Origin: Rhizobium tropici CIAT 899
Lineage (GTDB): Bacteria; Pseudomonadota; Alphaproteobacteria; Rhizobiales; Rhizobiaceae
Length of the DNA: 64,000 nucleotides
NCBI RefSeq assembly: GCF_000330885.1
Contig: NC_020062.1
Span: 194,374-258,373, forward strand
Direction: 5' to 3'
The notes below the pieces were generated by a model. The model was not told where the DNA came from and searched no databases. It saw only the letters and a program-made list of their open reading frames with translations. Below are positions 1 through 64,000 of the stretch, piece by piece; position 1 is the stretch's first letter; each line of letters begins with the position of its first letter. The position numbers and the translations under genes were made by a program.

Positions 1-411
1 GTTCAAAAATTCAACGAGTTTTTTGCTCGCTGTCGCATCTGTCCGTGCAATAGAAAAAGCAATTTCGGTCTGCGCCTTCAAGGCACGCCCGCACACAGCA
101 TTGTCGATCGCGGCCCTTGTAGGAAAAAAGCGGTACACGTTCGCCCGACTTGCCCCCAGGTCCGACGCGATATCGGCAACCGTTGTCTTGCGGTAACCGA
201 TACGGCGAATGTGTTTTTCCGCAATATCCAGGATCCGGTTACGTGCTTGCTCTAAAATTGCGTCACGGGAATCTGGGGAATGAGCCCCCCGTTCCTCAGA
301 TTCCGGTTCCTGTCGATCGGACGCCCAATAAGCGTCCGACACCGTCGATGCTGAATCCTTCGTTTTCTCCTTCGGGCTAGAAGCGGCCACGTCAGTACAT
401 ATCCGAAACAT
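1..411 (-). CDS. TetR/AcrR-family regulator, C-terminus beyond window
   Basis: The frame is open from an ATG at 411 to the left edge (137 codons visible), so the ligand-binding C-terminus is missing. After a polar N-terminal extension of about 55 residues it shows a typical TetR helix-turn-helix: an ILDIAEKHIRRIGYRKTT stretch, then VADIASDLGASRANVYRFF. The start lies 5 bases downstream of the stop of the RND pump gene on the same strand, so it is probably the third gene of that operon. A start closer to the helix-turn-helix cannot be excluded because the first 55 residues are unlike the family. It presumably regulates the efflux operon or a neighbouring gene outside the window; that is inference. 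Confidence 0.8.
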   Translation of the reverse strand, partial: MFRICTDVAASSPKEKTKDSASTVSDAYWASDRQEPESEERGAHSPDSRDAILEQARNRILDIAEKHIRRIGYRKTTVADIASDLGASRANVYRFFPTRAAIDNAVCGRALKAQTEIAFSIARTDATASKKLVEFLN

Positions 412-415
412 GGCG

Positions 416-3400
416 TCACTCCGCAGCCATAGCGGGTTGCAGTTCGGGAGCCTTTTGCTCCGTATGATGTGTTGTTCCTTCAGTCGGCTTGATGCGGAAC
501 CAGGTGGCATAGAGAGCAGGAAGGAAGAGCAGGATCATCACGGTCCCGACCGCCGTACCGCCGATCAGCGTGTAGGCCATCGAGCCCCAGAATACCGAAT
601 GGGTGAGAGGAATGAAGGCAAGGACGGCCGCGAGCGCCGTCAGCATGACCGGACGTGTCCGCTGCACCGTGGCTTCGATGACGGCGTGATAGTCGTCCAG
701 ACCGGCTGCCTGGTTTTCCTTGATCTGTTCAGTGAGGATCAAGGTGTTGCGCATCAGGATTCCCGCCAGACCGATCAGTCCGAGAATGGCATTGAAGCCG
801 AACGGCTGATGGAAGAGGAGCAGCACCGGAACCACGCCCGCAAGGCCGAGCGGTCCCGTCAGCATGACCATGGTCATGGTCGACAGACTGCGGACCTGCA
901 AGACGATGACGATCAGCATAGCGGCAATCATCGCCGGGAAGATCTGGACAAGGGCGACATTGGCCTTCAAGGATTCCTCGATGTTTCCTCCCATCTCGAT
1001 ACGATATCCGGCTGGAAGCGACGCGATCAGCGGCTGAAGCGCCTTCAGAATCTGCTGCGAAACTTCCGGGGGCTGCGTTGCCTCGTTGATGTCGGAGCGG
1101 ACGGTAATGACAGGCGTTCGATCGCGTCTTTTCAGGATCGGTTCTTCAAACCGGATTTCCGAGTGGCCGATCTGGTCGAGCGGAACCTGCCGGCCATCGC
1201 GGCTCATCAGCGAGAAGTCCGCGAGTCTTGAGGGATCGAGGCGGTTTTCGCCGGCGCTACGGGCGATGACAGGCACGGTGCGAATGTTCTCGCGAACCTG
1301 CGTGATCGGAATGCCGCTCAGCAATAATTGCATCTGCTGGGCTGCTTCCGCCGGCGAAAGACCGATGAGGCTCAGCCGATCCTGGTCTGGGACAAAGCGC
1401 AGCACCGGTGTGCGGTTGCCCCAGTCGCGGTTTGCCTGGCGGACATCCGGCACGGTCTTCATAATTTCCAAAGCCTTTTCGGAAATCTGGTACAGCTGCT
1501 TGGCATCAGGACCCATGATGCGGAACTCGACCGGGAACGGCGTGTAGGGACCGAAGACGAGCTGCGTAACACGGACATAGGCTTCGGGAGCGAGTCCGTC
1601 CGAGACGGCCTCGCGGAGGCGACGCTTCAGGATTTCACGTGTCTCGGCGTCAGGCGTCAGCACGACGATTTTGGCAAAGGACGGATCCGGCAATTCCGGC
1701 GCCATGGCGAAGAAGAAGCGAGGAGCGCCCTGCCCCACATAGCTCGTGACCGTCTTTGCCTCGGGCTGCTTCTGCAGCCATCCTTCGAGCTTCTCGACTG
1801 TCGCCGTCGTCGTCTCGATGCTGGTGCCCTCGGGCAAGCGGACCTCGACCAATACTTCGGGGCGGTCCGACGTCGGGAAGAATTGCTGCTTGACGGCTCC
1901 CATGCCAACGACGGAGATCCCCATGACGATGGCGACCACCGCGCATGTGACGAACTTGTGCCGCACGACAAACTCGATCATCCCCCGAAGGCGGCGATAA
2001 TTCGGCGTGTCGTAGATGGCGTGATGGCCGCCTTCGACCGGCTTGATCGCCGGCAGCATCTTGACGCCAAGATAGGGCGTGAAGACCACGGCGACGATCC
2101 AGGATACGATAAGGGCAAAGCCCACCACCCAGAAGATGTTGCCGGCATATTCGCCGGCGGTCGAACGGGCAAAGCCGACCGGCATCAGGCCGATGATGGT
2201 CACCAGCGTTCCGGATAGCATGGGGGCCGCCGTATGGCTCCACGCATAGGCGGCGGCCTTGATGCGATCCATCCCCTCTTCCATCTTCACCACCATCACC
2301 TCGATGGCGATAATGGCATCGTCGACCAGAAGGCCGAGCGCCAGGATGAGCGCGCCGAGCGTGATGCGGTCGAAGAACCGGCCAGTCTCCAGCATGATGA
2401 GGAAGACGACGGCGAGCGTGAGGGGCACGGCAAGGGCAACGACGATGCCGACGCGCCAACCGAGGCTGATGAGGCTTACGAACAGCACGACACCGAGCGC
2501 CATGGCGAATTTCAGCATGAACTCGCCGACGGCTTCCTGAATGTTGACGGCCTGATCGCTGACCTTGGCGAGCGTCATGCCGAGCGGCAAGGTTTGTGCG
2601 ATCGCACCGGATCTTTCTTCCAAAGCCCTGCCGAGTTCCAGCCCGTTCCAGCCCTGCTGCATGACGACACCAAGCATGATCGCAGGCTCGCCGTCATGGC
2701 GAATGAGGTAGGTGGCCGGATCTTCATAACCGCGCCGCACTTCGGCAAAATCAGAGAGCTTCATCGTGCGTCCGGCTGCAACGATCGGCGTGTCGGCGAT
2801 CGCCTGGCTATTGTTATAGGCACCATCGAAGCGAATGAAGACCTGCGGACCGCGTGTATCGATCGAGCCTGCCGGCGTCACGGTGTTTTGGCGCTGCAGG
2901 GCGGCCGCGATGTCCTGCGCCGAGATTCCAAGCGTGGCCAGCTTGGCATAGGAGAATTCGACAAAGATCTGTTCAGGCCGTTCTCCGAGGATGTTGATCT
3001 TCTTGACACCAGGCACATGCAGAAGGTCCTGGCGGATCACCTCGGCCTGACGCACGAGGTCGCGCATCGGCATGCCCTTGGCCTTCAGCGCATACAGACC
3101 GAAGCTGACGTCGGAATACTCGTCGTTGACAAAGGGACCAAGAACGCCCTGGGGCAGGTTTCGCGCCTCGTCTCCAAGCTTCTTTCGGGCTTGATAGAAC
3201 TCCTCTTCGACTGCCGTGGGTGGCGTGCTGTCCTTCAGCGTAACGGTCAGAAAGGCGTATCCCGGCCGCGTGATCGTCTCGACGCGGTCGTACCAGGTGA
3301 GCTCCTGGAGGCGCTTCTCGAGAGGCTCGGCGACAAGATCCTGCATTTCGCGCGCCGTCGCACCCGGCCATACGGCCGTCACGGTCAAGGTCTTGATCGT

Positions 3401-3526
3401 GAATGAGGGATCTTCTGCTCGTCCGAGCTTGGCGAAGGCATAAACGCCGGCAGCGGCAAGCAAGACGATGAAGAATAGAGTAACGGCTCTCTCGCGAACG
3501 GCGAGCGCAGATAGATTGAAGCTCAT
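416..3526 (-). CDS. RND-family efflux pump, inner-membrane permease
   Basis: This 1036-residue protein has the length and layout of AcrB-type hydrophobe/amphiphile efflux transporters. It has an N-terminal transmembrane helix (about residues 12-32), a large periplasmic loop, a helix bundle around residues 335-480, a second periplasmic loop and a C-terminal bundle around 855-1010. The GLLVDDAIIAIE motif near residue 400 carries the paired Asp residues of the TM4 proton relay. It should work as a proton-driven trimer with the adaptor encoded upstream and a TolC-like channel, which is not encoded here. Its start overlaps the adaptor stop by 4 bases, so the two are translationally coupled. The substrate cannot be predicted. 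Confidence 0.93.
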   Translation of the reverse strand: MSFNLSALAVRERAVTLFFIVLLAAAGVYAFAKLGRAEDPSFTIKTLTVTAVWPGATAREMQDLVAEPLEKRLQELTWYDRVETITRPGYAFLTVTLKDSTPPTAVEEEFYQARKKLGDEARNLPQGVLGPFVNDEYSDVSFGLYALKAKGMPMRDLVRQAEVIRQDLLHVPGVKKINILGERPEQIFVEFSYAKLATLGISAQDIAAALQRQNTVTPAGSIDTRGPQVFIRFDGAYNNSQAIADTPIVAAGRTMKLSDFAEVRRGYEDPATYLIRHDGEPAIMLGVVMQQGWNGLELGRALEERSGAIAQTLPLGMTLAKVSDQAVNIQEAVGEFMLKFAMALGVVLFVSLISLGWRVGIVVALAVPLTLAVVFLIMLETGRFFDRITLGALILALGLLVDDAIIAIEVMVVKMEEGMDRIKAAAYAWSHTAAPMLSGTLVTIIGLMPVGFARSTAGEYAGNIFWVVGFALIVSWIVAVVFTPYLGVKMLPAIKPVEGGHHAIYDTPNYRRLRGMIEFVVRHKFVTCAVVAIVMGISVVGMGAVKQQFFPTSDRPEVLVEVRLPEGTSIETTTATVEKLEGWLQKQPEAKTVTSYVGQGAPRFFFAMAPELPDPSFAKIVVLTPDAETREILKRRLREAVSDGLAPEAYVRVTQLVFGPYTPFPVEFRIMGPDAKQLYQISEKALEIMKTVPDVRQANRDWGNRTPVLRFVPDQDRLSLIGLSPAEAAQQMQLLLSGIPITQVRENIRTVPVIARSAGENRLDPSRLADFSLMSRDGRQVPLDQIGHSEIRFEEPILKRRDRTPVITVRSDINEATQPPEVSQQILKALQPLIASLPAGYRIEMGGNIEESLKANVALVQIFPAMIAAMLIVIVLQVRSLSTMTMVMLTGPLGLAGVVPVLLLFHQPFGFNAILGLIGLAGILMRNTLILTEQIKENQAAGLDDYHAVIEATVQRTRPVMLTALAAVLAFIPLTHSVFWGSMAYTLIGGTAVGTVMILLFLPALYATWFRIKPTEGTTHHTEQKAPELQPAMAAE

Positions 3527-4638
3527 TGGTTGGCGGCCTCTGCTTGTTCCGTACGGACGCTCGCACCGTCCTGAAGGAGATGCGCTCCGAGAGCGACGAT
3601 CGGCTCGCCTGCCTTGAGGCTGGAAACCACCGCGACCTCCTCACCCATCTTCTCTACCTTCACTTGCCGGAAGTGCACGGTCGATGTTTTTTGGTCAAAG
3701 ACCCAGACGCCAGTTCGGCTGCCGTCGTCAAAAACAGCACCAACCGGCACCGCCGCATGCGCCTTGCCGGTATCGCTGGAAATTTTGATCGTCACCGTCG
3801 CGCCGAGCGGAGCCGAGGCTGCTGCGCCATCCAGGACCCAGCGTGCTTCATAGGTGCGGGTTTGAGGATCGGCGGCATCCGAGATCTGCCGAAGCCGCGC
3901 CTTGTCTTGGCGGCTTTCGTTGCCGTAGATGCTGGCTTCGGCTAGGTCCCCGATCTGGGGCCGAATGGATTCCGGAAGCCAGACCACAGCCTCGCGAGGC
4001 CCGGCCTGGGCGAGCCGGATGACCGTCTGTCCAGCCGTCACCACTTGCCCCGGCTCTCCCAGCGTTTCGACGACGGTGCCATCGGTATCGGCGATCAGCA
4101 GTGAATAAGTTGCCGCGTTTTCGGCGACGCTTGCATCGGCCTGCGCGGCGGCAAGTTGTGCAGTTGCGGTGTCCAGTGCTGCCTTTGCCTGCTCGTAACG
4201 CTGAGGAGACGCGGCCGCCAATCCGTTTTTCACCAAGGCGGCGTAGCGTCTCTCGTCCGCTTGCGCCTGGGTGAGGACGGCTTGAGCCGAAGCGACCGCG
4301 TTGCGTTTTGCGGCAAGGGCCAGGCGCAGGTCGGTCTCGTCGATGCGCATCAGAGGCTGACCGGCCTTCACCTGCTGACCGACGTCAACATAGCGCTCCA
4401 TGATCTTGCCGGGCACCCGGAATCCCAGGTTGCTTTGCACCCGAGCGGCGATCGTGCCGGTGAAGGTGCGTATCATTGTGTCCGGCCTCTTTGCATCCAC
4501 CAAACTGACGAGTGGCGGCGCAACGCGGGGGTCCGCGGCTTGCGCCTTTCCTTCCGAGGATTCGGCAAGGAAAACGAACGCCGTGGTTCCAGCGGCCGCC
4601 AATATGCCGATGGAGGCGAAGACGATTTTGCGATTCAT
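3523..4638 (-). CDS. RND efflux periplasmic adaptor (membrane fusion protein)
   Basis: The 371-residue protein has an N-terminal membrane anchor or signal (residues 5-25), a lipoyl-like barrel (IMERYVDVGQQVKAGQPLMRID), a helical hairpin rich in Ala/Gln (about 105-165), and a return lipoyl strand (GTVVETLGEPGQVVTAGQTV). This is the HlyD/AcrA order. It bridges the RND pump to an outer-membrane channel. It is the first gene of the operon; its ATG is 99 bases from the start of the divergent TetR gene, and a TTAGAT/ATCTAA palindrome lies between them. Confidence 0.92.
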   Translation of the reverse strand: MNRKIVFASIGILAAAGTTAFVFLAESSEGKAQAADPRVAPPLVSLVDAKRPDTMIRTFTGTIAARVQSNLGFRVPGKIMERYVDVGQQVKAGQPLMRIDETDLRLALAAKRNAVASAQAVLTQAQADERRYAALVKNGLAAASPQRYEQAKAALDTATAQLAAAQADASVAENAATYSLLIADTDGTVVETLGEPGQVVTAGQTVIRLAQAGPREAVVWLPESIRPQIGDLAEASIYGNESRQDKARLRQISDAADPQTRTYEARWVLDGAAASAPLGATVTIKISSDTGKAHAAVPVGAVFDDGSRTGVWVFDQKTSTVHFRQVKVEKMGEEVAVVSSLKAGEPIVALGAHLLQDGASVRTEQAEAANQ

Positions 4639-4674
4639 GTCATTTGACCCTTGTTGACGGGCGCAACGGTTAAT

Positions 4675-4690
4675 TTAGATTGCGATCTAA
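4675..4690. promoter_or_regulatory. Palindrome TTAGAT-N4-ATCTAA, likely TetR operator
   Basis: The sequence TTAGATTGCGATCTAA sits between the divergent efflux operon and TetR gene. A further ATCTAA half-site lies at 4720-4725, and TAGAT occurs at 4705-4709. Spaced 6-base half-sites in a divergent intergenic region are the usual layout for TetR autoregulation. That the adjacent TetR protein binds it is inference. Confidence 0.6.
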
Positions 4691-4737
4691 CTCTAAGTGT
4701 GTTATAGATGTCAAGTGAAATCTAAATGGAGATCGAT

Positions 4738-5325
4738 ATGAGAGTCAGTCGGGCTCAGGCAGAGGCAAATCGCGAAGCGGTCATCAACGCGGCAAGCCGG
4801 CTCTTTCGGGAGCATGGATTCGATGGGATCGGGCTGAAGGATCTCATGAAGGGTGCCGGTCTTACCCAAGGCGCGTTCTACAAACAATTCGCATCGAAGG
4901 ACGATCTTGCCGCCCTTGCATCAAGGCGCGCGCTGGAAAGCGCCACAAGAAGATGGTCGAGCGCGGCCGCAGACGCCTCCGATCCCTTGGAAGCCGTCAT
5001 GGCATTCTATCTCTCCAAGGATCACAAAGGAGAGAAGGCGGAGGGTTGCCCCTTGGTGGCGCTAGGAGCGGACGCAGCTCGGCAGAGCAGAGAGGTCAGG
5101 CGCCCGTTTGAGGATGGCATTCGAGCTCACTTCGAGGTGTTGGATGAACTGATGGGTGATGCCAGCAGCGCAAGACCGAGCGACAAGGCGATGGCGATAC
5201 TGTCTCTGATGGTCGGTGCCGTCACGCTTTCCCGCATCATCGAGGACGAGAAGCTGTCGCAGGGTGTGCTTGACGCAGCCTCAGGTGAAGTCAGGCGCAT
5301 TGCGCGCCGTGATAGTGCTGCCTGA
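4738..5325 (+). CDS. TetR/AcrR-family repressor of the efflux operon
   Basis: This 195-residue protein has an N-terminal helix-turn-helix (GLKDLMKGAGLTQGAFYKQF, about residues 35-55) and a C-terminal ligand domain resembling the AcrR-like group (EGCPLVALGADAARQSREVR). I chose the ATG at 4738 over an in-frame ATG at 4726 because GGAG at 4728-4731 gives a ribosome binding site only for the later start. It is divergent from the adaptor gene and presumably represses both genes through the TTAGAT palindrome between them. Confidence 0.88.
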   Translation: MRVSRAQAEANREAVINAASRLFREHGFDGIGLKDLMKGAGLTQGAFYKQFASKDDLAALASRRALESATRRWSSAAADASDPLEAVMAFYLSKDHKGEKAEGCPLVALGADAARQSREVRRPFEDGIRAHFEVLDELMGDASSARPSDKAMAILSLMVGAVTLSRIIEDEKLSQGVLDAASGEVRRIARRDSAA

Positions 5326-5498
5326 AGGATTTAGTCTGTTTCAACGATCTGGCGCAGATATGGGCCGAAACTTTAGCTGCCGTTCGTGTCGGATGAGAGC
5401 GTCTTAGGTCTTGAGTAAGCTGCATGTTTTGAGAACGGGCCTTGACGCATTGTGAGTCGAGGTACCGATGGCGTGCCAATAAGACAGGTGGAAAGCAG

Positions 5499-6797
5499 AT
5501 GCGTCGCATTGTTGTCACGGGGATGGGAGCTGTCAGTCCCCTTGGAGCAAACGTTGATATTTCCTGGTCGCGCCTTCTCGCGGGCAAAAGCGGCATTCGT
5601 CGACTGGGTGACGATGTGGTCGGGGATCTGCCTTCGAAAGTCGGAGGCGTGATCCCCTCTCTCGCCGAAGACCCCGAGGGAGGGTTCGATCCGGATACGA
5701 TCATGCCGCCAAAGGATCAACGCAAGGTCGACCGCTTCATCATCTTCGCGCTGGCAGCCGCGGAAGAGGCGCTGGCGCAAGCGAACTGGAGGCCGTCGTC
5801 GAATGAGGACCGCCTGCGCACCGCGACAATCATCGCCTCCGGGATCGGCGGCTTTCCGGCCATAACCGAGGCCGTCCGCACTGTCGATCAACGTGGTGTG
5901 CGCCGCCTCTCGCCCTTCACCATTCCGTCGTTCCTGGTCAATCTCGCGGCCGGGCAAGTCTCAATCCGCCACGGCTTCAAGGGCCCCCTTGGCGCGCCCG
6001 TGACGGCATGCGCCGCCGGCGTTCAGGCCATCGGCGATGCCGCCAGGCTTATTCGATCCAATGAAGCCGACATTGCGATATGCGGCGGAACGGAAGCCTG
6101 CATGAACGTCGTCAGTCTTGGCGGTTTCGCCGCGGCAAGATCACTGTCGACCGGTTTCAACGAAACGCCGAGCAAGGCGTCACGTCCCTTCGACGCGTCG
6201 CGTGACGGCTTCGTCATGGGCGAAGGGGCAGGCATACTCGTCATCGAAGCACTGAGTCACGCTCTTGCTCGCGGTGCCGCCCCGATTGCCGAACTCGTCG
6301 GATACGGGACGACGGCCGACGCACACCACATCACCTCCGGTCCCGAAGATGGAAGCGGAGCGCGCAGAGCGATGGAGCTTGCCATTGCGCAAGCTGGCGT
6401 GGCCCCTCATGAAGTAGGTCATCTGAACGCGCATGCCACCTCGACACCGGTGGGCGATCTCGGAGAAATCAGAGCTATCAAGAGCCTATTTGGCAACGGA
6501 AAATCTGTCGCGGTGAGTGGAACGAAGTCGGCAACAGGACACTTGCTCGGTGCGGCCGGAGGGCTGGAAGCCATTTTCACGATCTTGGCGCTCAAGAACC
6601 AGGTCGCACCACCGACCCTGAACTTGAATATACCGGATCCGGAAGCGAACGGAATCGATTTCGTCGCAAATGAAGCCCGCCATGTGGACACCGAATACGC
6701 GATATCCAACGGCTTCGGTTTTGGCGGCGTCAATGCCAGCGCACTTTTTCGACGCTGGCCGACGCAAAGCGGCCGTCGGACATCCTCCATCGGCTGA
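5499..6797 (+). CDS. fabF: Beta-ketoacyl-ACP synthase II
   Basis: The 432-residue protein is a full-length condensing enzyme of the FabF type: malonyl-ACP plus acyl-ACP gives a beta-ketoacyl-ACP chain lengthened by two carbons. The catalytic Cys is at 171 (ACAAGVQ), His at 312 (NAHATSTPVGD), Lys at 343 and His at 348 (KSATGHLLGAAGG). The ATG at 5499 follows AGGTGG; an upstream in-frame ATG at 5442 would add 19 residues before the conserved RRIVVTGMG start and is less likely. No acyl carrier protein or other fatty-acid gene lies beside it, so it is probably an extra copy serving a specialised acyl chain. The specific role is unknown. Confidence 0.9.
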   Translation: MRRIVVTGMGAVSPLGANVDISWSRLLAGKSGIRRLGDDVVGDLPSKVGGVIPSLAEDPEGGFDPDTIMPPKDQRKVDRFIIFALAAAEEALAQANWRPSSNEDRLRTATIIASGIGGFPAITEAVRTVDQRGVRRLSPFTIPSFLVNLAAGQVSIRHGFKGPLGAPVTACAAGVQAIGDAARLIRSNEADIAICGGTEACMNVVSLGGFAAARSLSTGFNETPSKASRPFDASRDGFVMGEGAGILVIEALSHALARGAAPIAELVGYGTTADAHHITSGPEDGSGARRAMELAIAQAGVAPHEVGHLNAHATSTPVGDLGEIRAIKSLFGNGKSVAVSGTKSATGHLLGAAGGLEAIFTILALKNQVAPPTLNLNIPDPEANGIDFVANEARHVDTEYAISNGFGFGGVNASALFRRWPTQSGRRTSSIG

Positions 6798-6841
6798 TGG
6801 TTCATCACCACCTTCGCAGCATCATGAAACCTTTATCCCAG

Positions 6842-8149
6842 CTATGAAAAGCTAACCCAGGCCGGTCGGGCGATACCCAAATGATCGCGTAATGTCGCGC
6901 CCTCGTAATCGCGACGGAAGAGGCCTCTTTCCTGCAGGATCGGTACGACGTCGTTGGCAAAATCCTCGAGGCCACCCGGGAAGAAGGGCGGCATGACGTT
7001 GAAACCGTCCGCCGCGCCGTTTTCGAACCATTGTTGCATGCGATCGGCGATTTCTTCGGCCGTTCCGAGCACGATATGATGGCCGCGGCCGGCGGCGACG
7101 CGCAGGGCAAGCTCGCGGATCGTCAGCTTTTCGCGACGGGCAAGCTCGGTCAAAAGCTCGGCGCGGCTGCGCAGCTGGTCGGAAATCGGCAGGTCGGGCA
7201 GCGGACCGTCGAGATCGTAATCGGCAAGGCTATGGCCGAGACGCTCTTCCAGAAGCGGCATCGCACTCTTGATGTCGGTCCAGCGGTTCAGCAGGTCCAG
7301 CTTCTCGCGCGCCTCAGCAACCGTTCTGCCGATAACGGGCAGGAAACCCGGCATGACGGCGACGTCGTCCGGGCTGCGCCCGAACCCGGCGACCTTGCTT
7401 TTCAGGCTCTTATAGAAGGCCTGCGCCTCGTCGAGGCTCTGCTGCGCGGTAAAGACGATATCGGCGGTGCGGGCGGCCAGATCCTGACCCGGACCGGAGG
7501 AGCCGGCCTGGATCAGCACGGGATGGCCCTGCGGCGGGCGTGGAATATTTAGGGGACCCTTGACGGAATAATATTTGCCGGCGTGATCGAGCACCCGCAC
7601 CTTGGCGGGATCGGCATAGACGCCGCTCTCCTTGTCCTTCGGAAAGGCATCGTCGGCCCAGCTGTCCCATAAGCCGCGCACCACGTCGACGAACTCTTCC
7701 GCCACCGCATAGCGCTCGTCATGCTCCGGGTGGCTCTTGGAAAAATTGGCGGCCGTGCGGGCATAGGAAGTGGTGACGATGTTCCAGGCCGCGCGTCCAT
7801 GGCTCAGATGGTCGATCGAGGCGAAGGCACGGGCGAGATGATAGGGCTCGCCATAGGTGGTCGACGCCGTGGCGGCGAGACCGATCCTGTCGGTCACCAT
7901 CGCAAGCGAGGCGAGCAGGGTCAGCGGCTCGAAACGGGCAATCATCGAGGGATGCGCGTCGAGACCGCTCGTCAGGCCGTCCGCCAGAAAGAGCATGTCG
8001 AACTTCGCAGCCTCGGCAATCTGGGCCACACGGCGCAGCAGGTCGAAATTCTCGCTGCCGGATTCCGCTTGCGGATGACGCCAGCCGGAGACGTGATGGC
8101 CGGCACCTTGCAGGAAAAGGCCGAGATGGATCTTGCGGGTCTTGCTCAT
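6842..8149 (-). CDS. LLM-class flavin-dependent monooxygenase (NtaA/SnaA/DszA type)
   Basis: This 435-residue protein belongs to the bacterial luciferase-like flavin enzymes. It starts KIHLGLFLQGAGHHVSGWRH and contains the family segments FDMLFLADG, TSYARTAANFS and HPVLIQAGSSGPGQDLAA. Such enzymes use reduced FMN from a separate reductase to oxygenate sulfonates, sulfones, aminopolycarboxylates or amines in the cytoplasm. No flavin reductase is encoded nearby. It is the last gene of a six-gene minus-strand cluster behind an MmgE/PrpD gene (gap 32 bases) and an amino-acid type importer, so the substrate is probably the small molecule that the importer brings in. Confidence 0.88.
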   Translation of the reverse strand: MSKTRKIHLGLFLQGAGHHVSGWRHPQAESGSENFDLLRRVAQIAEAAKFDMLFLADGLTSGLDAHPSMIARFEPLTLLASLAMVTDRIGLAATASTTYGEPYHLARAFASIDHLSHGRAAWNIVTTSYARTAANFSKSHPEHDERYAVAEEFVDVVRGLWDSWADDAFPKDKESGVYADPAKVRVLDHAGKYYSVKGPLNIPRPPQGHPVLIQAGSSGPGQDLAARTADIVFTAQQSLDEAQAFYKSLKSKVAGFGRSPDDVAVMPGFLPVIGRTVAEAREKLDLLNRWTDIKSAMPLLEERLGHSLADYDLDGPLPDLPISDQLRSRAELLTELARREKLTIRELALRVAAGRGHHIVLGTAEEIADRMQQWFENGAADGFNVMPPFFPGGLEDFANDVVPILQERGLFRRDYEGATLRDHLGIARPAWVSFS

Positions 8150-8181
8150 GGGTGCATGCCTTGCGTTTATTGAAACTCGGA

Positions 8182-9528
8182 TCAGCTCAAACTGTTGGAT
8201 AGAAGCTGGATGAGGCGATGAAGGTCGTCCTCGCCGTGCATGGTTCTCACCAGATCGGGAACGGCCGACACGGCCGGATGGTTGCTGGTGGCGTCGCGGA
8301 ATTTTTCGGTGGGATCGCTCAAGCCGGGCAAGCCCTTGAACTCGCGCGTCAGACGGCTTCCGTCCTTGAGCGTTACCTCGGCAATGACGAAGCGCGTTTT
8401 CGGATCGCTGGAAAGACGTGGCGCCGTCTCGTCATGCCGGCGGCGAACGCACCGGGCGACTGCCAGCAGATCCTCTCTCACCGGCGTCTCACCGAAATGG
8501 CCGATCTTCAGAGCGCCGTCGACCAAGGCCGTTGCGAACACATATTCTGCGCTGAAGCGAGCGTCGATGCCGGTCGTCGGATCGGTCACGACCAGTGCCG
8601 CATCACCTCCCGGAGGGAAGGTGATGCCGATCGCCTCGATCTTTTCTGCATTCAAACCCTCCTCGCGAAGCTGAAGGCCGATCATCGCGACCGGGTGGCT
8701 CGCCGTGCAGCAGGGAAAGGCCTTGAGCGTCAGACCGGGTGTTACGATCTGCCAAGGGTCGCCCCAGCCCTCGACGGCTGCCTGTGGCCGCTGCTCGCCG
8801 AAGGCGAAGGCCGAATAAAAGCCGATCGGATTGTCGAGGAAGTCCCTGGCGCCGCCGAAGCCCGCCTTGGCAAGCCTGGCCGAAAGCAGACCCGAGCGCG
8901 CCGCCATGCCGGCATGATAGGGCTTGGCATCATGGCCGAACTGCAGGCGCAGTCCGCTCGAATGCGTGGCGGCCAGCCCCAGCGCCGTGGCGGTATCGGC
9001 CACCGAATAGCCAAGCACGTGGGCAACGGCTGCAGCAGCACCGATCGTGCCGAGCGTTGCCGTTGCATGAAAACCGTTCTCGTAATGGCGCATGCCGAGC
9101 GAGAGGCCGAGGCGCGCCATCGCCTCCAGGCCGACGATGTAGCCGGCGATCAAGCGGTCCGCCGATAGCGGCGTTTCCGACGCCAGCGCCAGCAGGGAAG
9201 GAACGATGACCGTCGTCGGGTGACCGCGTACGCTTGCGTGCACGTCGTCGTAATCGAGCACATGGCCGGCATGGGCATTGACCAGAGCCGCGGTCAGCGC
9301 ATCCGTGCGCCGCCCCTGCCCGATGATAACGGCATCCCCCGGGCCTGTAGGCAACTCTTCCAGCAGGATGCGTGTCGTGCGGTCGGCGGAGCCGCCGAAG
9401 GCGCAGGCCAGCCAATCGATGATCGCCGTGCGGGCTGCAGCAACAGCCGCCTCATCTCGCAGCGGATCGACCGATGTGATGGCTTCGGCAAAGGCAGTCG
9501 TGAGCGGGAAAGCCTTTTCCATCGTCAA
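8182..9528 (-). CDS. MmgE/PrpD-family protein
   Basis: The 448-residue protein matches the MmgE/PrpD family (2-methylcitrate dehydratase, cis-aconitate decarboxylase and relatives). Recognisable segments are IIDWLACAFGGSADR near residue 35, NAHAGHVLDYDD(VH) near 90, and GMRHYENGFHATATLGTIGAAAA near 150-170. The family eliminates water or CO2 from tricarboxylate-like substrates. Its start overlaps the stop of the ATPase gene by 4 bases, so it is translationally coupled to the importer. No other methylcitrate-cycle gene is nearby, so a PrpD role in propionate metabolism is not supported; the substrate is open. Confidence 0.85.
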   Translation of the reverse strand: MTMEKAFPLTTAFAEAITSVDPLRDEAAVAAARTAIIDWLACAFGGSADRTTRILLEELPTGPGDAVIIGQGRRTDALTAALVNAHAGHVLDYDDVHASVRGHPTTVIVPSLLALASETPLSADRLIAGYIVGLEAMARLGLSLGMRHYENGFHATATLGTIGAAAAVAHVLGYSVADTATALGLAATHSSGLRLQFGHDAKPYHAGMAARSGLLSARLAKAGFGGARDFLDNPIGFYSAFAFGEQRPQAAVEGWGDPWQIVTPGLTLKAFPCCTASHPVAMIGLQLREEGLNAEKIEAIGITFPPGGDAALVVTDPTTGIDARFSAEYVFATALVDGALKIGHFGETPVREDLLAVARCVRRRHDETAPRLSSDPKTRFVIAEVTLKDGSRLTREFKGLPGLSDPTEKFRDATSNHPAVSAVPDLVRTMHGEDDLHRLIQLLSNSLS

Positions 9529-10313
9529 ATTCCCTCACCGTTTTCGAGCGAAGCCCGCGCACCGGCAAGGCCGTTGACGAAGCGGCGGATGCGCGCATTT
9601 GTCGATGCCTGGAAGATAGCTTCGGGCGGTCCCTGGTCAACGATGCGGCCGTTTTCGGTGAAGACCACGACATCGCTGATCTCCTCGGCAAAGCGCATCT
9701 CGTGTGTGACCAGAATGCTCGTCATGCCTTCCTTGACGAGATCGCGAATGACGGCGAGCACTTCGCCGACGGTCTCCGGGTCCAGTGCCGAGGTCACTTC
9801 GTCGAAGAGGACGAGATCCGGCCGCATGGCGAGGGCACGGGCAATCGCCACGCGCTGCTGCTGGCCGCCGGACAGCTGCCCGGGATAGACGTTTGCCTTT
9901 TCGGACAGGCGCACGCGCGCCAGAAGATCGCGGGCATGACGTTCGGCATCGGCCTTGTTGACGCCGAGGATTCGCATCGGGGCGATCGTGATGTTGTCGA
10001 GCACGGTCAGATGCGGAAAGAGATTGTATTGCTGGAAGACAATGCCGATCTTCTGCCGCAGCTTTATGCGTTCAGCCTCGCTGCGCATCTGGTCGACACG
10101 CAGGCCATTGACCGAAATGCGGCCCGTCTGCGGCGCGACCAGCGCGTTGATGCAGCGCAGGATCGTCGATTTTCCCGACCCGGACGGGCCGATGATCGAG
10201 ACAGTCTGCCCGCGAGCAACGGAAAGATCGATCCCCTTCAGGACCTCGGTCGATCCGAAAGCCAGATGCACATCGGCCAGTTCGACGATCGGATTGGTCT
10301 GAGCTTGGCTCAT
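9525..10313 (-). CDS. Polar amino-acid ABC transporter ATP-binding protein
   Basis: The 262-residue protein has Walker A GPSGSGKST near residue 42, the Q-loop FQQYNLFPHLTVLDNI, signature LSGGQQQRVAIARALA and Walker B LVLFDEVTSALDPETVGEVL. The FPHLTVLDN pattern is typical of the PAAT (GlnQ/HisP/OccP) class. It energises import through the two permeases encoded upstream. Confidence 0.93.
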   Translation of the reverse strand: MSQAQTNPIVELADVHLAFGSTEVLKGIDLSVARGQTVSIIGPSGSGKSTILRCINALVAPQTGRISVNGLRVDQMRSEAERIKLRQKIGIVFQQYNLFPHLTVLDNITIAPMRILGVNKADAERHARDLLARVRLSEKANVYPGQLSGGQQQRVAIARALAMRPDLVLFDEVTSALDPETVGEVLAVIRDLVKEGMTSILVTHEMRFAEEISDVVVFTENGRIVDQGPPEAIFQASTNARIRRFVNGLAGARASLENGEGI

Positions 10314-10323
10314 GCCGGCTCCT

Positions 10324-11097
10324 TTAAGCTTTCAGGCGGCGCTCGAGGCGACGCGTCAGGCTGGAAATGGGATAGCAAAGCGCGAAGAACGCCGCCATGA
10401 CGACGATGTAGGCAAGGACGGTGAAATCCAGCCTGCGGACGGCCGTGCTGGCATCGGTGGCCGCATGCAAGAGTTCATGCACGCCGACCAGAGAGGCAAG
10501 CGCGGTCCCCATGGTGATCGAGGCAAAGAGGTTCATCCAGGGCGGCAGCGAGCGTCGCGCGCATTGCGGCAGGATGATCCAGCGTAATGCCTGAGACCGG
10601 GAGAAGCCCAGCCCCTTGGCCGCCTCCCACTGCGTGGTCGGGATCGACTGAATGGCGCCGCGCGTAATTTCCGCGACATAGGCGCTGGCCGGAATGGCAA
10701 GCCCGATGACGGCCTTCACCCAATCGGGAAACGGCAGGTAATGGCCAAAGACGACGATCTCGAAAGGAAAGATATAGGTCGTTGCAAAGATCAGCACGAG
10801 ATGCGGCGCATTGCGGAAGATCTGGACGTAGAGGCCGACGGGATAGCGAATGATCTTCAGTGGTGCCAGCTCGAGAATACCAAGCAAGACACCGATCAAG
10901 GTCCCTCCCGCCATGGCGAGCAGACTGATGAGAATATTCATCAGGAAGCCGCTACCAAGATAGGGCAGCCATTCGATCAGCACATGCAGCAGCGAGAGGT
11001 CGGCCAGCAGCCAGATGACCGCAATTGCGACCAGCGCTCCAACCAGCCAGGGCAGCCAGTTGCTGGAAGGTGCCGATGAGAGTTTCGCCACACTCAT
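10324..11097 (-). CDS. Amino-acid ABC transporter permease (HisM/GlnP type)
   Basis: A 257-residue inner-membrane protein with an N-terminal hydrophobic segment, MNILISLLAMAGGTLIGVLLG, and the permease EAA loop region EAAKGLGFSRSQALRWIILPQ. I placed the start at 11097, where ATGA overlaps the preceding permease stop; the longer frame would start inside that gene. It forms a heterodimer with the product of the upstream permease gene. Confidence 0.9.
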   Translation of the reverse strand: MSVAKLSSAPSSNWLPWLVGALVAIAVIWLLADLSLLHVLIEWLPYLGSGFLMNILISLLAMAGGTLIGVLLGILELAPLKIIRYPVGLYVQIFRNAPHLVLIFATTYIFPFEIVVFGHYLPFPDWVKAVIGLAIPASAYVAEITRGAIQSIPTTQWEAAKGLGFSRSQALRWIILPQCARRSLPPWMNLFASITMGTALASLVGVHELLHAATDASTAVRRLDFTVLAYIVVMAAFFALCYPISSLTRRLERRLKA

Positions 11098-11843
11098 GCG
11101 CCCACTCCAAAGCCAGGCACAGCCAGGCGCTTTTCGACCCAATGCCCGATCTTGGCGAGGGCAAGATTGATGGTGCTGAAGAATAGCAAAATGACGATCA
11201 TCAGTTCGACGACATTGTCGCGCTGTGTCCAGACCATGATCGAGGCATAGGTGATTTCGCTGACGGCGATGGCATTGCCGACCGTCGTCAGCTTGACCAG
11301 ATTGATCATATTGTTGACGATCGCGGGCAGCGATGCCCGCAGCGCAAGCGGTATCGCGACGAAGCGAAGAATCTGCAGGCGGGTGAAGCCGATGGCGCGG
11401 GCCGCCTCCACCGTCTGTTCCGGCACGGCCTCGATACCGGCGCGAAGCGCATCGGCGTGGAGTGCGGCGACATGCAGGCCGACCACGGCGACTACCCAGA
11501 AGAACGGCGTCAAAGGATTATGCTGCGCCCCGCCGAGACCATTTGAGACGAGCGTGTTCAGCACAAGGAAGCTGAACATCAGCTGGACGAGCGTCGGTGT
11601 ATTGCGGGTCACTTCGATGAAGACCCTGACCGGTGCGGCCAAGGCCTTGTTTCCCGAGGTCAACATGGCCGCAAACAGCAGGCCGAACAGCAGGCTGATC
11701 GGAATAAGGAGCACAATAAGATAAAGCGTGGTGATGAAACCACCACGCCAAATCTGCGCCTCATAGCCGCTGGCCAGGAATTCGTAGTGAAGCCCGAGCC
11801 TGCCAGTCCAGTCTATGAAGGTCTGAAGAAGCGAACTTCCCAT
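11094..11843 (-). CDS. Amino-acid ABC transporter permease (HisQ type)
   Basis: This 249-residue membrane protein has the EAA motif EAARAIGFTRLQILRFVAIP and the PAAT signature FIEVTRNTPTLVQLMF. The ATG at 11843 is preceded by GAGGAACGG and leaves 28 bases after the binding-protein gene; a longer frame to 11966 would run into that gene and is rejected. Confidence 0.9.
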   Translation of the reverse strand: MGSSLLQTFIDWTGRLGLHYEFLASGYEAQIWRGGFITTLYLIVLLIPISLLFGLLFAAMLTSGNKALAAPVRVFIEVTRNTPTLVQLMFSFLVLNTLVSNGLGGAQHNPLTPFFWVVAVVGLHVAALHADALRAGIEAVPEQTVEAARAIGFTRLQILRFVAIPLALRASLPAIVNNMINLVKLTTVGNAIAVSEITYASIMVWTQRDNVVELMIVILLFFSTINLALAKIGHWVEKRLAVPGFGVGA

Positions 11844-11871
11844 GCAAACCGTTCCTCGAGCGACCGATAGG

Positions 11872-12705
11872 TCACTTGCCCTCCAGCTTCTTGTGTTCTT
11901 CCTCAAGATAGGTCGTGTTGAGCAGGCGGTTCGCCTTGGCGTAATCGAGAAGCTTGCCATTGGCATGCAGTTCCTGGATGGCCTTATCGAGTGCCGCGCG
12001 CGTATCGCCTTCGCCCTTGCGCAGCCAGATCACCGAATCGGAAGGAACGAGTTCGGTCGGAAACAGTATCTTGTAATCCTTCCATTCCTCCGGTCGATCC
12101 TTAAGCAGCAGGCCGACGGTCGCGCTGACATGGACGGCAGCAACGCAATTGCCGCCCTGGAGCGCCAATAGCGATTCCGGCTGGCTCGGCAGCGCCTTCA
12201 CTTCGGCGCCATATTGCTCCATCAGCGGCTGCGTGTAGTTCGATCCTTGAGAAACGCAGACAGGCTTGCCCTTGAGGTCGCTCCAGTCGTTGAGGCCGCT
12301 ATCCTTGCGGCCGACAGCAGCGCCGCCGCTGCGATCATAGGCCGTCGGTACATAATCTAGGATCTTGGCGCGCTCTTCCGTGTACTGCATGTTGGCGATC
12401 AGGATATCGACCTTGCCCTGCTGCAGGAACTGTACGCGGTTCGGCGGCGTCACCGTCACCGTTTCCAGTTTGACGCCGAGCTTTTCGGCAAGCGCCTTGG
12501 CGATGTCGAGGTTGTAGCCCTTCTGCTCCTGGCTTGCCGGATCGATATAGCCAAAAGGCGCGCCGGAGAGGATGACGCCGACGGTCAGCGCGCCGCGACC
12601 CTTGATGCGATCGAGCGTCGCATCGGCATGCGCAACCGTCCCGAGCGCACCGACGGAAACCGCGATGGCAAAGAGAGCTGTCGAAATTTTTCTGGTAAAG
12701 TTCAT
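11872..12705 (-). CDS. Amino-acid ABC transporter periplasmic substrate-binding protein
   Basis: The 277-residue protein begins with a Sec signal peptide (hydrophobic residues 8-22, cleavage likely after VAHA) and continues with the SBP_bac_3 fold: RIKGRGALTVGVILSGAPFGYID, NLDIAKALAEKLGVKLE, VDILIANMQYTEERAKILDY. It captures a polar amino acid or analogue in the periplasm. It is first in the operon, the usual position for the most abundant component. A 7-bp inverted repeat at 12799-12819 lies about 95 bases upstream. Confidence 0.92.
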   Translation of the reverse strand: MNFTRKISTALFAIAVSVGALGTVAHADATLDRIKGRGALTVGVILSGAPFGYIDPASQEQKGYNLDIAKALAEKLGVKLETVTVTPPNRVQFLQQGKVDILIANMQYTEERAKILDYVPTAYDRSGGAAVGRKDSGLNDWSDLKGKPVCVSQGSNYTQPLMEQYGAEVKALPSQPESLLALQGGNCVAAVHVSATVGLLLKDRPEEWKDYKILFPTELVPSDSVIWLRKGEGDTRAALDKAIQELHANGKLLDYAKANRLLNTTYLEEEHKKLEGK

Positions 12706-13148
12706 AGCTTCAAGGCTCCTTAGTCACCGCGGAAACTAAAGATGAGGGCTGGACCGGGCCAGAAACAATGTACCAAACGAGAGCGGAATCACAGAATGAA
12801 TCTATAAAAACAATAGATTTCGGATACTAACTTTCTACAACGATGCCGGAATCCTGAAATGTTGCGGATGCGCTCACGGTGAGGAAAGGATCGTCCCGAG
12901 ATCCCGACCTTAGCTCCCAAGTTGAATAGCAGCGGGAGCCATGCAGATTGGGAGGTACAATGGCCTTCCGTCATGGATGATGATGGTGCAACGTATCTCC
13001 ATTCTATCCAGCCTGGTCACAGCTAACATGAGAGGATTGGCATCAAGTCGACTGCCATTGCGCTGTTGGTGTTTCGGAGAAGCAAGCAAGGAGAGGCACA
13101 CCTCCCCGAGATAGAGCACGTTATTTGCAAGATGGTCGCAAAGGCAAT
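12706..13148. other. Intergenic region with an inverted repeat, no supported gene
   Basis: This 443-base stretch separates the two amino-acid transport clusters. AATCTAT at 12799-12805 and ATAGATT at 12813-12819 form a perfect inverted repeat with a 7-base AT-rich centre, a candidate operator for the importer operon. The rest shows no open frame with a convincing product; a minus-strand frame of about 80 codons ends near 12910 but resembles nothing I know. Confidence 0.5.
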
Positions 13149-14342
13149 TCACCTGGCCACGATCGCGCTGACCATCCGGGCCGTCCGCGGGGCTAGGGTC
13201 AATCCGATGTGCCCATGCCCAAAGGCAAGGATGACGTCCCTTCCGGATTTTGACGGCCTAATAACCGGGATGGAATTGGGCATTGAAGGCCGAAACCCCA
13301 GCCAGGAGCGACTCGGGACTCCAAGTTCAGGAAACATTCTGCGCGCATTCCTCGCCAGTGCTTCCGTTAGTTGCAAATTCGCCGGGGCCGTCAGTCCGCC
13401 AAGCTCCACTAGCCCTGCAACACGTAGCCGGCCTTGCATCGGACAAAAGTAAAATCCGCGCGCGGTCGGACAAACCGGGCGCTCGATGGGCAGATCCGTC
13501 ATGTCGTACTCGATATGGTAGCCACGCTCGGTATCGAGCTGTACCGGATCACCAAGCGATGCAGCCAGTCTACGTGAATGGGCACCTGCAGCAATCACGA
13601 CCCTGCGAGCACGAACATCGCAATGTGAAGCAGCGATGCGTAAACCGCTCCGTTCACGCACAATGCTTGTGACGGATGCCTGAACGAATTCCGCCCCTGT
13701 CCGCTTCACGGCCGCAGTCAACAAACCCATCACCGCGCCCGGATCACTGAGGTTGATGGCTCCGGGAAAGAAAAGGCCGCCTTCAAATTCGGTAAGGCGC
13801 GGCTCAAGTTCGGCTACATCGCCAGCCGACAGAAGCTGTTGCGAAACACCATGATTGCGGCGCAACTCTATGTCGGCGCCAGCCGCCCGGAACGCCTTGG
13901 CCGTTTCATAAAGATAGAGGCAACCCTTTGCCGACAGAAAGTTGGACGCGCCTATCTCCGCGGCGAATTCCATCCAGGCTGTCGAAGCGTCCGAAACAAG
14001 TTCGGCGATCCGGCCGGCATTTTGGCGATAGCGATGTGGGAGGGACTCATAGGCAAAGCGGGCCAGCCACGGAAACAAGGTTGGCAGGGCTGAAGTCCTG
14101 ACAGACAAGGGACTGCCTGGATCGAGAAGGAGCGACAGAAAATTCCGAAGCACCGATGGAGTGCCAACCGGAATGACTGCATAGTTCGCCACCGTTCCTG
14201 CGTTCCCGTAGGATGCCCCAGAACCCGGCTCGTTCGGCTCGATGACGACGACCTCACGCCCGTCGGCGCGAAGTCGAAGGGCGATCGCCAAGCCAATCAC
14301 GCCGCCACCCACAACGGCGATATCCGTCGATATCCTGTGCAT
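13149..14342 (-). CDS. DadA-like FAD-dependent oxidoreductase
   Basis: The 397-residue protein starts with the FAD-binding Rossmann motif VVGGGVIG (residues 10-17) and the second conserved strand VVVIEPNEPGSGASYGNAG, and ends with the DAO-fold block FRPSMPNSIPVIRPS...FGHGHIGLTLAPRTARMV. This is the membrane-associated D-amino-acid dehydrogenase type, which oxidatively deaminates amino acids and passes electrons to the respiratory chain. It lies downstream of an amino-acid importer on the same strand (67-base gap), which suggests catabolism of the imported compound. The exact substrate is unknown. Confidence 0.88.
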   Translation of the reverse strand: MHRISTDIAVVGGGVIGLAIALRLRADGREVVVIEPNEPGSGASYGNAGTVANYAVIPVGTPSVLRNFLSLLLDPGSPLSVRTSALPTLFPWLARFAYESLPHRYRQNAGRIAELVSDASTAWMEFAAEIGASNFLSAKGCLYLYETAKAFRAAGADIELRRNHGVSQQLLSAGDVAELEPRLTEFEGGLFFPGAINLSDPGAVMGLLTAAVKRTGAEFVQASVTSIVRERSGLRIAASHCDVRARRVVIAAGAHSRRLAASLGDPVQLDTERGYHIEYDMTDLPIERPVCPTARGFYFCPMQGRLRVAGLVELGGLTAPANLQLTEALARNARRMFPELGVPSRSWLGFRPSMPNSIPVIRPSKSGRDVILAFGHGHIGLTLAPRTARMVSAIVAR

Positions 14343-14409
14343 CTCATCCGTTACTCTAAGAGGAAGGCAGTCGGCGCTCCTGCCGAAGCTCGTGCGCTAC
14401 GGCTTGTGA

Positions 14410-15210
14410 TCAGCCTGGTTTTGCGTATCGTGCGACATAAGCAACGGTCCGAGACTCCCTGGGGTTGTCGAGCACATCTGCAGCCAGGCCTTGCTCGATA
14501 ATCCGGCCGCCGTCGATAAAGGCGACCCAGTCGGATACCTCTCGTGCAAACGGGAGCTCGTGTGTGACGATGATCATCGTCATTCCGTCGCTTGCAAGCT
14601 CGCGCATCACACGCAGCACTTCCCCCGTCGATTCGGGATCAAGCGCCGAGGTCGGCTCGTCAAACAGGAGCACGGTTGGCGATAAAGCCAGAGCCCGCGC
14701 GATCGCCACACGTTGCTGCTCGCCGCCCGACATTTGCTCCGGATAGGCCAGAGCCCGGTGTAACAGACCGACGCGGGACAGCAATCGCACGGCTCGTTCG
14801 ACCGCTTCACGCTCGCCGACGGCGGCGGCGTGCATCTGCGCCAGCACGACATTTTCTACCGCGGTCAGATGTGGAAACAGATTGAAGCGCTGGAACACCA
14901 TACCAACGCCCTGGCGCAGCCTGGCGAGGTCTCTGCAAGTGACCGTTCCGTTCGAACAGATTGTTTCGCCGTTAATTTCGATAACGCCACCATCCGGCAG
15001 CTCCAGCAAATTCACACAGCGCATCAGCGTTGTCTTGCCGCCGCCGCTCTGCCCGATGATGCTGACGATGCGCCCGCGTGGAACATCGAGGTCTACCCCA
15101 TCAAGGACCTGCCGCCCGTCGAAGGATTTTCGAAGGCCCCTGATCTTGATTGCGGCGGCTTTGTCCGAAGGGACGGCAGCGCGGGATGTTTCGACGGTTA
15201 CGTGAGCCAT
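14410..15210 (-). CDS. Amino-acid ABC transporter ATP-binding protein
   Basis: This 266-residue ATPase has Walker A GQSGGGKTT, Q-loop FQRFNLFPHLTAVENV, signature MSGGEQQRVAIARALA and Walker B VLLFDEPTSALDPESTGEVL, again of the polar amino-acid class. Walker A is SGGGKTT instead of the more common SGSGKST; that is still functional chemistry. It lies 4 bases after the permease gene. Confidence 0.92.
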   Translation of the reverse strand: MAHVTVETSRAAVPSDKAAAIKIRGLRKSFDGRQVLDGVDLDVPRGRIVSIIGQSGGGKTTLMRCVNLLELPDGGVIEINGETICSNGTVTCRDLARLRQGVGMVFQRFNLFPHLTAVENVVLAQMHAAAVGEREAVERAVRLLSRVGLLHRALAYPEQMSGGEQQRVAIARALALSPTVLLFDEPTSALDPESTGEVLRVMRELASDGMTMIIVTHELPFAREVSDWVAFIDGGRIIEQGLAADVLDNPRESRTVAYVARYAKPG

Positions 15211-15214
15211 TCGT

Positions 15215-15955
15215 CTAGCCCCCAGTTTGAATCAAGGCTCGTGCCAGCCTAAGACGCCGCCGCCGACCAAGCGACAGAGGTATGCCCGCCTGGATAGTGC
15301 GCTCAAGCAACAGAAGGCATTGCGAGACCGGATAACAGACAGCAAAGTAGATCGCGGCGATCACCAGATAGACTTCCAGTGACCGAAACGTCTCGGAGGC
15401 GATCAACTGCGCCCGGGTCATGAGTTCCGCTGCCGAGATGGTCACCAGCAGTGACGTCGACTTCAGCAGATCGACGAACATCGTATTGGTGCCCGGCAGC
15501 GCAAGTCGAAGTGCCTGCGGTAGGACCACATGGCCGAATGTAGTGGCACGGCCAAGACCCAGTGCGTGCGCCGCCTCGTTCTGGCTCGAATGAATGCCCG
15601 AAATGGCTGCGCGAAAAATCTCCGACAGATAGGCTGCGTAGAATAAAACCAGACTGAGCACGCCGGCCACAAAGACGCTGAATCTTATTCCGACGGATGG
15701 CAAACCGAAGTAGGTGACGAAGATGATGGCAAGCAGGGGCACATTCTTGAAGACTTCCGTGTAGATGGTGGCCGGCAAACGCACGATGCGCAACCGATTG
15801 AGGCGCATCAACGCAAGCATGAGCCCCAAGAGCGCCGCACCGACGAAGCTTGCCACCGTATAGGCAAGGGTCCGTAAAAGACCCTCGCCGAGATTGCCTG
15901 CATAGTCGCCCCAGGAAACTTGAAACAATTGAGCAGGAGATTGCCAAAAGCTCAT
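15215..15955 (-). CDS. Amino-acid ABC transporter permease
   Basis: A 246-residue membrane protein with the PAAT permease features TEVFKNVPLLAIIFVTYFGLP and the EAA loop NEAAHALGLGRATTFGHVVLPQ. The ATG at 15955 follows GGGAGAACGG; the longer frame would start inside the preceding binding-protein gene. Only one permease gene is present in this cluster, so the channel is probably a homodimer. Confidence 0.9.
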   Translation of the reverse strand: MSFWQSPAQLFQVSWGDYAGNLGEGLLRTLAYTVASFVGAALLGLMLALMRLNRLRIVRLPATIYTEVFKNVPLLAIIFVTYFGLPSVGIRFSVFVAGVLSLVLFYAAYLSEIFRAAISGIHSSQNEAAHALGLGRATTFGHVVLPQALRLALPGTNTMFVDLLKSTSLLVTISAAELMTRAQLIASETFRSLEVYLVIAAIYFAVCYPVSQCLLLLERTIQAGIPLSLGRRRRLRLARALIQTGG

Positions 15956-15971
15956 GTCCGTTCTCCCGCGC

Positions 15972-16895
15972 TCAATTGGCGATGGACGGTGGTGACCATG
16001 TCTGCGGGCGATCCACGCCACGTCGCTGGGCCGCCATATCCCGCGACGGAACCAGGAACTGCTTGGGATCGCCGCCCCATTTCGTCACGAGCGCGGCGAG
16101 AGAACCGTCCTTATACATCGCGTCGATCTGGTCGGAGATTGCTTGGGCAAGCTTCGGAGCCTGTTTCGGCAGGTAGAAGCCGGTCATGTAGGGCTGGAAA
16201 TATTTATAGTCGGGATGAGCGGCAACCTGCTCTGCCGTCGGCGGATTGAGGTAGGCCACCCTGAACTTCATGTCGGGTCTTTGCTGCTGTTGATAAATAA
16301 TCAGCAGGGGATCGAGAAATCCGACGTCGATCCGACCCGAGGAAAGATCCGAAAAAACGCTGTCGGCCGTCGGGTACGTATGCGCATCGGCCTTTGGGAC
16401 CTGAGCAATGGATTTCGCCCAGACGTAACCGGTCACGGTTCCGAGCGCCTTGCCTTCCAGGCTCTGGACGTCGGGATAACTAGCGTCACCATGCACGGCC
16501 ATGGCCGGTGGCGAATAGTAGGGCGGATCGGTGAACAAGCCCACTTTCTGACGCGCATCCGACCAGGCGATGCCGCCGATCGTAATGTCCGCACGTTGCG
16601 CCTGCACCGCGGCAAGCATGCCGGGGAAATCCGTCACCGTCGTTTCGATCTTGAGACCAAGCTTCTTGGCGATCACATCCAGGATATCGCTATCGAGGCC
16701 GACCTGCTTGTCATCTTTCAATGCCGTGTAGGGCATGTACGGCTCGATGACCACCTGGAGCACACCCGGCTTCAGCGTTTCCAGCTCTCCAGCTTGGGCC
16801 ACCACGGGCTCGGAAAACAGCACGAGTCCGAGGGCAAGGATTGCTGAAACGGCATGGTTAAGTCGAGAATGCGGGAAAATATCGTTGCTATCCAT
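15972..16895 (-). CDS. Amino-acid ABC transporter substrate-binding protein
   Basis: The 307-residue periplasmic protein carries a signal peptide (hydrophobic residues 15-31, cleavage near VAQAGE) and SBP_bac_3 features: LQVVIEPYMPYTALKDD, LDSDILDVIAKKLGLKIE, ADITIGGIAWSDARQKVGLF. I prefer the ATG at 16895 because GAGGGTG lies just upstream; an ATG at 16907 would add 4 residues. A perfect 14-bp palindrome upstream of the gene suggests control by the divergent GntR regulator. Confidence 0.9.
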   Translation of the reverse strand: MDSNDIFPHSRLNHAVSAILALGLVLFSEPVVAQAGELETLKPGVLQVVIEPYMPYTALKDDKQVGLDSDILDVIAKKLGLKIETTVTDFPGMLAAVQAQRADITIGGIAWSDARQKVGLFTDPPYYSPPAMAVHGDASYPDVQSLEGKALGTVTGYVWAKSIAQVPKADAHTYPTADSVFSDLSSGRIDVGFLDPLLIIYQQQQRPDMKFRVAYLNPPTAEQVAAHPDYKYFQPYMTGFYLPKQAPKLAQAISDQIDAMYKDGSLAALVTKWGGDPKQFLVPSRDMAAQRRGVDRPQTWSPPSIAN

Positions 16896-16915
16896 GTTCA
16901 CCCTCATTATATTTT

Positions 16916-16929
16916 TGTAATATATTACA
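16916..16929. promoter_or_regulatory. Perfect palindrome TGTAATATATTACA, likely GntR operator
   Basis: The 14-base sequence equals its own reverse complement and sits between the divergent transporter operon (start 16895) and the GntR gene (start 16991). AT-rich short palindromes in this position are the usual FadR/FCD-type GntR sites. Binding by the adjacent regulator is inferred. Confidence 0.65.
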
Positions 16930-16990
16930 GCGTATATTATCCAGGTGCATTGTCAAGTGATTCCGTATAAGCGCATCGGATCACTCAAGG

Positions 16991-17692
16991 ATGGAGAAGA
17001 CGTGGATGGACACTTGGATGTCGGAAGAAATGCTCGACGATCCGCAAGCCACCTTGACATTGGCGGAACGCACCTATTTGCAGCTTCGCGAGGACATCAT
17101 CACGGTGCAGCTGGCGCCAGGCACCATTCTTAAGGAAAATGACGTAATGCGCCGGCTCGACGTCGGTCGTACGCCCGTGCGGGAAGCCTTCCTGCGGCTG
17201 CAGCGGGATGGCTTTGTCGATGTCAACGCGCGCCGAGGCACTTTCGTCAGCAGGATCGACATCAGCGACCTGACCGCAATCTACGAGGCAAGAGCTCGCA
17301 TCGAATCCTGGGCGACGCGGTTGGCGGCGGAACGATTGCGTGAGCCCGAACGGCGCGACGCCGCTAAACTGATAGAAGCGCTAAAAGCGCTTTCCCTACC
17401 TTCTGAGCTCGACGCGCTGCTTGCGCTCGATCGGCGAATTCATCGGTTCATCTATCGGTGCGCCAAGAACCGGTATCTCTTCGACACGCTCGATCATTAT
17501 CACAATCTCTCGCTTCGGATTCTTCATGTCGCCATGCGGCGGTTTCCGGAGCTCTCGCCTGAACTCGACAAGGTCGTGCAAGAGCAGATACTCATGCTCG
17601 AGGCCGTCTGCCGCGGTGATGCCGATACCGCTGAGAGAATTGCGCTGCATCACGTCCTAAGCTTTGAACAGGAAGTGCGCAAGGTCATCTGA
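16991..17692 (+). CDS. GntR-family regulator, FCD type
   Basis: The 233-residue protein has an N-terminal winged helix (TYLQLREDIITVQLAPGTIL, then ENDVMRRLDVGRTPVREAFLRL, about residues 29-75) and a helical FCD ligand domain with conserved polar positions (EARARIESWATRLAA, LDRRIHRFIYRCAKN, ALHHVLSFEQE). Three start codons are possible (16991, 17006, 17018); I kept the first. It is divergent from the importer and DadA-like cluster and presumably represses it until a small carboxylate or amino-acid ligand binds. Confidence 0.9.
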   Translation: MEKTWMDTWMSEEMLDDPQATLTLAERTYLQLREDIITVQLAPGTILKENDVMRRLDVGRTPVREAFLRLQRDGFVDVNARRGTFVSRIDISDLTAIYEARARIESWATRLAAERLREPERRDAAKLIEALKALSLPSELDALLALDRRIHRFIYRCAKNRYLFDTLDHYHNLSLRILHVAMRRFPELSPELDKVVQEQILMLEAVCRGDADTAERIALHHVLSFEQEVRKVI

Positions 17693-17751
17693 ACGCCTTG
17701 AAGGGGATCGAACCGACATCGATCGCATCAGGCGGAACTCAAGTTAAAAAC

Positions 17752-18042
17752 CTAAAGCTCTGATGGCCATCGCTGATGAGCATGCATGACCGTGAGAATC
17801 TCTATGTCTTGCTCGACACGGTAAGGAATAATGTAGGGAATATCCGCCAGCACCAGTTCACGGGTGCCATTGATGCGGCCAACGCGCCCTGTTGCGGGAA
17901 ACTCCGAAAGCATATCAACCGCCGACACGATTCGCGCGACGGCTCGTGCAGCAGCATCCGGATTATCCTTCTGGATATATGCGCCGATCCTATCAAGCCG
18001 CCGCAATGCTCTCTTCGTCCAGCGAATACGCTTTTCGCTCAT
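17752..18042 (-). CDS. ParE/RelE-family toxin
   Basis: A 96-residue protein with the ParE pattern: RIRWTKRALRRLDRIGAYI at the start, AVDMLSEFPATGRVGRINGTREL in the middle, and IPYIIPYRVEQDIEILTVMHAHQ at the end. ParE toxins poison DNA gyrase while RelE relatives cleave mRNA; the IILTVMHAHQ-type ending with a Trp-Pro tail fits ParE better. It overlaps the antitoxin gene by 4 bases, as is usual for such pairs. Confidence 0.88.
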   Translation of the reverse strand: MSEKRIRWTKRALRRLDRIGAYIQKDNPDAAARAVARIVSAVDMLSEFPATGRVGRINGTRELVLADIPYIIPYRVEQDIEILTVMHAHQRWPSEL

Positions 18043-18284
18043 GACGGATGAGCAGAGTTGATGTACTTTCCAATGACTTTCGCCATTTCTTCGTCGCTGG
18101 CGAAATCGCCCCGGCTGGCTTCAGCCAACCCAGCCTCGATTTCAACAATTTGCCACTCTTCGCGAGCAACATAATCCTCGATCGCCTGGGCTGCCATATA
18201 AGAGCGCGAACGATCAAGCTTTTCCGCGATCTGGTCGAGTTTGCTAGCCGTTTCGTCTGAAACACGCACAGTGAATGCAGCCAT
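18039..18284 (-). CDS. Ribbon-helix-helix antitoxin
   Basis: An 81-residue protein that begins AAFTVRVSDETASKLDQIAEKLDRSRS, a ribbon-helix-helix DNA-binding domain of the CopG/ParD type, followed by an acidic C-terminus that should wrap the toxin (EEWQIVEIEAGLAEASRGDF). I chose the ATG at 18284; a longer frame to 18341 would run through the operator. It probably represses its own operon through the inverted repeat immediately upstream. Confidence 0.87.
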   Translation of the reverse strand: MAAFTVRVSDETASKLDQIAEKLDRSRSYMAAQAIEDYVAREEWQIVEIEAGLAEASRGDFASDEEMAKVIGKYINSAHPS

Positions 18285-18300
18285 GACACCAAACCTTCTA

Positions 18301-18327
18301 TGGTTCACAATCATTATAGGTGAACCA
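18301..18327. promoter_or_regulatory. Inverted repeat TGGTTCAC / GTGAACCA, TA autoregulatory operator
   Basis: TGGTTCAC at 18301-18308 and GTGAACCA at 18320-18327 are exact reverse complements separated by 11 bases. They start 17 bases upstream of the antitoxin ATG. A further GGTTCA half-site occurs at 18342-18347. RHH antitoxins typically bind such sites as dimers of dimers; here that is inferred. Confidence 0.7.
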
Positions 18328-18457
18328 CTATAGTTCATCAAGGTTCAGGCCGCTAGAGAACTCTTCATCCAGCCACAAATGGCTACGCTCTTGAAGCGGT
18401 ACTAACTCCTAGTCCCTCAAGGAATCTATTAAAAATCCAATGAAATCAATAAATTTT

Positions 18458-19248
18458 GGCATGGTAAACTTAACGGGTACAAGGCAGTCGTAGCCCGCTT
18501 GCGCTGTTGCGGTTCACGCTCGAGTGATTTTCGCCCACAGGTTCATCGCCGCTGAACGCAGTTCTCGATGATGGCTGGAGGGGATGTCGTGGCGGGGGAT
18601 GTGGAACAGGTTTGCGATCGGATCATGGATGGAGACGAAGCGCTGTAGATGTCGCCTAGCCTTGAAGCGTTTCATGACCCGCTCTCGTCGCCGGACTGGC
18701 TGGTGGGAATTCTCCGCCCGATTGTTCAAGCCTCTGTGGGAGCGATGCTCGACACCTGGCATGATCTCGCGCTTTGCAGCGTCGTAGGACCGAAGCTCGT
18801 CGGTGATCATCACTCGCGGCGTGCGCCCCTGGCTCTTCAACAGCTTGCGCATGAGACGCTTGGCCGCCTTGGTATTGCGACGACTTTGAACCAGAACGTC
18901 GAGGACGAAACCGTCCTGAGCCAGTGCTTCTTGCCGCCTATCGAAACGACGACCTCGTCGAGGTGCCACTTGCCGCCCAGCCGACCGGCTGAGCGGCAGC
19001 GGATCTCGCTCGCAAAGGCACGTCCGAATTTCTCGGCCCATAGCCGCACAGTCTGGTGCGAGACAATAATCCCACGCGCCGCCAGCATATCCTCGACCAT
19101 CCGCAGACTGAGAGGAAAACGGAAATAGAGCCACACCGCGTGGGCGATTATCTCGCCAGGAAAGCGATGGCGGCGATAGAGTGGATCACGGTCTGTCATG
19201 GCCCGTCATCTCATGTCCAATTCCACATTCCGTTAAGTTGACGATGCC
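18458..19248 (-). mobile_element. IS6-family insertion sequence, defective (791 bp)
   Basis: The element is bounded by near-perfect 19-base terminal inverted repeats: GGCATGGTAAACTTAACGG at 18458-18476 and the complement of GGCATCGTCAACTTAACGG at 19230-19248 (17 of 19 identical). Length and the single DDE transposase fit IS6. The 8 bases flanking each side do not match, so no target duplication is visible; a later deletion or recombination at one side is likely. It truncates an enolase-superfamily gene at its right border. Confidence 0.85.
18514..19199 (-). pseudogene. IS6-family transposase, broken by a small deletion
   Basis: The first frame (from ATG 19199) encodes the IS6 N-terminus through WHLDEVVVSIGGKKHWL, carrying the first catalytic Asp. 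The second frame resumes at DGFVLDVLVQSRRNTKAAKRL and holds the second Asp (MITDELRSYDAAK) and the Glu (NNRAENSHQP). Comparison with the intact copies of the relatives in this window indicates a loss of about 16-17 bases near 18918 that removes LWRAVD-equivalent codons and changes frame. It should be inactive. Confidence 0.85.
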
Positions 19249-19371
19249 CCGGTCACTGATATGCCAGGTCTCGGCGTCGAGGTGAACGAGGAATTGGCCA
19301 GGAAGCAGAGTTTCAAATTCTGGGAGGCGCCGCATTGGACCCGAAACGACGGCTCGGTGACGAATTGGTAA
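19249..19371 (+). pseudogene. C-terminal fragment of an enolase-superfamily (mandelate racemase/galactonate dehydratase) gene
   Basis: Starting exactly at the right end of the IS6 element, an open frame reads PVTDMPGLGVEVNEELARK, later WEAPHWTRNDGSVTNW, and stops at 19369-19371. The PGLGVEVNEE block and the W-x-R-x-DGSV-x-W ending are the characteristic C-terminus of mandelate racemase/muconate lactonizing enzymes acting on sugar acids. Only about 40 residues remain; the rest was lost with the IS insertion. Confidence 0.75.
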
Positions 19372-19407
19372 ACGCCGCTCTTGGCTCCCTATTTGCAATT
19401 TTGGCAG

Positions 19408-20409
19408 CTAGAAGCCGCTGGTCATCTGATAGTGCGGCGATGTATACCCGAGACGCCCCTGTAGCAACCCGACAATGCTGCCCAAGCACGATGCCGCGCG
19501 CACCAATGTCCTGCCACCAGTCAAAGGCGCCGCCAGAATGCAATAGCTTAGCGTCCATATTCGGCCCAAAATCGAAGCGAACAATTGCAGCCAGCCTTTT
19601 TTTGAGCCCTTGCTATTTCGTCTTTTGATCAAGATGCTGCTGTGATCTCGGGAGCGCCTGTATTGGTACTGGAGCGTCAAGCGCTCGACGGGAACCGTCT
19701 CATGGCAAATCGCATGTGGTGTCCAGGTCGTACAAGCGCCAAGTTTCAGCGCATCGGTCCACAATTGCCAATCCTCGCCACCCGCCAAGCCAAGTGTGTT
19801 GTCGAAACGAAGGCCGGTGCGACGAAAGAATTCCAGCTTTCCCATCCAGCTACCGGTTGCCAGTTTGATGTGCTTAGCTTTCCCCATCTCTAAGAGACGA
19901 ATCGATTTCGCCTCGCTATTGCGATTCATTCTGTTCATTCCCGACCAAACCATCCTGTTCCACCGGGATGCGGCGGGCGGCGGCGGTGCGAATCTGACCG
20001 GCGACGCGACAATATCGCAATCCTGAGCGTCTCGCGCGGCGAGCAGCTGCTCAAGCCAATCTTCTGCGACAACTTCGTCATCGTCAGCAAAGGTCAGCAA
20101 GTCTCCATCCGACGTAAGAGCGGCCTCAAGAGCGCGATTGCGAGCAAAGGCGATCCCGAGCTGCGTCTCGAGCTCATATTGAACGCTCGACTTTGGCACT
20201 TGCTCCCGGAAATCTTCGATAGCTTGGCCTAACGAGGCCGTTTCATTATTCTCAATGATGATGAAATGAAGACGAACTCCGTCAGGCACGTTCATCCTGC
20301 TATAGGACTTCAGAAGATTCGAAAGCATTTGTGGCCTTGCACGCGTAACGGTCCCTACGCAGATCGTTCTCTCGTAATCACCTGCTGAAAAAACTGGAGA
20401 CAACTGCAT
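19408..20409 (-). CDS. Family 2 glycosyltransferase
   Basis: The 333-residue protein has a GT-A nucleotide-sugar domain: ICVGTVTRARPQMLSNLLKS at the N-terminus, IAFARNRALEAAL, and the metal-binding acidic motif LTFADDDEVVAEDWLEQLL near residue 115. It likely transfers a sugar during exopolysaccharide or LPS assembly at the cytoplasmic face. It follows the deacetylase gene by 6 bases on the same strand, giving a three-gene polysaccharide operon with the GT25 gene. No transmembrane region is evident except a possible C-terminal hydrophobic patch near residue 290. Confidence 0.88.
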   Translation of the reverse strand: MQLSPVFSAGDYERTICVGTVTRARPQMLSNLLKSYSRMNVPDGVRLHFIIIENNETASLGQAIEDFREQVPKSSVQYELETQLGIAFARNRALEAALTSDGDLLTFADDDEVVAEDWLEQLLAARDAQDCDIVASPVRFAPPPPAASRWNRMVWSGMNRMNRNSEAKSIRLLEMGKAKHIKLATGSWMGKLEFFRRTGLRFDNTLGLAGGEDWQLWTDALKLGACTTWTPHAICHETVPVERLTLQYQYRRSRDHSSILIKRRNSKGSKKGWLQLFASILGRIWTLSYCILAAPLTGGRTLVRAASCLGSIVGLLQGRLGYTSPHYQMTSGF

Positions 20410-20415
20410 GAGGGT

Positions 20416-21117
20416 CTAACCGACCGCACATTTGCACAATACGTTCAACCAGCTATCTACTTGACGGATCGTTTGCCGCGGTAACCACAGCATATCATCC
20501 TCAGGCAATATTCTTCCGCTAACGGTTGTAGTTGCGCTGATATAGCCAGCCTGCTCGACAATGGCTCTGACTTGCTCTGATACGTCTCCGTACGGATACG
20601 AGAAGCTGTTGACCGAATTTCCGAGCATGTCTTCGAGCTCGTGCCGAGCAAGGGTGATTTGCCGTCTTGCCTCGGTGACCGAGGTTTTCGTCAGGCGGAT
20701 ATGCTCGAGACTATGCGCACCGACTTCATGACCCATGAGGGCCCATTCCCGCATTTCTGCCTTCGACATGCATCGCGAATACGGAGCGCCAACTGGTAAA
20801 TCCCAGCTGTTGAATCCGCCAATCTGACTAGGAACAAAGTAACTTGTCGCCGTAAATTCCAGTTCCTGAAGGGTCGCCAGCGCATGCGCGTGGACACCTC
20901 GAAAGCCGTTGTCGAATGTGATGCCAAAGACCTTGCCGGATTTTTTCCCGCGCAGATATGGCTCGAGATCTCGAAGGGACAAGCCGGTAAATCCCAGCCT
21001 CTTCAATCGCCGCATCTGGGTGCTAAAATTGCGAGGATAGACCGTTCGATAGCGAAGATAGACGCCTTGTTCTGCAGGATCGGCGATCTGGCTATATCTC
21101 AGGATCGATATCGACAT
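20416..21117 (-). CDS. Polysaccharide deacetylase (NodB-homology) with altered metal motif
   Basis: This 233-residue protein has NodB-type motifs: GITFDNGFRG (motif 1, usually FDDG), the metal-binding H-x3-H in VGAHSLEHIRLT (motif 2) and FSYPYGD (motif 3). The start at 21117 is the first ATG after the upstream stop (one-base gap); a longer frame to 21264 lies inside the GT25 gene. The second Asp of motif 1, a metal ligand, is Asn here, so activity may be reduced or use altered metal binding. It sits between two glycosyltransferases and probably acts on a surface glycan. Confidence 0.85.
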   Translation of the reverse strand: MSISILRYSQIADPAEQGVYLRYRTVYPRNFSTQMRRLKRLGFTGLSLRDLEPYLRGKKSGKVFGITFDNGFRGVHAHALATLQELEFTATSYFVPSQIGGFNSWDLPVGAPYSRCMSKAEMREWALMGHEVGAHSLEHIRLTKTSVTEARRQITLARHELEDMLGNSVNSFSYPYGDVSEQVRAIVEQAGYISATTTVSGRILPEDDMLWLPRQTIRQVDSWLNVLCKCAVG

Positions 21118-21118
21118 G

Positions 21119-22015
21119 TTATCTCGCCGCAACATTAGAGGACGGAATACGGCGTCTGCCAGCCAATCGGGCGAGGCGTTTGATCCTACTGCGGTAAAGA
21201 GGACGCAAGATCTCGTGCATGCATTTTTGCAGGAGTGGCCTGCGTTGTCTAAGCGTGCTCCCACCCAAGCTGCCGGAAATCTCGTGAATGCCAGCGGGCG
21301 TGACCGACTTCGGTATGACGCCCGTCACCCAAAACATTTGCAGGAACACATCGACGGGACGATCCACTTGTTCAGTCGCCTTGAGCAACTTGATTGCCGC
21401 GCCGCGGGTGACCAGTTGCGCTCCCATTCCAAGTCCTGGGCATGTGGGTTCGATCAAGGCGATCTCGCCGACTTTGGCGATCTGGCGACCACTTTCACGA
21501 CCTCTGCGCATCGGGAATCGTATAAAATCGTCCGGCCCTATATGAGCGAATGCCAGTGCGAGGCTCCTGTAAAAACTGTCATCAAGCTCAATATCATCCT
21601 CAATGACGAAGGCGATATCGATATTCTGGTCGACAATTGCCTGCCATGCTTTTCGGTGCGAAAGGAAGCAACCGATCTCGGCATTGCTAAGTTCGAAGGG
21701 ATAGAACGGCTGATGCAACTGGCGTTGATAGAACCCTCGACGCTCCCGCTTCGAGAGCAGACGACCATCGATTGCGGGCAAAATCGATGTGGAAAAGGGA
21801 AGAAGTTTCAGCAGCCTTTCCGCATGCTGCTGCCGCTGTTTGACGCGCAGCAGATGGATGAGGAACCCGATTGTGGATAGGTTATCCTGGCGTCGGAATT
21901 GGCACGAGAAACTAAGCGGGGATTCTCCGCAATAAGAGTAAGGCGCTCTCCGTGCAGTAATCGCACGCTTGCTTGCCGGGCCGGGGTTGTTTTGTTCCAA
22001 GGTCTTTCCTTTCAA
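21119..22015 (-). CDS. Family 25 glycosyltransferase (LPS biosynthesis type)
   Basis: The 298-residue frame contains GT25 hallmarks: FLIHLLRVKQRQQHAERLLKLLP, then ELSNAEIGCFLSHRKAWQAI, FVIEDDIELDDSF and GMGAQLVTRGAAIKLL. These enzymes add Gal or Glc to lipooligosaccharide or similar glycans. GT25 proteins usually begin close to the FLIHL strand, so the first 45 residues are doubtful and the true start may be a non-ATG codon nearer 21880. It is first in the three-gene polysaccharide operon. Confidence 0.82.
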   Translation of the reverse strand: MKGKTLEQNNPGPASKRAITARRAPYSYCGESPLSFSCQFRRQDNLSTIGFLIHLLRVKQRQQHAERLLKLLPFSTSILPAIDGRLLSKRERRGFYQRQLHQPFYPFELSNAEIGCFLSHRKAWQAIVDQNIDIAFVIEDDIELDDSFYRSLALAFAHIGPDDFIRFPMRRGRESGRQIAKVGEIALIEPTCPGLGMGAQLVTRGAAIKLLKATEQVDRPVDVFLQMFWVTGVIPKSVTPAGIHEISGSLGGSTLRQRRPLLQKCMHEILRPLYRSRIKRLARLAGRRRIPSSNVAAR

Positions 22016-22343
22016 CGTTCGGATTATGTTTCTGGAGAAGTGCTAGATCACCGCACTATCCAGATTGCGTGGAGAGTAGGCTGACACTTGATGCAAATAC
22101 GGATAGGCGCCTAACACGGTGATGCAGGCTTTGGATTGCCAGCGCGGCGAGTCAGTTGGCGCCAGCAAAACTAGCGCCGCGGGACGGCTCACGCCTAAAG
22201 GTCCACGAGGATTTCCTAGTCGGGATCATTGAAGAAGAAGGGATGTCACGCTCAACGAGATGGTCCGACGGGCACCTCTTATCGAGATGTTGCGCCTTTC
22301 TTCCAGGCGCAACGGGATTGGCGCGTGAATAAAATGCGTTTGG
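22016..22343. other. Intergenic region with one hairpin, no gene seen
   Basis: No supported frame is present. GTTGCGCC at 22289-22296 and GGCGCAAC at 22306-22313 form a perfect 8-bp stem with a 9-base loop, 31 bases past the stop of the small minus-strand gene. It lacks a T-run, so its role as a terminator is uncertain. Confidence 0.5.
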
Positions 22344-22547
22344 CTATTTTGTCTTACCCTTGATCCCCGGGTTCTGCTTTTTCAAGAGCGGCGCTTCCTT
22401 TTGAGGTTCCGTTTTCGAGCTCTGACCGTTCAAGGTCTTGACATTTTCCTTTGTGTTTCCGGGGCTCGGAGTGGTCGAGCCGGCGTGTGCCGAAACTGAC
22501 GCGAGAGCGAATATGATTGTGGAAACGGCGAGGGTGAACTTCTTCAT
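22344..22547 (-). CDS. Small secreted protein of unknown function
   Basis: A 67-residue protein with a clear Sec signal peptide (KKFTLAVSTIIFALASVSAHA, cleaved after residue 22). The mature part is about 45 residues, hydrophilic, rich in Lys, Gln, Thr and Pro, with no Cys. I recognise no family. Its codon use resembles the surrounding genes, and the positively charged mature peptide may bind envelope polymers; that is a guess. Confidence 0.65.
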   Translation of the reverse strand: MKKFTLAVSTIIFALASVSAHAGSTTPSPGNTKENVKTLNGQSSKTEPQKEAPLLKKQNPGIKGKTK

Positions 22548-22907
22548 GTGCTCTGTTCCTCTGTTTGTTTAATTCACGGTCCGTTGGGCGCTTGGCCGAA
22601 ATTGACTAGCCCCGCGCTTTCGTCGCATTGCTCCAATGCAGCGACGTCATAGTGATAGCTGCGAACGATGTAGGCTCTGTCGAACTAGTGTTGCGGACAC
22701 GTTGAGAAACAGCGGCATTATTAAGGCATCTGGATTAAGGCATCTGGATCCTGACGCTCTGGCTCGCCCAGTGGCTCATTGTCGAATTCTGATGTTTCGA
22801 GCGCGCGATTCCGAGATCGACCACAGCTCTGTCAACGCTGGGCCACCGACTTAGGTAGCGTTGTTAATCGAGACGCGCCTGCGCAGTTTCGGATAAGCTT
22901 TTGAACC
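22548..22907. other. Intergenic region with a 14-bp tandem duplication
   Basis: This 360-base stretch holds no convincing gene. The 14-mer ATTAAGGCATCTGG occurs twice in tandem at 22720-22747, probably a replication slippage product. The segment TGTCGAACTAGTGTTGCGG near 22678 looks like an old mobile-element end but I cannot assign it. Confidence 0.45.
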
Positions 22908-24536
22908 CTATTTGCCGCCGGGAGTCCGCCCGGCTTTTCCCGTCAGATCTGCATTGTCGTCATTTTCTTCGGGCGAGACGTCCCGTTTCTGAGATCCATC
23001 TCCGGATTGGGCCGTCACATTATCCTGATAATTATCAGGAATGACGTCCTCATCTGCACTATTCGGAAGTTCCCCGCGTTCCTGATGCATGTCGACGTTT
23101 GTGGATCCACTTGCATCGACCGATTGGCCTATCTGTTGTTCAGAATTCTGGCCGGAACTTTCTGCTTGGTGAGAATCGCCATCTTTCTCTTTCGACGAAA
23201 CATCCCGTTTCTGAAGCTCATCTCCGGATCTGGTATTGACATTATTTTGATCATCTCTGGAAGTAGCCTCTTCTTCAGTTCCATCATGCCCCCGTTCCAC
23301 ATTATCTGGAACTTTGCCGTCCACCCCCGATATATGTACGTCCGATGCCCTATCATTTTGTGGTGCAATTGCTTTCTCTGGTTGAGATAGATTTTCGTTC
23401 AGCTCAGAGTTAGAGGGAGAGATAGTTTCTACTTTCGCTGTGGAACTGCCATTCTCTAGCTGATGCGGCTCCTGCGCAGTGAAGACAGCATTATCTGGCG
23501 TAGCAGGAATATCGATATCTGCTAAGTTCTCTCGGGGTAATGCTTCGTATTCGACACGGGTCTCATTCGTTATATTATAAATGGTCTGGTAGGTAATATC
23601 CTGGTTGACTTCAATTTGGCTTATTTCCACTAGAGGATCGTCGATTATCGTTGGTTCGTCATACCAAAGAGAATTTCTGTCCGCGTAATAGCCATCGTAA
23701 TATCCATCCCAATAGGAGTGCCAGACTTCGAATTCCGGACCAATCGGCTCGAAATAGACGTAATATGTTGGGTAATAGGTTCGCGTCGTATAGATGAATG
23801 CATCGAAGGATCCCGACACCACTGTGAGTGTCAGCAGCATGCTTTGATAGGTCCAGTAATCGTCTGGCCGGTCACTGTAATAGGAAAGGTCATGCCTCAG
23901 TCGTACCACCTCTCGTCGAAGAGTTGCATTGTTGGCGACCTGATCCTCCAGCGACGCTACGCGCTTTTCGAGAAGAGCCACACTTTCACGCAATGCCCGA
24001 ACTTCACCCTTGCTGACCGCTCTGGTTTCATTCGCCGGCTTTGAAAGAACATATCGGGACGAGTAGCTCTTCCATGCCGCGTTTAGGTAGCGCATGCCCT
24101 GCGCAGCTTGCTCGTTTTGCGACACCGTCAGGGCATATCGCGTTTGCAGCTCACCGATCGCTTTTGACAGGTTGCCAGTAGCCTCAGCGATCCCCTTGCT
24201 GTTTGGCGTCGCCAGTGCAGCTTCCAAGCGCTGTGTTGCGCGTGTCGCGAGGGCAACGGCTTCGAGAACGCCGGCAGTGCTTTGGTGCCGAGTACCTGAA
24301 GCGTCCTTATAGCTCCCGGCGATCATACCGAGTGAGACACGCATGTCAGAGAGCAGACCCTGGGCATTTCGCGTCGCCTTTGGCGCGGCAGCTGCGGGAG
24401 ACGCGAATGCCGTTTGGCCCGCATAGATCATCGCCGCGATCGGTATCGCCCCTGCTGCATGACCGGAAATGGCGAGCATCAAGCTGCCTGACACTATTCT
24501 TCTCAAAATCAAGTCTACGAGCAAATTGGAATTCAT
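22908..24536 (-). CDS. Large envelope-associated protein with coiled coil and repetitive acidic tail
   Basis: The 542-residue protein has a hydrophobic N-terminal segment with signal-like cleavage near residue 46 (AFASPAAA), an Ala-rich helical region (55-150), and a predicted coiled coil (RALRESVALLEKRVASLEDQV, about 178-212). Next is an aromatic Tyr/Trp-rich segment (225-300: YYSDRPDDYW, YYPTYYVYFEP, WDGYYDGYYADRN) and a long acidic, low-complexity tail from about 370. The tail contains two related units with SGDELQKRDVSSKEKD and SGDGSQKRDVSPEEND. I know no family for it. It is probably periplasmic or surface-located; nearby genes also encode exported proteins. Confidence 0.75.
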   Translation of the reverse strand: MNSNLLVDLILRRIVSGSLMLAISGHAAGAIPIAAMIYAGQTAFASPAAAAPKATRNAQGLLSDMRVSLGMIAGSYKDASGTRHQSTAGVLEAVALATRATQRLEAALATPNSKGIAEATGNLSKAIGELQTRYALTVSQNEQAAQGMRYLNAAWKSYSSRYVLSKPANETRAVSKGEVRALRESVALLEKRVASLEDQVANNATLRREVVRLRHDLSYYSDRPDDYWTYQSMLLTLTVVSGSFDAFIYTTRTYYPTYYVYFEPIGPEFEVWHSYWDGYYDGYYADRNSLWYDEPTIIDDPLVEISQIEVNQDITYQTIYNITNETRVEYEALPRENLADIDIPATPDNAVFTAQEPHQLENGSSTAKVETISPSNSELNENLSQPEKAIAPQNDRASDVHISGVDGKVPDNVERGHDGTEEEATSRDDQNNVNTRSGDELQKRDVSSKEKDGDSHQAESSGQNSEQQIGQSVDASGSTNVDMHQERGELPNSADEDVIPDNYQDNVTAQSGDGSQKRDVSPEENDDNADLTGKAGRTPGGK

Positions 24537-24819
24537 ATCAGCGCCTCCGAGCGCCCTTGGATTTCACGCTCGTGATCGAACGACGAGTTGTATTCATCAT
24601 TTCCAAGCGGATTTTCGTGAGAGAGATCGAAAGCGCGGGAACGGCCCCCTCTCGACCCAAGGCGGAAGATCGGCGGGCGACAGCCACCAACCCCAGCCTG
24701 ACCATTGGATATCTTCGCCATCTCCCACAGGTAATGGGGATGATCGAGACGAAGCACCGCATCTTCAGGACCTTCAGCTAACAATGATTGCGATTGAAAG
24801 GCGCTTGCGCGCCTGCATT

Positions 24820-24984
24820 TCAATCTGCGCGCACGAGTTCGCAATCAGAGTAGGTTTCGTGCTGGCAATGCACGTTAAATCGCGCGTTCGCGTATGGCGT
24901 TCGAACAACCAGCATCGACAAAACGATGGCCAATAACGAGGTCATATAGATGATGCCTGGCACAAAGCGAAACAGCGCTTGCAT
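24820..24984 (-). CDS. Small membrane peptide, paralogue of the next gene
   Basis: A 54-residue peptide with one hydrophobic segment (residues 8-27) and a short Cys-containing C-terminus (HCQHETYSDCELV). I chose the ATG at 24984, preceded by AAGGA, because its start MQALFRFVPG aligns with MQTVFRFMPI of the neighbouring gene; an ATG at 25017 would add 11 residues. Function unknown; probably inner-membrane or secreted. Confidence 0.55.
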   Translation of the reverse strand: MQALFRFVPGIIYMTSLLAIVLSMLVVRTPYANARFNVHCQHETYSDCELVRAD

Positions 24985-25013
24985 ATGGTATTCCTTCAGC
25001 TTCTTGTCCGGCA

Positions 25014-25280
25014 TCAAAATTCCCTAGTTTGGAGTCTTTCGATCGGCGCTATCTCGCGGGCCGCCACGGCGTGCTGTTGGCGCGAAACTGCCGTGTTTGC
25101 ATTCATTGAGGATTCGCCTTCGGCGCTTTGGTACGATGGCACCTGAAAGGTTCGGTGGTGCCCGAACATACCAAATGGCCGGCGAAAATGCGGTGGCCCG
25201 ATGATTGATAGCGACAGAGTCGTGGCAGTTAACAGGGCTACACAGGTCATAATTGGCATAAAGCGAAATACGGTTTGCAT
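25014..25280 (-). CDS. Small membrane/exported protein, paralogue pair
   Basis: An 88-residue protein with an N-terminal hydrophobic segment (residues 8-28) and a polar C-terminus. GAGGG precedes the ATG. It shares the pattern MQ-x2-FRF-x-P, a Leu/Ser-rich helix and Pro-Pro turn with the next small gene, which suggests a local duplication. It is divergent from the PepSY/two-component operon (229-base gap) and may belong to its regulon; that is inference. Confidence 0.55.
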   Translation of the reverse strand: MQTVFRFMPIMTCVALLTATTLSLSIIGPPHFRRPFGMFGHHRTFQVPSYQSAEGESSMNANTAVSRQQHAVAAREIAPIERLQTREF

Positions 25281-25508
25281 ATCGCGTTCCCTCAGCTGCT
25301 ATTGCGGTTGACATCTCGAGGAGGCCCGCCTTCGAGCGATCTCTACAAGGTAGCTACCGCTTCGTGGCTCGAGCACTCGCTTCGTAGTCGGTTTGTTTGC
25401 CTCTGGTTCACCGGTATAATCGATGGTGCCTGAAAAACCCGTGAGAGCGTTGTCAGCGAAATGTCAGCTTTGCTCGTCTAAGCTGCTCCGCGGAACGGTC
25501 CTGACGAT

Positions 25509-26030
25509 TTGAGGAGAAGGTGTGTGTGTTTTCGGCTCCTGAGAGTATTCGCGCGGTTGGCAATAATTGCCGTTGCGTTGCACTTTCCAGCCGTGGTGCG
25601 CGCGCAGGAAGCCGCTGGCGACGGTCGCTATATCGAGATCGCCGATGCGGGTGAATCGGAAGGCTCTTCGGACCAGGGGGGCGACGGGACAGATTCGAAT
25701 TCCGGCGATGACGAAGATGATGATGGAGGCGATCCTGGAGATTCTAAAGGCGACGGGCAGTCTGACCCCGACGAATCTCAGCGCAACGGAGGCCACGACA
25801 GGTTTAATGGACCAAACGGCGCCCTCGAAGCGGTTCAAAGCAATCGAGCTCTTCCGCTGGACGACATCATCGCAATCGCCCGGCATCTGACCACAGGACA
25901 GATCATCGATACGCGCCTGCATCCCGTCAAAGGCCTTCTCCGGTATGAGTTGAAGGTGCTCGAAACCAACAGCGAAGTTCGCCGCTACATTTTTAATGCC
26001 CGTACGGGTGAGTTGATAAAGGTAAGATAA
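25509..26030 (+). CDS. PepSY-domain exported protein with acidic linker
   Basis: The 173-residue protein has a signal peptide (hydrophobic 14-30, cleavage after VRAQ), a very acidic Gly/Asp/Ser linker (about 42-98, including DDEDDDGGDPGDSKGDG) and a C-terminal PepSY-like domain (DIIAIARHLTTGQIIDTRLH... YELKVLETNSEVRRYIFNARTGELI). PepSY domains often sit beside two-component systems and may inhibit proteases or sense the periplasm. The response-regulator gene follows after 2 bases, so the three genes form an operon. The acidic linker could bind divalent cations, which would suit a PhoQ-like sensor; this is a suggestion only. Confidence 0.8.
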   Translation: MRRRCVCFRLLRVFARLAIIAVALHFPAVVRAQEAAGDGRYIEIADAGESEGSSDQGGDGTDSNSGDDEDDDGGDPGDSKGDGQSDPDESQRNGGHDRFNGPNGALEAVQSNRALPLDDIIAIARHLTTGQIIDTRLHPVKGLLRYELKVLETNSEVRRYIFNARTGELIKVR

Positions 26031-26032
26031 AT

Positions 26033-26698
26033 ATGCGGATACTTGTAGCTGAAGATGATCGCCGCATCGCCGATTCGCTTGGTACGGCCCTGTCGAGTGC
26101 CGGCTTCGCCGCTGAATATGCCAGGGACGGAGAAGATGCCTGGTTCCGTGGAGACACTGAAGCATTCGATGCGGTGATCCTCGATCTCGGTCTTCCGACC
26201 CTGGATGGTTTGACGATCCTGAAGCGCTGGCGTCGAGCGGGGCGTAACGTTCCCGTATTGATTCTGACCGCGCGTGGGCAGTGGAACGAGCGAGTGGAAG
26301 GAATTGAGTCGGGTGCCGACGACTACGTGGTCAAACCTTTCCGCATGGAAGAAGTCGTAGCGCGTGTCCGCGCGATAGTCCGCCGGGCGGCGGGCTTTGC
26401 ATCGTCGCAAATTGAAATTGGCGAGCTTGTTCTCGACACGCGAATGAGACAAGTGTCACGCGCGGGCATTCCGATCTCGCTTACACCACAGGAATACCGG
26501 CTGCTGGCCTTTATGGCGCATCAGGGCGGCCGCGTCGTCTCGCAGCTTGAGATAGCCGAACATCTTTATACCGAGAACTTCGAAGGCGGGTCGAATGCCG
26601 TCGAAGTGCTCATCGGCCGCCTAAGGAAACGCTTGGGCGCCGATATCATCGCGACGCGACGCGGCTTTGGGTACATTCTCGGTGGGACTGATCGTTGA
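26033..26698 (+). CDS. OmpR/PhoP-family response regulator
   Basis: The 221-residue protein has a receiver domain with acidic pair D8-D9, phospho-acceptor Asp51 (VILDLGLPTLDG), Thr79 (LILTARG) and Lys101 (VVKPF), then a winged-helix output domain (LVLDTRMRQVSRAG, TPQEYRLLAFMAHQGGRVVSQ, NAVEVLIGRLRKRLG, IATRRGFGYIL). It is activated by the histidine kinase encoded immediately downstream with a 4-base overlap. Targets are likely the envelope genes around it. Confidence 0.95.
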   Translation: MRILVAEDDRRIADSLGTALSSAGFAAEYARDGEDAWFRGDTEAFDAVILDLGLPTLDGLTILKRWRRAGRNVPVLILTARGQWNERVEGIESGADDYVVKPFRMEEVVARVRAIVRRAAGFASSQIEIGELVLDTRMRQVSRAGIPISLTPQEYRLLAFMAHQGGRVVSQLEIAEHLYTENFEGGSNAVEVLIGRLRKRLGADIIATRRGFGYILGGTDR

Positions 26699-28050
26699 GA
26701 ATTAGGTCCTTACGGATTCGGTTGATATTGGGATCCGGCATCTGGATCGCCATAGCGCTGGTCCTGACTGGCGTCACAATCGGCTACTTATTCACGAAGA
26801 GTGTCGAACGCAGCGCTTCTGCTGACCTCTCGGCAACGATGTCGCGTCTCGTCGCTTTGATCAATGCAGACGCGCGCGATGCGGCGCCGGTGCTTATCGG
26901 CTCCTTGCCTGATCCACGCTACGATACTCCCATCAGCGGCCTCTACTGGCAGATCACGGATCTGGGCTCGCAGCAGATGATCCGCTCCCGCTCGCTTTGG
27001 GACCATGTCCTCATGCTGGATACGCCAAGCGAAGCCGGACAGCTCTCCAACGTTCATGGCCCCGCGGGACAATCATTGCTTGCCTTTTCCTTGACGGCAC
27101 GCTTTGCGAAAGCCAAAAGCGAGCGACGTTTCCAGGTCATCGTAGCTCAGGACCGGTCGATCCTTGATGAGGCGATCAAAAGTTTTGGGCGCGAATTGGC
27201 CGTGGCCCTCCTAATCCTCGGCAGCGTCCTGGTGCTTGCTGCAATTCTGCAGGTGCAATTCGGACTGTCGCCATTCAGGAAATTGCGCCAGGATATTGAG
27301 GGCATTCGCAAGGGTGCCGCGTCCTCAATCGATACCACCTATCCGCTGGAGGTGGTACCTGTTGTCAGCGAAGTAAACGCGTTGCTATCCCTGCAGCAGA
27401 AATCGATGGATTTTGCGCGCTCGCGCGCTTCAGATCTTGCGCATGGCCTGAAAACGCCGCTCGCTGTGCTTGGTACGATTGCTTACGAACTCGAAGAGGG
27501 CGGTGACAAGCGCAGCGCTGCTACGATTATTGACCTGACGAACGAAATGCGCGGCCGCATAGATTATCAGTTGCGTCTCGTCCGGCTGCGTCAACGCGTC
27601 CGGCTGCATGCTCTCAGCGCCTCGCTGAGCAACGTCGTTCCGCGCGCGATCGCAGTCCTGAAGAAAACGCGCACCAGCAAGCACCTCGACTGGGTAGTCG
27701 ACGTTATCGATGGTCTAGATGTCGATATTGATGCGAATGATCTGATCGAGCTTGTCGGCGTGATCCTTGAGAACGCTGCACAATGGGCAACCTCACGGAT
27801 TAGCGTGGAGGCCAAGAAGGACGCTGCGTTCGTCGAACTAAGGATATCCGACGACGGGCCGGGCATTCAATCTGCGGACCTTCGCACGATCGGCCGGCGC
27901 GGCGGACGTTTCGATGAGACAAGCTCAGGCACCGGCCTTGGCCTGGCGATCGCCTGCGAGATCGTCTCGCTGAACAACGGAACGATTGCTTTTGAACGAG
28001 CCCAGCTTGGAGGACTCGAGGTGACAATCCGCTTGCCGGTCGCTGATTGA
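26695..28050 (+). CDS. Sensor histidine kinase (PhoQ/QseC-like)
   Basis: The 451-residue kinase starts with TTG overlapping the regulator stop (TTGA). It has two transmembrane helices (about 10-33 and 168-188) enclosing a periplasmic domain of roughly 130 residues, a HAMP-like linker, the phospho-accepting His250 (SDLAHGLKTPLAVLG) and an ATPase domain with N-box (VILENAAQWA), G1 (SDDGPGI) and G2 (SGTGLGLAI). The HGLKTPLA form is typical of PhoQ-like alphaproteobacterial kinases. The ligand is unknown; the neighbouring acidic PepSY protein suggests cations or envelope stress. Confidence 0.93.
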   Translation: MRIRSLRIRLILGSGIWIAIALVLTGVTIGYLFTKSVERSASADLSATMSRLVALINADARDAAPVLIGSLPDPRYDTPISGLYWQITDLGSQQMIRSRSLWDHVLMLDTPSEAGQLSNVHGPAGQSLLAFSLTARFAKAKSERRFQVIVAQDRSILDEAIKSFGRELAVALLILGSVLVLAAILQVQFGLSPFRKLRQDIEGIRKGAASSIDTTYPLEVVPVVSEVNALLSLQQKSMDFARSRASDLAHGLKTPLAVLGTIAYELEEGGDKRSAATIIDLTNEMRGRIDYQLRLVRLRQRVRLHALSASLSNVVPRAIAVLKKTRTSKHLDWVVDVIDGLDVDIDANDLIELVGVILENAAQWATSRISVEAKKDAAFVELRISDDGPGIQSADLRTIGRRGGRFDETSSGTGLGLAIACEIVSLNNGTIAFERAQLGGLEVTIRLPVAD

Positions 28051-28553
28051 CGAACTTGCGCTACTTCGCACGAAGAGATCCGAACATCTATCTTCGAGAC
28101 ATTGCGATGCATGTGCCAAGGCTTCGACATCTCCTCTGGAGTGGATATGCCCGAGAGGCAAGCGAGACCGTAATGCAGATGCTTGCTCAATTACATCGGC
28201 ACGCCGGGCTGCACAATGCGAGCGGCAAGATCGGGCGGCTATACGAATTGATCAACAATCCTGGCAGCTAGGTGGTGCAGAACGCAGCTTCGATCGCCAA
28301 CTACCGCCAGCGATACTGATCCAGCCTGCCGATATCCAGCTGACCGGCGGAAAGTGCTGCCGACAGCCTCATCAATGCCCGCATGAACAAGAAGCGTCGG
28401 ATGCGTTGGTCGCCGATTGGCGCTCATGGGATTCTTCAAGTCCGAGCAGCCGTTGCGGACGGCCGCCTCAAAAAGGCAAAGCTTAATCTTGCGTGTGGCC
28501 CTACGTTTTCCCGCTCCCTCCACAATTCTGGTCTTATGTCGCTTGGCACGTAA
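28047..28553 (+). pseudogene. Decayed transposase, C-terminal part, three in-frame stops
   Basis: A single reading frame shows HVPRLRHLLWSGYAREA, later NYRQRY, SSLPISS, and SLINARMNKKRRMRWSP followed by IGAHGILQVRAAVADGRL. The RMRWSP-x-GAH-x-x-x-x-VRAAVLDG-type ending is found in transposases of rhizobial insertion sequences; I am unsure of the IS family. Stops occur at 28269, 28317 and 28341 in this frame, and it ends at 28551-28553. The apparent short frame overlapping the kinase stop is only its remaining 5' part. Confidence 0.65.
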
Positions 28554-28816
28554 GTGGGGTCTTACTCACTTTGTGGCCCCAACACCCGCCGAGAAACAGT
28601 CGATCAACCCACCACGGACAGTTGCTGGCACGAGGATAAACGCTATCCGGAAGGTAGCGTGATCCCGATCGGTGGTGCCTCCCTCGGTTGCATGCTCGAA
28701 CTATGGAAGCCAATCTTGACAGAAAAGGCGCCATCGGAGCCAGGCGGGGAGAGAATTCATCAAACACTCGGACATCTATCAAGTGAAAATCATGGTTTGG
28801 AAACCAGGAGATCATC

Positions 28817-29179
28817 ATGAGCACTGGGTTCGGATCGCCTCAAGATCTTGGAAACGGCGGTTATAGAGTAGGTGTTTCTCGATACAGCCAAGACGGCAAA
28901 AAATTCAACGCTACGGGTATGGTAGTCGTGAATATTGGAGACTACTCGGGAGATGAAACAGATCCTCAAAAGCGGGCATTGGCATTGGCGGTCTTAGCGG
29001 TAGCAGCTCATCCAGAGGTGTTAGTGCCAATCTCACCGATTCCTGCTCAGAAAATGCATATTATCTTGCGAGTACTCGACAAGGACGGAAAGGCGACCGA
29101 TCAAGATAGGGATTTCTTTCAGCCTAGTGATGCAGAACTGACAAAAGGTGCCACGACATATCAAACCAAGAATTCATGA
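28817..29179 (+). CDS. Hypothetical protein, 120 residues
   Basis: A good Shine-Dalgarno (AGGAG, 28807-28811) precedes the ATG. The product is soluble, without signal peptide or membrane segment, with a beta-rich pattern (YRVGVSRYSQDGKKFNATGMVVVNIG) followed by an Ala/Leu helix (KRALALAVLAVAAHP). I recognise no family. It stands alone between a dead transposase and a convergent DadA-like gene. Confidence 0.6.
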   Translation: MSTGFGSPQDLGNGGYRVGVSRYSQDGKKFNATGMVVVNIGDYSGDETDPQKRALALAVLAVAAHPEVLVPISPIPAQKMHIILRVLDKDGKATDQDRDFFQPSDAELTKGATTYQTKNS

Positions 29180-29287
29180 GCGAAGAAGACACCCCGAGGG
29201 ACGCCCATCTTCACGCAACAAAGATTCTAACGCGCATCATGAGGCAGTAGAGGAGCCAACGCCTCCTCTCAGCAAGCCAACAGCCAG

Positions 29288-30544
29288 TTATTGCCTGAAA
29301 CGGCTGGGCAGAAAAGGGCGCGCCTCGCCGCTGATGCGATTTTCGAGCGCGTCGAGCACGAGATCCGCCGTCTTGGGAGCGGCGGCAATGCCGACATGTC
29401 CGTGGCCGAATGCGGCGATCAGGCTGGGATGGCGCGATAGCGGGCCGATCACCGGCAGGCCATCCGGCGTGGAGGGACGATGCCCCATCCAGAGCCGAAG
29501 CCTGGGTGTCTTGTCGGTGGACAGATAGGGGTAGCTCGCTAGGGCATGCCGTTGCAGCACCTGCGCGCGCTCCCAATTCGGGGGTTTATCGACCGTTGCA
29601 AGCTCGACCTGGCCCGAAAGGCGCAGACCCATGTCGGTCGGTGTATTGGCCATCCGGCCCGTGCTCGGCATCACGGGAATCTCGAAGGGTGTTTGCCCCG
29701 ACGTCACGGTCACATGGTAACCCCGTTCGCTCTGCATCGGAATGCGTACGCCGAGCGGGCGCAGCAGGCGGCCGGAGTGTATGCCTGCGGCCACGACGAT
29801 GCGGTCTGCGGAGAGCGTCTCGCCACTCTCGAGTACCGCTTGCGGCGTCACGCCGTCCAGGATGGCTGTCACGGCGGATTGGTGGAATTGTACGCCCTTG
29901 CGTCGCGCGGCGTCCACAATGCCGGCTACATAGCCTCCGGTGTCGCGGCAATGAGCACCGTTGACCACGTGGATGGCGAACCGGTAGGCAGGGCCGAGTG
30001 CCGGCAGCCTTCTGCGAATTTCGGTTTCGTTCCATTCCGCATAGGCAACGCCGTTTTCTCGGCGCAGCTCCCAGCTCAGCGCTTCCGCCTCGAAGGAAGC
30101 CCGGTCGGGATAGGCGTAGAGTAGCCCCTTTTGAAGAACGAGCTGCTCCTGTCCGGTCTTTCGTGCGAGTTCCAGATGTCGCTCGGGGCCATCGTGCAGC
30201 AAGAAGCTCAGCAATTTCGCCGTCCGGCGCACGCGGGTCTTGCTGGCGCCGGCCCACAAAAACCGCAGAAGCCAGGGCGTCAGCTGCGGCAGGGACCTCC
30301 AATCGATCGTTAGCGGCCCATTTCGATCGAGAAGGAAACCGGGAACCTTTCGCCACAGACCGGGCATGCTCATCGGTATGATCGAGGCCGGGCTGATCCA
30401 GCCGCCATTGCCGTAGCTTGCTCCGGCTTCGCTGCCCGGTGCGTTGCCGTCGCAAATTGCGACATCCCAGCCTGCTTCCGCCAGCCTCAACGCTGCCGTG
30501 GCACCGATAATGCCCGCGCCGACCACGATTACCTTGCCTGTCAT
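29288..30544 (-). CDS. D-amino-acid dehydrogenase-like FAD oxidoreductase (DadA type)
   Basis: The 418-residue protein has the FAD Rossmann motif VVGAGIIGATAALRLAEAG (residues 6-24), SEAGASYGNGGWISP, and the C-terminal block GHRPSTPDGLPVIGPLSRHP...FGHGHVGIAAAPKTADLV. It should oxidise amino acids to 2-oxo acids at the membrane. It is the last gene of an operon with an amino-acid importer and an Asp/Glu-racemase-family protein, so import, isomer change and oxidation are encoded together. Sequence blocks show it is a relative of the DadA-like gene at 13.1-14.3 kb but not a recent copy. Confidence 0.9.
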   Translation of the reverse strand: MTGKVIVVGAGIIGATAALRLAEAGWDVAICDGNAPGSEAGASYGNGGWISPASIIPMSMPGLWRKVPGFLLDRNGPLTIDWRSLPQLTPWLLRFLWAGASKTRVRRTAKLLSFLLHDGPERHLELARKTGQEQLVLQKGLLYAYPDRASFEAEALSWELRRENGVAYAEWNETEIRRRLPALGPAYRFAIHVVNGAHCRDTGGYVAGIVDAARRKGVQFHQSAVTAILDGVTPQAVLESGETLSADRIVVAAGIHSGRLLRPLGVRIPMQSERGYHVTVTSGQTPFEIPVMPSTGRMANTPTDMGLRLSGQVELATVDKPPNWERAQVLQRHALASYPYLSTDKTPRLRLWMGHRPSTPDGLPVIGPLSRHPSLIAAFGHGHVGIAAAPKTADLVLDALENRISGEARPFLPSRFRQ

Positions 30545-30562
30545 TGCCGTTTCGTCCTGCTT

Positions 30563-31357
30563 TCAGGAAAGTCCGCCATGGAAATGGCTGAGGAATTCCC
30601 GCGTTCTCGTCTCGCGAGGTTCATTGATGACTTGGCGCGCATCACCGGACTCGACGACGAAGCCGTCCTGCATGAAGATGACCGAGTCGGCGACATCGCG
30701 GGCAAAGGCCATCTCGTGAGTGACGAGGATCATCGTCATGCCCTGCTCGGCGAGCTGACGGATGACAGCCAGAACCTCGCCGACCAGCGCCGGATCGAGG
30801 GCAGAGGTGGCCTCGTCGAACAGCATGACTTCCGGTTTCATGGCGAGCGCCCGGGCAATCGCCACACGCTGCTTCTGTCCACCCGAGAGCTGCTCCGGGC
30901 GTGCATCGGCCTTCTCGACCAAGCCGACTTTGGCGAGAAGTTCCATGGCGACGGTCCGAGCGGAATTCCTGTCCTGTTTCAAAACGCTCACCGGGCCGAC
31001 CATCACATTGTCGATGACACTCATGTGTGGAAACAGATTGAAGTTCTGAAACACCATCCCCGTATTCGCGCGGAAGGCTGCGAGATCCCTGTCGCGCATG
31101 GCGACCCGGCCCGCGGAAAAATCCATCCGCCTTCCGCCGATGGTGATGCAACCCGCATCGGGCAATGACAGAAGATTGAGGCTGCGCAACAGGGTCGACT
31201 TTCCCGAGCCACTCGGCCCGATCATCGCCACGACATGACCACGCGGGACGGAAAGGTTGATGTCCTTCAAGACTTCCAGCGGCCCGAAGGATTTCTTCAG
31301 GCCTACGACCTCGATCATCGGTTCCTCGTCGCCCGTTCTGTCTACCTTGCTATTCAT
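30563..31357 (-). CDS. Amino-acid ABC transporter ATP-binding protein
   Basis: The 264-residue ATPase has Walker A GPSGSGKST, Q-loop FQNFNLFPHMSVIDNV, signature LSGGQKQRVAIARALA and Walker B VMLFDEATSALDPALVGEVL. It overlaps the permease stop by 4 bases. Confidence 0.93.
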   Translation of the reverse strand: MNSKVDRTGDEEPMIEVVGLKKSFGPLEVLKDINLSVPRGHVVAMIGPSGSGKSTLLRSLNLLSLPDAGCITIGGRRMDFSAGRVAMRDRDLAAFRANTGMVFQNFNLFPHMSVIDNVMVGPVSVLKQDRNSARTVAMELLAKVGLVEKADARPEQLSGGQKQRVAIARALAMKPEVMLFDEATSALDPALVGEVLAVIRQLAEQGMTMILVTHEMAFARDVADSVIFMQDGFVVESGDARQVINEPRETRTREFLSHFHGGLS

Positions 31358-32010
31358 GCCTTGCGACCCTCCAGCCAGTGCGCCAGGCGTGTCATGGGGA
31401 ACAGGACCGCCAGATAGATGAATGCAATCAAGGTGTAGGTTTCAAGCGGCCGGTAGGTGGCCGAGGTCACGAGCTGACCTTGGTAGAGCAGATCGGGCAC
31501 GGCGAGCACGGAGAGGAGCGAGGTGTTCTTGAGCTGCAGGACGGACTGATTGACCAGCGGCGGCACCATGCGGCGCAGCGCCTGCGGCAAGATGATCTTA
31601 GCCATCAACTGGCCTCGTCGCATGCCGATCGCGCGGCCCGCATCCCATTGTCCTGTATCGATCGAGACGATACCGCCCCGAATGATTTCGGCGTAAAACG
31701 CGGCGCCGTACATGGTCAGCGTGATGAAGGCCGCCATTGCTGGCGAGATCTGGATTCCGACCAGCATGGGCAGGGCGTAGTAACACCAGACCAGCTGCAC
31801 GAGGACGGGCGTACAGCGGAACAGTTCCACGATCGTCATGATCGGAACGGTGACGATTTTCAAACCCGAAAGCCGGGCAAGAGCGAAGAGGGTACCAACG
31901 ACAATTCCGGAGACGATGGTCAGAATGGTAAAGCCGACCGTGTAGCCCAAGCCTTGAAGAAAGAGGCCGCGGTACTGCCAAAGGCTGGAGAAGTCCCATT
32001 GATATTGCAT
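31354..32010 (-). CDS. Amino-acid ABC transporter permease
   Basis: A 218-residue membrane protein starting MQYQWDFSSLWQYRGLFLQG, with the PAAT motif VELFRCTPVLVQLVWCYYALP and an EAA-like loop GRAIGMRRGQLMAKIILPQ. Its ATG at 32010 shares one base with the racemase stop (TGATG). The longer frame to 32070 lies inside the racemase gene. One permease gene only, so probably a homodimer. Confidence 0.9.
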   Translation of the reverse strand: MQYQWDFSSLWQYRGLFLQGLGYTVGFTILTIVSGIVVGTLFALARLSGLKIVTVPIMTIVELFRCTPVLVQLVWCYYALPMLVGIQISPAMAAFITLTMYGAAFYAEIIRGGIVSIDTGQWDAGRAIGMRRGQLMAKIILPQALRRMVPPLVNQSVLQLKNTSLLSVLAVPDLLYQGQLVTSATYRPLETYTLIAFIYLAVLFPMTRLAHWLEGRKA

Positions 32011-32723
32011 CACAGCGCGCTTTGTTCGGCCCGGCGGAATGTCCGGGGAGAGGTTGAGGTGAAAAGCCACTCGCCAAGCGTCAGGATGTCGAAGACAGGG
32101 AGGCCGAGAGCAGCCGAAATCGCCTGCGCAAAGGGTGGCATGTTAGTGCATTCCAGCACGATGGCGCCAACGAATGGATGCTCGGCGATGAGCTTTCTGG
32201 CTGCATCGATCACTTCGGCCTCCAAGGCTGCATGATCATATGCGGCAGAGCCCTCGATGAGCGCATGAAATGCGCCGCCGGCGGGCACTCCGCGCACGGG
32301 CACGGACGGATCGGCCCCACAGGCTTCGAACACTTGCGGACCGAGGCTGGCTGCATCATAGGTTATCACGCCGGGACGCAGTCCGGCTCCAAGCGTCATT
32401 TCGATCATGGGCAGCTGCATAAGGCTGGATGCGGCGACCGGCACACCCAACGCACCTGCCAGTTTTCGCTGATGTCGCGCCATGAAGCCGCAGGACGTGA
32501 TAATCGCGCTGCAGCCCTCTGCGATCAGCTCTCGTCCGGCGGCAATGAAATCGTCGACGAGACCCTCGCCGCCCGCGCGGACGACGAGGGAAACGGACGC
32601 ACCGCGCACCTGGCGGAACTTGACCGGAAAGCGCCATGACCCGGCATGGCCAACATCGCCAGGCGGGCGTTCGAACCTCGTATCCAGCATGATGATGCCC
32701 AAAGCACCTGAAGAGACGGACAT
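32010..32723 (-). CDS. Asp/Glu/hydantoin racemase-family protein
   Basis: The 237-residue protein belongs to the aspartate/glutamate racemase superfamily. Two catalytic Cys candidates stand in the usual places: CSAIITSCGFMARHQ near residue 77 and IVLECTNMPPFA near 192. The enzymes racemise or decarboxylate acids through paired thiols. Encoded between the binding protein and permease genes, it probably converts the imported amino acid into the isomer that the DadA-like enzyme oxidises; the actual substrate is unknown. Confidence 0.85.
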   Translation of the reverse strand: MSVSSGALGIIMLDTRFERPPGDVGHAGSWRFPVKFRQVRGASVSLVVRAGGEGLVDDFIAAGRELIAEGCSAIITSCGFMARHQRKLAGALGVPVAASSLMQLPMIEMTLGAGLRPGVITYDAASLGPQVFEACGADPSVPVRGVPAGGAFHALIEGSAAYDHAALEAEVIDAARKLIAEHPFVGAIVLECTNMPPFAQAISAALGLPVFDILTLGEWLFTSTSPRTFRRAEQSAL

Positions 32724-32734
32724 GGTCGTGCCTG

Positions 32735-33568
32735 TCAGAAGGTGAGGTTTGCAGGCAGTGCAGCCTTGTCGACACCGACGAGCGCGAGGCTATCGACAAT
32801 CCAGCTCGATACCTTGCCTTGTCCGCGGCGTTCGGCAAGCCAGGCATCGACATAGTCGCGGAATTCGCCATTCGGATCACGCCGCACGCCGATCGTGGTC
32901 GGCTGGCTTCCGTGAGGGTCCGGAATGATGAGCTTAACGTTCGGGGCGAGGTGTTTCGTCGTCACGACGGCAAGCAGCGCGACCTGGATGATGGCGTCGG
33001 CGCGGCCCGATTGAAGCGCCAGAATGGTCTCATCGGCGGATTTGAGCGCGACCAGCGTGCAGTTCGGCAGGTTCTTGCGGGCGAAATTGTCCTGCGTCGA
33101 GCCGAGGTCGACCGCGACCCGCATCTCCGGCTTGTTCATCTCTTCCCACTTCGTCACTTCAAGATCCTTCCGGGCGACAAGCGTGAAGGTATTGTCCATC
33201 AGCGCCTGGGTAAAATCGACGACCTTGGCGCGCTGGGGATTGTTGCTAAGCCCGAACATGATGTCGATCTTGTCGCTTTGCAGATCGATCACGGCGTTGC
33301 CCCAGGTCGTCTCGACCAATTCCAGCTTGACGCCGATATATTGCGCGAGGTCGTGTCCCATCGCGACACAGAAGCCTTCCCACTCTCCGGTTGCCAGGTT
33401 CTTGTGATAATAAGGCTCGGTGCCTGCAAACACGCCGATCCGCAGCGCACCACGAGCCCGGATCGCCGCGAGGGTCGGACCTTCGGTCGCTGCAAGAAGT
33501 GCGGAGGGGGGAAGGAGTGCAGCGGCGCCTGTGAGCAGCATTGCCTTTCCGAAGTCACGTCTGTTCAT
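32735..33568 (-). CDS. Amino-acid ABC transporter substrate-binding protein, Tat-type signal
   Basis: The 277-residue protein begins NRRDFGKAMLLTGAAALLPPSALLA, a twin-arginine-like signal (RRDF), which is unusual for this family. The mature part shows SBP_bac_3 elements: GALRIGVFAGTEPYYHKN, AMGHDLAQYIGVKLELVE, IDIMFGLSNNPQRAKVVDF. It is first gene of the importer, racemase and dehydrogenase operon. A Lrp-type regulator gene lies directly upstream on the same strand (28-base gap). Confidence 0.9.
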   Translation of the reverse strand: MNRRDFGKAMLLTGAAALLPPSALLAATEGPTLAAIRARGALRIGVFAGTEPYYHKNLATGEWEGFCVAMGHDLAQYIGVKLELVETTWGNAVIDLQSDKIDIMFGLSNNPQRAKVVDFTQALMDNTFTLVARKDLEVTKWEEMNKPEMRVAVDLGSTQDNFARKNLPNCTLVALKSADETILALQSGRADAIIQVALLAVVTTKHLAPNVKLIIPDPHGSQPTTIGVRRDPNGEFRDYVDAWLAERRGQGKVSSWIVDSLALVGVDKAALPANLTF

Positions 33569-33596
33569 GGTCGTATCCCAGTTGATTGTTCGTTCC

Positions 33597-34061
33597 CTAT
33601 TGCGCCTTGCGGGCGATCAATGCGTTTTCGCGATTGATTTTGTTGGAAAGCACGACCGAATAGGTCACGCTTTCGATTTCTTCGATCCGGGCAAGCTCTT
33701 CGATGAGTGCTTCCAGATCTTCCAAAAAATTGACGTTCACACGGCAGAGAATGTTGGCCGGGCCGCTGATCGCATCGGCGGTAGAGATCTCTGGGTAGCC
33801 GCGCAATAGTGCAAACAGCCTTTGCGTAGCGCGCAGGGCGGTGGTGATGAAAATATAGGCTGAAACGCTCTGATCGATCTCGCGGCGACCCACGATCGCG
33901 CGGTAGCCAAGGATGACGCCGCGGCGCTCCAGTCGCTCGATGCGCTCCTGGACACTCGAGCGTGCGAGGCCGACACGTCGTGCCAATTCACTGGCCGGCA
34001 CGCGAGCATTTTCCTCCAGCATGCTGAGCAGATTGCGATCAATGCTGTCGCCGTAGTCCAT
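33597..34061 (-). CDS. Lrp/AsnC-family regulator
   Basis: This 154-residue protein has the Lrp winged-helix start (DSIDRNLLSMLEENARVPASEL, RRVGLARSSVQERIERLERRGVI) and a C-terminal RAM ligand domain (GPANILCRVNVNFLEDLEAL). The ATG at 34061 fits the family start; the frame is open to 34175 but the extra residues overlap the divergent gene. It likely responds to an amino acid and controls the downstream importer operon. Confidence 0.9.
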   Translation of the reverse strand: MDYGDSIDRNLLSMLEENARVPASELARRVGLARSSVQERIERLERRGVILGYRAIVGRREIDQSVSAYIFITTALRATQRLFALLRGYPEISTADAISGPANILCRVNVNFLEDLEALIEELARIEEIESVTYSVVLSNKINRENALIARKAQ

Positions 34062-34173
34062 GTCGTTCCCACTTTCTTTTGTGGAAAGACTGCTTTCAAA
34101 CTTTCCCAAAGAAAAGCATTGAAAAATGGGTTCTTCATGACTTTTATTCATGCTGACCAACAGGAGCTTCGTC

Positions 34174-35103
34174 ATGCGCCGTTTTCTGCCATCCTTGAGC
34201 GCCCTGCACGCATTCGATGCCTCCGTGCGTCACCTGAGCTTTACCAAGGCTGCCGAGGACATTGGGATCACGCAAAGCGGCATCAGCCGGCAGATAAAAA
34301 ACCTCGAGGATTTTCTTGGGCTTACCCTGTTCGAGCGAGCCGGCCCGAAACTGATCCTGACGGAAGAGGGCGCGCGTTATTATGATGAGATTTCGCGCCT
34401 CCTCGACAAGCTGGAAGATGTCTCCATCGATGCCGTCCGCGGTCGAAAGGCGCAGAGCATGCTGAAGATCGGCTTTCCGCCGACACTGATGCGACGCTGG
34501 GGCGCAGCGATGCTGACCGCCTTTGCCGCCGCGCATCCCCAGACATGGTTCGAGGTCTATCCTTGCCGCCACGATCTCGATTTTGCGGTGTCCGAACTGG
34601 ATCTGGCGTTTGTGCGCGGTACAGGCAATTGGAGCGGCGCCCGCAGCCAGTTGCTCTTCGACGAAGAGCTGATCGTGGTTGGCGCGCCGAAACTGGTGCC
34701 GTTGCAAGGCTTGCCAAGCGACGAGGCCCTGTTGGAATATCCGTTGATCCAGAATTCCAGTCGCCCGAGCTTGTGGCTGCATTGGCTGCGGGGTGCGGGT
34801 GTGCACTACAAGAGCCGTATCTACGGTCCACGCCTGCCGAACTTCGATATGATCCTTGAATGCGCCATCAACGGCATGGGGCTGGCAGTCGTTCCCGAGC
34901 TCCATGTCCGCACCGAACTTGCCGCGGGAATTCTGAAGCCCGCTTTAAGCAGGCTTCAGACATCGGGGGAGGGCTTTTATCTCTGTTTCCCGCAGGCGCG
35001 GATGAACTCGGCCAATGTGCGGATCTTCCGCGACTGGTTCGCCACTGAATTCACCCGCCGGCGGCAATTCCTGCCCCCGGCTTTTCCGTTAGATCAAAAA
35101 TAG
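34174..35103 (+). CDS. LysR-family regulator (GcvA-like)
   Basis: The 309-residue protein starts RRFLPSLSALHAFDASVRHL with the LysR helix-turn-helix FTKAAEDIGITQSGISRQIKNLE, and ends with the periplasmic-binding-like effector domain. I chose ATG 34174, 7 bases after AGGAG, over 34150. The layout is the GcvA/AmpR subgroup. It is divergent from Lrp and convergent with the ThDP enzyme gene, overlapping it by 10 bases at the 3' ends. Confidence 0.9.
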   Translation: MRRFLPSLSALHAFDASVRHLSFTKAAEDIGITQSGISRQIKNLEDFLGLTLFERAGPKLILTEEGARYYDEISRLLDKLEDVSIDAVRGRKAQSMLKIGFPPTLMRRWGAAMLTAFAAAHPQTWFEVYPCRHDLDFAVSELDLAFVRGTGNWSGARSQLLFDEELIVVGAPKLVPLQGLPSDEALLEYPLIQNSSRPSLWLHWLRGAGVHYKSRIYGPRLPNFDMILECAINGMGLAVVPELHVRTELAAGILKPALSRLQTSGEGFYLCFPQARMNSANVRIFRDWFATEFTRRRQFLPPAFPLDQK

Positions 35104-36845
35104 GCCTTCTCCACCGGCTGCAGTTCGAGGGGGTCTTCTCCCCGTTTCAACAGCCAGGAGTAGACCGGAGGTACCCGGTCTGCGATGGATTCGACATGAA
35201 CGTCGATGAAGCACGGCCCGTCGTCGTAGGCAAAGGCGGCTGCGAGCGCGCCATCGAGTTCCGAAGGTGTTTTGGCTGTCCATGCCTTGAGGCCATAGGC
35301 CTCCGCGATTGCCTGACCGCGAGGTGCCAGAAAATCCACGCCGAAGCACTGGTTATGACCTTTTAGCCGGTGGAGGCCCTTGATCCAGCCGAATGTCCCG
35401 TTGTTGAAAAGGATAAGGATCGCCGGCACCTGCAAACGCACCAGCGTTTCCAGTTCGCCGACCGTCATGCCGAACGATCCGTCACCGAAAAGACCGATCG
35501 GCCTCTTGGACGGATCGGCTTGCCAGGCCCCGACTGTGGCGGGAAGCGCCGAACCGAGGCCACCAAAGGCACGTGGTATGGCAAAGCGCGTTTCACGATC
35601 ATTGATCCTTAGGAAACGCGTCATGTAGGGGGTCGGCGTTCCCGCATCGGAATAGATGAGTGCAGGTTTGCCGGAAGATTGCAGGGCCCGATTGAAAGCG
35701 CGCACGGCGCGCTCGGGTCGCAGCGGGACGCGTTCGTCGGAAAGCGCCTCCTCCGCATGCTCCCAAAAGATTTGCCGGCGCCGGTTGAGTTCGCTGACCC
35801 AAGCCTCGTGCCGGGAGGGCTCGATGGCCGCTCTCAGCTGCAGCAACTCCTTGAGGACTAGCAGGGCATCTCCCTGAATGGACAGCAGATTCTCGTAGTT
35901 GTTTGCCATGATCTCGGGTGAAATGTCGATTTGGGCGAGCCGCCTGTTGAGGGTGATCCGCGGGAAGGTCCAGCCGATGGTGACGACCGAGCCGATGCGC
36001 GAGCCTGCGAACAGAGTGAAATCGGAATGTTCGAGCGCCCAGTTTGCATGGGGATGATATCCGTTATCGCCGATGACGCCGATCGCGAGACGATGGTCGT
36101 CGTCGATGGCGCCTTGGCCAGTCATCGTCGTGCACATCGGCACGTTGAATTTCTCGGCAAGCCGTGTGATCTCGTCACCTGCGCGGGCGCGGTTCACCCC
36201 ACCCCCCGCCACGATCAGCGGCCGCTCGGCCCGGGAAAGGAGCTCCAGCAGCTCTTCGAGTTTCGTGCGCGGCGGCAGCGTCGGATAGGCCGGGAATGTT
36301 CGGCATTCCTCCTCGACATGTAGGGATATCCGCGCCAAGTCTATCTCGGCCAGCAGCATGTCCTCCGGAATCTGCAGATGTACGGCACCGGGTTTGCCAG
36401 AGCAGGCGACGCGAAAGGCGCGGCGGATGATTTCGGGCAGCTTTTCCGGCGTCTTAACCTGCACGGACAGTTTTGTGACCGGTTCGAACAGCTTTGCACA
36501 GTCCAGTTCCGTCAGGACGCCGCGCCCTTCGCCCGGCAATGGAATGTCGATGGTCAGCAGGATTACCGGCACGGATGATCCGTTCGATTCCGCCACCGGC
36601 GGCAGGGAATACATGGCGCCTGCGCCCGACGGGCATTCGAACACGCCTGGCTTGTTGGTGAACCGCCCGTAAGCATCCGCCATGAAACCGGCAGAGCGCT
36701 CATCGCGGGCCATCACGTGTCGAATTCTGTCTTCGCGGTGCTGGAGCGCTTCATAGAGCGGCACGTTGGTGTCTCCAGGGACACCAAATATCGTATCGAC
36801 GCCGTAGCCGATGAGCATTTCAACCAGAATATCTGCGCCGCGCAT
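35094..36845 (-). CDS. Acetolactate-synthase-like ThDP-dependent enzyme
   Basis: The 583-residue protein has the three ThDP domains: N-terminal pyrimidine-binding domain with the conserved Glu in the context RHVMARDERSAGFMADAYGR, a central domain (RPLIVAGGGVNRARAGDEI) and a C-terminal pyrophosphate domain with metal motif GLFGDGSFGMTVGELETLVR...FNNGTFGWIKGLH. Length fits acetolactate synthase, sulfoacetaldehyde acetyltransferase or 2-hydroxyacyl lyases. No small regulatory subunit gene is nearby, arguing against the biosynthetic ILV enzyme. It may process the 2-oxo acid made by the DadA-like enzyme in the adjacent operon. A nested hairpin covers its leader. Confidence 0.88.
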   Translation of the reverse strand: MRGADILVEMLIGYGVDTIFGVPGDTNVPLYEALQHREDRIRHVMARDERSAGFMADAYGRFTNKPGVFECPSGAGAMYSLPPVAESNGSSVPVILLTIDIPLPGEGRGVLTELDCAKLFEPVTKLSVQVKTPEKLPEIIRRAFRVACSGKPGAVHLQIPEDMLLAEIDLARISLHVEEECRTFPAYPTLPPRTKLEELLELLSRAERPLIVAGGGVNRARAGDEITRLAEKFNVPMCTTMTGQGAIDDDHRLAIGVIGDNGYHPHANWALEHSDFTLFAGSRIGSVVTIGWTFPRITLNRRLAQIDISPEIMANNYENLLSIQGDALLVLKELLQLRAAIEPSRHEAWVSELNRRRQIFWEHAEEALSDERVPLRPERAVRAFNRALQSSGKPALIYSDAGTPTPYMTRFLRINDRETRFAIPRAFGGLGSALPATVGAWQADPSKRPIGLFGDGSFGMTVGELETLVRLQVPAILILFNNGTFGWIKGLHRLKGHNQCFGVDFLAPRGQAIAEAYGLKAWTAKTPSELDGALAAAFAYDDGPCFIDVHVESIADRVPPVYSWLLKRGEDPLELQPVEKAYF

Positions 36846-36854
36846 CTGTTTCTC

Positions 36855-36892
36855 CTGTCTTTCGCTGCCCTAGGCAGAATAGTGAAAGACAG
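36855..36892 (-). promoter_or_regulatory. Nested stem-loop in the leader of the ThDP enzyme gene
   Basis: CTGTCTTTC at 36855-36863 pairs exactly with GAAAGACAG at 36884-36892, and inside it CTGCC (36865-36869) pairs with GGCAG (36873-36877). On the mRNA the 3' arm ends in GACAG and runs directly into GGAG, the ribosome binding site of the gene that starts at 36845. It could be an operator palindrome or a translation-controlling hairpin. Confidence 0.55.
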
Positions 36893-37377
36893 ATTTGGCG
36901 GGGACCGGCAAATCGCCGGTTGGAATCGCTTGGGCCGTCGATTTGACGGTCTTTGCCTCCGAGAATGGATTGTTATCTGGCAAATGTGATGCAGGTTCAT
37001 GGTTTTGCTATTCGGTGCTTGCCTGGCCTACGGAGCTACGTCTCCGGAATGTCGACGACCTGAGAGCGCAGCTGGCGCAGGACCATAGGTTTTGCGGGGC
37101 ACGCTGCCCGTCGGGCGTCTGTGCGCAGCCAACGCGGTTCTGTTCGACAGGACCAAGTTTGGCGGATTTGCCGTAGAGCTATAAAAGCAAATCTCTTAGG
37201 ACTTGGCGAGAAATCCGTGGAGTCGCACGATCTCGCAAACCGCGCTGAAATTACGGCGGCTATCGCGTCTCGGATCGAAGCCCGTCGTCAAGGATATGCG
37301 GCAGAAACTGTGGTGACCGACGGCGAGCTCAGCAGTGCTTCCATCCAGAACGCTGAAAGACGAGTTTGTCGCGCTGC
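36893..37377. other. Intergenic region without recognised gene
   Basis: No frame here has a convincing product, ribosome binding site or family match. It separates the ThDP enzyme from the IS5 remnant and may be decayed mobile DNA. Confidence 0.4.
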
Positions 37378-37521
37378 TCAACCCTCAACGGCGTCCGACG
37401 TTACCCAAAGGGTCAGACTGCTACGTTGACGCAGACCCGCATCATACTCCGCCCGGTTCGTCACATTGAACTTCACCTTGCCGATGTGATGACGGCGAGC
37501 GGCGTTATGTTCGTGTGGCAT
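37378..37521 (-). pseudogene. IS5-family transposase N-terminal remnant
   Basis: From ATG 37521 the minus strand reads PHEHNAARRHHIGKVKF, then NVTNRAEYDAGLRQRSSLTLWVTSDAVEG and a stop at 37378-37380. The order ARRHHI-x-K-x-K, N-x-A-x-Y-x-AGLR, SLT-L-W-V is the N-terminus common to IS5-group transposases. The catalytic domain is gone, so it is only an insertion scar. Confidence 0.72.
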
Positions 37522-37740
37522 CGATGATCAATCAAGCTGTTTTCAATCGCAGTTGCATAGGCGGAAACTGTTGAAATTTGATCCGTGCACCAGCGCTCTT
37601 TGATGGAAGTAACTTCGCCTATATTTTACGCGAATGGTTTGTTCCTTAATTTATACAGGTATGCTACAACGAAATCGGGAACTTTATAGATAAATTCCCG
37701 TCCATTATTGGATATATGGCTGAATGTCAGAACAATATAA
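37522..37740. other. AT-rich upstream region of the nucleotidyltransferase gene
   Basis: No gene seen. The last 120 bases are AT-rich and probably contain the promoter of the gene at 37741; no clear ribosome binding site precedes its ATG. Confidence 0.4.
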
Positions 37741-38775
37741 ATGAAACCGACCACATTAAGCTTCATGCAGCTCGCATCTTGCTTACGAGGAGATCCATCG
37801 GGTGTGACCGATTGGGACGCGGTATTGGCACTTGCGAACAATATTTTGCTGACGCCGGCAATTTGGTCGGCCATATCGGCGAACGACCGTCAAGATCTCC
37901 TGCCGGAAGACGTGCTTTCGTTCCTGGGTTTCATCCACCGCTGCAATAAGGTGAGAAATGCACGGTTGCTGGCGCAACTGCAGGAGCTGGTTGTCGCGTT
38001 GAACGTTGCAGGGATCGTACCGACGCTCAACAAAGGCACAGCGCTCCTCGCGCTTACGTACGCGGATCGCATCACGCGCGACATCGACGTCACCGTTGCC
38101 GACAATGAAAAGGAACTGGCGCAAAAGTGCCTCCTTCAGCTTGGATATCTTCCGATCGAGGCCCTCGGTTGGGGCAGATCCAAGGATGTCGGGGCTGTCG
38201 ATCTGCATTATCCGCCCGGCAGATATCCGCAATACTGGCCTTCGGACACGCGCCTTTCGAAACATTCCGAGGAAATCCGCATCGGGTCGGGAAAGGCGCG
38301 CATCCTTTCGCCGACACTTCAAGCCCAGCACTGGATCGTGCACGACATGCTGAAGGACGGGCATCTTTGGGCTTTTCATATCGACCTGCGAAATCTTTTC
38401 GAGCTTTACCGGCTCGCAAAAGCGCCTGAAGGGATCGATTGGCATGAACTGGATGTCCTGTTCTCGGACTCCTTGGGCCGGGCAATGCTGGATACACAAA
38501 TATTGGCGCTGCGTTCGATTTTCGGAACCGATATCGTGCGAGACAGGCCAATTCCAGCATGGATAAAGTGGCATCACGGTCTGCGATCCAGGGAATATCA
38601 CCCCTTGCTGGGAGGCGCCGTTCAGGCCGTCGGCCGCACCGCTTGGGGCATCCGCATTTTGCAGATCCGCTGGCGATTTCGAGGGCCATGGAGCGAACTG
38701 CCCGGACGCATTATGCGCAAGGGGCAGAAAGCTCTCAGAGCCCGCGCCTCGAAGAGCGTCAAAGATCCCGTATGA
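37741..38775 (+). CDS. NTP_transf_5-type nucleotidyltransferase-fold protein
   Basis: The 344-residue protein matches the uncharacterised nucleotidyltransferase group PF14907. It has Lys-Gly in NKGTALLALTYADR (98-99), followed by the catalytic acidic pair in RITRDIDVTV (D114, D116), then an alpha-helical domain with HWIVHDMLKDGHLWAFHIDLRNLFELYRLA. Members occur in lasso-peptide and exopolysaccharide-linked loci; nucleotidylation of a lasso peptide by one relative has been reported. It converges on the PqqD-HPrK gene with a 17-base overlap of the 3' ends, so they form one locus although transcribed face to face. The substrate is unknown; the neighbouring small exported protein is a candidate. 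Confidence 0.82.
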   Translation: MKPTTLSFMQLASCLRGDPSGVTDWDAVLALANNILLTPAIWSAISANDRQDLLPEDVLSFLGFIHRCNKVRNARLLAQLQELVVALNVAGIVPTLNKGTALLALTYADRITRDIDVTVADNEKELAQKCLLQLGYLPIEALGWGRSKDVGAVDLHYPPGRYPQYWPSDTRLSKHSEEIRIGSGKARILSPTLQAQHWIVHDMLKDGHLWAFHIDLRNLFELYRLAKAPEGIDWHELDVLFSDSLGRAMLDTQILALRSIFGTDIVRDRPIPAWIKWHHGLRSREYHPLLGGAVQAVGRTAWGIRILQIRWRFRGPWSELPGRIMRKGQKALRARASKSVKDPV

Positions 38776-39841
38776 TCTCGACGGCTTGCCCGAGCGGGCC
38801 GACCTCCATTTCATATACGCCGGAGATGTTGACGGCCTTGCTCAGCGCGGCGAACGCCTGATCCGTCAGCCTGCGAGTGGGCGCAGCCGCTTCAGTGAGC
38901 AATCTTTGAAAGGCCAGAAGAGGCGACATCTTCGACAATGATTGTCGCCGCGCAACATTCTGACGCAGAAAGATCATTGTCGTCGAGCGAGCCGGCGCAA
39001 TATGGTCGCTATCGATATCGCCGGGAATGAATCGGACTTCTTTTCCGTCGGAGCGAACGTAAGTGGGGCATGACGTGACTCCAGGTTGGAAAGTCTGCAA
39101 AAGCGTCCAGCTTCCCCTTTTAACGGCAGCCGGAAACGGAATACCTCGAAGCGCGCCCTTTTCGTCAACGATGACGATATCATCGCCGAGCAGCGAGCCC
39201 CCATTCTCGGCCGAAAGGGCAAGTGCGAGCGTCGTCTTGCCTGCTCCGGGGGCGCCGGCAATTAACAATTGCCTGTCTCCAAGCCGCAGAAGAGCCGCAT
39301 GCAACGCGAGCGTGAAATCGGTCTGCAGCAATGCCTCGGTCAGAAAGGCTTTTATTGCCGGGATAATTTCCGCCCGACCGAGCACGCCTATGCTTTTGCC
39401 GGCCGCAGTCAGCTCATATCGATCCGCATTGAGCCTGATGACGAGATGTTCATGCCTACATCCGGGCTCCATTGGAATGGCGATGCCGCGAAAGAGCTGC
39501 TTCAATTCTGCGGATAAGACATCGGGACACTCGATCATCCATCTGGAGCCATTCAGAGCAACCGCGAAAATGGATGCCGAACCCTGGCACGCGCGAAGGA
39601 TACCGAGCCCGACATAACGATCGAGCAAGGCTTCGGCGTCCGGCCTTGCCAGCTTGCATTCGGATGAAAATTGCGCCGACAATTGGTTCCAGCCTATACC
39701 TGCGGCACAATTTGAAACATGCTGCCAGGTCCAAGCCGCAAGACTATCGACTTCATATAAACGCTGCTCTTGGCAGTTGAGCAAGGCAAAAGCATCGCCC
39801 AACTGCGCAATGAGAATGTCCCTACCCGGCAGCAATATCAT
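38759..39841 (-). CDS. PqqD-like domain fused to HPr-kinase-like domain
   Basis: The 360-residue protein has two parts. Residues 1-85 resemble a PqqD peptide-binding domain (LPGRDILIAQLGDAFALLNCQEQRLYEVD; AEALLDRYVGLGIL). Residues 170-355 form an HPrK-like P-loop kinase: LHAALLRLGDRQLLIAGAPGAGKTTLAL (Walker A at 196-203), then GSLLGDDIVIVDEKG (D220-D221). I chose the ATG at 39841, 17 bases after the small-protein stop; longer frames overlap that gene. PqqD domains deliver ribosomal peptides to modifying enzymes, and HPrK-like proteins phosphorylate some lasso peptides, so the small upstream protein is a plausible target. A TIGRFAM-described HPr-rel-A arrangement is similar, but here the two are fused. 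Confidence 0.82.
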   Translation of the reverse strand: MILLPGRDILIAQLGDAFALLNCQEQRLYEVDSLAAWTWQHVSNCAAGIGWNQLSAQFSSECKLARPDAEALLDRYVGLGILRACQGSASIFAVALNGSRWMIECPDVLSAELKQLFRGIAIPMEPGCRHEHLVIRLNADRYELTAAGKSIGVLGRAEIIPAIKAFLTEALLQTDFTLALHAALLRLGDRQLLIAGAPGAGKTTLALALSAENGGSLLGDDIVIVDEKGALRGIPFPAAVKRGSWTLLQTFQPGVTSCPTYVRSDGKEVRFIPGDIDSDHIAPARSTTMIFLRQNVARRQSLSKMSPLLAFQRLLTEAAAPTRRLTDQAFAALSKAVNISGVYEMEVGPLGQAVEIIRDL

Positions 39842-39857
39842 GTTCCGGGCAAATCGA

Positions 39858-40082
39858 TCAGCGATCGTTGTCTTCCTTGCCGGAGTTGCCCGGCACGCCA
39901 TCATCGCCGCCATTGCCGTAGCCATTGTTGCCTTGGCCGGATTTGGCGATCGCGCCCGAACTCAGTGTGGTTGAAAGTAAGAAGGTCAGAACAGGCGGTG
40001 CCACGACCGCATATTTTCCACATCCTTCGACAAATTCTCTCCGGCTCGGACCGATATTTTCTGATTGATCATGCCTGTCCAT
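39858..40082 (-). CDS. Small twin-arginine exported protein with Gly/Asn-rich tail, possible peptide substrate
   Basis: This 74-residue protein has a strong ribosome binding site (AGGGGAG). It starts with a hydrophilic leader containing a twin-arginine motif (SRREFVEGCGKY, Arg14-Arg15), a hydrophobic segment (about 24-44) and a C-terminus of low complexity (GNNGYGNGGDDGVPGNSG, then KEDNDR). Tat motifs normally target folded proteins, yet the mature tail is only about 28 residues. Similar NGNNGYGNGGDDGVPG-type tails occur at the ends of other small proteobacterial proteins of unknown function. The PqqD-HPrK gene follows at once on the same strand, so this is the best candidate for its substrate. 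Confidence 0.68.
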   Translation of the reverse strand: MDRHDQSENIGPSRREFVEGCGKYAVVAPPVLTFLLSTTLSSGAIAKSGQGNNGYGNGGDDGVPGNSGKEDNDR

Positions 40083-40129
40083 GAAAGACTCCCCTCGTTG
40101 TGTGATTATTACAAGTACTATTCATGAGA

Positions 40130-40168
40130 GAGCATAAATGTTAACTCAAAGATGCATATTTTATGCTC
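40130..40168. promoter_or_regulatory. Inverted repeat GAGCATAAA / TTTATGCTC upstream of the small Tat protein gene
   Basis: GAGCATAAA at 40130-40138 and TTTATGCTC at 40160-40168 are exact reverse complements with a 21-base spacer. GCATATTTTATGC (40154-40166) is a second, overlapping palindrome. They lie 48-86 bases upstream of the small-protein ATG in an AT-rich stretch and are candidate operator sites. Confidence 0.5.
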
Positions 40169-40262
40169 ATATATTGGCAAAATATACATTGTCACAATAT
40201 GATGAAACTTGCAACAAGGTTGAACCCACCAGATTGGCAACCTTCCATATCGCAGCCCACCG

Positions 40263-40617
40263 CTAGTGGATTGATGCCAACGTTTGGTGCCCGCGGTTGA
40301 CTGCGGCGATGATTTCGTCTGGATCCGCCTTCCAGATGAACGGTTTCGGCTCGGCATTGTGCTCTTTGATGAAGCGCTTGATGGCGGCCTGGAGGTCGAC
40401 AACGGAATGAAACGCCCCATGCTCGAGACGTCGGCGTGTCAACGTTGCGAAGAATCTCCCGACGGCGTTTAGCCACGAGCACGATGTCGGGACGAAGTGG
40501 AAGGTCCATCGGAGATGCCTTTCCAACCAGGGCGCGGCCTTTGGCTGCTGATGGGTTGCGTAGTTATCGAGAATGACGTGAACCCACTCCTCGGATGCCG
40601 GCCGCCTTGCCACCGTG
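40263..40617 (-). pseudogene. IS630-family transposase, C-terminal fragment
   Basis: The minus strand reads WVHVILDNYATHQQPK with the second catalytic Asp, RWTFHFVPTSCSWLNAVGRFF, and LQAAIKRFIKEHNAEPKPFIW, ending at 40263. This is the DDE C-terminus of IS630 transposases; the usual final Glu position in LNAVE is Gly here. The N-terminal half is missing, so it is inactive. It borders the fragment of a dehydrogenase gene. Confidence 0.82.
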
Positions 40618-40743
40618 ATCGATAAGGTCGTCGGCGGCATGCAAGTCCTCACCAACCGGTTGATCGATCTGAACGATGCGTCGGCCGGCTTCGCCCGGCA
40701 GGCATCGGGCCGCGCCCGCGGCAAGATCATTGTTCGCGCCTGA
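40615..40743 (+). pseudogene. C-terminal fragment of a zinc-type alcohol dehydrogenase gene
   Basis: An open plus-strand frame reads VIDKVVGGMQVLTNRLIDLNDA, then SAGFARQASGRARGKIIVRA and stops at 40741-40743. The ending GK-I-V-V-R is the usual C-terminus of medium-chain dehydrogenases. The upstream part has been replaced by the IS630 remnant. Confidence 0.55.
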
Positions 40744-40984
40744 GCTAAGCCTCGTCGCCCGGCTTTTCCTGAAGCATAGTCGGGCGGCGACGCCGTTTTG
40801 CGAGGACCATTTGCGATGACATCAAGAACATCGCGAAAACCTGCTGTTTTGTGCGCCGCCAGCTTATCATGATAACCACGTCGCCAATTACGAGGGTTGG
40901 CATCACCGGCGCATCGGGCTCAGAGCGGCGGCAATCTTTTGAGCGGCTGAAGCTGGTCTATGCTGAACGGTTCACTCCAGAGTA

Positions 40985-41200
40985 GTGTTGCGGGTGCACA
41001 ATTTCGTGCATCGAGACGCCATCGCTCTTCTCGACGCTGGCGATGCCGATATCACCATAAGGGTCGACCATGCGCCCGGCGAGCGAATTCTCAGCCGACC
41101 ACTGTTCGAAGAACCCTTCGTGTACGTTCTACACGAGATGATCCCCAAGCTGGAGCCCTCGGTTAAATACTGCGTGGTTGAGGCACGCCTATGCCACTGA
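40985..41200 (+). pseudogene. LysR-regulator effector-domain fragment
   Basis: The frame reads LRVHNFVHRDAIALLDAGDAD, ITIRVDHAPGERILSRPLFEEPFVYVL, then degenerates to the stop at 41198-41200. The order A-I-A-LL-D-x-G-x-x-D and RPLFEEPFV-x-VL is typical of the central part of LysR effector domains. DNA-binding and C-terminal parts are absent. Confidence 0.6.
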
Positions 41201-41248
41201 TATCGTCCACTGTCGCTGCGCCCAATTATTGATGTCTGGTACAACATC

Positions 41249-42025
41249 TCAAATACCGGCATACCATTCGTAGCCACGATCTTCCCAGAACCCGCCATTA
41301 CCACCCCAGAGATCATCGAACCGGTCGCGGATTTCGATGCGCATGACGTATTTGGCGTGTTTGTAGCCAAGATGACGCTCGACGCGCAGGCGCAAGGGGG
41401 CGCCATGTTCGACTTCCAGATCCTTCCCGTTAAGCGAATAGGCGAGGATTGTCTGCGGATGAAAGGCGTCGATCAGGTCAATACTCTCGTAGTAGCGGCC
41501 GCTGCCATCGAGCGTTTGTTCCAGCTCATCCGCACAATAGAAGACGGCGTAGCGAGCGCCTGGCTTCAATCCAGCAGTCTGCAGGATCAGCCCGAGAGGA
41601 ACACCCTGCCATTTACCGATGGCGCTCCAGCCTTCGACACAGTCGTGGCGGGTGATCTGGGTGCGAGAAGGCAGCTTCTTCAGATCGGCCAACGAAAATT
41701 CCATCGGCCTGTTGACCATGCCGTCGATCTTGAGCCGCCAGTCGGCAAATTGCGTTTCGGCCATCTGGATATATTCGGCGCTGTTTGGCTGAATTGATCC
41801 ATTCGGATGAAAGCTCGGTGAAATGTCCGCGTCGGTATATTCTCGGGCAAGCGTCTGCGGCGAAACTATGAGCCGCTGTGTGCCCATGGTCAGCCGCTCA
41901 GCCAGAGCGAGCACCTGCTGGACGTGCTGGTTCTGAGAAATGTCATCGCATCCGGTCAGGCCCACGGCGCCCAGACTGGCAGCCGAGCCGATGAGAAAAC
42001 GGCGGCGAGTGAAGATGGAGCTCAT
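41249..42025 (-). CDS. Sulfite-oxidase-fold molybdopterin oxidoreductase, Tat lipoprotein
   Basis: The 258-residue protein starts with a Tat signal (TRRRFLIGSAASLGAVGLTG) ending in a lipobox-like LTGC (Cys26). The catalytic domain has the molybdenum ligand Cys129 in TRHDCVEGWSAIGKWQGVPL and the end motif GYKHAKYVMRIE. It resembles MsrP/YedY and related reductases that act on oxidised periplasmic substrates. The ATG at 42025 overlaps the stop of the cytochrome b gene by 4 bases, so they probably form one membrane complex in which the cytochrome passes electrons. Confidence 0.88.
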   Translation of the reverse strand: MSSIFTRRRFLIGSAASLGAVGLTGCDDISQNQHVQQVLALAERLTMGTQRLIVSPQTLAREYTDADISPSFHPNGSIQPNSAEYIQMAETQFADWRLKIDGMVNRPMEFSLADLKKLPSRTQITRHDCVEGWSAIGKWQGVPLGLILQTAGLKPGARYAVFYCADELEQTLDGSGRYYESIDLIDAFHPQTILAYSLNGKDLEVEHGAPLRLRVERHLGYKHAKYVMRIEIRDRFDDLWGGNGGFWEDRGYEWYAGI

Positions 42026-42882
42026 CGGTCGGCCTCCTCGTTGATGATAGCATAGCGGCCGGTCACCATCGAACGTATGTTGTTCCAAAGCCCGGAGAGA
42101 ATGACCATCGCGATATGCACGACGACGAAGGCCACCAGGCTCCAGGCGGTGATGAAATGAATGGAGCGGGCCGATTGGCGACCACCGAAAATATCGAGCA
42201 GGAAGGGGTAACCGGCGTCTATCGCGGGTGACATGGTCAATCCCGAACCGATCATCAGCGGTAGCAGGATGAAGATAACGATAAGATAGGTCAGCTTCTG
42301 CAACGCATTGTAGCGCCGCGCTTTTTCGCCCTTCGGAAAGCGCAACCGGGCATGATCTTTGATTTCATGCCAGATGTTTCCCGGTGCGATATCTCGAGCC
42401 GTCGGCGCGAGATCGCGGCGGAAATGACCGCCAATCAGGCCGTAGGCCATGTAAACGAGCCCGTTGATGACAAACAGCCAAGCGAAGAAGAAATGCCAAC
42501 GCCGGCCAGCCGCAAGATCCTGGTAGCTGGGTATCGTCGCCCAGGCCGGGAATGCGCGCGGCATCATTTCGCCGTCGGCCGTGGAAGCACCGAGTATGCC
42601 GGTGGTGGTCATCGAGAGACGGCCGATGCGCACTATTCCAATGATGTTATCGCCATCCTGATTGCTGGCGATTTCGAACCACGACGGATCTTCAACTGCT
42701 CCGTAGTTTCCCCAATGTAATTGTGGATCGGCATTGAAGATCTGCATGCCGCTCATCAGCAGCAAGGTCAGACATAGCACATTGATCCAGTGCGTTATCC
42801 GCGTAAGAGCCGAATGACGGCGAATGAAGATCTTGGCCGGGGGAGATGGCGGCGCGGTGCCGATCTGCTCGATGCTTGCCAT
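42022..42882 (-). CDS. Cytochrome b (b561/hydrogenase-type) membrane subunit
   Basis: The 286-residue protein has four main transmembrane segments with paired His: RRHSALTRITHWINVLCL near residue 25, GRRWHFFFAWLFVINGLVY near 127, LTYLIVIFILLPLMIG near 195 and HFITAWSLVAFVVVHIAMV near 245. It matches prokaryotic cytochrome b561 of the thiosulfate reductase/Ni-Fe hydrogenase kind. It supplies electrons from quinol to the molybdoenzyme. Confidence 0.87.
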   Translation of the reverse strand: MASIEQIGTAPPSPPAKIFIRRHSALTRITHWINVLCLTLLLMSGMQIFNADPQLHWGNYGAVEDPSWFEIASNQDGDNIIGIVRIGRLSMTTTGILGASTADGEMMPRAFPAWATIPSYQDLAAGRRWHFFFAWLFVINGLVYMAYGLIGGHFRRDLAPTARDIAPGNIWHEIKDHARLRFPKGEKARRYNALQKLTYLIVIFILLPLMIGSGLTMSPAIDAGYPFLLDIFGGRQSARSIHFITAWSLVAFVVVHIAMVILSGLWNNIRSMVTGRYAIINEEADR

Positions 42883-43009
42883 GGATAATTCTCCTGACGT
42901 GCCGCCGGAAGGCGGTGTCCGAAATCATACGCTGCGACGCTATCGCCGCTCATTGAGCTGCCCGGCTGCGTCGGCAACCGGGCAGTCCCGTGATGTCGGC
43001 ATGGATGCG

Positions 43010-43621
43010 TCACATTGGCGGGATGACGCCGTTTATGCCGACCACGACACGGTCGGATTCAACCGTATTGTCTCCATCGGTCGTGCCGTTGATGATGACT
43101 CCTGCGCCGGGTTTGATGTCGTCCTTCGTCGCTTTGCCGAAGGTGACGACCGGCGTGCCCGGCGGGATCGAGATCTTCTTCTCGCCGCCCTTATAGGTGA
43201 GCGACAGGGTGGGGCCGTTGACCGAGGTGACGGCGCTGGCAACCGTCGCATTGGTCATCGAGCTCTTCGGCTTCAGATCCCAGCCGTAATCGCCCTCGCC
43301 GGTGCCTTTCATCGCGGCCGGAAAGATCAGCACCTCGAGCGCCCCGTTGATGCCGCTGTCGGTCGGAACGGACGCGATGCCGACGAAATCTCCAGGCTTG
43401 ATGTCTGTCACGGAGGCGTTGACGATGCCGTTGACGGCCCAGCCGGATTTCAGCTTGATCGTCACGTCCTTGCCTTCGCGCGATTTGACCATCAGCGTAT
43501 CGCCGCTGAGGCTTTCCACGACGCCCCGAACGCGCGCCTTATCGGCAGCCTGTGCGGATAGTGTGGTCGCGGCACCAAGCGCCAGCACCATACCCATGAT
43601 CTTCAACTTCGTGAGCGACAT
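43010..43621 (-). CDS. Periplasmic DUF5666-like protein
   Basis: The 203-residue protein has a signal peptide (MSLTKLKIMGMVLALGAATTLSAQA-type, cleavage after about residue 26) and two copies of a beta-rich module (ARVRGVVESLSGDTLMVKSREG; ASAVTSVNGPTLSLTYKGGEKK), as in DUF5666 proteins. The ATG at 43621 has GGAGAGC in front; the frame is open 7 codons further. It is the first gene before the cytochrome b (127-base gap) and lies behind a promoter that matches that of the divergent sigma factor. Confidence 0.75.
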   Translation of the reverse strand: MSLTKLKIMGMVLALGAATTLSAQAADKARVRGVVESLSGDTLMVKSREGKDVTIKLKSGWAVNGIVNASVTDIKPGDFVGIASVPTDSGINGALEVLIFPAAMKGTGEGDYGWDLKPKSSMTNATVASAVTSVNGPTLSLTYKGGEKKISIPPGTPVVTFGKATKDDIKPGAGVIINGTTDGDNTVESDRVVVGINGVIPPM

Positions 43622-43764
43622 TCTGCTCTCCATATCTTGCATATTTTCGATATGATGCCCACCCGGCTATCTGGAGCGGGTAGGGCGATCGCTTTGGAAA
43701 TGAGGCAAGGCGGCTCTGGCATCCTACCAGCGACAACCGATCGTCCCTCAATTCCGCCTCCTCA

Positions 43765-43789
43765 TTCGGCGCTTGTGCGAATGCGTTAC
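43765..43789 (-). promoter_or_regulatory. ECF-type promoter GTAAC-N16-CGAA for the molybdoenzyme operon
   Basis: On the minus strand GTAAC (43789-43785) is followed 16 bases later by CGAA (43768-43765). The same elements and spacing occur on the plus strand in front of the sigma gene. The arrangement is that reported, as I recall, for the Caulobacter SigF regulon (GTAACC-N16-CGAA). The distance to the gene start is about 140 bases. Confidence 0.7.
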
Positions 43790-43843
43790 AGCGATCACGC
43801 CGTTGTGATCGCAGGAAGGGCGACAAAAAATCCGGTTCAGGGT

Positions 43844-43868
43844 GTAACAAATAGCGCCGATCAACGAA
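43844..43868 (+). promoter_or_regulatory. ECF-type promoter GTAAC-N16-CGAA for the sigma factor gene
   Basis: GTAAC at 43844-43848 and CGAA at 43865-43868 have the same 16-base spacing as the divergent promoter. The -10 element ends 13 bases before the sigma gene ATG, so the transcript leader would be very short, which may limit translation. Autoregulation by the ECF factor is inferred. Confidence 0.7.
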
Positions 43869-43881
43869 TGACTGCACGCGA

Positions 43882-44439
43882 ATGACGAAATCGGTATCGG
43901 AACAGGTCCTGAAAGGCTTGATGCTTCTCTCGCTTGACGGCGATGAGGCTGCGTACAGGCGTTTGCTCGTCATTTTGCGAGATCTGCTTTTGGCATTTTA
44001 TCGGAGGAGACTTGGACCGAATGCAGACCGTGACGCCGAGGATCTGGTCCAGGAGGTGCTTTTGGCGGTGCATAGCCGGCGCATTACCTATGATCGGGAA
44101 CGGCCGTTCACCGCGTGGTTCTTCCAAATCGCGAAATACAAGCTGATCGACCACTTCAGGATAAATGGCAGCAAAAGAGGCGTCGAAATTGCTTTGGGAG
44201 ACGAGATCGCGGCTGAATTTCGAGAGGAAGCACTGTTTGCCCACCTTGACGTCGACCGCCTTCTCGACCGATTGCCTGCCAAACAGAGGGAGCTTCTGCG
44301 GCAGGTAAAGATCGCCGGAAAGAGCACCGCTGAAGCCGCGATCGAGAGCGGGCAGTCTGAAGCAATGGTTCGCGTCAGCATTCACCGAGGGATGCGCGCG
44401 ATTGGACGCAAGCTGGGTTTTGCCAATGACGAAAAATGA
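43882..44439 (+). CDS. ECF RNA polymerase sigma factor (SigF/ECF16-like)
   Basis: The 185-residue protein has sigma region 2 (LAFYRRRLGPNADRDAEDLVQEVLLAVHSRR, WFFQIAKYKLIDHFR) and region 4 (DRLPAKQRELLRQVKIAGKS, SEAMVRVSIHRGMRAIGRKL). No Shine-Dalgarno is visible before the ATG. It overlaps the following NrsF-type gene by 14 bases, the canonical sigma/anti-sigma arrangement of this group. Caulobacter SigF answers dichromate and cadmium stress; the neighbouring molybdoenzyme suggests an oxidative-damage repair regulon. Confidence 0.92.
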   Translation: MTKSVSEQVLKGLMLLSLDGDEAAYRRLLVILRDLLLAFYRRRLGPNADRDAEDLVQEVLLAVHSRRITYDRERPFTAWFFQIAKYKLIDHFRINGSKRGVEIALGDEIAAEFREEALFAHLDVDRLLDRLPAKQRELLRQVKIAGKSTAEAAIESGQSEAMVRVSIHRGMRAIGRKLGFANDEK

Positions 44440-45067
44440 TGAATTCATCGACGCTCTAGTAAGTGATCTCACTCCTGTTCGCCATCATGCGCTGCGAGTG
44501 AGGCTCGCGCTTACAATTATTGTCGGCGTAACCGGCGCGGCTGTTGCGCTGCTGATATCGCTCAGCTTTCGCCCGCATCTGCACCACGTGACGGTGGCGG
44601 CGTTTTCGGTGAAGTTTTTATATACTGCTGTCTTGATGAGCGCGACGATCGTGGCCCTTGACCGGGTTGCGCGCCCCGGGGGGGCGATCAGGAGTATGGT
44701 TCTGGTTCTGGTCGTGGCATTCAGCATCGTCGTGCTTCTGGCCGTCGCTCAACTCACGCTGTCGCCGGCCTCATCCTATCCGGGTTTGATCATTGGATAT
44801 TCGGCGTTCTTTTGCCCGTTCCTGATCGTGGCGTTCGGCATTCCTGCTTTCTGTGCCAACATGTGGTTTCTCAGGCGTGCAGCCCCCACGCGCCCGGCAC
44901 TTGCCGGTTTCGTTGCTGGCGCTTGCGCCGGGGGCGTCGGCGGCTGGGTCTACTCCTGGGCCTGTGTCGAAAACGGCATTCCATTCATCGCGATATGGTA
45001 CACGCTCGGCATCTTGCTGAGCGGGCTGGTCGGAAGCCTGGTCGGCAAATTCAGTCTGCGTTGGTAG
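44426..45067 (+). CDS. NrsF-family anti-sigma factor (DUF1109)
   Basis: The 213-residue protein is an integral membrane protein with six hydrophobic segments after a short cytoplasmic N-terminus (KNDEFIDALVSDLTPVRHHA). The family is known to sequester its ECF partner at the membrane. Two Cys lie in the C-terminal half (GFVAGACAGGVGGWVYSWACVENG), similar to the redox- or metal-sensing Cys of the family. I chose the start at 44426 because the conserved N-terminus begins there. Confidence 0.88.
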   Translation: MTKNDEFIDALVSDLTPVRHHALRVRLALTIIVGVTGAAVALLISLSFRPHLHHVTVAAFSVKFLYTAVLMSATIVALDRVARPGGAIRSMVLVLVVAFSIVVLLAVAQLTLSPASSYPGLIIGYSAFFCPFLIVAFGIPAFCANMWFLRRAAPTRPALAGFVAGACAGGVGGWVYSWACVENGIPFIAIWYTLGILLSGLVGSLVGKFSLRW

Positions 45068-45221
45068 CTTCGTTTTGACCTGCAGAGGCGCTGCAGGCAT
45101 GCGGCCGATCTGAAGTCTTTCCCGATTTTTGATGGTGGCAGTCATCGTGAGGGTGATCGGGCACTTTCGCGATATGAATGGTAATCATTGATCCTACCAA
45201 TCACACACCGAGGTCCTTCAC

Positions 45222-45293
45222 ATGGTTTTGAACGTGCTTTTCATTGGCGGTACCGGCCAATCTCACATCCTAGTGTCGAGCATGCTGTTGACC
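45222..45293 (+). pseudogene. Start of an NAD-dependent epimerase/dehydratase-type gene, cut by IS6
   Basis: An ATG with GAGG in front begins VLNVLFIGGTGQ, the hallmark start of NAD-dependent epimerase or dehydratase proteins, then loses similarity before the IS6 element at 45294. Only about 13 codons are recognisable, so the call is tentative. Confidence 0.4.
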
Positions 45294-46110
45294 GTTAGCG
45301 TTGCCTTAACGGCATTTGCTGATGGAGGTGATATTCGACCGGCATGACCGAAGAACCGTTTACCCGTTACCACCGCCATCGTTTTCCAGCCGAGATTATC
45401 GCCCATGCGGTGTGGCTTTATTACCGGTTTCCGCTGAGCCTTCGCGATCTCGAAGATCTGCTTGCCGAACGCGGGATTGAAGTATCGTTTCAGACAGTGT
45501 CGGAATGGGTGATGAAATTTGGCCTCACGTTCGCTTATCAACTCCGGCAGCGATCACGCGGCAACTTTGTCGACAAATGGCATCTTGATGAACTCGTCGT
45601 GTCGATCAAGGGCAGGAAATACTGGCTGTGGCGTGCCGTCGACGCCGAAGGCTTTATTCTCGATGCGCTTTTACAACGCCGTAGGAACAACAGCGCTGCG
45701 CTGCGGCTGATGCGCAAGCCGCTCGAAAGCCAGGGAGGCATGCCCAGGGTTGATGGTCACCGACAAGCTGCGCTCCCATGCTGCCGCGAAAGCCAGGTTG
45801 ATGCCCGGCGTTGAGCAGCGATCGCACGAGGGGTTGAACAACCGCGCCGAAAATTCTCATCTTCCGCTGCGGCGACGAGAGAGGCGGATGATGCGCTTCA
45901 AATCGGCGCGGCAATGTCAATGTTTCGCCTCGACACAGGGCCAGATCGCCAAGCTCCTTCATCTCCATCGGAAACATCTCACTGCCGCAGATCACCGAAA
46001 GCTTCGCGCCAGCGCCGTCAACACCTGGCGTGAAATCGCATTGTCGACCGTGCTCTGAAATTCGGAACCGCCTGCCTTCCGCGGCCACGATCCGCTAAGG
46101 CGACGCCACC
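45294..46110 (+). mobile_element. IS6-family insertion sequence, copy 1 (817 bp)
   Basis: The ends GTTAGCGTTGCCTTAACGG (45294-45312) and the complement of GGTGGCGTCGCCTTAGCGG (46092-46110) match at 15 of 19 bases. The body encodes an IS6 transposase with a frameshift. An inverted copy with the same length lies at 58960-59776, and the two flank the siderophore locus. No matching 8-base target repeat is seen. Confidence 0.82.
45344..46058 (+). pseudogene. IS6-family transposase with +1 frameshift, copy 1
   Basis: The first frame (45344-45814) covers the DNA-binding part and first catalytic Asp (WHLDELVVSIKG), the second (to 46058) has the other Asp (VTDKLRSHAAAK) and Glu (NRAENSHLPLRRRERR). 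The junction is near 45750 in AGGGTTGATGG, where one T appears to be extra compared with an intact GGGTGATGG. The identical lesion is present in copy 2. Confidence 0.8.
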
Positions 46111-46551
46111 GTTTGTGACTAATCTGAAGACCTTTCTGCTTAGTTTCCCCTCTTGACGCGGTTGAATTGGACGCCGAGCCAATGCGAGAGCTCTCCGAGC
46201 ACCTGCAAATATCTGAACCGTCTGACTGACTAGAAACGGAAGCCGGATCTTCGTCACGAACACGGCCCTCCGCGACAGACATGGGCTCTTTGATTTTGGA
46301 ACGACGCTCGCGTTGATCCAATTCAACATCTTATGCAAATTGTGACCACGTCTCGTCTTAATGGACCTGATGCCATCCCTCGGTCGAACGACTCTGAGGG
46401 GCAATTCTCAGCAAAAATTGCCAAGTAAAATGAAAACCCTTCGTTGACAGAATTGTCATGATCACGTTAAGGGTGCGATATAACATGAGTACATGCATCA
46501 AGTTTTTGGCGCAATTCTAGTGAAATAAGACAACTGAAGGTGGCTAATATC
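46111..46551. other. Leader region of the siderophore operon
   Basis: No gene is seen between the IS6 end and the first siderophore gene. The palindrome-like TGACAGAATTGTCA at 46445-46458 is a candidate operator; it overlaps a TTGACA (46444-46449). No correctly spaced -10 box is obvious, and an iron regulator site cannot be identified with certainty. Confidence 0.45.
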
Positions 46552-46974
46552 ATGAAATTTCATTTTATATCCCCGCATAAGTTGATTCCAACGGAGGAGA
46601 CCGATGCGGGCAGGGTTGATGAAGTTCATGGTCTCATTTCCACGGCCGGCAGCTGGACTGTCCCGATCACGGTGGAGAAGGACGCGCTTTTCGTGATGGA
46701 CGGGCATCACCGTTTGGAAGTGGCGCTCCGGCTTGGGCTGCGTGCTGTTCCAGCCGTTCTCCTCGACTACAGGAGCGTACGCGTCGAGGCCTGGAGGGCC
46801 GGTGAGACGATCACGCCAGCCGACATTTATGACATCGCCCGCAGCCGAAGAAAATTTCCGATCAAAACTACCCGGCACATCTTCTTGGATGATCTCCCGG
46901 CGTGCGATGTGAGCCTCGACGATCTTCGGCAGTGGTATGAGCCTCTCGATCATTCGGAGAGGCTCGCCGGATGA
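46552..46974 (+). CDS. ParB/Srx-fold protein, probable free-serine kinase (SbnI/SerK-like)
   Basis: The 140-residue protein has the ParB/Srx motif VMDGHHRLEVALRLGLRAVP near residue 55 and FPIKTTRHIF near 104. Both blocks occur in SerK, an archaeal free-serine kinase; SbnI of the staphyloferrin B locus is the same fold and makes O-phospho-L-serine for SbnA. It lacks the longer C-terminal part of SbnI, so only the kinase core is present. I chose the ATG at 46552 after GAAGGTGG; a GTG at 46540 would add 4 residues. It overlaps the decarboxylase gene by 4 bases. Confidence 0.72.
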   Translation: MKFHFISPHKLIPTEETDAGRVDEVHGLISTAGSWTVPITVEKDALFVMDGHHRLEVALRLGLRAVPAVLLDYRSVRVEAWRAGETITPADIYDIARSRRKFPIKTTRHIFLDDLPACDVSLDDLRQWYEPLDHSERLAG

Positions 46975-48332
46975 CCGCTCACATCATCCCGATCACGGGG
47001 GCGGAGTTGTCTCCGTTGCTCTCTCCTCTTGCCGCTGACATTTTGACAGCGAGGGCGCCGCTCCTGCACAAATGGATCGAAGAGCACGGGTCTCCGCTTC
47101 ACCTCGTGCTTCCGTCGGAGCTCAAGGCAAATGTCGATGCCCTGCGCCACGTTCTCGACGGTCGGGGAGTTGGACACGCGATCTATTATGGTTCGAAAGT
47201 CAATAAATCCTCCGGCCTGATGCAAGCCGCGCTCAGGGCAGGCTCAGGCATCGACGTGTCGAGCGTTTACGAGCTTCGCGATGCTGTCAAACTTGGGGCT
47301 CAAGGTCACGATATTGTGGCGACCGGTCCCGCAAAAACGGCGCAATTTCACGACGAACTCGTCCGCATCCAGGCTCTTGTCTCCGTGGACAGTCCGGAGG
47401 AGCTGGCCGACATATCGAGCCGGTTGCCGCCAGAGGCCAAGCAACCTGTCCTTTTGCGACTACAGCCGAAAGGTCATGAGAAAAGCCGCTTTGGCATGGC
47501 TGCCGACACGGTGCGAGCATGCCTCTCACGCATCGCTGCCGATAATCGCTTCCGGTTCGACGGCATACATTTCCATTTGGGCGGATATCGCTGGCAGGAT
47601 CGGGCGGTAGCGTTTGAGGAGGCTGTCAGGCTGATCGAGGAGGCCCGGACGATCGGATTTTCTCCGGCAATGATCGATATCGGCGGCGGATTGCCGGTGC
47701 AATATGTGTCCGAGGCGGCATGGGAAGAGTATCTGCAGCGCCAAAGCGCGGACGATTACCGGACGGGCAAAGTTCCGGCTTCCTTTTATCCCTATGGCGG
47801 TCCCCAATCGGCGGCGGCGTGGCTTCGTTGTTTTTTGGGCGCTTTGCTGTCGTCGGGCCAGACGATCGAAGACTATCTGAAACAACACAAGCTAACGCTC
47901 GCGATGGAGCCGGGGCGCTCTCTTGTCGACCAGGCGGCGATTTCAGCTTTCGGCATAACTCGTGTGAAGGATCTTGGAGGCGGAAATGGCGTGATTTTCG
48001 TCGAAGGCAGTAGTTTCAGCGCCTGCGAGACCTGGTTTGCTTCCGAATTCATGATGGATCCCATCCTCATACGCCAGAACAACCAGGCTCCCGCAGGGGA
48101 GGCCTTCCGGGCTTACATCGCCGGTCATAGCTGCCTCGACGAAGACGTCCTGAGCAATCGCTGGCTTAGCTTTCCCCATGCTCCCGAGGCCGGAGACGTT
48201 CTCGTCTGGGCCAATACGGGCGGCTATCAGATGGATCTCCTGGAAAATGAGTTTCATCGGCACCCGATGCCTAAGCGGATGTGCGTAACAAAGAGCGCAG
48301 CCGGCGAACTATCGATCTATCCCGATAACTAG
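46971..48332 (+). CDS. sbnH: PLP-dependent fold-III decarboxylase, SbnH-like
   Basis: The 453-residue protein belongs to the diaminopimelate/ornithine decarboxylase family: PLP-Lys76 in AIYYGSKVNKSSGLM, HFHLGGYRWQDRA, GGGLPVQY and the catalytic Cys block AGHSCLDEDVL. In staphyloferrin B formation SbnH decarboxylates citryl-diaminopropionate to an ethylenediamine unit. A role as decarboxylase of a siderophore intermediate is likely because of its place between the serine-kinase and SbnA genes. Overlap with the previous gene is 4 bases; SbnA follows after 11. Confidence 0.85.
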   Translation: MTAHIIPITGAELSPLLSPLAADILTARAPLLHKWIEEHGSPLHLVLPSELKANVDALRHVLDGRGVGHAIYYGSKVNKSSGLMQAALRAGSGIDVSSVYELRDAVKLGAQGHDIVATGPAKTAQFHDELVRIQALVSVDSPEELADISSRLPPEAKQPVLLRLQPKGHEKSRFGMAADTVRACLSRIAADNRFRFDGIHFHLGGYRWQDRAVAFEEAVRLIEEARTIGFSPAMIDIGGGLPVQYVSEAAWEEYLQRQSADDYRTGKVPASFYPYGGPQSAAAWLRCFLGALLSSGQTIEDYLKQHKLTLAMEPGRSLVDQAAISAFGITRVKDLGGGNGVIFVEGSSFSACETWFASEFMMDPILIRQNNQAPAGEAFRAYIAGHSCLDEDVLSNRWLSFPHAPEAGDVLVWANTGGYQMDLLENEFHRHPMPKRMCVTKSAAGELSIYPDN

Positions 48333-48343
48333 GAGAGAACATC

Positions 48344-49354
48344 ATGCTTCCTACGAATGTGACCCAATTGATTGGGCGCACCCCGGTCATGTCGATCGAG
48401 ATCCCGAGCCTAAATTCCAAACTGGTGCTGAAGATAGAAAAGAACAATCCCGGCGGTTCCATGAAGGACCGCATGGCGCGCAGCATGGTCGTGGCGGCCT
48501 TGCAGGATGGCCGGCTTGCTCCAGGAGGCACGATTGTCGAATCGTCCTCGGGAAACACCGGCATTGGCCTGGCGCTGGCGGCGGTTGAGTTTGGGTTGAA
48601 CTTCATTGCCGTCGTGGATCATCATGCCGCTCCGGACAAGATCCGCATGATGCGGGCGATCGGCGCCGAAATCCGTTATGTCGAGGGAGACTTCAAGGAA
48701 GACGAAGTGGCCGTCGTCGCCAGACAGAGACTGGCAGCACAGCTTGGGGCGCAACTGCCGGGTGCCCTGTTCATGAACCAGTCCGACAACCCTGCCAATC
48801 CCGAAGGTTATGCCGGTTATGTTGATGAACTGATGGAGCAGCTTCCCGACGGCATCGATGCTTTCGTGGGATGCGTCGGCACGGGCGGATCGATGACCGG
48901 CATTTCGCGGCGGCTCAAGCAGCTCTTACCAGCAATCCGCACGATTGCCGTGGAGCCTGCGGGCTCCATCGTGTTCGGACAACCAGGACGTCCCTATTAC
49001 CAGTCCGGAACCGGCACGCCGGCCGGCGACGAAGTCGGCAAGGTCCTTGACTACAGCTGCATTGACGAAGGCGTACAGGTTACCGATCAGCAGGCATTCG
49101 AGACGGCACGTTACATTGCGCGTCGCAAGGCACTGCTCGTTGGCGGTTCGACGGGTGGGGCGATCTACAAGGCTCTCGAATTCATAGCTTCAGGGAAGTT
49201 GCAAGGTACTGTCGTGACGACCGTAGCCGACGGAGGAGAAAAATATCTCGGCTCGGTCTTCGATGACGACTGGATGGCAAAACGCGGCCTGTTCGACCCG
49301 TCCGTCGCCAGCCAGCTCGATGCGTGGCTTTTCGGGCAGGCACGCGCTGCATGA
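48344..49354 (+). CDS. sbnA: SbnA-like 2,3-diaminopropionate biosynthesis protein
   Basis: The 336-residue PLP enzyme of the cysteine-synthase fold has the PLP-Lys41 (NNPGGSMKDRMARSM), the substrate loop ESSSGNTGIGLALAA and the phosphate cup GCVGTGGSMTGISRRL. SbnA joins O-phospho-L-serine and L-glutamate to give an N-substituted glutamate called ACEGA, the precursor of diaminopropionate. The preceding kinase candidate would supply the phosphoserine. It overlaps the next gene by 4 bases (ATGA). Confidence 0.88.
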   Translation: MLPTNVTQLIGRTPVMSIEIPSLNSKLVLKIEKNNPGGSMKDRMARSMVVAALQDGRLAPGGTIVESSSGNTGIGLALAAVEFGLNFIAVVDHHAAPDKIRMMRAIGAEIRYVEGDFKEDEVAVVARQRLAAQLGAQLPGALFMNQSDNPANPEGYAGYVDELMEQLPDGIDAFVGCVGTGGSMTGISRRLKQLLPAIRTIAVEPAGSIVFGQPGRPYYQSGTGTPAGDEVGKVLDYSCIDEGVQVTDQQAFETARYIARRKALLVGGSTGGAIYKALEFIASGKLQGTVVTTVADGGEKYLGSVFDDDWMAKRGLFDPSVASQLDAWLFGQARAA

Positions 49355-50493
49355 AGGTCACGATATGCGGAGCCGGGCGAACCGGCCATCTGAATGCCGT
49401 CCTGTTCAAGCAACAGGACGGCGTGGAAGTGTCCGTTCTGACATCATCGGCCGAGCTCGCCGGGAAATGGTCGAGCGGACGGCAGATCTGGCGGGTGAAT
49501 TTGTCCGATGGCAGCTCTCTGGAGGGAAGGATCGATCATGTCGGTACTGATCCTCGCACGGCGCTTGCCGGAGCGGATCTGGTCGTCGTGACGCAACCTG
49601 CCCAGGCGCGTCCGGCGCTCCTCCGGCAGATCGCCCCTCATCTGCCGGAACATAAGCGCGTCTTCGTCGGGGCCATCCCGGGATTTTGCGGGTTCGACTG
49701 GCTCGCCGAGACTGCATTCGGCGATCGCGGTAATGTTGTCATCTGGGGAATGAAGGACGTCCCCCATACCGCTTACAATCTGATTGCGGGGAGCGAAGTG
49801 CGCATGGGTGGAGCGAAGGCTCAGCTCTATGCAGCACTTCATCGCCGAGAGGCGACAGCCGCGAAAGAAAAGTTATCGGATTTGCTCGGCCGGCTGTACG
49901 AAGCGCCTATCAGCATCCTTGACGACTATCTCGAGATTACGCTTACGCCTGGTAATGCATTGATGCATCCGGCTGTTCTGTACGGGCTGGTCGGTCCCGG
50001 TGCACTATGGGAGAAACGGCCCTTCGATGAGCCGATCTGCTGGTGGAGCGATTGCCCGCGCACCGGTGCTGACATGCTGGAAGCTTGCGATGCCGAAAAT
50101 CAGGCGCTCAAGCACGCAGCCGAAAGGCGGCTCAAGGTCAATCTAGCAAGCGTAAAGCCGCTTCGGCAAGAGTTGATCGAGGCTTATGGCGATCAGATCG
50201 GCGACGACAGCACGATGTATTCGCTGCTGAGAACCAACGAGGCCTACGCCGGCATTCATGCGCCGCTCGTCGCCAACCCGGATGGACCGGGCCTCGTCAT
50301 CGATCGGGAAAGCCGCGCCTTTCATGAAGACATTGCTTTCGGTCAGGCTCTCCTCCTGGAAATGGCCAGGCGGCTGGATGTGCCGGTACCCGCTATCGAA
50401 ACGACCTATCATTGGGCGCGGGCCTATCACGGCAATCTGCCGCAGCCACCTCTGAATTTTGTTCCCGTGACATGGGCCGAGGCAATCGGATGA
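49351..50493 (+). CDS. Octopine/opine dehydrogenase-family protein in the SbnB position
   Basis: The 380-residue protein has the Rossmann motif KVTICGAGRTGHLNAV (GAGRTG at 7-12) and the octopine-dehydrogenase helical domain, with TLTPGNALMHPAVLYGLVG and the tail SRAFHEDIAFGQALLLEMARRL. The usual locus carries SbnB, an ornithine-cyclodeaminase-like enzyme that oxidatively splits ACEGA to diaminopropionate and 2-oxoglutarate. ACEGA is a secondary-amine, opine-like molecule, so an opine dehydrogenase running in the oxidative direction could take this role; this is inference. Alternatively it forms a new opine linkage in the siderophore. It overlaps both neighbours by 4 bases. Confidence 0.83.
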   Translation: MKVTICGAGRTGHLNAVLFKQQDGVEVSVLTSSAELAGKWSSGRQIWRVNLSDGSSLEGRIDHVGTDPRTALAGADLVVVTQPAQARPALLRQIAPHLPEHKRVFVGAIPGFCGFDWLAETAFGDRGNVVIWGMKDVPHTAYNLIAGSEVRMGGAKAQLYAALHRREATAAKEKLSDLLGRLYEAPISILDDYLEITLTPGNALMHPAVLYGLVGPGALWEKRPFDEPICWWSDCPRTGADMLEACDAENQALKHAAERRLKVNLASVKPLRQELIEAYGDQIGDDSTMYSLLRTNEAYAGIHAPLVANPDGPGLVIDRESRAFHEDIAFGQALLLEMARRLDVPVPAIETTYHWARAYHGNLPQPPLNFVPVTWAEAIG

Positions 50494-52370
50494 ATGAAAA
50501 TATCGTGACATCTCGTGCAGGCGGAAGCGATATGCTCGACCCGCAGCTTCACCAGCAGGCAAGACACAACGCTCTGGCGCGCCTCGTGCGATGCCTCCTT
50601 GCCGAACGCATTCTCAATCCCGATGCCCTGTTGTGGTCCGAAGATGGGAGACAGGCATGGCTTCCCTTATGGGCCGCGAGAAAGGTACTCCATTTCGCGG
50701 ACCTGCAGCGCCTGCCGGCCAATACGATGCTGAACCGTGGCGTGATCGACGTCATCGACGACAAGGGCAGGCGTCGACGACTGGATGAACCTGCGGATCT
50801 CATCGCCGAAAGCTCGGCGGACTGGTCGGTCGAACCGGCCTCGGACGGGATCGCTCGCCTGCTTGCCGATATCGACAACAGCATGCAAAACGACGCATTG
50901 ATCCGTCGCCACCGGGAAAACTGGATTGAATCCCTGAGCCGGAAAATAGCTGATGACGGAGACACCGGCCTTATTTCCCATCTTCAGCGCACACACCCTG
51001 TCCATCAGGCGGCCATGCTGCTGGACCAGTGGGGATCCTTGGAAGGACATCCATTTTACCCGACCTGGAAATCGAAGCCCGGCCTCTCGGCGCGGGAGGT
51101 CGAGGCTCTGTCGCCGGAGTTCGGCGCACGCGTCAATCTGCGCATAGCCGCCCTGCGGCAGGACTGGGCCTATGTCGAGATGATGTCCCACGTAGACAGC
51201 TATAACGGCTGGTTCCGCCACAATTATCCGGAGCTTTGGGACGCGTGGGTGAACGCCTTGACAGAAAAGGGGCAAACGCCTGCGGACTGGCTGCCCTTGC
51301 CGATCCATGCCTGGCACCTGGATCATTTTGTCCGCCGTGAATTTGCCGACGAGATCGCTGCCGGTGTGCTTCTGGTCGATGGACCGGAGATTGCCACAAT
51401 CCCATCCATGTCCTTTCGCACGATGTTGCCGGACCTGGAAGAGGCAAGACCATTTATCAAGCTGCCCGTCGCAGTCTGGATGACAAGCGAAATGCGGACT
51501 TTGCAGGCAAAGTCCATTCACATGGGGCCGAGGCTCAGCACCCTAATCTCCGATATTCTCGCTGCGGACGAAGCCATTGGCAGCAACCTGGAGTTTTTCC
51601 GCGAAGAGCTCGGTGCGATCCTCCACCATCCCGAAACAGGCGACGAACATCCTGGCCGTTTCCTTTCGGTCGTCTATCGCGAAGTCGCTGCCATCTCACG
51701 CAAGGACGGCCTGCTGCCTGTCACGGTGGCCGCCTTGTTGGCGGCAAGCCCCGTCGATGGCCGGCCACTGATCTGCGAACTGATCGCGCGCATGGGCAAC
51801 GATCGGCCAGCAGCCGCGGAATTCTTTCGCACCTACGCCGCGGTCGTTCTAGGGCCAACGATCGCCATGTATCTTTTGTATGGCATCGCTTTCGAAGCTC
51901 ACCAGCAGAACAGCACGGTCCTCTTCGATCCGTCAGGGCGCCCGCAGCGTCTGGTCATTCGAGACTTTGGTGATGGCCGGAGCTTCGCTCCCTTGTTCGA
52001 GGCCCGAGGATATCAGCTGAAGCCCTTTAGTCGCGCCGGTATCTTGCCGACCACCTTCAACGACGACATCGCTCTTGTTCGGTCGTTCGTCATCGATGCA
52101 TGTTTCGTTTGCCATCTCCATGAAGTGGCGCTTTGCCTGAACGAACATTTCGGGCTCAGCGAAGCATGGGTGATCCTGCGACAGCAGACCGAAGATGCTT
52201 TTGATCGGGTTCGATCCCGCATGCTGTCGGACGCGTTCTGGCTGGAGGAGCGGGAAGCGTTTCTCAATCGTCCCTGGCCAACACGGTCTGTCTTACGCAT
52301 GCATCTCGAGCGGTATCGCGACTATCGCGTAGAGCACGAACTGCCAAACCCGCTGACAGAGACGCCATGA
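50490..52370 (+). CDS. IucA/IucC-family NIS siderophore synthetase
   Basis: The 626-residue protein has NIS synthetase landmarks: [19 protein letters not shown] (substrate loop), [13 protein letters not shown] (usually HPWQ), [15 protein letters not shown] and [18 protein letters not shown], then FGDGRS. The enzymes adenylate a carboxylate of citrate or a similar acid and form an amide or ester with an amine. Only one synthetase is present, whereas staphyloferrin B needs three, so the product must be smaller or symmetrical. It overlaps both neighbouring genes by 4 bases. Confidence 0.88.
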
Positions 52371-53641
52371 CGGGGACTATCGCGGTTATTCGCGGCTTCG
52401 GGCCGGTCTTTGCTATTCTCTTCGGCCTGCAATTCATCTCCATGGGGGCCATGGAGATGAGCGGCCCGTTCTGGCCACTGCGCATCGAGGAATTGTCGTC
52501 CTCCGGTGGAATTTTCGCGTTGGCCGGAATCGGGGTCTATGTAGGCCCCATGCTCGGCGTGTCTCTGACCAGCTCGCTCTGGGGACGGATGGGTGACCGG
52601 TACGGCAACCGCCTGATGATGGTCAGAGCGCTCGCCGGGCTTGCGATCACCCAGATCCTCGTTTCCTTTGCTCAGGATGTCTGGCTGATCCTGCTCCTGC
52701 GGTTCCTGCAGGGATGTTGCGCCGGCTATATCGCGCCGGCCCAGGCCTATGGCATCCAGATTACAGGCGGCCGTAACCGAGGGGTGCTTCTGACCTGGCT
52801 TCAGGTGGCGACCAATGTCGGTTCGCTCGGCGGTGCTTTTCTGGGCGGCCTCATCCTGGATGCATCCTCCTTCACGACGATCAACCTGGCGGCCGGTTTC
52901 ATCTGCGCCGTCTGTGCCATTGCCGCTTGGGCGATCTTGCCGCGACCGGTGGCGGTGGTGGTGGCGCAGGCGCAGGCGCAGGCGCAGGCGCAGGCGCAGG
53001 CGAGCAGAACTGACCGAGCCCTGGTGCGGCAAGATCATGTCGCCAAAGGGCGTGCCACGGCGCCCGTCTGGAGCCTGTTGACATTGATGGGGATGATGCT
53101 TGCCAGCCGAATGGTCTTGCAGGTGCCTTTTGCGCTGTACATGGTTGAGGTCTTTCGCGCACCTCACTGGGTCACTGGCTTCAGCTATGGCCTCCTAGCG
53201 CTCGGCTTTGTCGTGGCGGCTCCGCTCTGGGCGCAATTTTTCAATGACCGTTCGGCAAGCTTCATCCTTGGTTGGATGATCCTGATTGCTGGTGGATGCG
53301 CATTGCTCACCAGTCTTGCCGGCCTCACTCGCTCCATCGAATATTTCGCCGTGATCTATCTGCTCTGGGGCAGCCTGTTGGGTGGTACGACACCCATTCT
53401 CGTGGCGCTGATTTCCGCAGCGACAGCCGATGGTCGTCAGGGCTCGGTGCTAGGCACTGCCCAGTCCTGGCAGCAGATCGCATCAGTGGCGGGGATAGCC
53501 ATCGGAGCAGGCACTACCCAGATATTCGGACTTGCAAGCGTTTTCCCTCTCGTGTCGCTGCTTTACGCAGTATCCCTTTTTACTGCCGTCGGCCTGTGGT
53601 TGTGTGCACGCCCGCGGCTACCTGTTGGAGATTCCCTGTGA
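52367..53641 (+). CDS. MFS transporter, probable siderophore exporter
   Basis: The 424-residue protein shows 12 hydrophobic segments and MFS loop features ([20 protein letters not shown] between TM2 and TM3). The central loop carries an Ala-Gln run (AQ six times) encoded by six GGCGCA units. The SbnD-like place inside the operon suggests export of the finished siderophore. It overlaps both flanking genes by 4 bases. Confidence 0.87.
52963..52998 (+). repeat. Hexanucleotide tandem repeat (GGCGCA)6
   Basis: Six perfect copies of GGCGCA lie within the MFS gene, encoding alternating Ala-Gln in the loop between the two halves. As a hexamer, copy-number change keeps the reading frame, so it alters only loop length. 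Confidence 0.9.
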
Positions 53642-54798
53642 CCTGCCTTCGCATCCACGCGTTTGCGATAATCCTGTTGCTGACGCCGATCGCCGCGCTC
53701 TCTGCTCGCGCAGAAAATGATGCGGTTCCGCAAACGACGATTACCGTCAAGGATATCGCCGGGCGTGATGTGCAAATTAAGGTACCCGTCGGCAGGATGC
53801 TGCTCGGAGAAGGCAGACAGCTCTATCTGGTCGCATCGCTCGACAGAGAGGATCCGCTGCAGCGGATCGTCGCATGGCGTAACGATCTGATCGAAGCTGA
53901 TCCCGCGACCTACAAGCAATATCTCGACAAATTCCCCGAGCTTGCGAAATTGCCGACCTTCAAGGGAAATGAAGGAAGTCTGATCGATATCGAATCCGCG
54001 ATCGTGAAGAAACCAGACGTGGTTCTCCTCAACCTGGAAGCCAAACAGGCCAATGAAGACGCTCAGTATGTCGAGAAACTCGCATCTCTCGACATACCGG
54101 TCCTCTATATCGATTTCAGGCACAATCCACTTCAGAATACGGACCCGACCATCCGGCTGCTCGGCAAGATCATGGGGCGCGAGGAGCGAGCCGAAGACGT
54201 GATCGCGTTCCGCAAACAGGCCATGGAACGGGTCGAGGACGTGCTTGCCAAGACGAAGCCGGGGCGTCCAAAGGTTTTCATCGAGCGTATCGGCGGATAT
54301 ACGGAGGACTGCTGCCTGTCCTTCGGCGCCGAGAATTTCGGCAAATATGTCGATCTGGCAGGCGGGCACAATATTGGCAGTGATTTTCTGCCTTCGACAT
54401 TCGGGCAGCTCAGTCCCGAACAGGTGGTCGTCTCCAATCCCGATCAGGTCATTGTCACCAGCGCCGATTGGCAAGCCTACGTGCCTGGCGGCCGCTGGAT
54501 TCCTGTTGGCCCAAATGCAGATCTGGATGCCTCGAGGAAGAAGCTCGAGTGGTATACGATGCGGGATGCTTATGCCGGGACAACGGCGCAGACGAAGCGC
54601 AATTTCCATGCCATCTGGCACCAGTTTTACAACAGCCCCTACGAATTTATCGCGGTCCAATGGATTGCAAAATGGCTTCACCCCGATCTCTTCACCGATC
54701 TCGACCCGGACAAGACGTTCGCTGAATATCACAAGCGCTTCCTGCCGATCGCCTATCAACCCGGCTACGCCGTCAGCCTCGATGCCCAAGTACAATGA
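53638..54798 (+). CDS. Fe-siderophore ABC transporter substrate-binding protein
   Basis: The 386-residue protein starts at a GTG that overlaps the MFS stop. It has a signal peptide (about 21 residues, cleavage near SARA-END) and the FhuD/BtuF-type fold: [40 protein letters not shown] and LAGGHNIGS. It should catch the ferri-siderophore in the periplasm. An upstream in-frame region to 53272 is not coding. Next permease gene overlaps by 4 bases. Confidence 0.88.
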
Positions 54799-55862
54799 CT
54801 GAAACCCAGAGAGCCATGGGCCACGGTAATGCGGTCGGCCGCTATCGCCTGGCAAACCTCAGAAAACATCTTGTGCTTTGTCTGCTGCTTGCAGGCGTAG
54901 TCTTTGCGTTTCTCGCCGATATTGCCACCGGTCCAGCCTGGTACGGACTGGACGATGTGTTGAAGACCACGCTGATGCCCGCGGATGCGCAGCCCCAGAT
55001 GCGTGTTGTGATCTGGTCCATTCGGATGCCGTCAGCCCTCATGGCTATTGTCGTCGGAATGGCGTTGGCGACCGCCGGCGTTCAGATGCAGACGGTCCTT
55101 AACAACCCGCTCGCGAGCCCGTTCACTCTTGGAATTTCGTCTGCAGCAAGCTTCGGTGCGGCGCTCGCTCTCGCTTTCGGCCTGTCCTTCATTCCAGTCG
55201 CCGGCGAATATATCGTTGCGGTCAATGCTTTTATCATGGCACTTGGATCTGCCCTCATCATCCATTCAGTGGGATTGCGGCGGGGAAGCTCTGTCCAGAC
55301 GATCGTGTTGCTCGGCATCGCGCTGGTGTTCAGCTTCAATACCGCATTGGCGATGGTTCAGTATTTTGCAAACGATCAGGCTGTTGCCTCCATCGTGTTC
55401 TGGACGATGGGCAGCTTGACCAAGGCAACCTGGCCGAAGCTTGCCGTGACAATCGCCGTCCTGGTTCTCACCATTCCCATCTTCGTCTATCGACGCTGGC
55501 AGTTGACGGCACTTCGGCTCGGAGAGGCTCGCGCGGCATCCTTTGGAGTCCCGGTTCGTCGCCTTCGACTGGAAACGCTCGTGCTCATATCGCTCCTGTC
55601 ATCCATCCCGGTCGCATTTGTCGGAACGATCGGGTTTGTCGGACTTGTGGCGCCACACATTGCGAGGATGCTTGTCGGTGAGGATCAGCGGCACCTGCTT
55701 CCTGCCAGCGCCATGATCGGAGCCTTGATCATGTCTTCCAGTTCCACGATGGCGAAAGTTCTCGTGCCGGGCGCGGTTTTACCGATCGGCGTCATAACCG
55801 CCGTCATAGGCCTGCCGATCTTCTTTTATCTTATCCTGAAGGGAGGGCGGGAAACGTGGTAG
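54795..55862 (+). CDS. FecCD-family iron-siderophore ABC permease
   Basis: The 355-residue membrane protein has the FecCD signatures VVIWSIRMPSALMAIVVGMALATAGVQMQ, PLASPFTLGISSAASFGAALA and GFVGLVAPHIARMLVGEDQRHLLP. About ten membrane segments. One permease gene only; homodimer likely. It overlaps the ATPase gene by 7 bases. Confidence 0.92.
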   Translation: MTETQRAMGHGNAVGRYRLANLRKHLVLCLLLAGVVFAFLADIATGPAWYGLDDVLKTTLMPADAQPQMRVVIWSIRMPSALMAIVVGMALATAGVQMQTVLNNPLASPFTLGISSAASFGAALALAFGLSFIPVAGEYIVAVNAFIMALGSALIIHSVGLRRGSSVQTIVLLGIALVFSFNTALAMVQYFANDQAVASIVFWTMGSLTKATWPKLAVTIAVLVLTIPIFVYRRWQLTALRLGEARAASFGVPVRRLRLETLVLISLLSSIPVAFVGTIGFVGLVAPHIARMLVGEDQRHLLPASAMIGALIMSSSSTMAKVLVPGAVLPIGVITAVIGLPIFFYLILKGGRETW

Positions 55863-56608
55863 TACTCAGCACAAACGCGTTGGGGGCGGTTTACGGCGCA
55901 CGATCTGTCCTCCGCGAGGTATCCTTGCCTCCATGCCACGGAGGAGAAATCATCGCGCTGATCGGAGCCAATGCTGCGGGCAAGTCGACGCTTCTGCGCC
56001 GTATAGCCGGCATTCTTCCGGGCACCGGAGAATGTTGGCTGGCGGGTGTCGACGATCGCGAAACCGCGATCGCTTACATGCCGCAGGATCAGGTGAGCGG
56101 AGCGGCGTTGACCGTCTTCGAAGCCGTGCTTTTGGCGCGCAAGCAGACCAGCGGCTGGAAGCTGGCTGATGCGGATCTCCATGAGGTCGAGCGAGCATTG
56201 GCCGCTTTGCAAATCGCAAATCTCGCGTCGGAATATGTTTCGGAGTTAAGCGGCGGTCAGCGCCAGCTCGTGGCCCTTGCGCAATGCGTTGTCCGCACTC
56301 CGACGGTGCTACTTCTCGACGAGCCGACGAGCGCCCTTGATCTCCATCGTCAATTCGACGTCATGAGGCATGTCAGCTCACTGGCGAAGGAAAAGGGACT
56401 ACTCGTCATCATCGCCGTGCATGACCTGAATCTGGCGATGAAGTTTGCAGACAAGATCGCCATTCTTGCGCATGGAACATTGCATGCTTTCGGCCCAGTC
56501 ACCGAAGTGCTGACGCCCGGAAATCTCGAGGTGGCATTTCGTGTGAAAAGCCGTCTCGAGACATGTTCTCAAGGCAAGCTTCACCTGATCGTCGATGATG
56601 CAGTATGA
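55856..56608 (+). CDS. Iron-siderophore ABC transporter ATP-binding protein
   Basis: The 250-residue ATPase starts at a GTG. It has Walker A GANAAGKSTLLRRIAG, signature LSGGQRQLVALAQCVV, Walker B VLLLDEPTSALDLHRQFD and the H-loop HDLNLAMKFADKI, as in FecE/FhuC. It is the last gene of the operon; a short hairpin follows. Confidence 0.92.
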   Translation: MVVLSTNALGAVYGARSVLREVSLPPCHGGEIIALIGANAAGKSTLLRRIAGILPGTGECWLAGVDDRETAIAYMPQDQVSGAALTVFEAVLLARKQTSGWKLADADLHEVERALAALQIANLASEYVSELSGGQRQLVALAQCVVRTPTVLLLDEPTSALDLHRQFDVMRHVSSLAKEKGLLVIIAVHDLNLAMKFADKIAILAHGTLHAFGPVTEVLTPGNLEVAFRVKSRLETCSQGKLHLIVDDAV

Positions 56609-56622
56609 AGCCTGCCTAGGCT
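56609..56622. terminator. Short hairpin between convergent siderophore genes
   Basis: AGCCT at 56609-56613 and AGGCT at 56618-56622 form a five-base stem with a four-base loop, followed by ATTTTC. It could end both the importer operon and the receptor gene. The stem is weak. Confidence 0.4.
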
Positions 56623-56635
56623 ATTTTCAATCGCC

Positions 56636-58780
56636 TCAGAAGTCCGTGGTCATCGATACCTTGAAAGTTCGCGGCGCACCCTGGGCGATCGTGCTGAAGC
56701 TGGCGACCCCAGACCAATAATCCTTATCGAAGACGTTTTCGACGGAGGCCCGGAATGTGACGGGCCTCTTTTCGATCTCCGTCTTGTAGCGCGCGCCGAG
56801 ATCAAGCCGCGTCCAGGAAGGGATCCTTAGCGTGTTCGTGGTGTTGATATACTGTTCGCCGGTGTGAATGACATTGGCCGTCAGCGTCAGGCCTTCCAGG
56901 AAAGACGCATCCCATTCCGCCCCGATGTTCGCCTGGATCTTTGGCACGCCGACCGGGCGCTTGCCGCGGGTCGCAGCGCTCGAGGTATTCGTCAGTTCAC
57001 CATCCATCAGCATCAAGCCGCCAAGCAAGCGCAAATCGTCCGTGACTTCGCCAAACACGTTGAACTCAACGCCGCGATTGCGCTGTTCCCCGCCGGCGGT
57101 AAAGAGCTGGCCGCCGCCGCTTGGCTCCAACTGGCCGAAGGGCTTCTCGATCTGGAATGCGCTGACAGTCATGGCAATCTGTCCGAGGTCGACTTTGGTA
57201 CCGATCTCGTATTGCGTAGTCTTGTATGGAGCGAGCGTTTGGCCCGCATTGATGGCCGTGGTGGGAGCGGTATCGCCTATGCTCAGACCCTGCGCGTAGT
57301 TGGCATAGAAGGAAACCTCGTCCCAGGGACGGACAACGAGGCCAACGAGGGGCGTGACGGCATCCTCATCCGAAGATGACGACACGGCGCCTGTTGTCGC
57401 ATTGAAGTTCTTCGAGTCGATCTGCTGGAAGCGACCGCCGAGAGTGAGCTGCACGCGCTCGTCGAGCATCGACAAGGTGTCCGACAGGCCGATACCGGAC
57501 AGCCTGGCTTCAGAGACCTTCGGCACTGAACTGGGATTGGCGACGAACTGCTCGATACGACGGACAGGGTCGTACATGTTGCTCAGCTGGGCAGTGCCCG
57601 AAACGATCGCACGATCGAGGCTCTGGTGGAGATAGCTCGCCTGCACGGTCATCATGTGGGAGATCGGCCCAGTGTCAAACTTGGCGCGGATGCCCGTTTC
57701 TGCCGTCAGTCTATCGACGTCGAACACCGCATTCTGTGGCGTAATGCTGACGTCGCCTGCCGGGTTGAGGATGGTTGGCAGGCCAAAAAGGCGGTGCACA
57801 TGGGAATTGCCGCCGCCGACGGCGCCAAACCAGGTGATATCGTCGGTCACATCATATTCGACCCGGCCCAAAACCGAGCGGTCCGTACTCTTCGACCACT
57901 CCCACGGCTCCTGGACATTGAGCGATCCGTCGGGCGCGCTCGGCACAATCAAGCCGGTGGTTTGAAAGAAGGGACGTTGCGGCGCGTCAAAAGTTTCGCG
58001 CTGTCCGATTACGTCGAGTGTGGCTCGAAGATTTTCCCCTTGATAATCAAGAGCCAGGGCTCCGACGTAAAAGTCCCGTGTCTGATCATCAATCGGGGTG
58101 TCGCCACCGTGGACACTGCCGTTAAGACGAATACCGAATTGCCGTTCGTCGCCGAACCGCCGCGACACGTCGACATGAACACCGCCCTGAAAGTCGGAAG
58201 CGTAATCTGTCGTCAGCCGCGTCAGATCCTCATCGAGCGCCCGCTTCGGAACGATGTTGATGGTGCCGCCGACGGCGCTGTTGGGAGAAATTCCGTAAAG
58301 GAAAGCTGTCGGACCCTTTAGCACCTCGACCCGCTCGGCATATTCGGTGAAGACCCGGTACGTAGGGGCGATGCCATAAATCCCATCAAACGCGATTTCG
58401 CCGGCGTTGCCTTCGCCGACCGGAAAGCCTCTGATGTAGAAAGAGTCCAACATCCCCCCGGAGGAGTGGGTATTTCTGACAGACGGATCGTTGTCCATCA
58501 CCTCGCCCACGGTCTGGGCACCCTGGTCCTCGATTTTCTGAGATGTATACCCAGTCACATTAAAAGGGGTCTCCATGAAATCCCGGTTTCCCAGAGCCCC
58601 TAGGCGTGCGCCTTTCGCAACCTGGCCGCCTGCATATTCTTCCGGCAGGGTTCCGATCGTGGACGTGGCGTCTTTCTTCGCGGTAATCACTATTGGTGCC
58701 AATTCGGTGGCACTCTGCCCGTATGCGGCACCGTTTGCCACAGCGCTTATAACGACTGTGCACCCCAACATAAACTTCAT
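56636..58780 (-). CDS. TonB-dependent ferri-siderophore receptor
   Basis: The 714-residue outer-membrane protein has a signal peptide (about 22 residues), a TonB box-like APIVITA, a plug (YTSQKIEDQGAQTVGEVMDNDPSVRN, SFYIRGFPVGEG, VEVLKGPTAFLYG) and a 22-strand barrel ending in the aromatic terminus KVSMTTDF. The ATG at 58780 follows AGGGGA. It is convergent with the siderophore operon and inside the same IS6-bounded segment, so it should import that siderophore. Confidence 0.93.
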   Translation of the reverse strand: MKFMLGCTVVISAVANGAAYGQSATELAPIVITAKKDATSTIGTLPEEYAGGQVAKGARLGALGNRDFMETPFNVTGYTSQKIEDQGAQTVGEVMDNDPSVRNTHSSGGMLDSFYIRGFPVGEGNAGEIAFDGIYGIAPTYRVFTEYAERVEVLKGPTAFLYGISPNSAVGGTINIVPKRALDEDLTRLTTDYASDFQGGVHVDVSRRFGDERQFGIRLNGSVHGGDTPIDDQTRDFYVGALALDYQGENLRATLDVIGQRETFDAPQRPFFQTTGLIVPSAPDGSLNVQEPWEWSKSTDRSVLGRVEYDVTDDITWFGAVGGGNSHVHRLFGLPTILNPAGDVSITPQNAVFDVDRLTAETGIRAKFDTGPISHMMTVQASYLHQSLDRAIVSGTAQLSNMYDPVRRIEQFVANPSSVPKVSEARLSGIGLSDTLSMLDERVQLTLGGRFQQIDSKNFNATTGAVSSSSDEDAVTPLVGLVVRPWDEVSFYANYAQGLSIGDTAPTTAINAGQTLAPYKTTQYEIGTKVDLGQIAMTVSAFQIEKPFGQLEPSGGGQLFTAGGEQRNRGVEFNVFGEVTDDLRLLGGLMLMDGELTNTSSAATRGKRPVGVPKIQANIGAEWDASFLEGLTLTANVIHTGEQYINTTNTLRIPSWTRLDLGARYKTEIEKRPVTFRASVENVFDKDYWSGVASFSTIAQGAPRTFKVSMTTDF

Positions 58781-58852
58781 GTAAAAATCCCCTAACCAGT
58801 CATCGCCTGATCTCGTAAGCCGCGACCATCGGCACAAAACCGCTAAATAACA

Positions 58853-58867
58853 TGATAAAAGATGTCA
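58853..58867 (-). promoter_or_regulatory. TGA-N9-TCA site overlapping a -35 box, possible RirA iron box
   Basis: TGATAAAAGATGTCA has the TGA-N9-TCA form of the IRO motif reported for rhizobial RirA. On the minus strand it overlaps TTGACA (58868-58863), the putative -35 box of the receptor gene, 83 bases from its ATG. Repression in iron sufficiency would follow; no experimental support. Confidence 0.5.
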
Positions 58868-58959
58868 AGTTTTAATGGGATGCATATGTCCTTGAAGCCA
58901 CAGAACAATCATCGTCTTGAGGGGTGGTGAGGCCGGACTAGGTTTTCCTTATGCACAAA

Positions 58960-59776
58960 GGTGGCGTCGCCTTAGCGGATCGTGGCCGCGGAAGGCAGGC
59001 GGTTCCGAATTTCAGAGCACGGTCGACAATGCGATTTCACGCCAGGTGTTGACGGCGCTGGCGCGAAGCTTTCGGCGGTCTGCGGCAGTGAGATGTTTCC
59101 GATGGAGATGAAGGAGGTTGGCGATCTGGCCCTGTGTCGAGGCGAAACCTTGACATTGCCGCGCCGATTTGAAGCGCATCATCCGCCTTCTCGTCGCCGC
59201 AGCGGAAGATGAGAATTTTCGGCGCGGTTGTTCAACCCCTCGTGCGATCGATGCTCAACGCCGGGCATCAACCTGGCTTTCGCGGCAGCATGGGAGCGCA
59301 GCTTGTCGGTGACCATCAACCCTGGGCATGCCTCCCTGGCTTTCGAGCGGCTTGCGCATCAGCCGCAGCGCAGCGCTGTTGTTCCTACGGCGTTGTAAAA
59401 GCGCATCGAGAATAAAGCCTTCGGCGTCGACGGCACGCCACAGCCAGTATTTCCTGCCCTTGATCGACACGACGAGTTCATCAAGATGCCATTTGTCGAC
59501 AAAGTTGCCGCGTGATCGCTGCCGGAGTTGATAAGCGAACGTGAGGCCAAATTTCATCACCCATTCCGACACTGTCTGAAACGATACTTCAATCCCGCGT
59601 TCGGCAAGCAGATCTTCGAGATCACGAAGGCTCAGCGGAAACCGGTAATAAAGCCACACCGCATGGGCGATAATCTCGGCTGGAAAACGATGGCGTCTGA
59701 AGGGAGCAGGAGAGATTTCGGTCTTTGCCACCAAATACCAACCCGCTCCCGACAGACTCGTTAACCCGACGCTAAC
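58960..59776 (-). mobile_element. IS6-family insertion sequence, copy 2, inverted (817 bp)
   Basis: The end GGTGGCGTCGCCTTAGCGG (58960-58978) is identical to the outer end of copy 1. The body to about 59695 is nearly identical to copy 1, but the last roughly 80 bases before 59776 differ strongly while retaining GTTAGCGT and TTAACG blocks. It lies opposite in direction to copy 1. Confidence 0.8.
59012..59731 (-). pseudogene. IS6-family transposase with frameshift, copy 2
   Basis: Same product as copy 1 from RHRFPAEIIAHAVWLYYRF onwards, with the same one-base lesion at the GMPRV position and the same second-frame ending. The N-terminus differs (AKTEISPAPF in place of TEEPFTRYH), and the start may be GTG at 59731. 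Probably non-functional unless frameshifting occurs. Confidence 0.78.
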
Positions 59777-59965
59777 GCCACAACTGAATGAGGTTGACCG
59801 AGACGCCGTAAGTACATTGCGCATCTCGCCGTCCGATGACACCGCTTCGAATATCCTGACGAAGCTGCAATTTGAACGGCGTCGAATGCCGCCGATATGG
59901 ACCTAGTGATTTCATGAGCCTTCTCCGATTGAGGCCCGCAGAGCATATCAGTTTCTGGCCTTTCG

Positions 59966-60475
59966 GTGATATATTGGGCTCGACGTTTCGGAGCATCGCG
60001 AATCGAGGTTGTCGAGGGGAACCCCGCTCGCATTGAAATGGCGATGGCGATGGGCGCTGAAGGCAGCCGTCCTCCAGCGGCCCAAGACGGTCAGCAAGGC
60101 GGCGAGGGCAGGGAAGCTAGGGCGGAATTCGTCTTCGAATGCGTCGGCAAGCCCGGTCTTCTGAGCGCAGCGGTATCGATGGTCCGGCCAAGGGGCACTG
60201 TTGTCTCTCTTGGCTTTTGCATGGCGCCGGAGTCATTCGTGACTGCGCAGGCAGCAATGCGCGAGGTGGTTCTGAAGTTTCCGATACTTTATTCCTTGCG
60301 CGACTATCAGATCGCCATCGACTCCCTTGCCGCCGGTCATGTCGAGCCACGTGCCATGATCACGAACGTCGTTAGCCTCGATATTTTGCCGGGCGTCTTT
60401 GAGCGACTGAGAACTCCGAGTCACGAGTGCAAAGTGATGATTGATCCGTGGGGTGATGCGCCATCGCGATCATGA
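59966..60475 (+). pseudogene. Zinc-type dehydrogenase, N-terminally truncated
   Basis: The 169-codon frame shows the NAD-domain part IYWARRFGASRIEVVEGN, FVFECVGKPGLLSAAVSMVRPRGTVVSLGF and the end PGVFERLRTPSHECKVMIDPWG, matching threonine-dehydrogenase-like enzymes. The catalytic zinc domain is missing upstream, where similarity stops at about 59960, 190 bases from IS6 copy 2. It is probably a remnant. Confidence 0.72.
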
Positions 60476-60618
60476 TCGAACCGGCCTCAATGAGATGAGG
60501 GCATGTTCATTTCGATAGCGTTGTCTGTGGGCCGGCGGCTTTCTCTGTCCCAGTACAAACAAGAGCATGAATGGAACCGGTGTGCCAAGGGCGCACCAAT
60601 TAGGAACAGGAGGAAAAA

Positions 60619-61386
60619 GTGAATAGATCGATTGTTGTTACCGGTGCAGCGAGCGGAATTGGCAAGGCCACAGCCGAGCTTCTTGAGTCTAGAGGCGACC
60701 GAGTGGTTCGAGTCGACATTCGGAATGCAGATATCAACGCGGATCTTGCCACAATAGAGGGGCGGGCGGAGGCGGTGGCCCTACTTAAGGAAAGCTTGAA
60801 AGACGGCGTCGACGGGATCGTGACGTGGGCAGGGCTCGGCGGTCCTGTTGGAGCCACGCTCCTCGTGAATTTCTTTGGAACAATAGACCTCGTAGAAGGT
60901 ATTCATCCGCTCCTCCTGATGTCTACGGCCCCCAGGGTGGTCGTAACGTCTTCCAGAATGTCCCTGGAGAAGCCCAACGAGGAAATCGTTGCGCTGCTTC
61001 TAAAGCGCAACCTGACCGAGATAGTGAGACGCTATCCGAGCTCGGAAGATCCGACCGAGTTCTACTGCGCGACCAAGGTCGCCATCAATCGCTGGATGAG
61101 GCATCTCGCCGTCTCGCCCGACTGGGGCGGGAGAGGGATCAAGGTCAATGCCATCGCTCCCGGCCTGACTGAGACGCCGATGACCCGCTCGACGCTCGAT
61201 AATGACGTCCAGAGACAATATCTGCTGGCGATGCATCCCCAGGCGGAGAACGTGCTGTCCCAACCGATCGAGCTCGCGGAAATCGCAAGGTTTCTGGTCG
61301 GCCCAGAATCGTCCATGCTCATCGGTCAATGTATCTATGCAGACCGCGGCACCGAGGCCATTTTGCGGGGTGTGAACCCCTTCTAA
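60619..61386 (+). CDS. Short-chain dehydrogenase/reductase
   Basis: The 255-residue protein starts at GTG after AGGAGG. It has the NAD-binding TGAASGIGKA (residues 8-17), and the active-site Tyr/Lys in FYCATKVAINRW, then VNAIAPGLTETPM. It resembles the 3-alpha-hydroxysteroid-dehydrogenase-like SDR subgroup. It follows the truncated zinc dehydrogenase and may once have worked with it on an alcohol; substrate unknown. Confidence 0.87.
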   Translation: MNRSIVVTGAASGIGKATAELLESRGDRVVRVDIRNADINADLATIEGRAEAVALLKESLKDGVDGIVTWAGLGGPVGATLLVNFFGTIDLVEGIHPLLLMSTAPRVVVTSSRMSLEKPNEEIVALLLKRNLTEIVRRYPSSEDPTEFYCATKVAINRWMRHLAVSPDWGGRGIKVNAIAPGLTETPMTRSTLDNDVQRQYLLAMHPQAENVLSQPIELAEIARFLVGPESSMLIGQCIYADRGTEAILRGVNPF

Positions 61387-62662
61387 CGGGAAGCAAGTCC
61401 GTGTTGCCTAGCATCGGGGGATCGGATTCCGGCCGGATGCTGGAGACGACTGGCGTCAGCGGTCTTCTCTCTTGCGTTCAACCGATTTTTGAAATTTCAC
61501 CTGTGTGGCCACGCGGTGTTCCGATGCCACGTTGTCCTTATGTCTTGATCCGTGATCGCCTTCTTGGATGAGCGCTTACCTCAATCCTCAAATGGACGGA
61601 TCTGGGGCGCCATGGCTCGAAGCGTTGGGGGGAGAATGCTGTCGCATTGCGCAACGGCCATGGCGCCGATCGTCATCATGACGATCGGCAGCAGCAAATC
61701 CCATGTGCCGTGTCCTGCGCAAGATTCGGCTCGAGTTATACATATTCTCCGCAATTCGCTTGCGCGTATCGGATCGTCCGTTCGGATGCGGGATATGTGT
61801 CGACTGCGTGGAAAAGCTTTCGCGTCAGCTCCGTCTCGTAAAATCGTGGCTTGAGTGGGAACAGGGTAGCGCGGAGTCAAGTCTGTGACGACAATGAATG
61901 CGACATCAGACATAAGACAAAATTTCTATCAAAGCAGGCGCGGAGGCGATTCGTCCGTGTATGGAGGCGCCGCGCAAACAGCGCCTGTTGGCGATTTTTT
62001 AGCAATTCCACGGGCAGAAAGCGACGATTGGCAAATGAGCTCGGTTGAAATGAGCGGTTCGCCGCAGCACCTCTTGGCCGATGCTCTATGGTCCCTTACA
62101 GTAGCGAACGCGTTGAAAATTGACGATGCAAGAGACGGGAAATCCGATAGGTTGTAGACGTTTTGCGCGCGTGTATCCAATAAAAGCAGAAAGCGCTCCA
62201 GCGCATCAAAGCGGGGCAATGCCCGACTTTCATCAAGCAACTAGTCTACGATAGAACCTAATCGCCAACTGGATCGCCTGGGAAGGGCGCTCGGTAATTG
62301 GGGGGCTGAATGCAGGGCATAAAATGGCATGAAACAACCCACTTAGACTTGAATAGAATAGCTGACAGAGAATGCGGAGCCTTGGGGACCGAATTCCTTC
62401 AGTAAAACGAGTAGTAGCAATCGAAGCAAGCAGCGCTGTTTAGACGTTAAAGGAATAAGCCCTCTGACATGCCTAAATCTATCTGCGAACCTCTCGTTGC
62501 GATGTAGGCGCCTATATGCGCTTCACCCATCCCTCCGCGATCAAAACTACCACTAAAGCCATCGTAGTGTCATGCTTCGGATACTGGGCACAAGAAAAGT
62601 GCCAACAGTTAACGTGACGGCCAGCGATACCGTCAATCGCAAAGGATGAGATTGGAACTGGC
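61387..62662. other. Gene-poor stretch with one doubtful small frame
   Basis: Over 1.2 kb holds no supported gene. A plus-strand frame at 61885-62157 (90 codons, GTG start, GGAG eight bases before) reads ...GDFLAIPRAESDDWQMSSVE... and matches nothing I know; it could be real but I rate it low. The rest is AT-richer and may be decayed DNA carrying the promoter of the AraC gene. Confidence 0.4.
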
Positions 62663-63619
62663 ATGCAGACGTTGAAAGGTTCGAGCTTTGACGAGATGGT
62701 CGCAGCCTTGACACAGGGCTACGGTTCATTTGATGGATGGCGTCTCGGCCGGGACGAGCCGCTAGATTGGCAGGTTAATTTTTGGGCCAATGAGAGATTG
62801 TCATTGGTAACCAATCGGGATAACGGCGGCTGGTGTGCTCGGACTGCTTCGGAGACACCAGAGACGCTCTCATTGGTATTGACTCGTTCGGGTGCGATCA
62901 CCGTTTCCGGACTTTCCCGAGAAGTGGTTGGAACGCCGGGCAAACTTTTGCTTATCAACAATCATGAGCCGGACATTATCTCCGTTGCGCCAGGCTATCA
63001 TTTATCCGAAAGTTTGCAATTGAGTTGGGCAGCAATTGCGCAAGCGTATGCTGCGGCCTTTGAGGCGCCGCTGGTGGGTCGTCTTGATATAGGGCAAGCG
63101 CTTGACCTGCAGGAAAAGCCAACAAATCTACTCAACATGTTATGGCAAACGATCTATTTCGGTGTCAAGGACGGAGGGCCACTTCTGCAGTGCCCGATTG
63201 CGTTGTCGAATCTGACAGAAGCAATGGCCGACCTGATTATCCGTGCAGTCCCTCATGCGCATTCTCATCTTTTGCAAAAGAAAATCCATCTTATATCCCC
63301 AAGGCATGTTCGTCGCGCAATCGATTTCATGCAGATGAATATCAGTAAGCCGTTGTTAATAAGGGAAGTGGCGGAGGCTGCCGAAGTATCCGTTCGAGCA
63401 TTGGAAATCGGGTTCAGGACATTCAAGGGCCGTTCACCGTCAGAGTTTCTGCGTGAAATGCGGCTTATGTCGGTCAGAAATGATCTCTTGGATTCCGGAA
63501 ACAACGAACCCCTGTCGAAGCTATGCTTGAAATGGGGCTTCTTCCATTTCGGTCGCTTCTCCGCAACCTACCAGGCAGCATTTGGAGAGAAGCCGTCCGA
63601 AACAAGACGGCGGCGATAA
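62663..63619 (+). CDS. AraC-family regulator
   Basis: The 318-residue protein has a C-terminal AraC double helix-turn-helix: HVRRAIDFMQMNISKPLLIREVAEAAEVSVRALEIGFRTFKGRSPSEFLREMRL and WGFFHFGRFSATYQAAFGEKPSETRRRR (split here for readability: residues about 215-318). The N-terminal half (residues 1-180) is a beta-rich ligand-type region resembling the AraC-binding-like-domain group found in regulators of aromatic or alkane use. No target gene lies beside it within the window. Confidence 0.85.
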   Translation: MQTLKGSSFDEMVAALTQGYGSFDGWRLGRDEPLDWQVNFWANERLSLVTNRDNGGWCARTASETPETLSLVLTRSGAITVSGLSREVVGTPGKLLLINNHEPDIISVAPGYHLSESLQLSWAAIAQAYAAAFEAPLVGRLDIGQALDLQEKPTNLLNMLWQTIYFGVKDGGPLLQCPIALSNLTEAMADLIIRAVPHAHSHLLQKKIHLISPRHVRRAIDFMQMNISKPLLIREVAEAAEVSVRALEIGFRTFKGRSPSEFLREMRLMSVRNDLLDSGNNEPLSKLCLKWGFFHFGRFSATYQAAFGEKPSETRRRR

Positions 63620-64000
63620 GACAGCTATACCTGGTGTGCATCCGAAACTTCGAGCGCAAACCCGTCTATATTGGCTGCTGCTTTTGCTCTGCCACCCTTT
63701 CCTCGTCCATGCCGCGCAAAAACATCGTTGCACGCGCATGAAATCGCTGGTTCGTCTTTGTAATTTCGAGGGTGACAGCGCTAGAGGAAATCATCTGTTT
63801 CCTTGTAATTGCCTGGCGCCCGCTTCGACCCCCTACCTTCGATAAACATGAGAAGGCAACGTTAGGCCAGTTTCTGAACTCTCTATCCAAAATACGCATG
63901 TAAGTACGAGCTTCTCGATCTAAAAAGTTTTTATTAACCAACTATTATAAAGTATAATATCGAATGAGAACTGTACTTATCGAATATAAGTATATTTTAT
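63620..64000. other. Right-edge region without recognised gene
   Basis: The last 380 bases are increasingly AT-rich and contain no convincing frame on either strand. Confidence 0.45.

What the first reader, a model, noticed from the sequence alone, without database searches (positions are those of the whole stretch)
49351..50493. Opine dehydrogenase in the SbnB place: a possible new route to diaminopropionate or an opine-type siderophore
SbnA makes ACEGA, and SbnB (ornithine-cyclodeaminase fold) splits it oxidatively. Here SbnB is missing and an octopine-dehydrogenase-family gene is translationally coupled behind sbnA. ACEGA is itself a secondary-amine opine, and the SbnB reaction is formally an opine dehydrogenase reaction in reverse. 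Non-homologous replacement is therefore chemically sensible. An alternative is that it makes a carboxyalkyl-amine bond in the final product, as in rhizobactin, which contains ethylenediamine and a carboxyethylamino group.
Basis: partly seen in the sequence, partly recalled or inferred. Interest (0 to 1): 0.8.

Follow-up and report, generated by a model that had tools for sequence, protein, structure and literature searches.

The report
Probable genes for the siderophore rhizobactin
This gene set probably builds rhizobactin, an iron-gathering molecule described in soil bacteria in the 1980s, with the odd dehydrogenase adding its alanine-like arm; related gene sets sit in other bacteria where their product was not known.

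Summary
In detail: an octopine-dehydrogenase-family gene (49351-50493) overlaps an sbnA-like gene by ATGA in a nine-gene siderophore run with a receptor gene beside it, and no SbnB-family protein passes the cut-off in the genome. The headline idea, replacement of SbnB, is not supported. The alternative, an opine-type siderophore like rhizobactin, is strongly supported. The same core genes lie in Pseudomonas sp. FEN, a chemically proven producer of rhizobactin and rhizobactin B, and hold that draft genome's only IucA/IucC synthetase and only octopine-dehydrogenase-family gene. FEN's locus adds a gene of the citramalyl-CoA-lyase kind that rhizobial loci lack, fitting citramalate in rhizobactin B and malate in rhizobactin. 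Proposed route: O-phosphoserine is joined to lysine, decarboxylated to an aminoethyl arm, reductively joined to pyruvate by the dehydrogenase, and acylated with malate. FEN's authors pointed to rhizobactin 1021 homologues instead. The cluster type equals the proteobactin (pbt) locus and the enigmatic y4yB-y4xM genes in the NGR234 type III locus. Every reaction is inferred; nothing was assayed or knocked out.

The parts
46486..46500 (+). TGA-N9-TCA, an IRO (RirA)-type iron box 54 bp before the serK-like GTG start
   Evidence: the motif lies at -41 to -55 from the same gene in 22 of 34 alphaproteobacterial loci examined, background 0.034 per 132-bp window. Motif and its meaning recalled.
46540..46974 (+). 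SerK/SbnI-like protein, proposed serine kinase giving O-phosphoserine; by position y4yB
   Evidence: NCBIfam SerK 39 bits, E 4e-10, below its cut-off of 380; no Pfam match; a relative in 75 of 80 loci
46971..48332 (+). PLP decarboxylase of the diaminopimelate/ornithine kind in the place of SbnH; counterpart annotated 'Y4yA family' in L092 and L093
   Evidence: Pfam Orn_Arg_deC_N 90 bits; 80 of 80 loci
48344..49354 (+). SbnA-like PLP beta-replacement enzyme; counterpart of y4xP
   Evidence: Pfam PALP 228 bits; SbnA model 239 bits, under cut-off; 80 of 80 loci
49351..50493 (+). octopine-dehydrogenase-family opine dehydrogenase (the finding); counterpart of y4xO
   Evidence: PF02317 93 bits; 3c7a; H206, R322, E326, D327 invariant in 84 sequences
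50490..52370 (+). IucA/IucC NIS synthetase, the only one found in the genome; counterpart of y4xN
   Evidence: PF04183 163 bits, PF06276 116 bits; 1 match in the genome; ATGA start
52367..53641 (+). MFS transporter, proposed exporter; counterpart of y4xM
   Evidence: MFS_1 133 bits; nearest NCBIfam model FslB, rhizoferrin exporter, 127 bits, under its cut-off of 600
53638..54798 (+). periplasmic siderophore-binding protein
   Evidence: Peripla_BP_2 50 bits; GTGA overlap with the MFS gene
54795..55862 (+). FecCD-type permease
   Evidence: 272 bits
55856..56608 (+). ABC ATPase
   Evidence: 86 bits
56636..58837 (-). TonB-dependent siderophore receptor (start codon not fixed)
   Evidence: TIGR01783 375 bits, over its cut-off of 223.5; a TGA-N9-TCA at 58853-58867 upstream

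Best explanation
The locus 46540-58837 makes, exports and takes up a rhizobactin-type siderophore, and the opine dehydrogenase makes its N-(1-carboxyethyl) (alanine) arm. Proposed steps: (1) the SerK-like protein phosphorylates L-serine; (2) the SbnA-like enzyme replaces the phosphate by the alpha-amine of L-lysine, giving N2-(2-amino-2-carboxyethyl)lysine; (3) the decarboxylase removes the serine-derived carboxyl, leaving N2-(2-aminoethyl)lysine; (4) the dehydrogenase reductively condenses that primary amine with pyruvate; (5) the single NIS synthetase puts malate (in the Pseudomonas form, mostly citramalate) on lysine N6. The MFS protein exports; receptor, binding protein and permease re-import. 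Shown: gene content, conservation, the sole NIS and sole octopine-dehydrogenase-family gene of a proven producer, the correlation of a citramalate-type gene. Inferred: every reaction, their order, and that this Rhizobium makes the malate form.
For: Pseudomonas sp. FEN was shown by mass spectrometry (both) and NMR (rhizobactin B) to make rhizobactin and rhizobactin B (PMC7676072, passages and section 25 seen). Its genome carries this cluster (L083, 51% identical dehydrogenase; core genes); the IucA/IucC gene there is the only one found in that genome and the dehydrogenase the only PF02317. The paper gives the parts of rhizobactin as ethylenediamine, alanine, lysine and malate, with citramalate for malate in rhizobactin B; an enzyme of the cluster can be put to each bond. 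FEN's locus has an extra CitE-type gene (L083:6008-6913; best NCBIfam model RipC, itaconate-degradation C-C lyase, 161 bits, below its cut-off of 375); [quoted passage not shown] It is in 21 of 21 Pseudomonas, 4 of 4 Pectobacterium and 1 Bosea locus and was not found in the other 54 of 80; in the NIS tree 26 of the 28 rows on one side have it and 0 of 55 on the other. Rhizobactin was first found in S. meliloti DM4; S. meliloti AK83 carries the cluster, without that gene, on a plasmid. The dehydrogenase keeps His, Arg and Asp aligned with octopine dehydrogenase H212, R324, D329 (roles recalled).
Against: No knock-out, assay or mass spectrum of this strain. DM4 itself was not examined. FEN is a draft genome, and an amide could be made by an enzyme outside IucA/IucC. 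FEN also makes the malate form although it has the citramalate-type gene. In the cited lyases, forming citramalyl-CoA is unfavourable and needed excess pyruvate. Absence of the CitE-type gene was judged only in the DNA held (up to 10 kb each side, some loci cut) and is confounded with taxonomy except for Bosea; L079 (Cupriavidus) and L043 (Methylobacterium) lack it but fall on the side that has it, and that split has support of only 89-94 with long branches warned of. A counterpart, Y4xP, was published as a cysteine synthase (title and review passage seen; paper not read). The iron box is a short motif (28 in the 64 kb window). A Fur-box scan beat its shuffled maximum in only 3 of 21 Pseudomonas loci, FEN among them. 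Lysine rather than alanine as nucleophile is an assumption.
Confidence: 0.84

Rival explanations
1. The dehydrogenase replaces SbnB: it oxidatively splits ACEGA to give 2,3-diaminopropionate, which is then decarboxylated and acylated.
For: SbnA-like and SbnH-like genes present, SbnB absent; SbnB and this set never shared a genome in 398.
Against: A product of this chemistry would not contain the alanine and lysine arms found in FEN; SbnA-like protein below the SbnA cut-off with Ser at the presumed Tyr152; one NIS synthetase where staphyloferrin B uses three (recalled).
Confidence: 0.05
2. Same opine-NIS chemistry, different building blocks: the cluster in Rhizobium makes an analogue with ornithine, another keto acid or citrate, so it is rhizobactin-like rather than rhizobactin.
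For: Window NIS and FEN NIS lie in distinct parts of the tree; window dehydrogenase is only 51% identical to FEN's; the NIS is nearest to the NCBIfam model of the rhizoferrin enzyme FslA, though far below its cut-off (279 of 1000 bits).
Against: Rhizobactin itself was isolated from S. meliloti, and an S. meliloti plasmid carries the nearer, rhizobial form.
Confidence: 0.25
3. Reversed assembly: the SbnA-like enzyme joins phosphoserine to alanine, and the dehydrogenase adds the lysine skeleton as 6-amino-2-oxohexanoate.
For: Gives the same constitution; not excluded by gene content.
Against: Octopine dehydrogenase and its kin use pyruvate, and free 6-amino-2-oxohexanoate cyclises (both recalled).
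Confidence: 0.1
4. The FEN siderophores come from rhizobactin 1021 (rhb) genes, as the FEN authors suggested, and this cluster makes something else.
For: FEN authors report rhbA/rhbB homologues.
Against: Rhizobactin 1021 needs two NIS synthetases (recalled) and is a hydroxamate; FEN has a single IucA/IucC match and it lies in this cluster. The homologues they name were not located here.
Confidence: 0.05

Closest known systems
proteobactin (pbtA-I) locus of Proteus mirabilis
   Same: Same gene kinds: NIS synthetase, receptor, decarboxylase, PLP enzyme, 'octopine/opine/tauropine dehydrogenase', MFS, binding protein, hypothetical protein, citrate-lyase-beta-like gene (PMC11026637 section 27; matches in a P. 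mirabilis record, L091). Reported there as iron-repressed, and as needed together with nrp for chelation.
   Different: No full structure in the passages I read, only 'hydroxy carboxylate'; the review reads the citrate-lyase-like gene as an oxaloacetate source, I read it as a citramalate (or malate) source. The window lacks that gene.
y4yB-y4yA-y4xP-y4xO-y4xN-y4xM of Sinorhizobium fredii pNGR234a
   Same: Six matching genes in the same order (L093).
   Different: Sits between nopX and nopL in the type III secretion locus, induced 53- to 83-fold by apigenin (PMC10970691 table), no iron box in the 120 bp before its first gene and no import genes beside it; called enigmatic (PMC3973906 passage).
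rhizobactin / rhizobactin B (S. meliloti DM4; Pseudomonas sp. FEN)
   Same: An enzyme here for each moiety; FEN carries the cluster.
   Different: I found no paper tying this cluster to it (searches listed under Tried and rejected); FEN authors cite rhizobactin 1021 homologues.
staphyloferrin B (sbn) cluster
   Same: SbnA-, SbnH- and SbnI-like proteins and an NIS synthetase (sbn layout recalled).
   Different: No SbnB, SbnA-like below family cut-off, one NIS enzyme, plus an opine dehydrogenase.
staphylopine/pseudopaline (CntKLM) opine metallophores
   Same: Opine dehydrogenase forms a carbon-nitrogen bond of the metallophore (recalled).
   Different: Different dehydrogenase family and no NIS enzyme (recalled, not tested).

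Membership tests
Octopine/opine dehydrogenase family (PF02317) | HMM score over curated cut-off | tested here: met
   93.2 bits, cut-off 30
Octopine/opine dehydrogenase family (PF02317) | His, Arg, Asp aligned with octopine dehydrogenase H212, R324, D329 | tested here: met
   H206, R322, D327; invariant in 84 of 84 sequences; roles recalled
Octopine/opine dehydrogenase family (PF02317) | NAD(P)H-dependent condensation of an amine with a 2-oxo acid | not testable with these tools
   needs assay
SbnA/SbnB diaminopropionate pathway | SbnA over family cut-off | tested here: not met
   239.3 bits, cut-off 349.95
SbnA/SbnB diaminopropionate pathway | SbnB-family protein in the genome | tested here: not met
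   best 132.5 bits, cut-off 326.9; none in 83 related loci
SbnA/SbnB diaminopropionate pathway | Tyr152 of SbnA | tested here: inconclusive
   Ser147 in at least 97% of 84 dehydrogenase-cluster rows, Tyr in 2 of 2 SbnB-linked SbnAs; S. aureus SbnA itself was not in the alignment, so the match to Tyr152 (PMC12414870) is inferred from the NQY motif
Rhizobactin biosynthesis | Cluster present in a proven producer and holding its only NIS synthetase | tested here: met
   Pseudomonas sp. FEN
Rhizobactin biosynthesis | Cluster present in the original producer S. meliloti DM4 | not tested
   DM4 was not searched; S. meliloti AK83 has it
Rhizobactin biosynthesis | Loss of rhizobactin on gene deletion | not testable with these tools
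   needs experiment
Proteobactin/Y4x cluster type | Same core genes | tested here: met
   L091 and L093
Rhizobactin 1021 (rhb) cluster | Two NIS synthetases (recalled) | tested here: not met
   one IucA/IucC match in the window's genome and one in FEN

The most novel reading that the evidence does not exclude
One widespread hybrid pathway, joining SbnA-type beta-replacement, opine dehydrogenase chemistry and an NIS synthetase, makes rhizobactin, rhizobactin B and proteobactin, with a CitE-type enzyme setting malate against citramalate. Some sinorhizobia carry two copies: one under iron control, and one moved into the type III secretion locus, without import genes and iron box and switched on by plant flavonoids, so that the host's signal rather than iron starvation triggers release of the metallophore during infection. 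Against the symbiosis part: y4yA, y4yB and y4xP mutants of USDA257 are listed as without nodulation effect (PMC4881576 table), though a USDA191 y4xP mutant nodulated one soybean better.
Probability: 0.5. Interest if true: 0.82.

Novelty: new variant of a known kind. Interest (0 to 1): 0.72.

Why it matters
It would give genes to a siderophore structure known since the 1980s, correct the gene assignment suggested for Pseudomonas sp. FEN, predict a structure for proteobactin, and offer a function for y4yB-y4xM, long unexplained in a rhizobial type III secretion locus. It defines an opine-plus-NIS siderophore logic that genome-mining rules could use directly.

Tried and rejected
SbnB replacement: rejected as leading reading. 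Rhizobactin 1021 genes as source in FEN: rejected. Fur box in Pseudomonas loci: best site exceeded the maximum of 50 shuffles in 3 of 21 loci (L083, L065, L074; shuffles scored on one strand), so inconclusive. The first iron-box count (16 loci, positions taken from the stop-to-stop frame) was replaced, which places the gene start by alignment. One search took 34 loci (L009-L040, L071, L092); six further alphaproteobacterial loci (L041, L043, L049, L050, L052, L087) were not examined. Its 12 misses: seven Bradyrhizobium, two Leisingera, L020, and the type III-embedded L027 and L029. The first search for SbnB-like frames in the loci used a wrong-strand frame as one of six queries; it was redone correctly with two true SbnB proteins added, with the same result.

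Paper searches that showed no rhizobactin gene cluster of this kind: 2 papers; 20 of 21 listed; 10; 40 of 97 listed; 20 of 93 listed; 20 of 42 listed; 2; also 23 (proteobactin, 24 of 25 listed) and 28 (y4x names, 7). Open-access library only; the subscription or unheld papers (Himpsl 2010; Lorio 2006; the original rhizobactin papers) were not read, so prior assignment there is not excluded.

Limits of counts: one search kept the best 80 of 93 relatives, found through six exact peptide patterns, so it leans to near relatives; one search found 45 plasmid records, 40 listed, 3 opened. Only 2 SbnB-linked SbnAs could be compared. L059 dropped out of the NIS tree because its gene is cut by the contig end (83 rows). 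Genome draws used E limits of 1e-80 (SbnB), 1e-60 (dehydrogenase) and 1e-65 or 1e-90 (SbnA-like).
Full report
What is there. The window lies in a 6.69 Mb genome in four contigs; its nearest relatives by this cluster are Rhizobium (R. vallis, 92% identical dehydrogenase). From 46540 to 58837 there is one siderophore locus: on the + strand a SerK/SbnI-like protein, a PLP decarboxylase, an SbnA-like PLP enzyme, the octopine-dehydrogenase-family gene, one IucA/IucC (NIS) synthetase, an MFS transporter, a binding protein, a permease and an ATPase, and on the - strand a TonB-dependent receptor.

Is SbnB missing? Yes by the curated model: seven weak matches in the genome, none over cut-off, and no SbnB or ornithine-cyclodeaminase-type frame in any of 83 related loci, with both positive controls found. 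But the gene called sbnA is not in the curated SbnA family either: 239 bits against 349.95. In an alignment with two SbnA proteins that do sit next to SbnB (L096, L097), the dehydrogenase-linked proteins have Ser147 where both have Tyr. I take this Tyr to be Tyr152 of S. aureus SbnA, one of three residues named as key for selective O-phosphoserine binding (PMC12414870, passages); S. aureus SbnA itself was not aligned. The SbnA-like enzyme is therefore a distinct subfamily, and nothing says that it uses glutamate.

How firm is the association? Of 80 genome loci with a relative of the dehydrogenase, 80 have the SbnA-like, decarboxylase and NIS genes (one NIS cut by its contig end, one split), 79 the MFS gene and 75 the SerK-like gene; 72 have the order decarboxylase, SbnA-like, dehydrogenase, NIS, MFS. 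In an even draw of 398 genomes of the phylum the dehydrogenase is in 3 and the SbnA-like gene in the same 3, adjacent in each; SbnB over cut-off is in 2 other genomes. In 297 genomes of the order both are in the same 3, adjacent in each (two of these three, the window's own among them, were also in the phylum draw).

The key link. One of the 80 loci, L083, is Pseudomonas sp. FEN. That strain was shown to make rhizobactin (mass spectrometry) and rhizobactin B (mass spectrometry and NMR) (PMC7676072; passages and the genome section read). The paper gives the parts of rhizobactin as ethylenediamine, alanine, lysine and malic acid, and suggests citramalic acid in place of malic acid in rhizobactin B. 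Its authors pointed to two homologues of rhizobactin 1021 genes. In the FEN draft genome one IucA/IucC gene was found, and it lies in L083, and one octopine-dehydrogenase-family gene, also there. Rhizobactin 1021 assembly needs two NIS enzymes (recalled), so that route looks unavailable in FEN.

A second fit. FEN's locus has, beside the SerK-like gene, a gene of the CitE/citrate-lyase-beta kind (HpcH_HpaI, 111 bits) whose best NCBIfam model is RipC, an itaconate-degradation C-C lyase, at 161 bits but under its cut-off of 375; the lyase step of that pathway acts on citramalyl-CoA (PMC12290011 abstract in the listing). [quoted passage not shown] The gene is in 21 of 21 Pseudomonas, 4 of 4 Pectobacterium and one Bosea locus, and was not found in the other 54 of the 80. 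In a tree of 83 NIS synthetases, 26 of 28 rows on one side have it and 0 of 55 on the other, two changes against about 22 for shuffled labels; the alphaproteobacterium Bosea lies with Pseudomonas, while Cupriavidus L079 and Methylobacterium L043 lie on that side without the gene; support at the split is 89-94, not starred. Rhizobial loci lack it, as expected if they use malate, the acid of rhizobactin from S. meliloti DM4. S. meliloti AK83 carries the cluster on plasmid pSINME01. Caution: absence was judged within the DNA held, some loci are cut, taxonomy confounds most of the pattern, and betaproteobacterial loci also lack the gene.

Mechanism. Serine, activated as O-phosphoserine, would give the ethylene bridge and one nitrogen through the SbnA-like enzyme and the decarboxylase; the dehydrogenase would add pyruvate to the freed amine, an opine reaction; the NIS enzyme would close the amide on lysine N6. 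The dehydrogenase keeps residues aligned with H212, R324 and D329 of octopine dehydrogenase (roles recalled), invariant in 84 sequences, and its model is confident. All reactions are inferred.

Regulation. A TGA-N9-TCA box of the RirA/IRO type (motif recalled) lies at 46486-46500. The same motif lies 41-55 bp before the SerK-like gene in 22 of 34 alphaproteobacterial loci examined, against 0.034 expected per window of that size. The 12 misses are seven Bradyrhizobium, two Leisingera, one Rhizobium (L020), and L027 and L029.

Known relatives. The cluster matches the proteobactin (pbt) locus of Proteus mirabilis (gene list in PMC11026637 section 27; a P. mirabilis region with these genes, L091), described as iron-repressed, with an octopine/opine dehydrogenase and a citrate-lyase-beta-like gene; no full structure in what I read. 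It also matches y4yB-y4yA-y4xP-y4xO-y4xN-y4xM of pNGR234a (L093), between nopX and nopL, whose role a review calls enigmatic (PMC3973906) and which apigenin induces 53- to 83-fold (PMC10970691 table; a second copy on pNGR234b is noted there and was seen). L027 and L029 are that same arrangement (98.6% identical to L093 over about 14.8 kb). L093, L027 and L029 lack the iron box, whereas L024, from the same strain as L029, has it. Thus one copy appears to follow iron and the other a plant signal. Published mutants speak against a large symbiotic role: none seen for y4yA, y4yB, y4xP in USDA257, one enhanced nodulation in USDA191.

Verdict. The cluster type is in print; its assignment to rhizobactin, the reading of the CitE-type gene and the two-copy contrast were not found in the papers searched (open-access only, lists capped).

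Noticed in passing
window 45374-46113 and 58957-59695: Inverted, 98-100% matching copies of an IS6/IS240-type transposase fragment flank the whole siderophore locus, like a composite element with about 12.8 kb between them.
   Followed up: partly
L093 6192-13237; L027; L029: The copy embedded in the S. fredii-type III secretion locus lacks the iron box and the import genes seen beside many free-standing copies.
   Followed up: partly
L027 and L029, decarboxylase gene: The decarboxylase match is split over two frames in these type III-embedded copies, in one frame in L093; broken gene or assembly error not decided.
   Followed up: no
L083:15105-17071: FEN has an ECF sigma factor and FecR-like pair just before the receptor gene, so uptake there may be surface-signalled.
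   Followed up: no
window 43882-45067: By eye, an ECF sigma factor followed by a membrane protein that could be its anti-sigma factor; no family search run.
   Followed up: no
L088: In Pectobacterium sp. PL152 the NIS match falls into two and the receptor match into five frames, suggesting a decayed or badly assembled copy.
   Followed up: no
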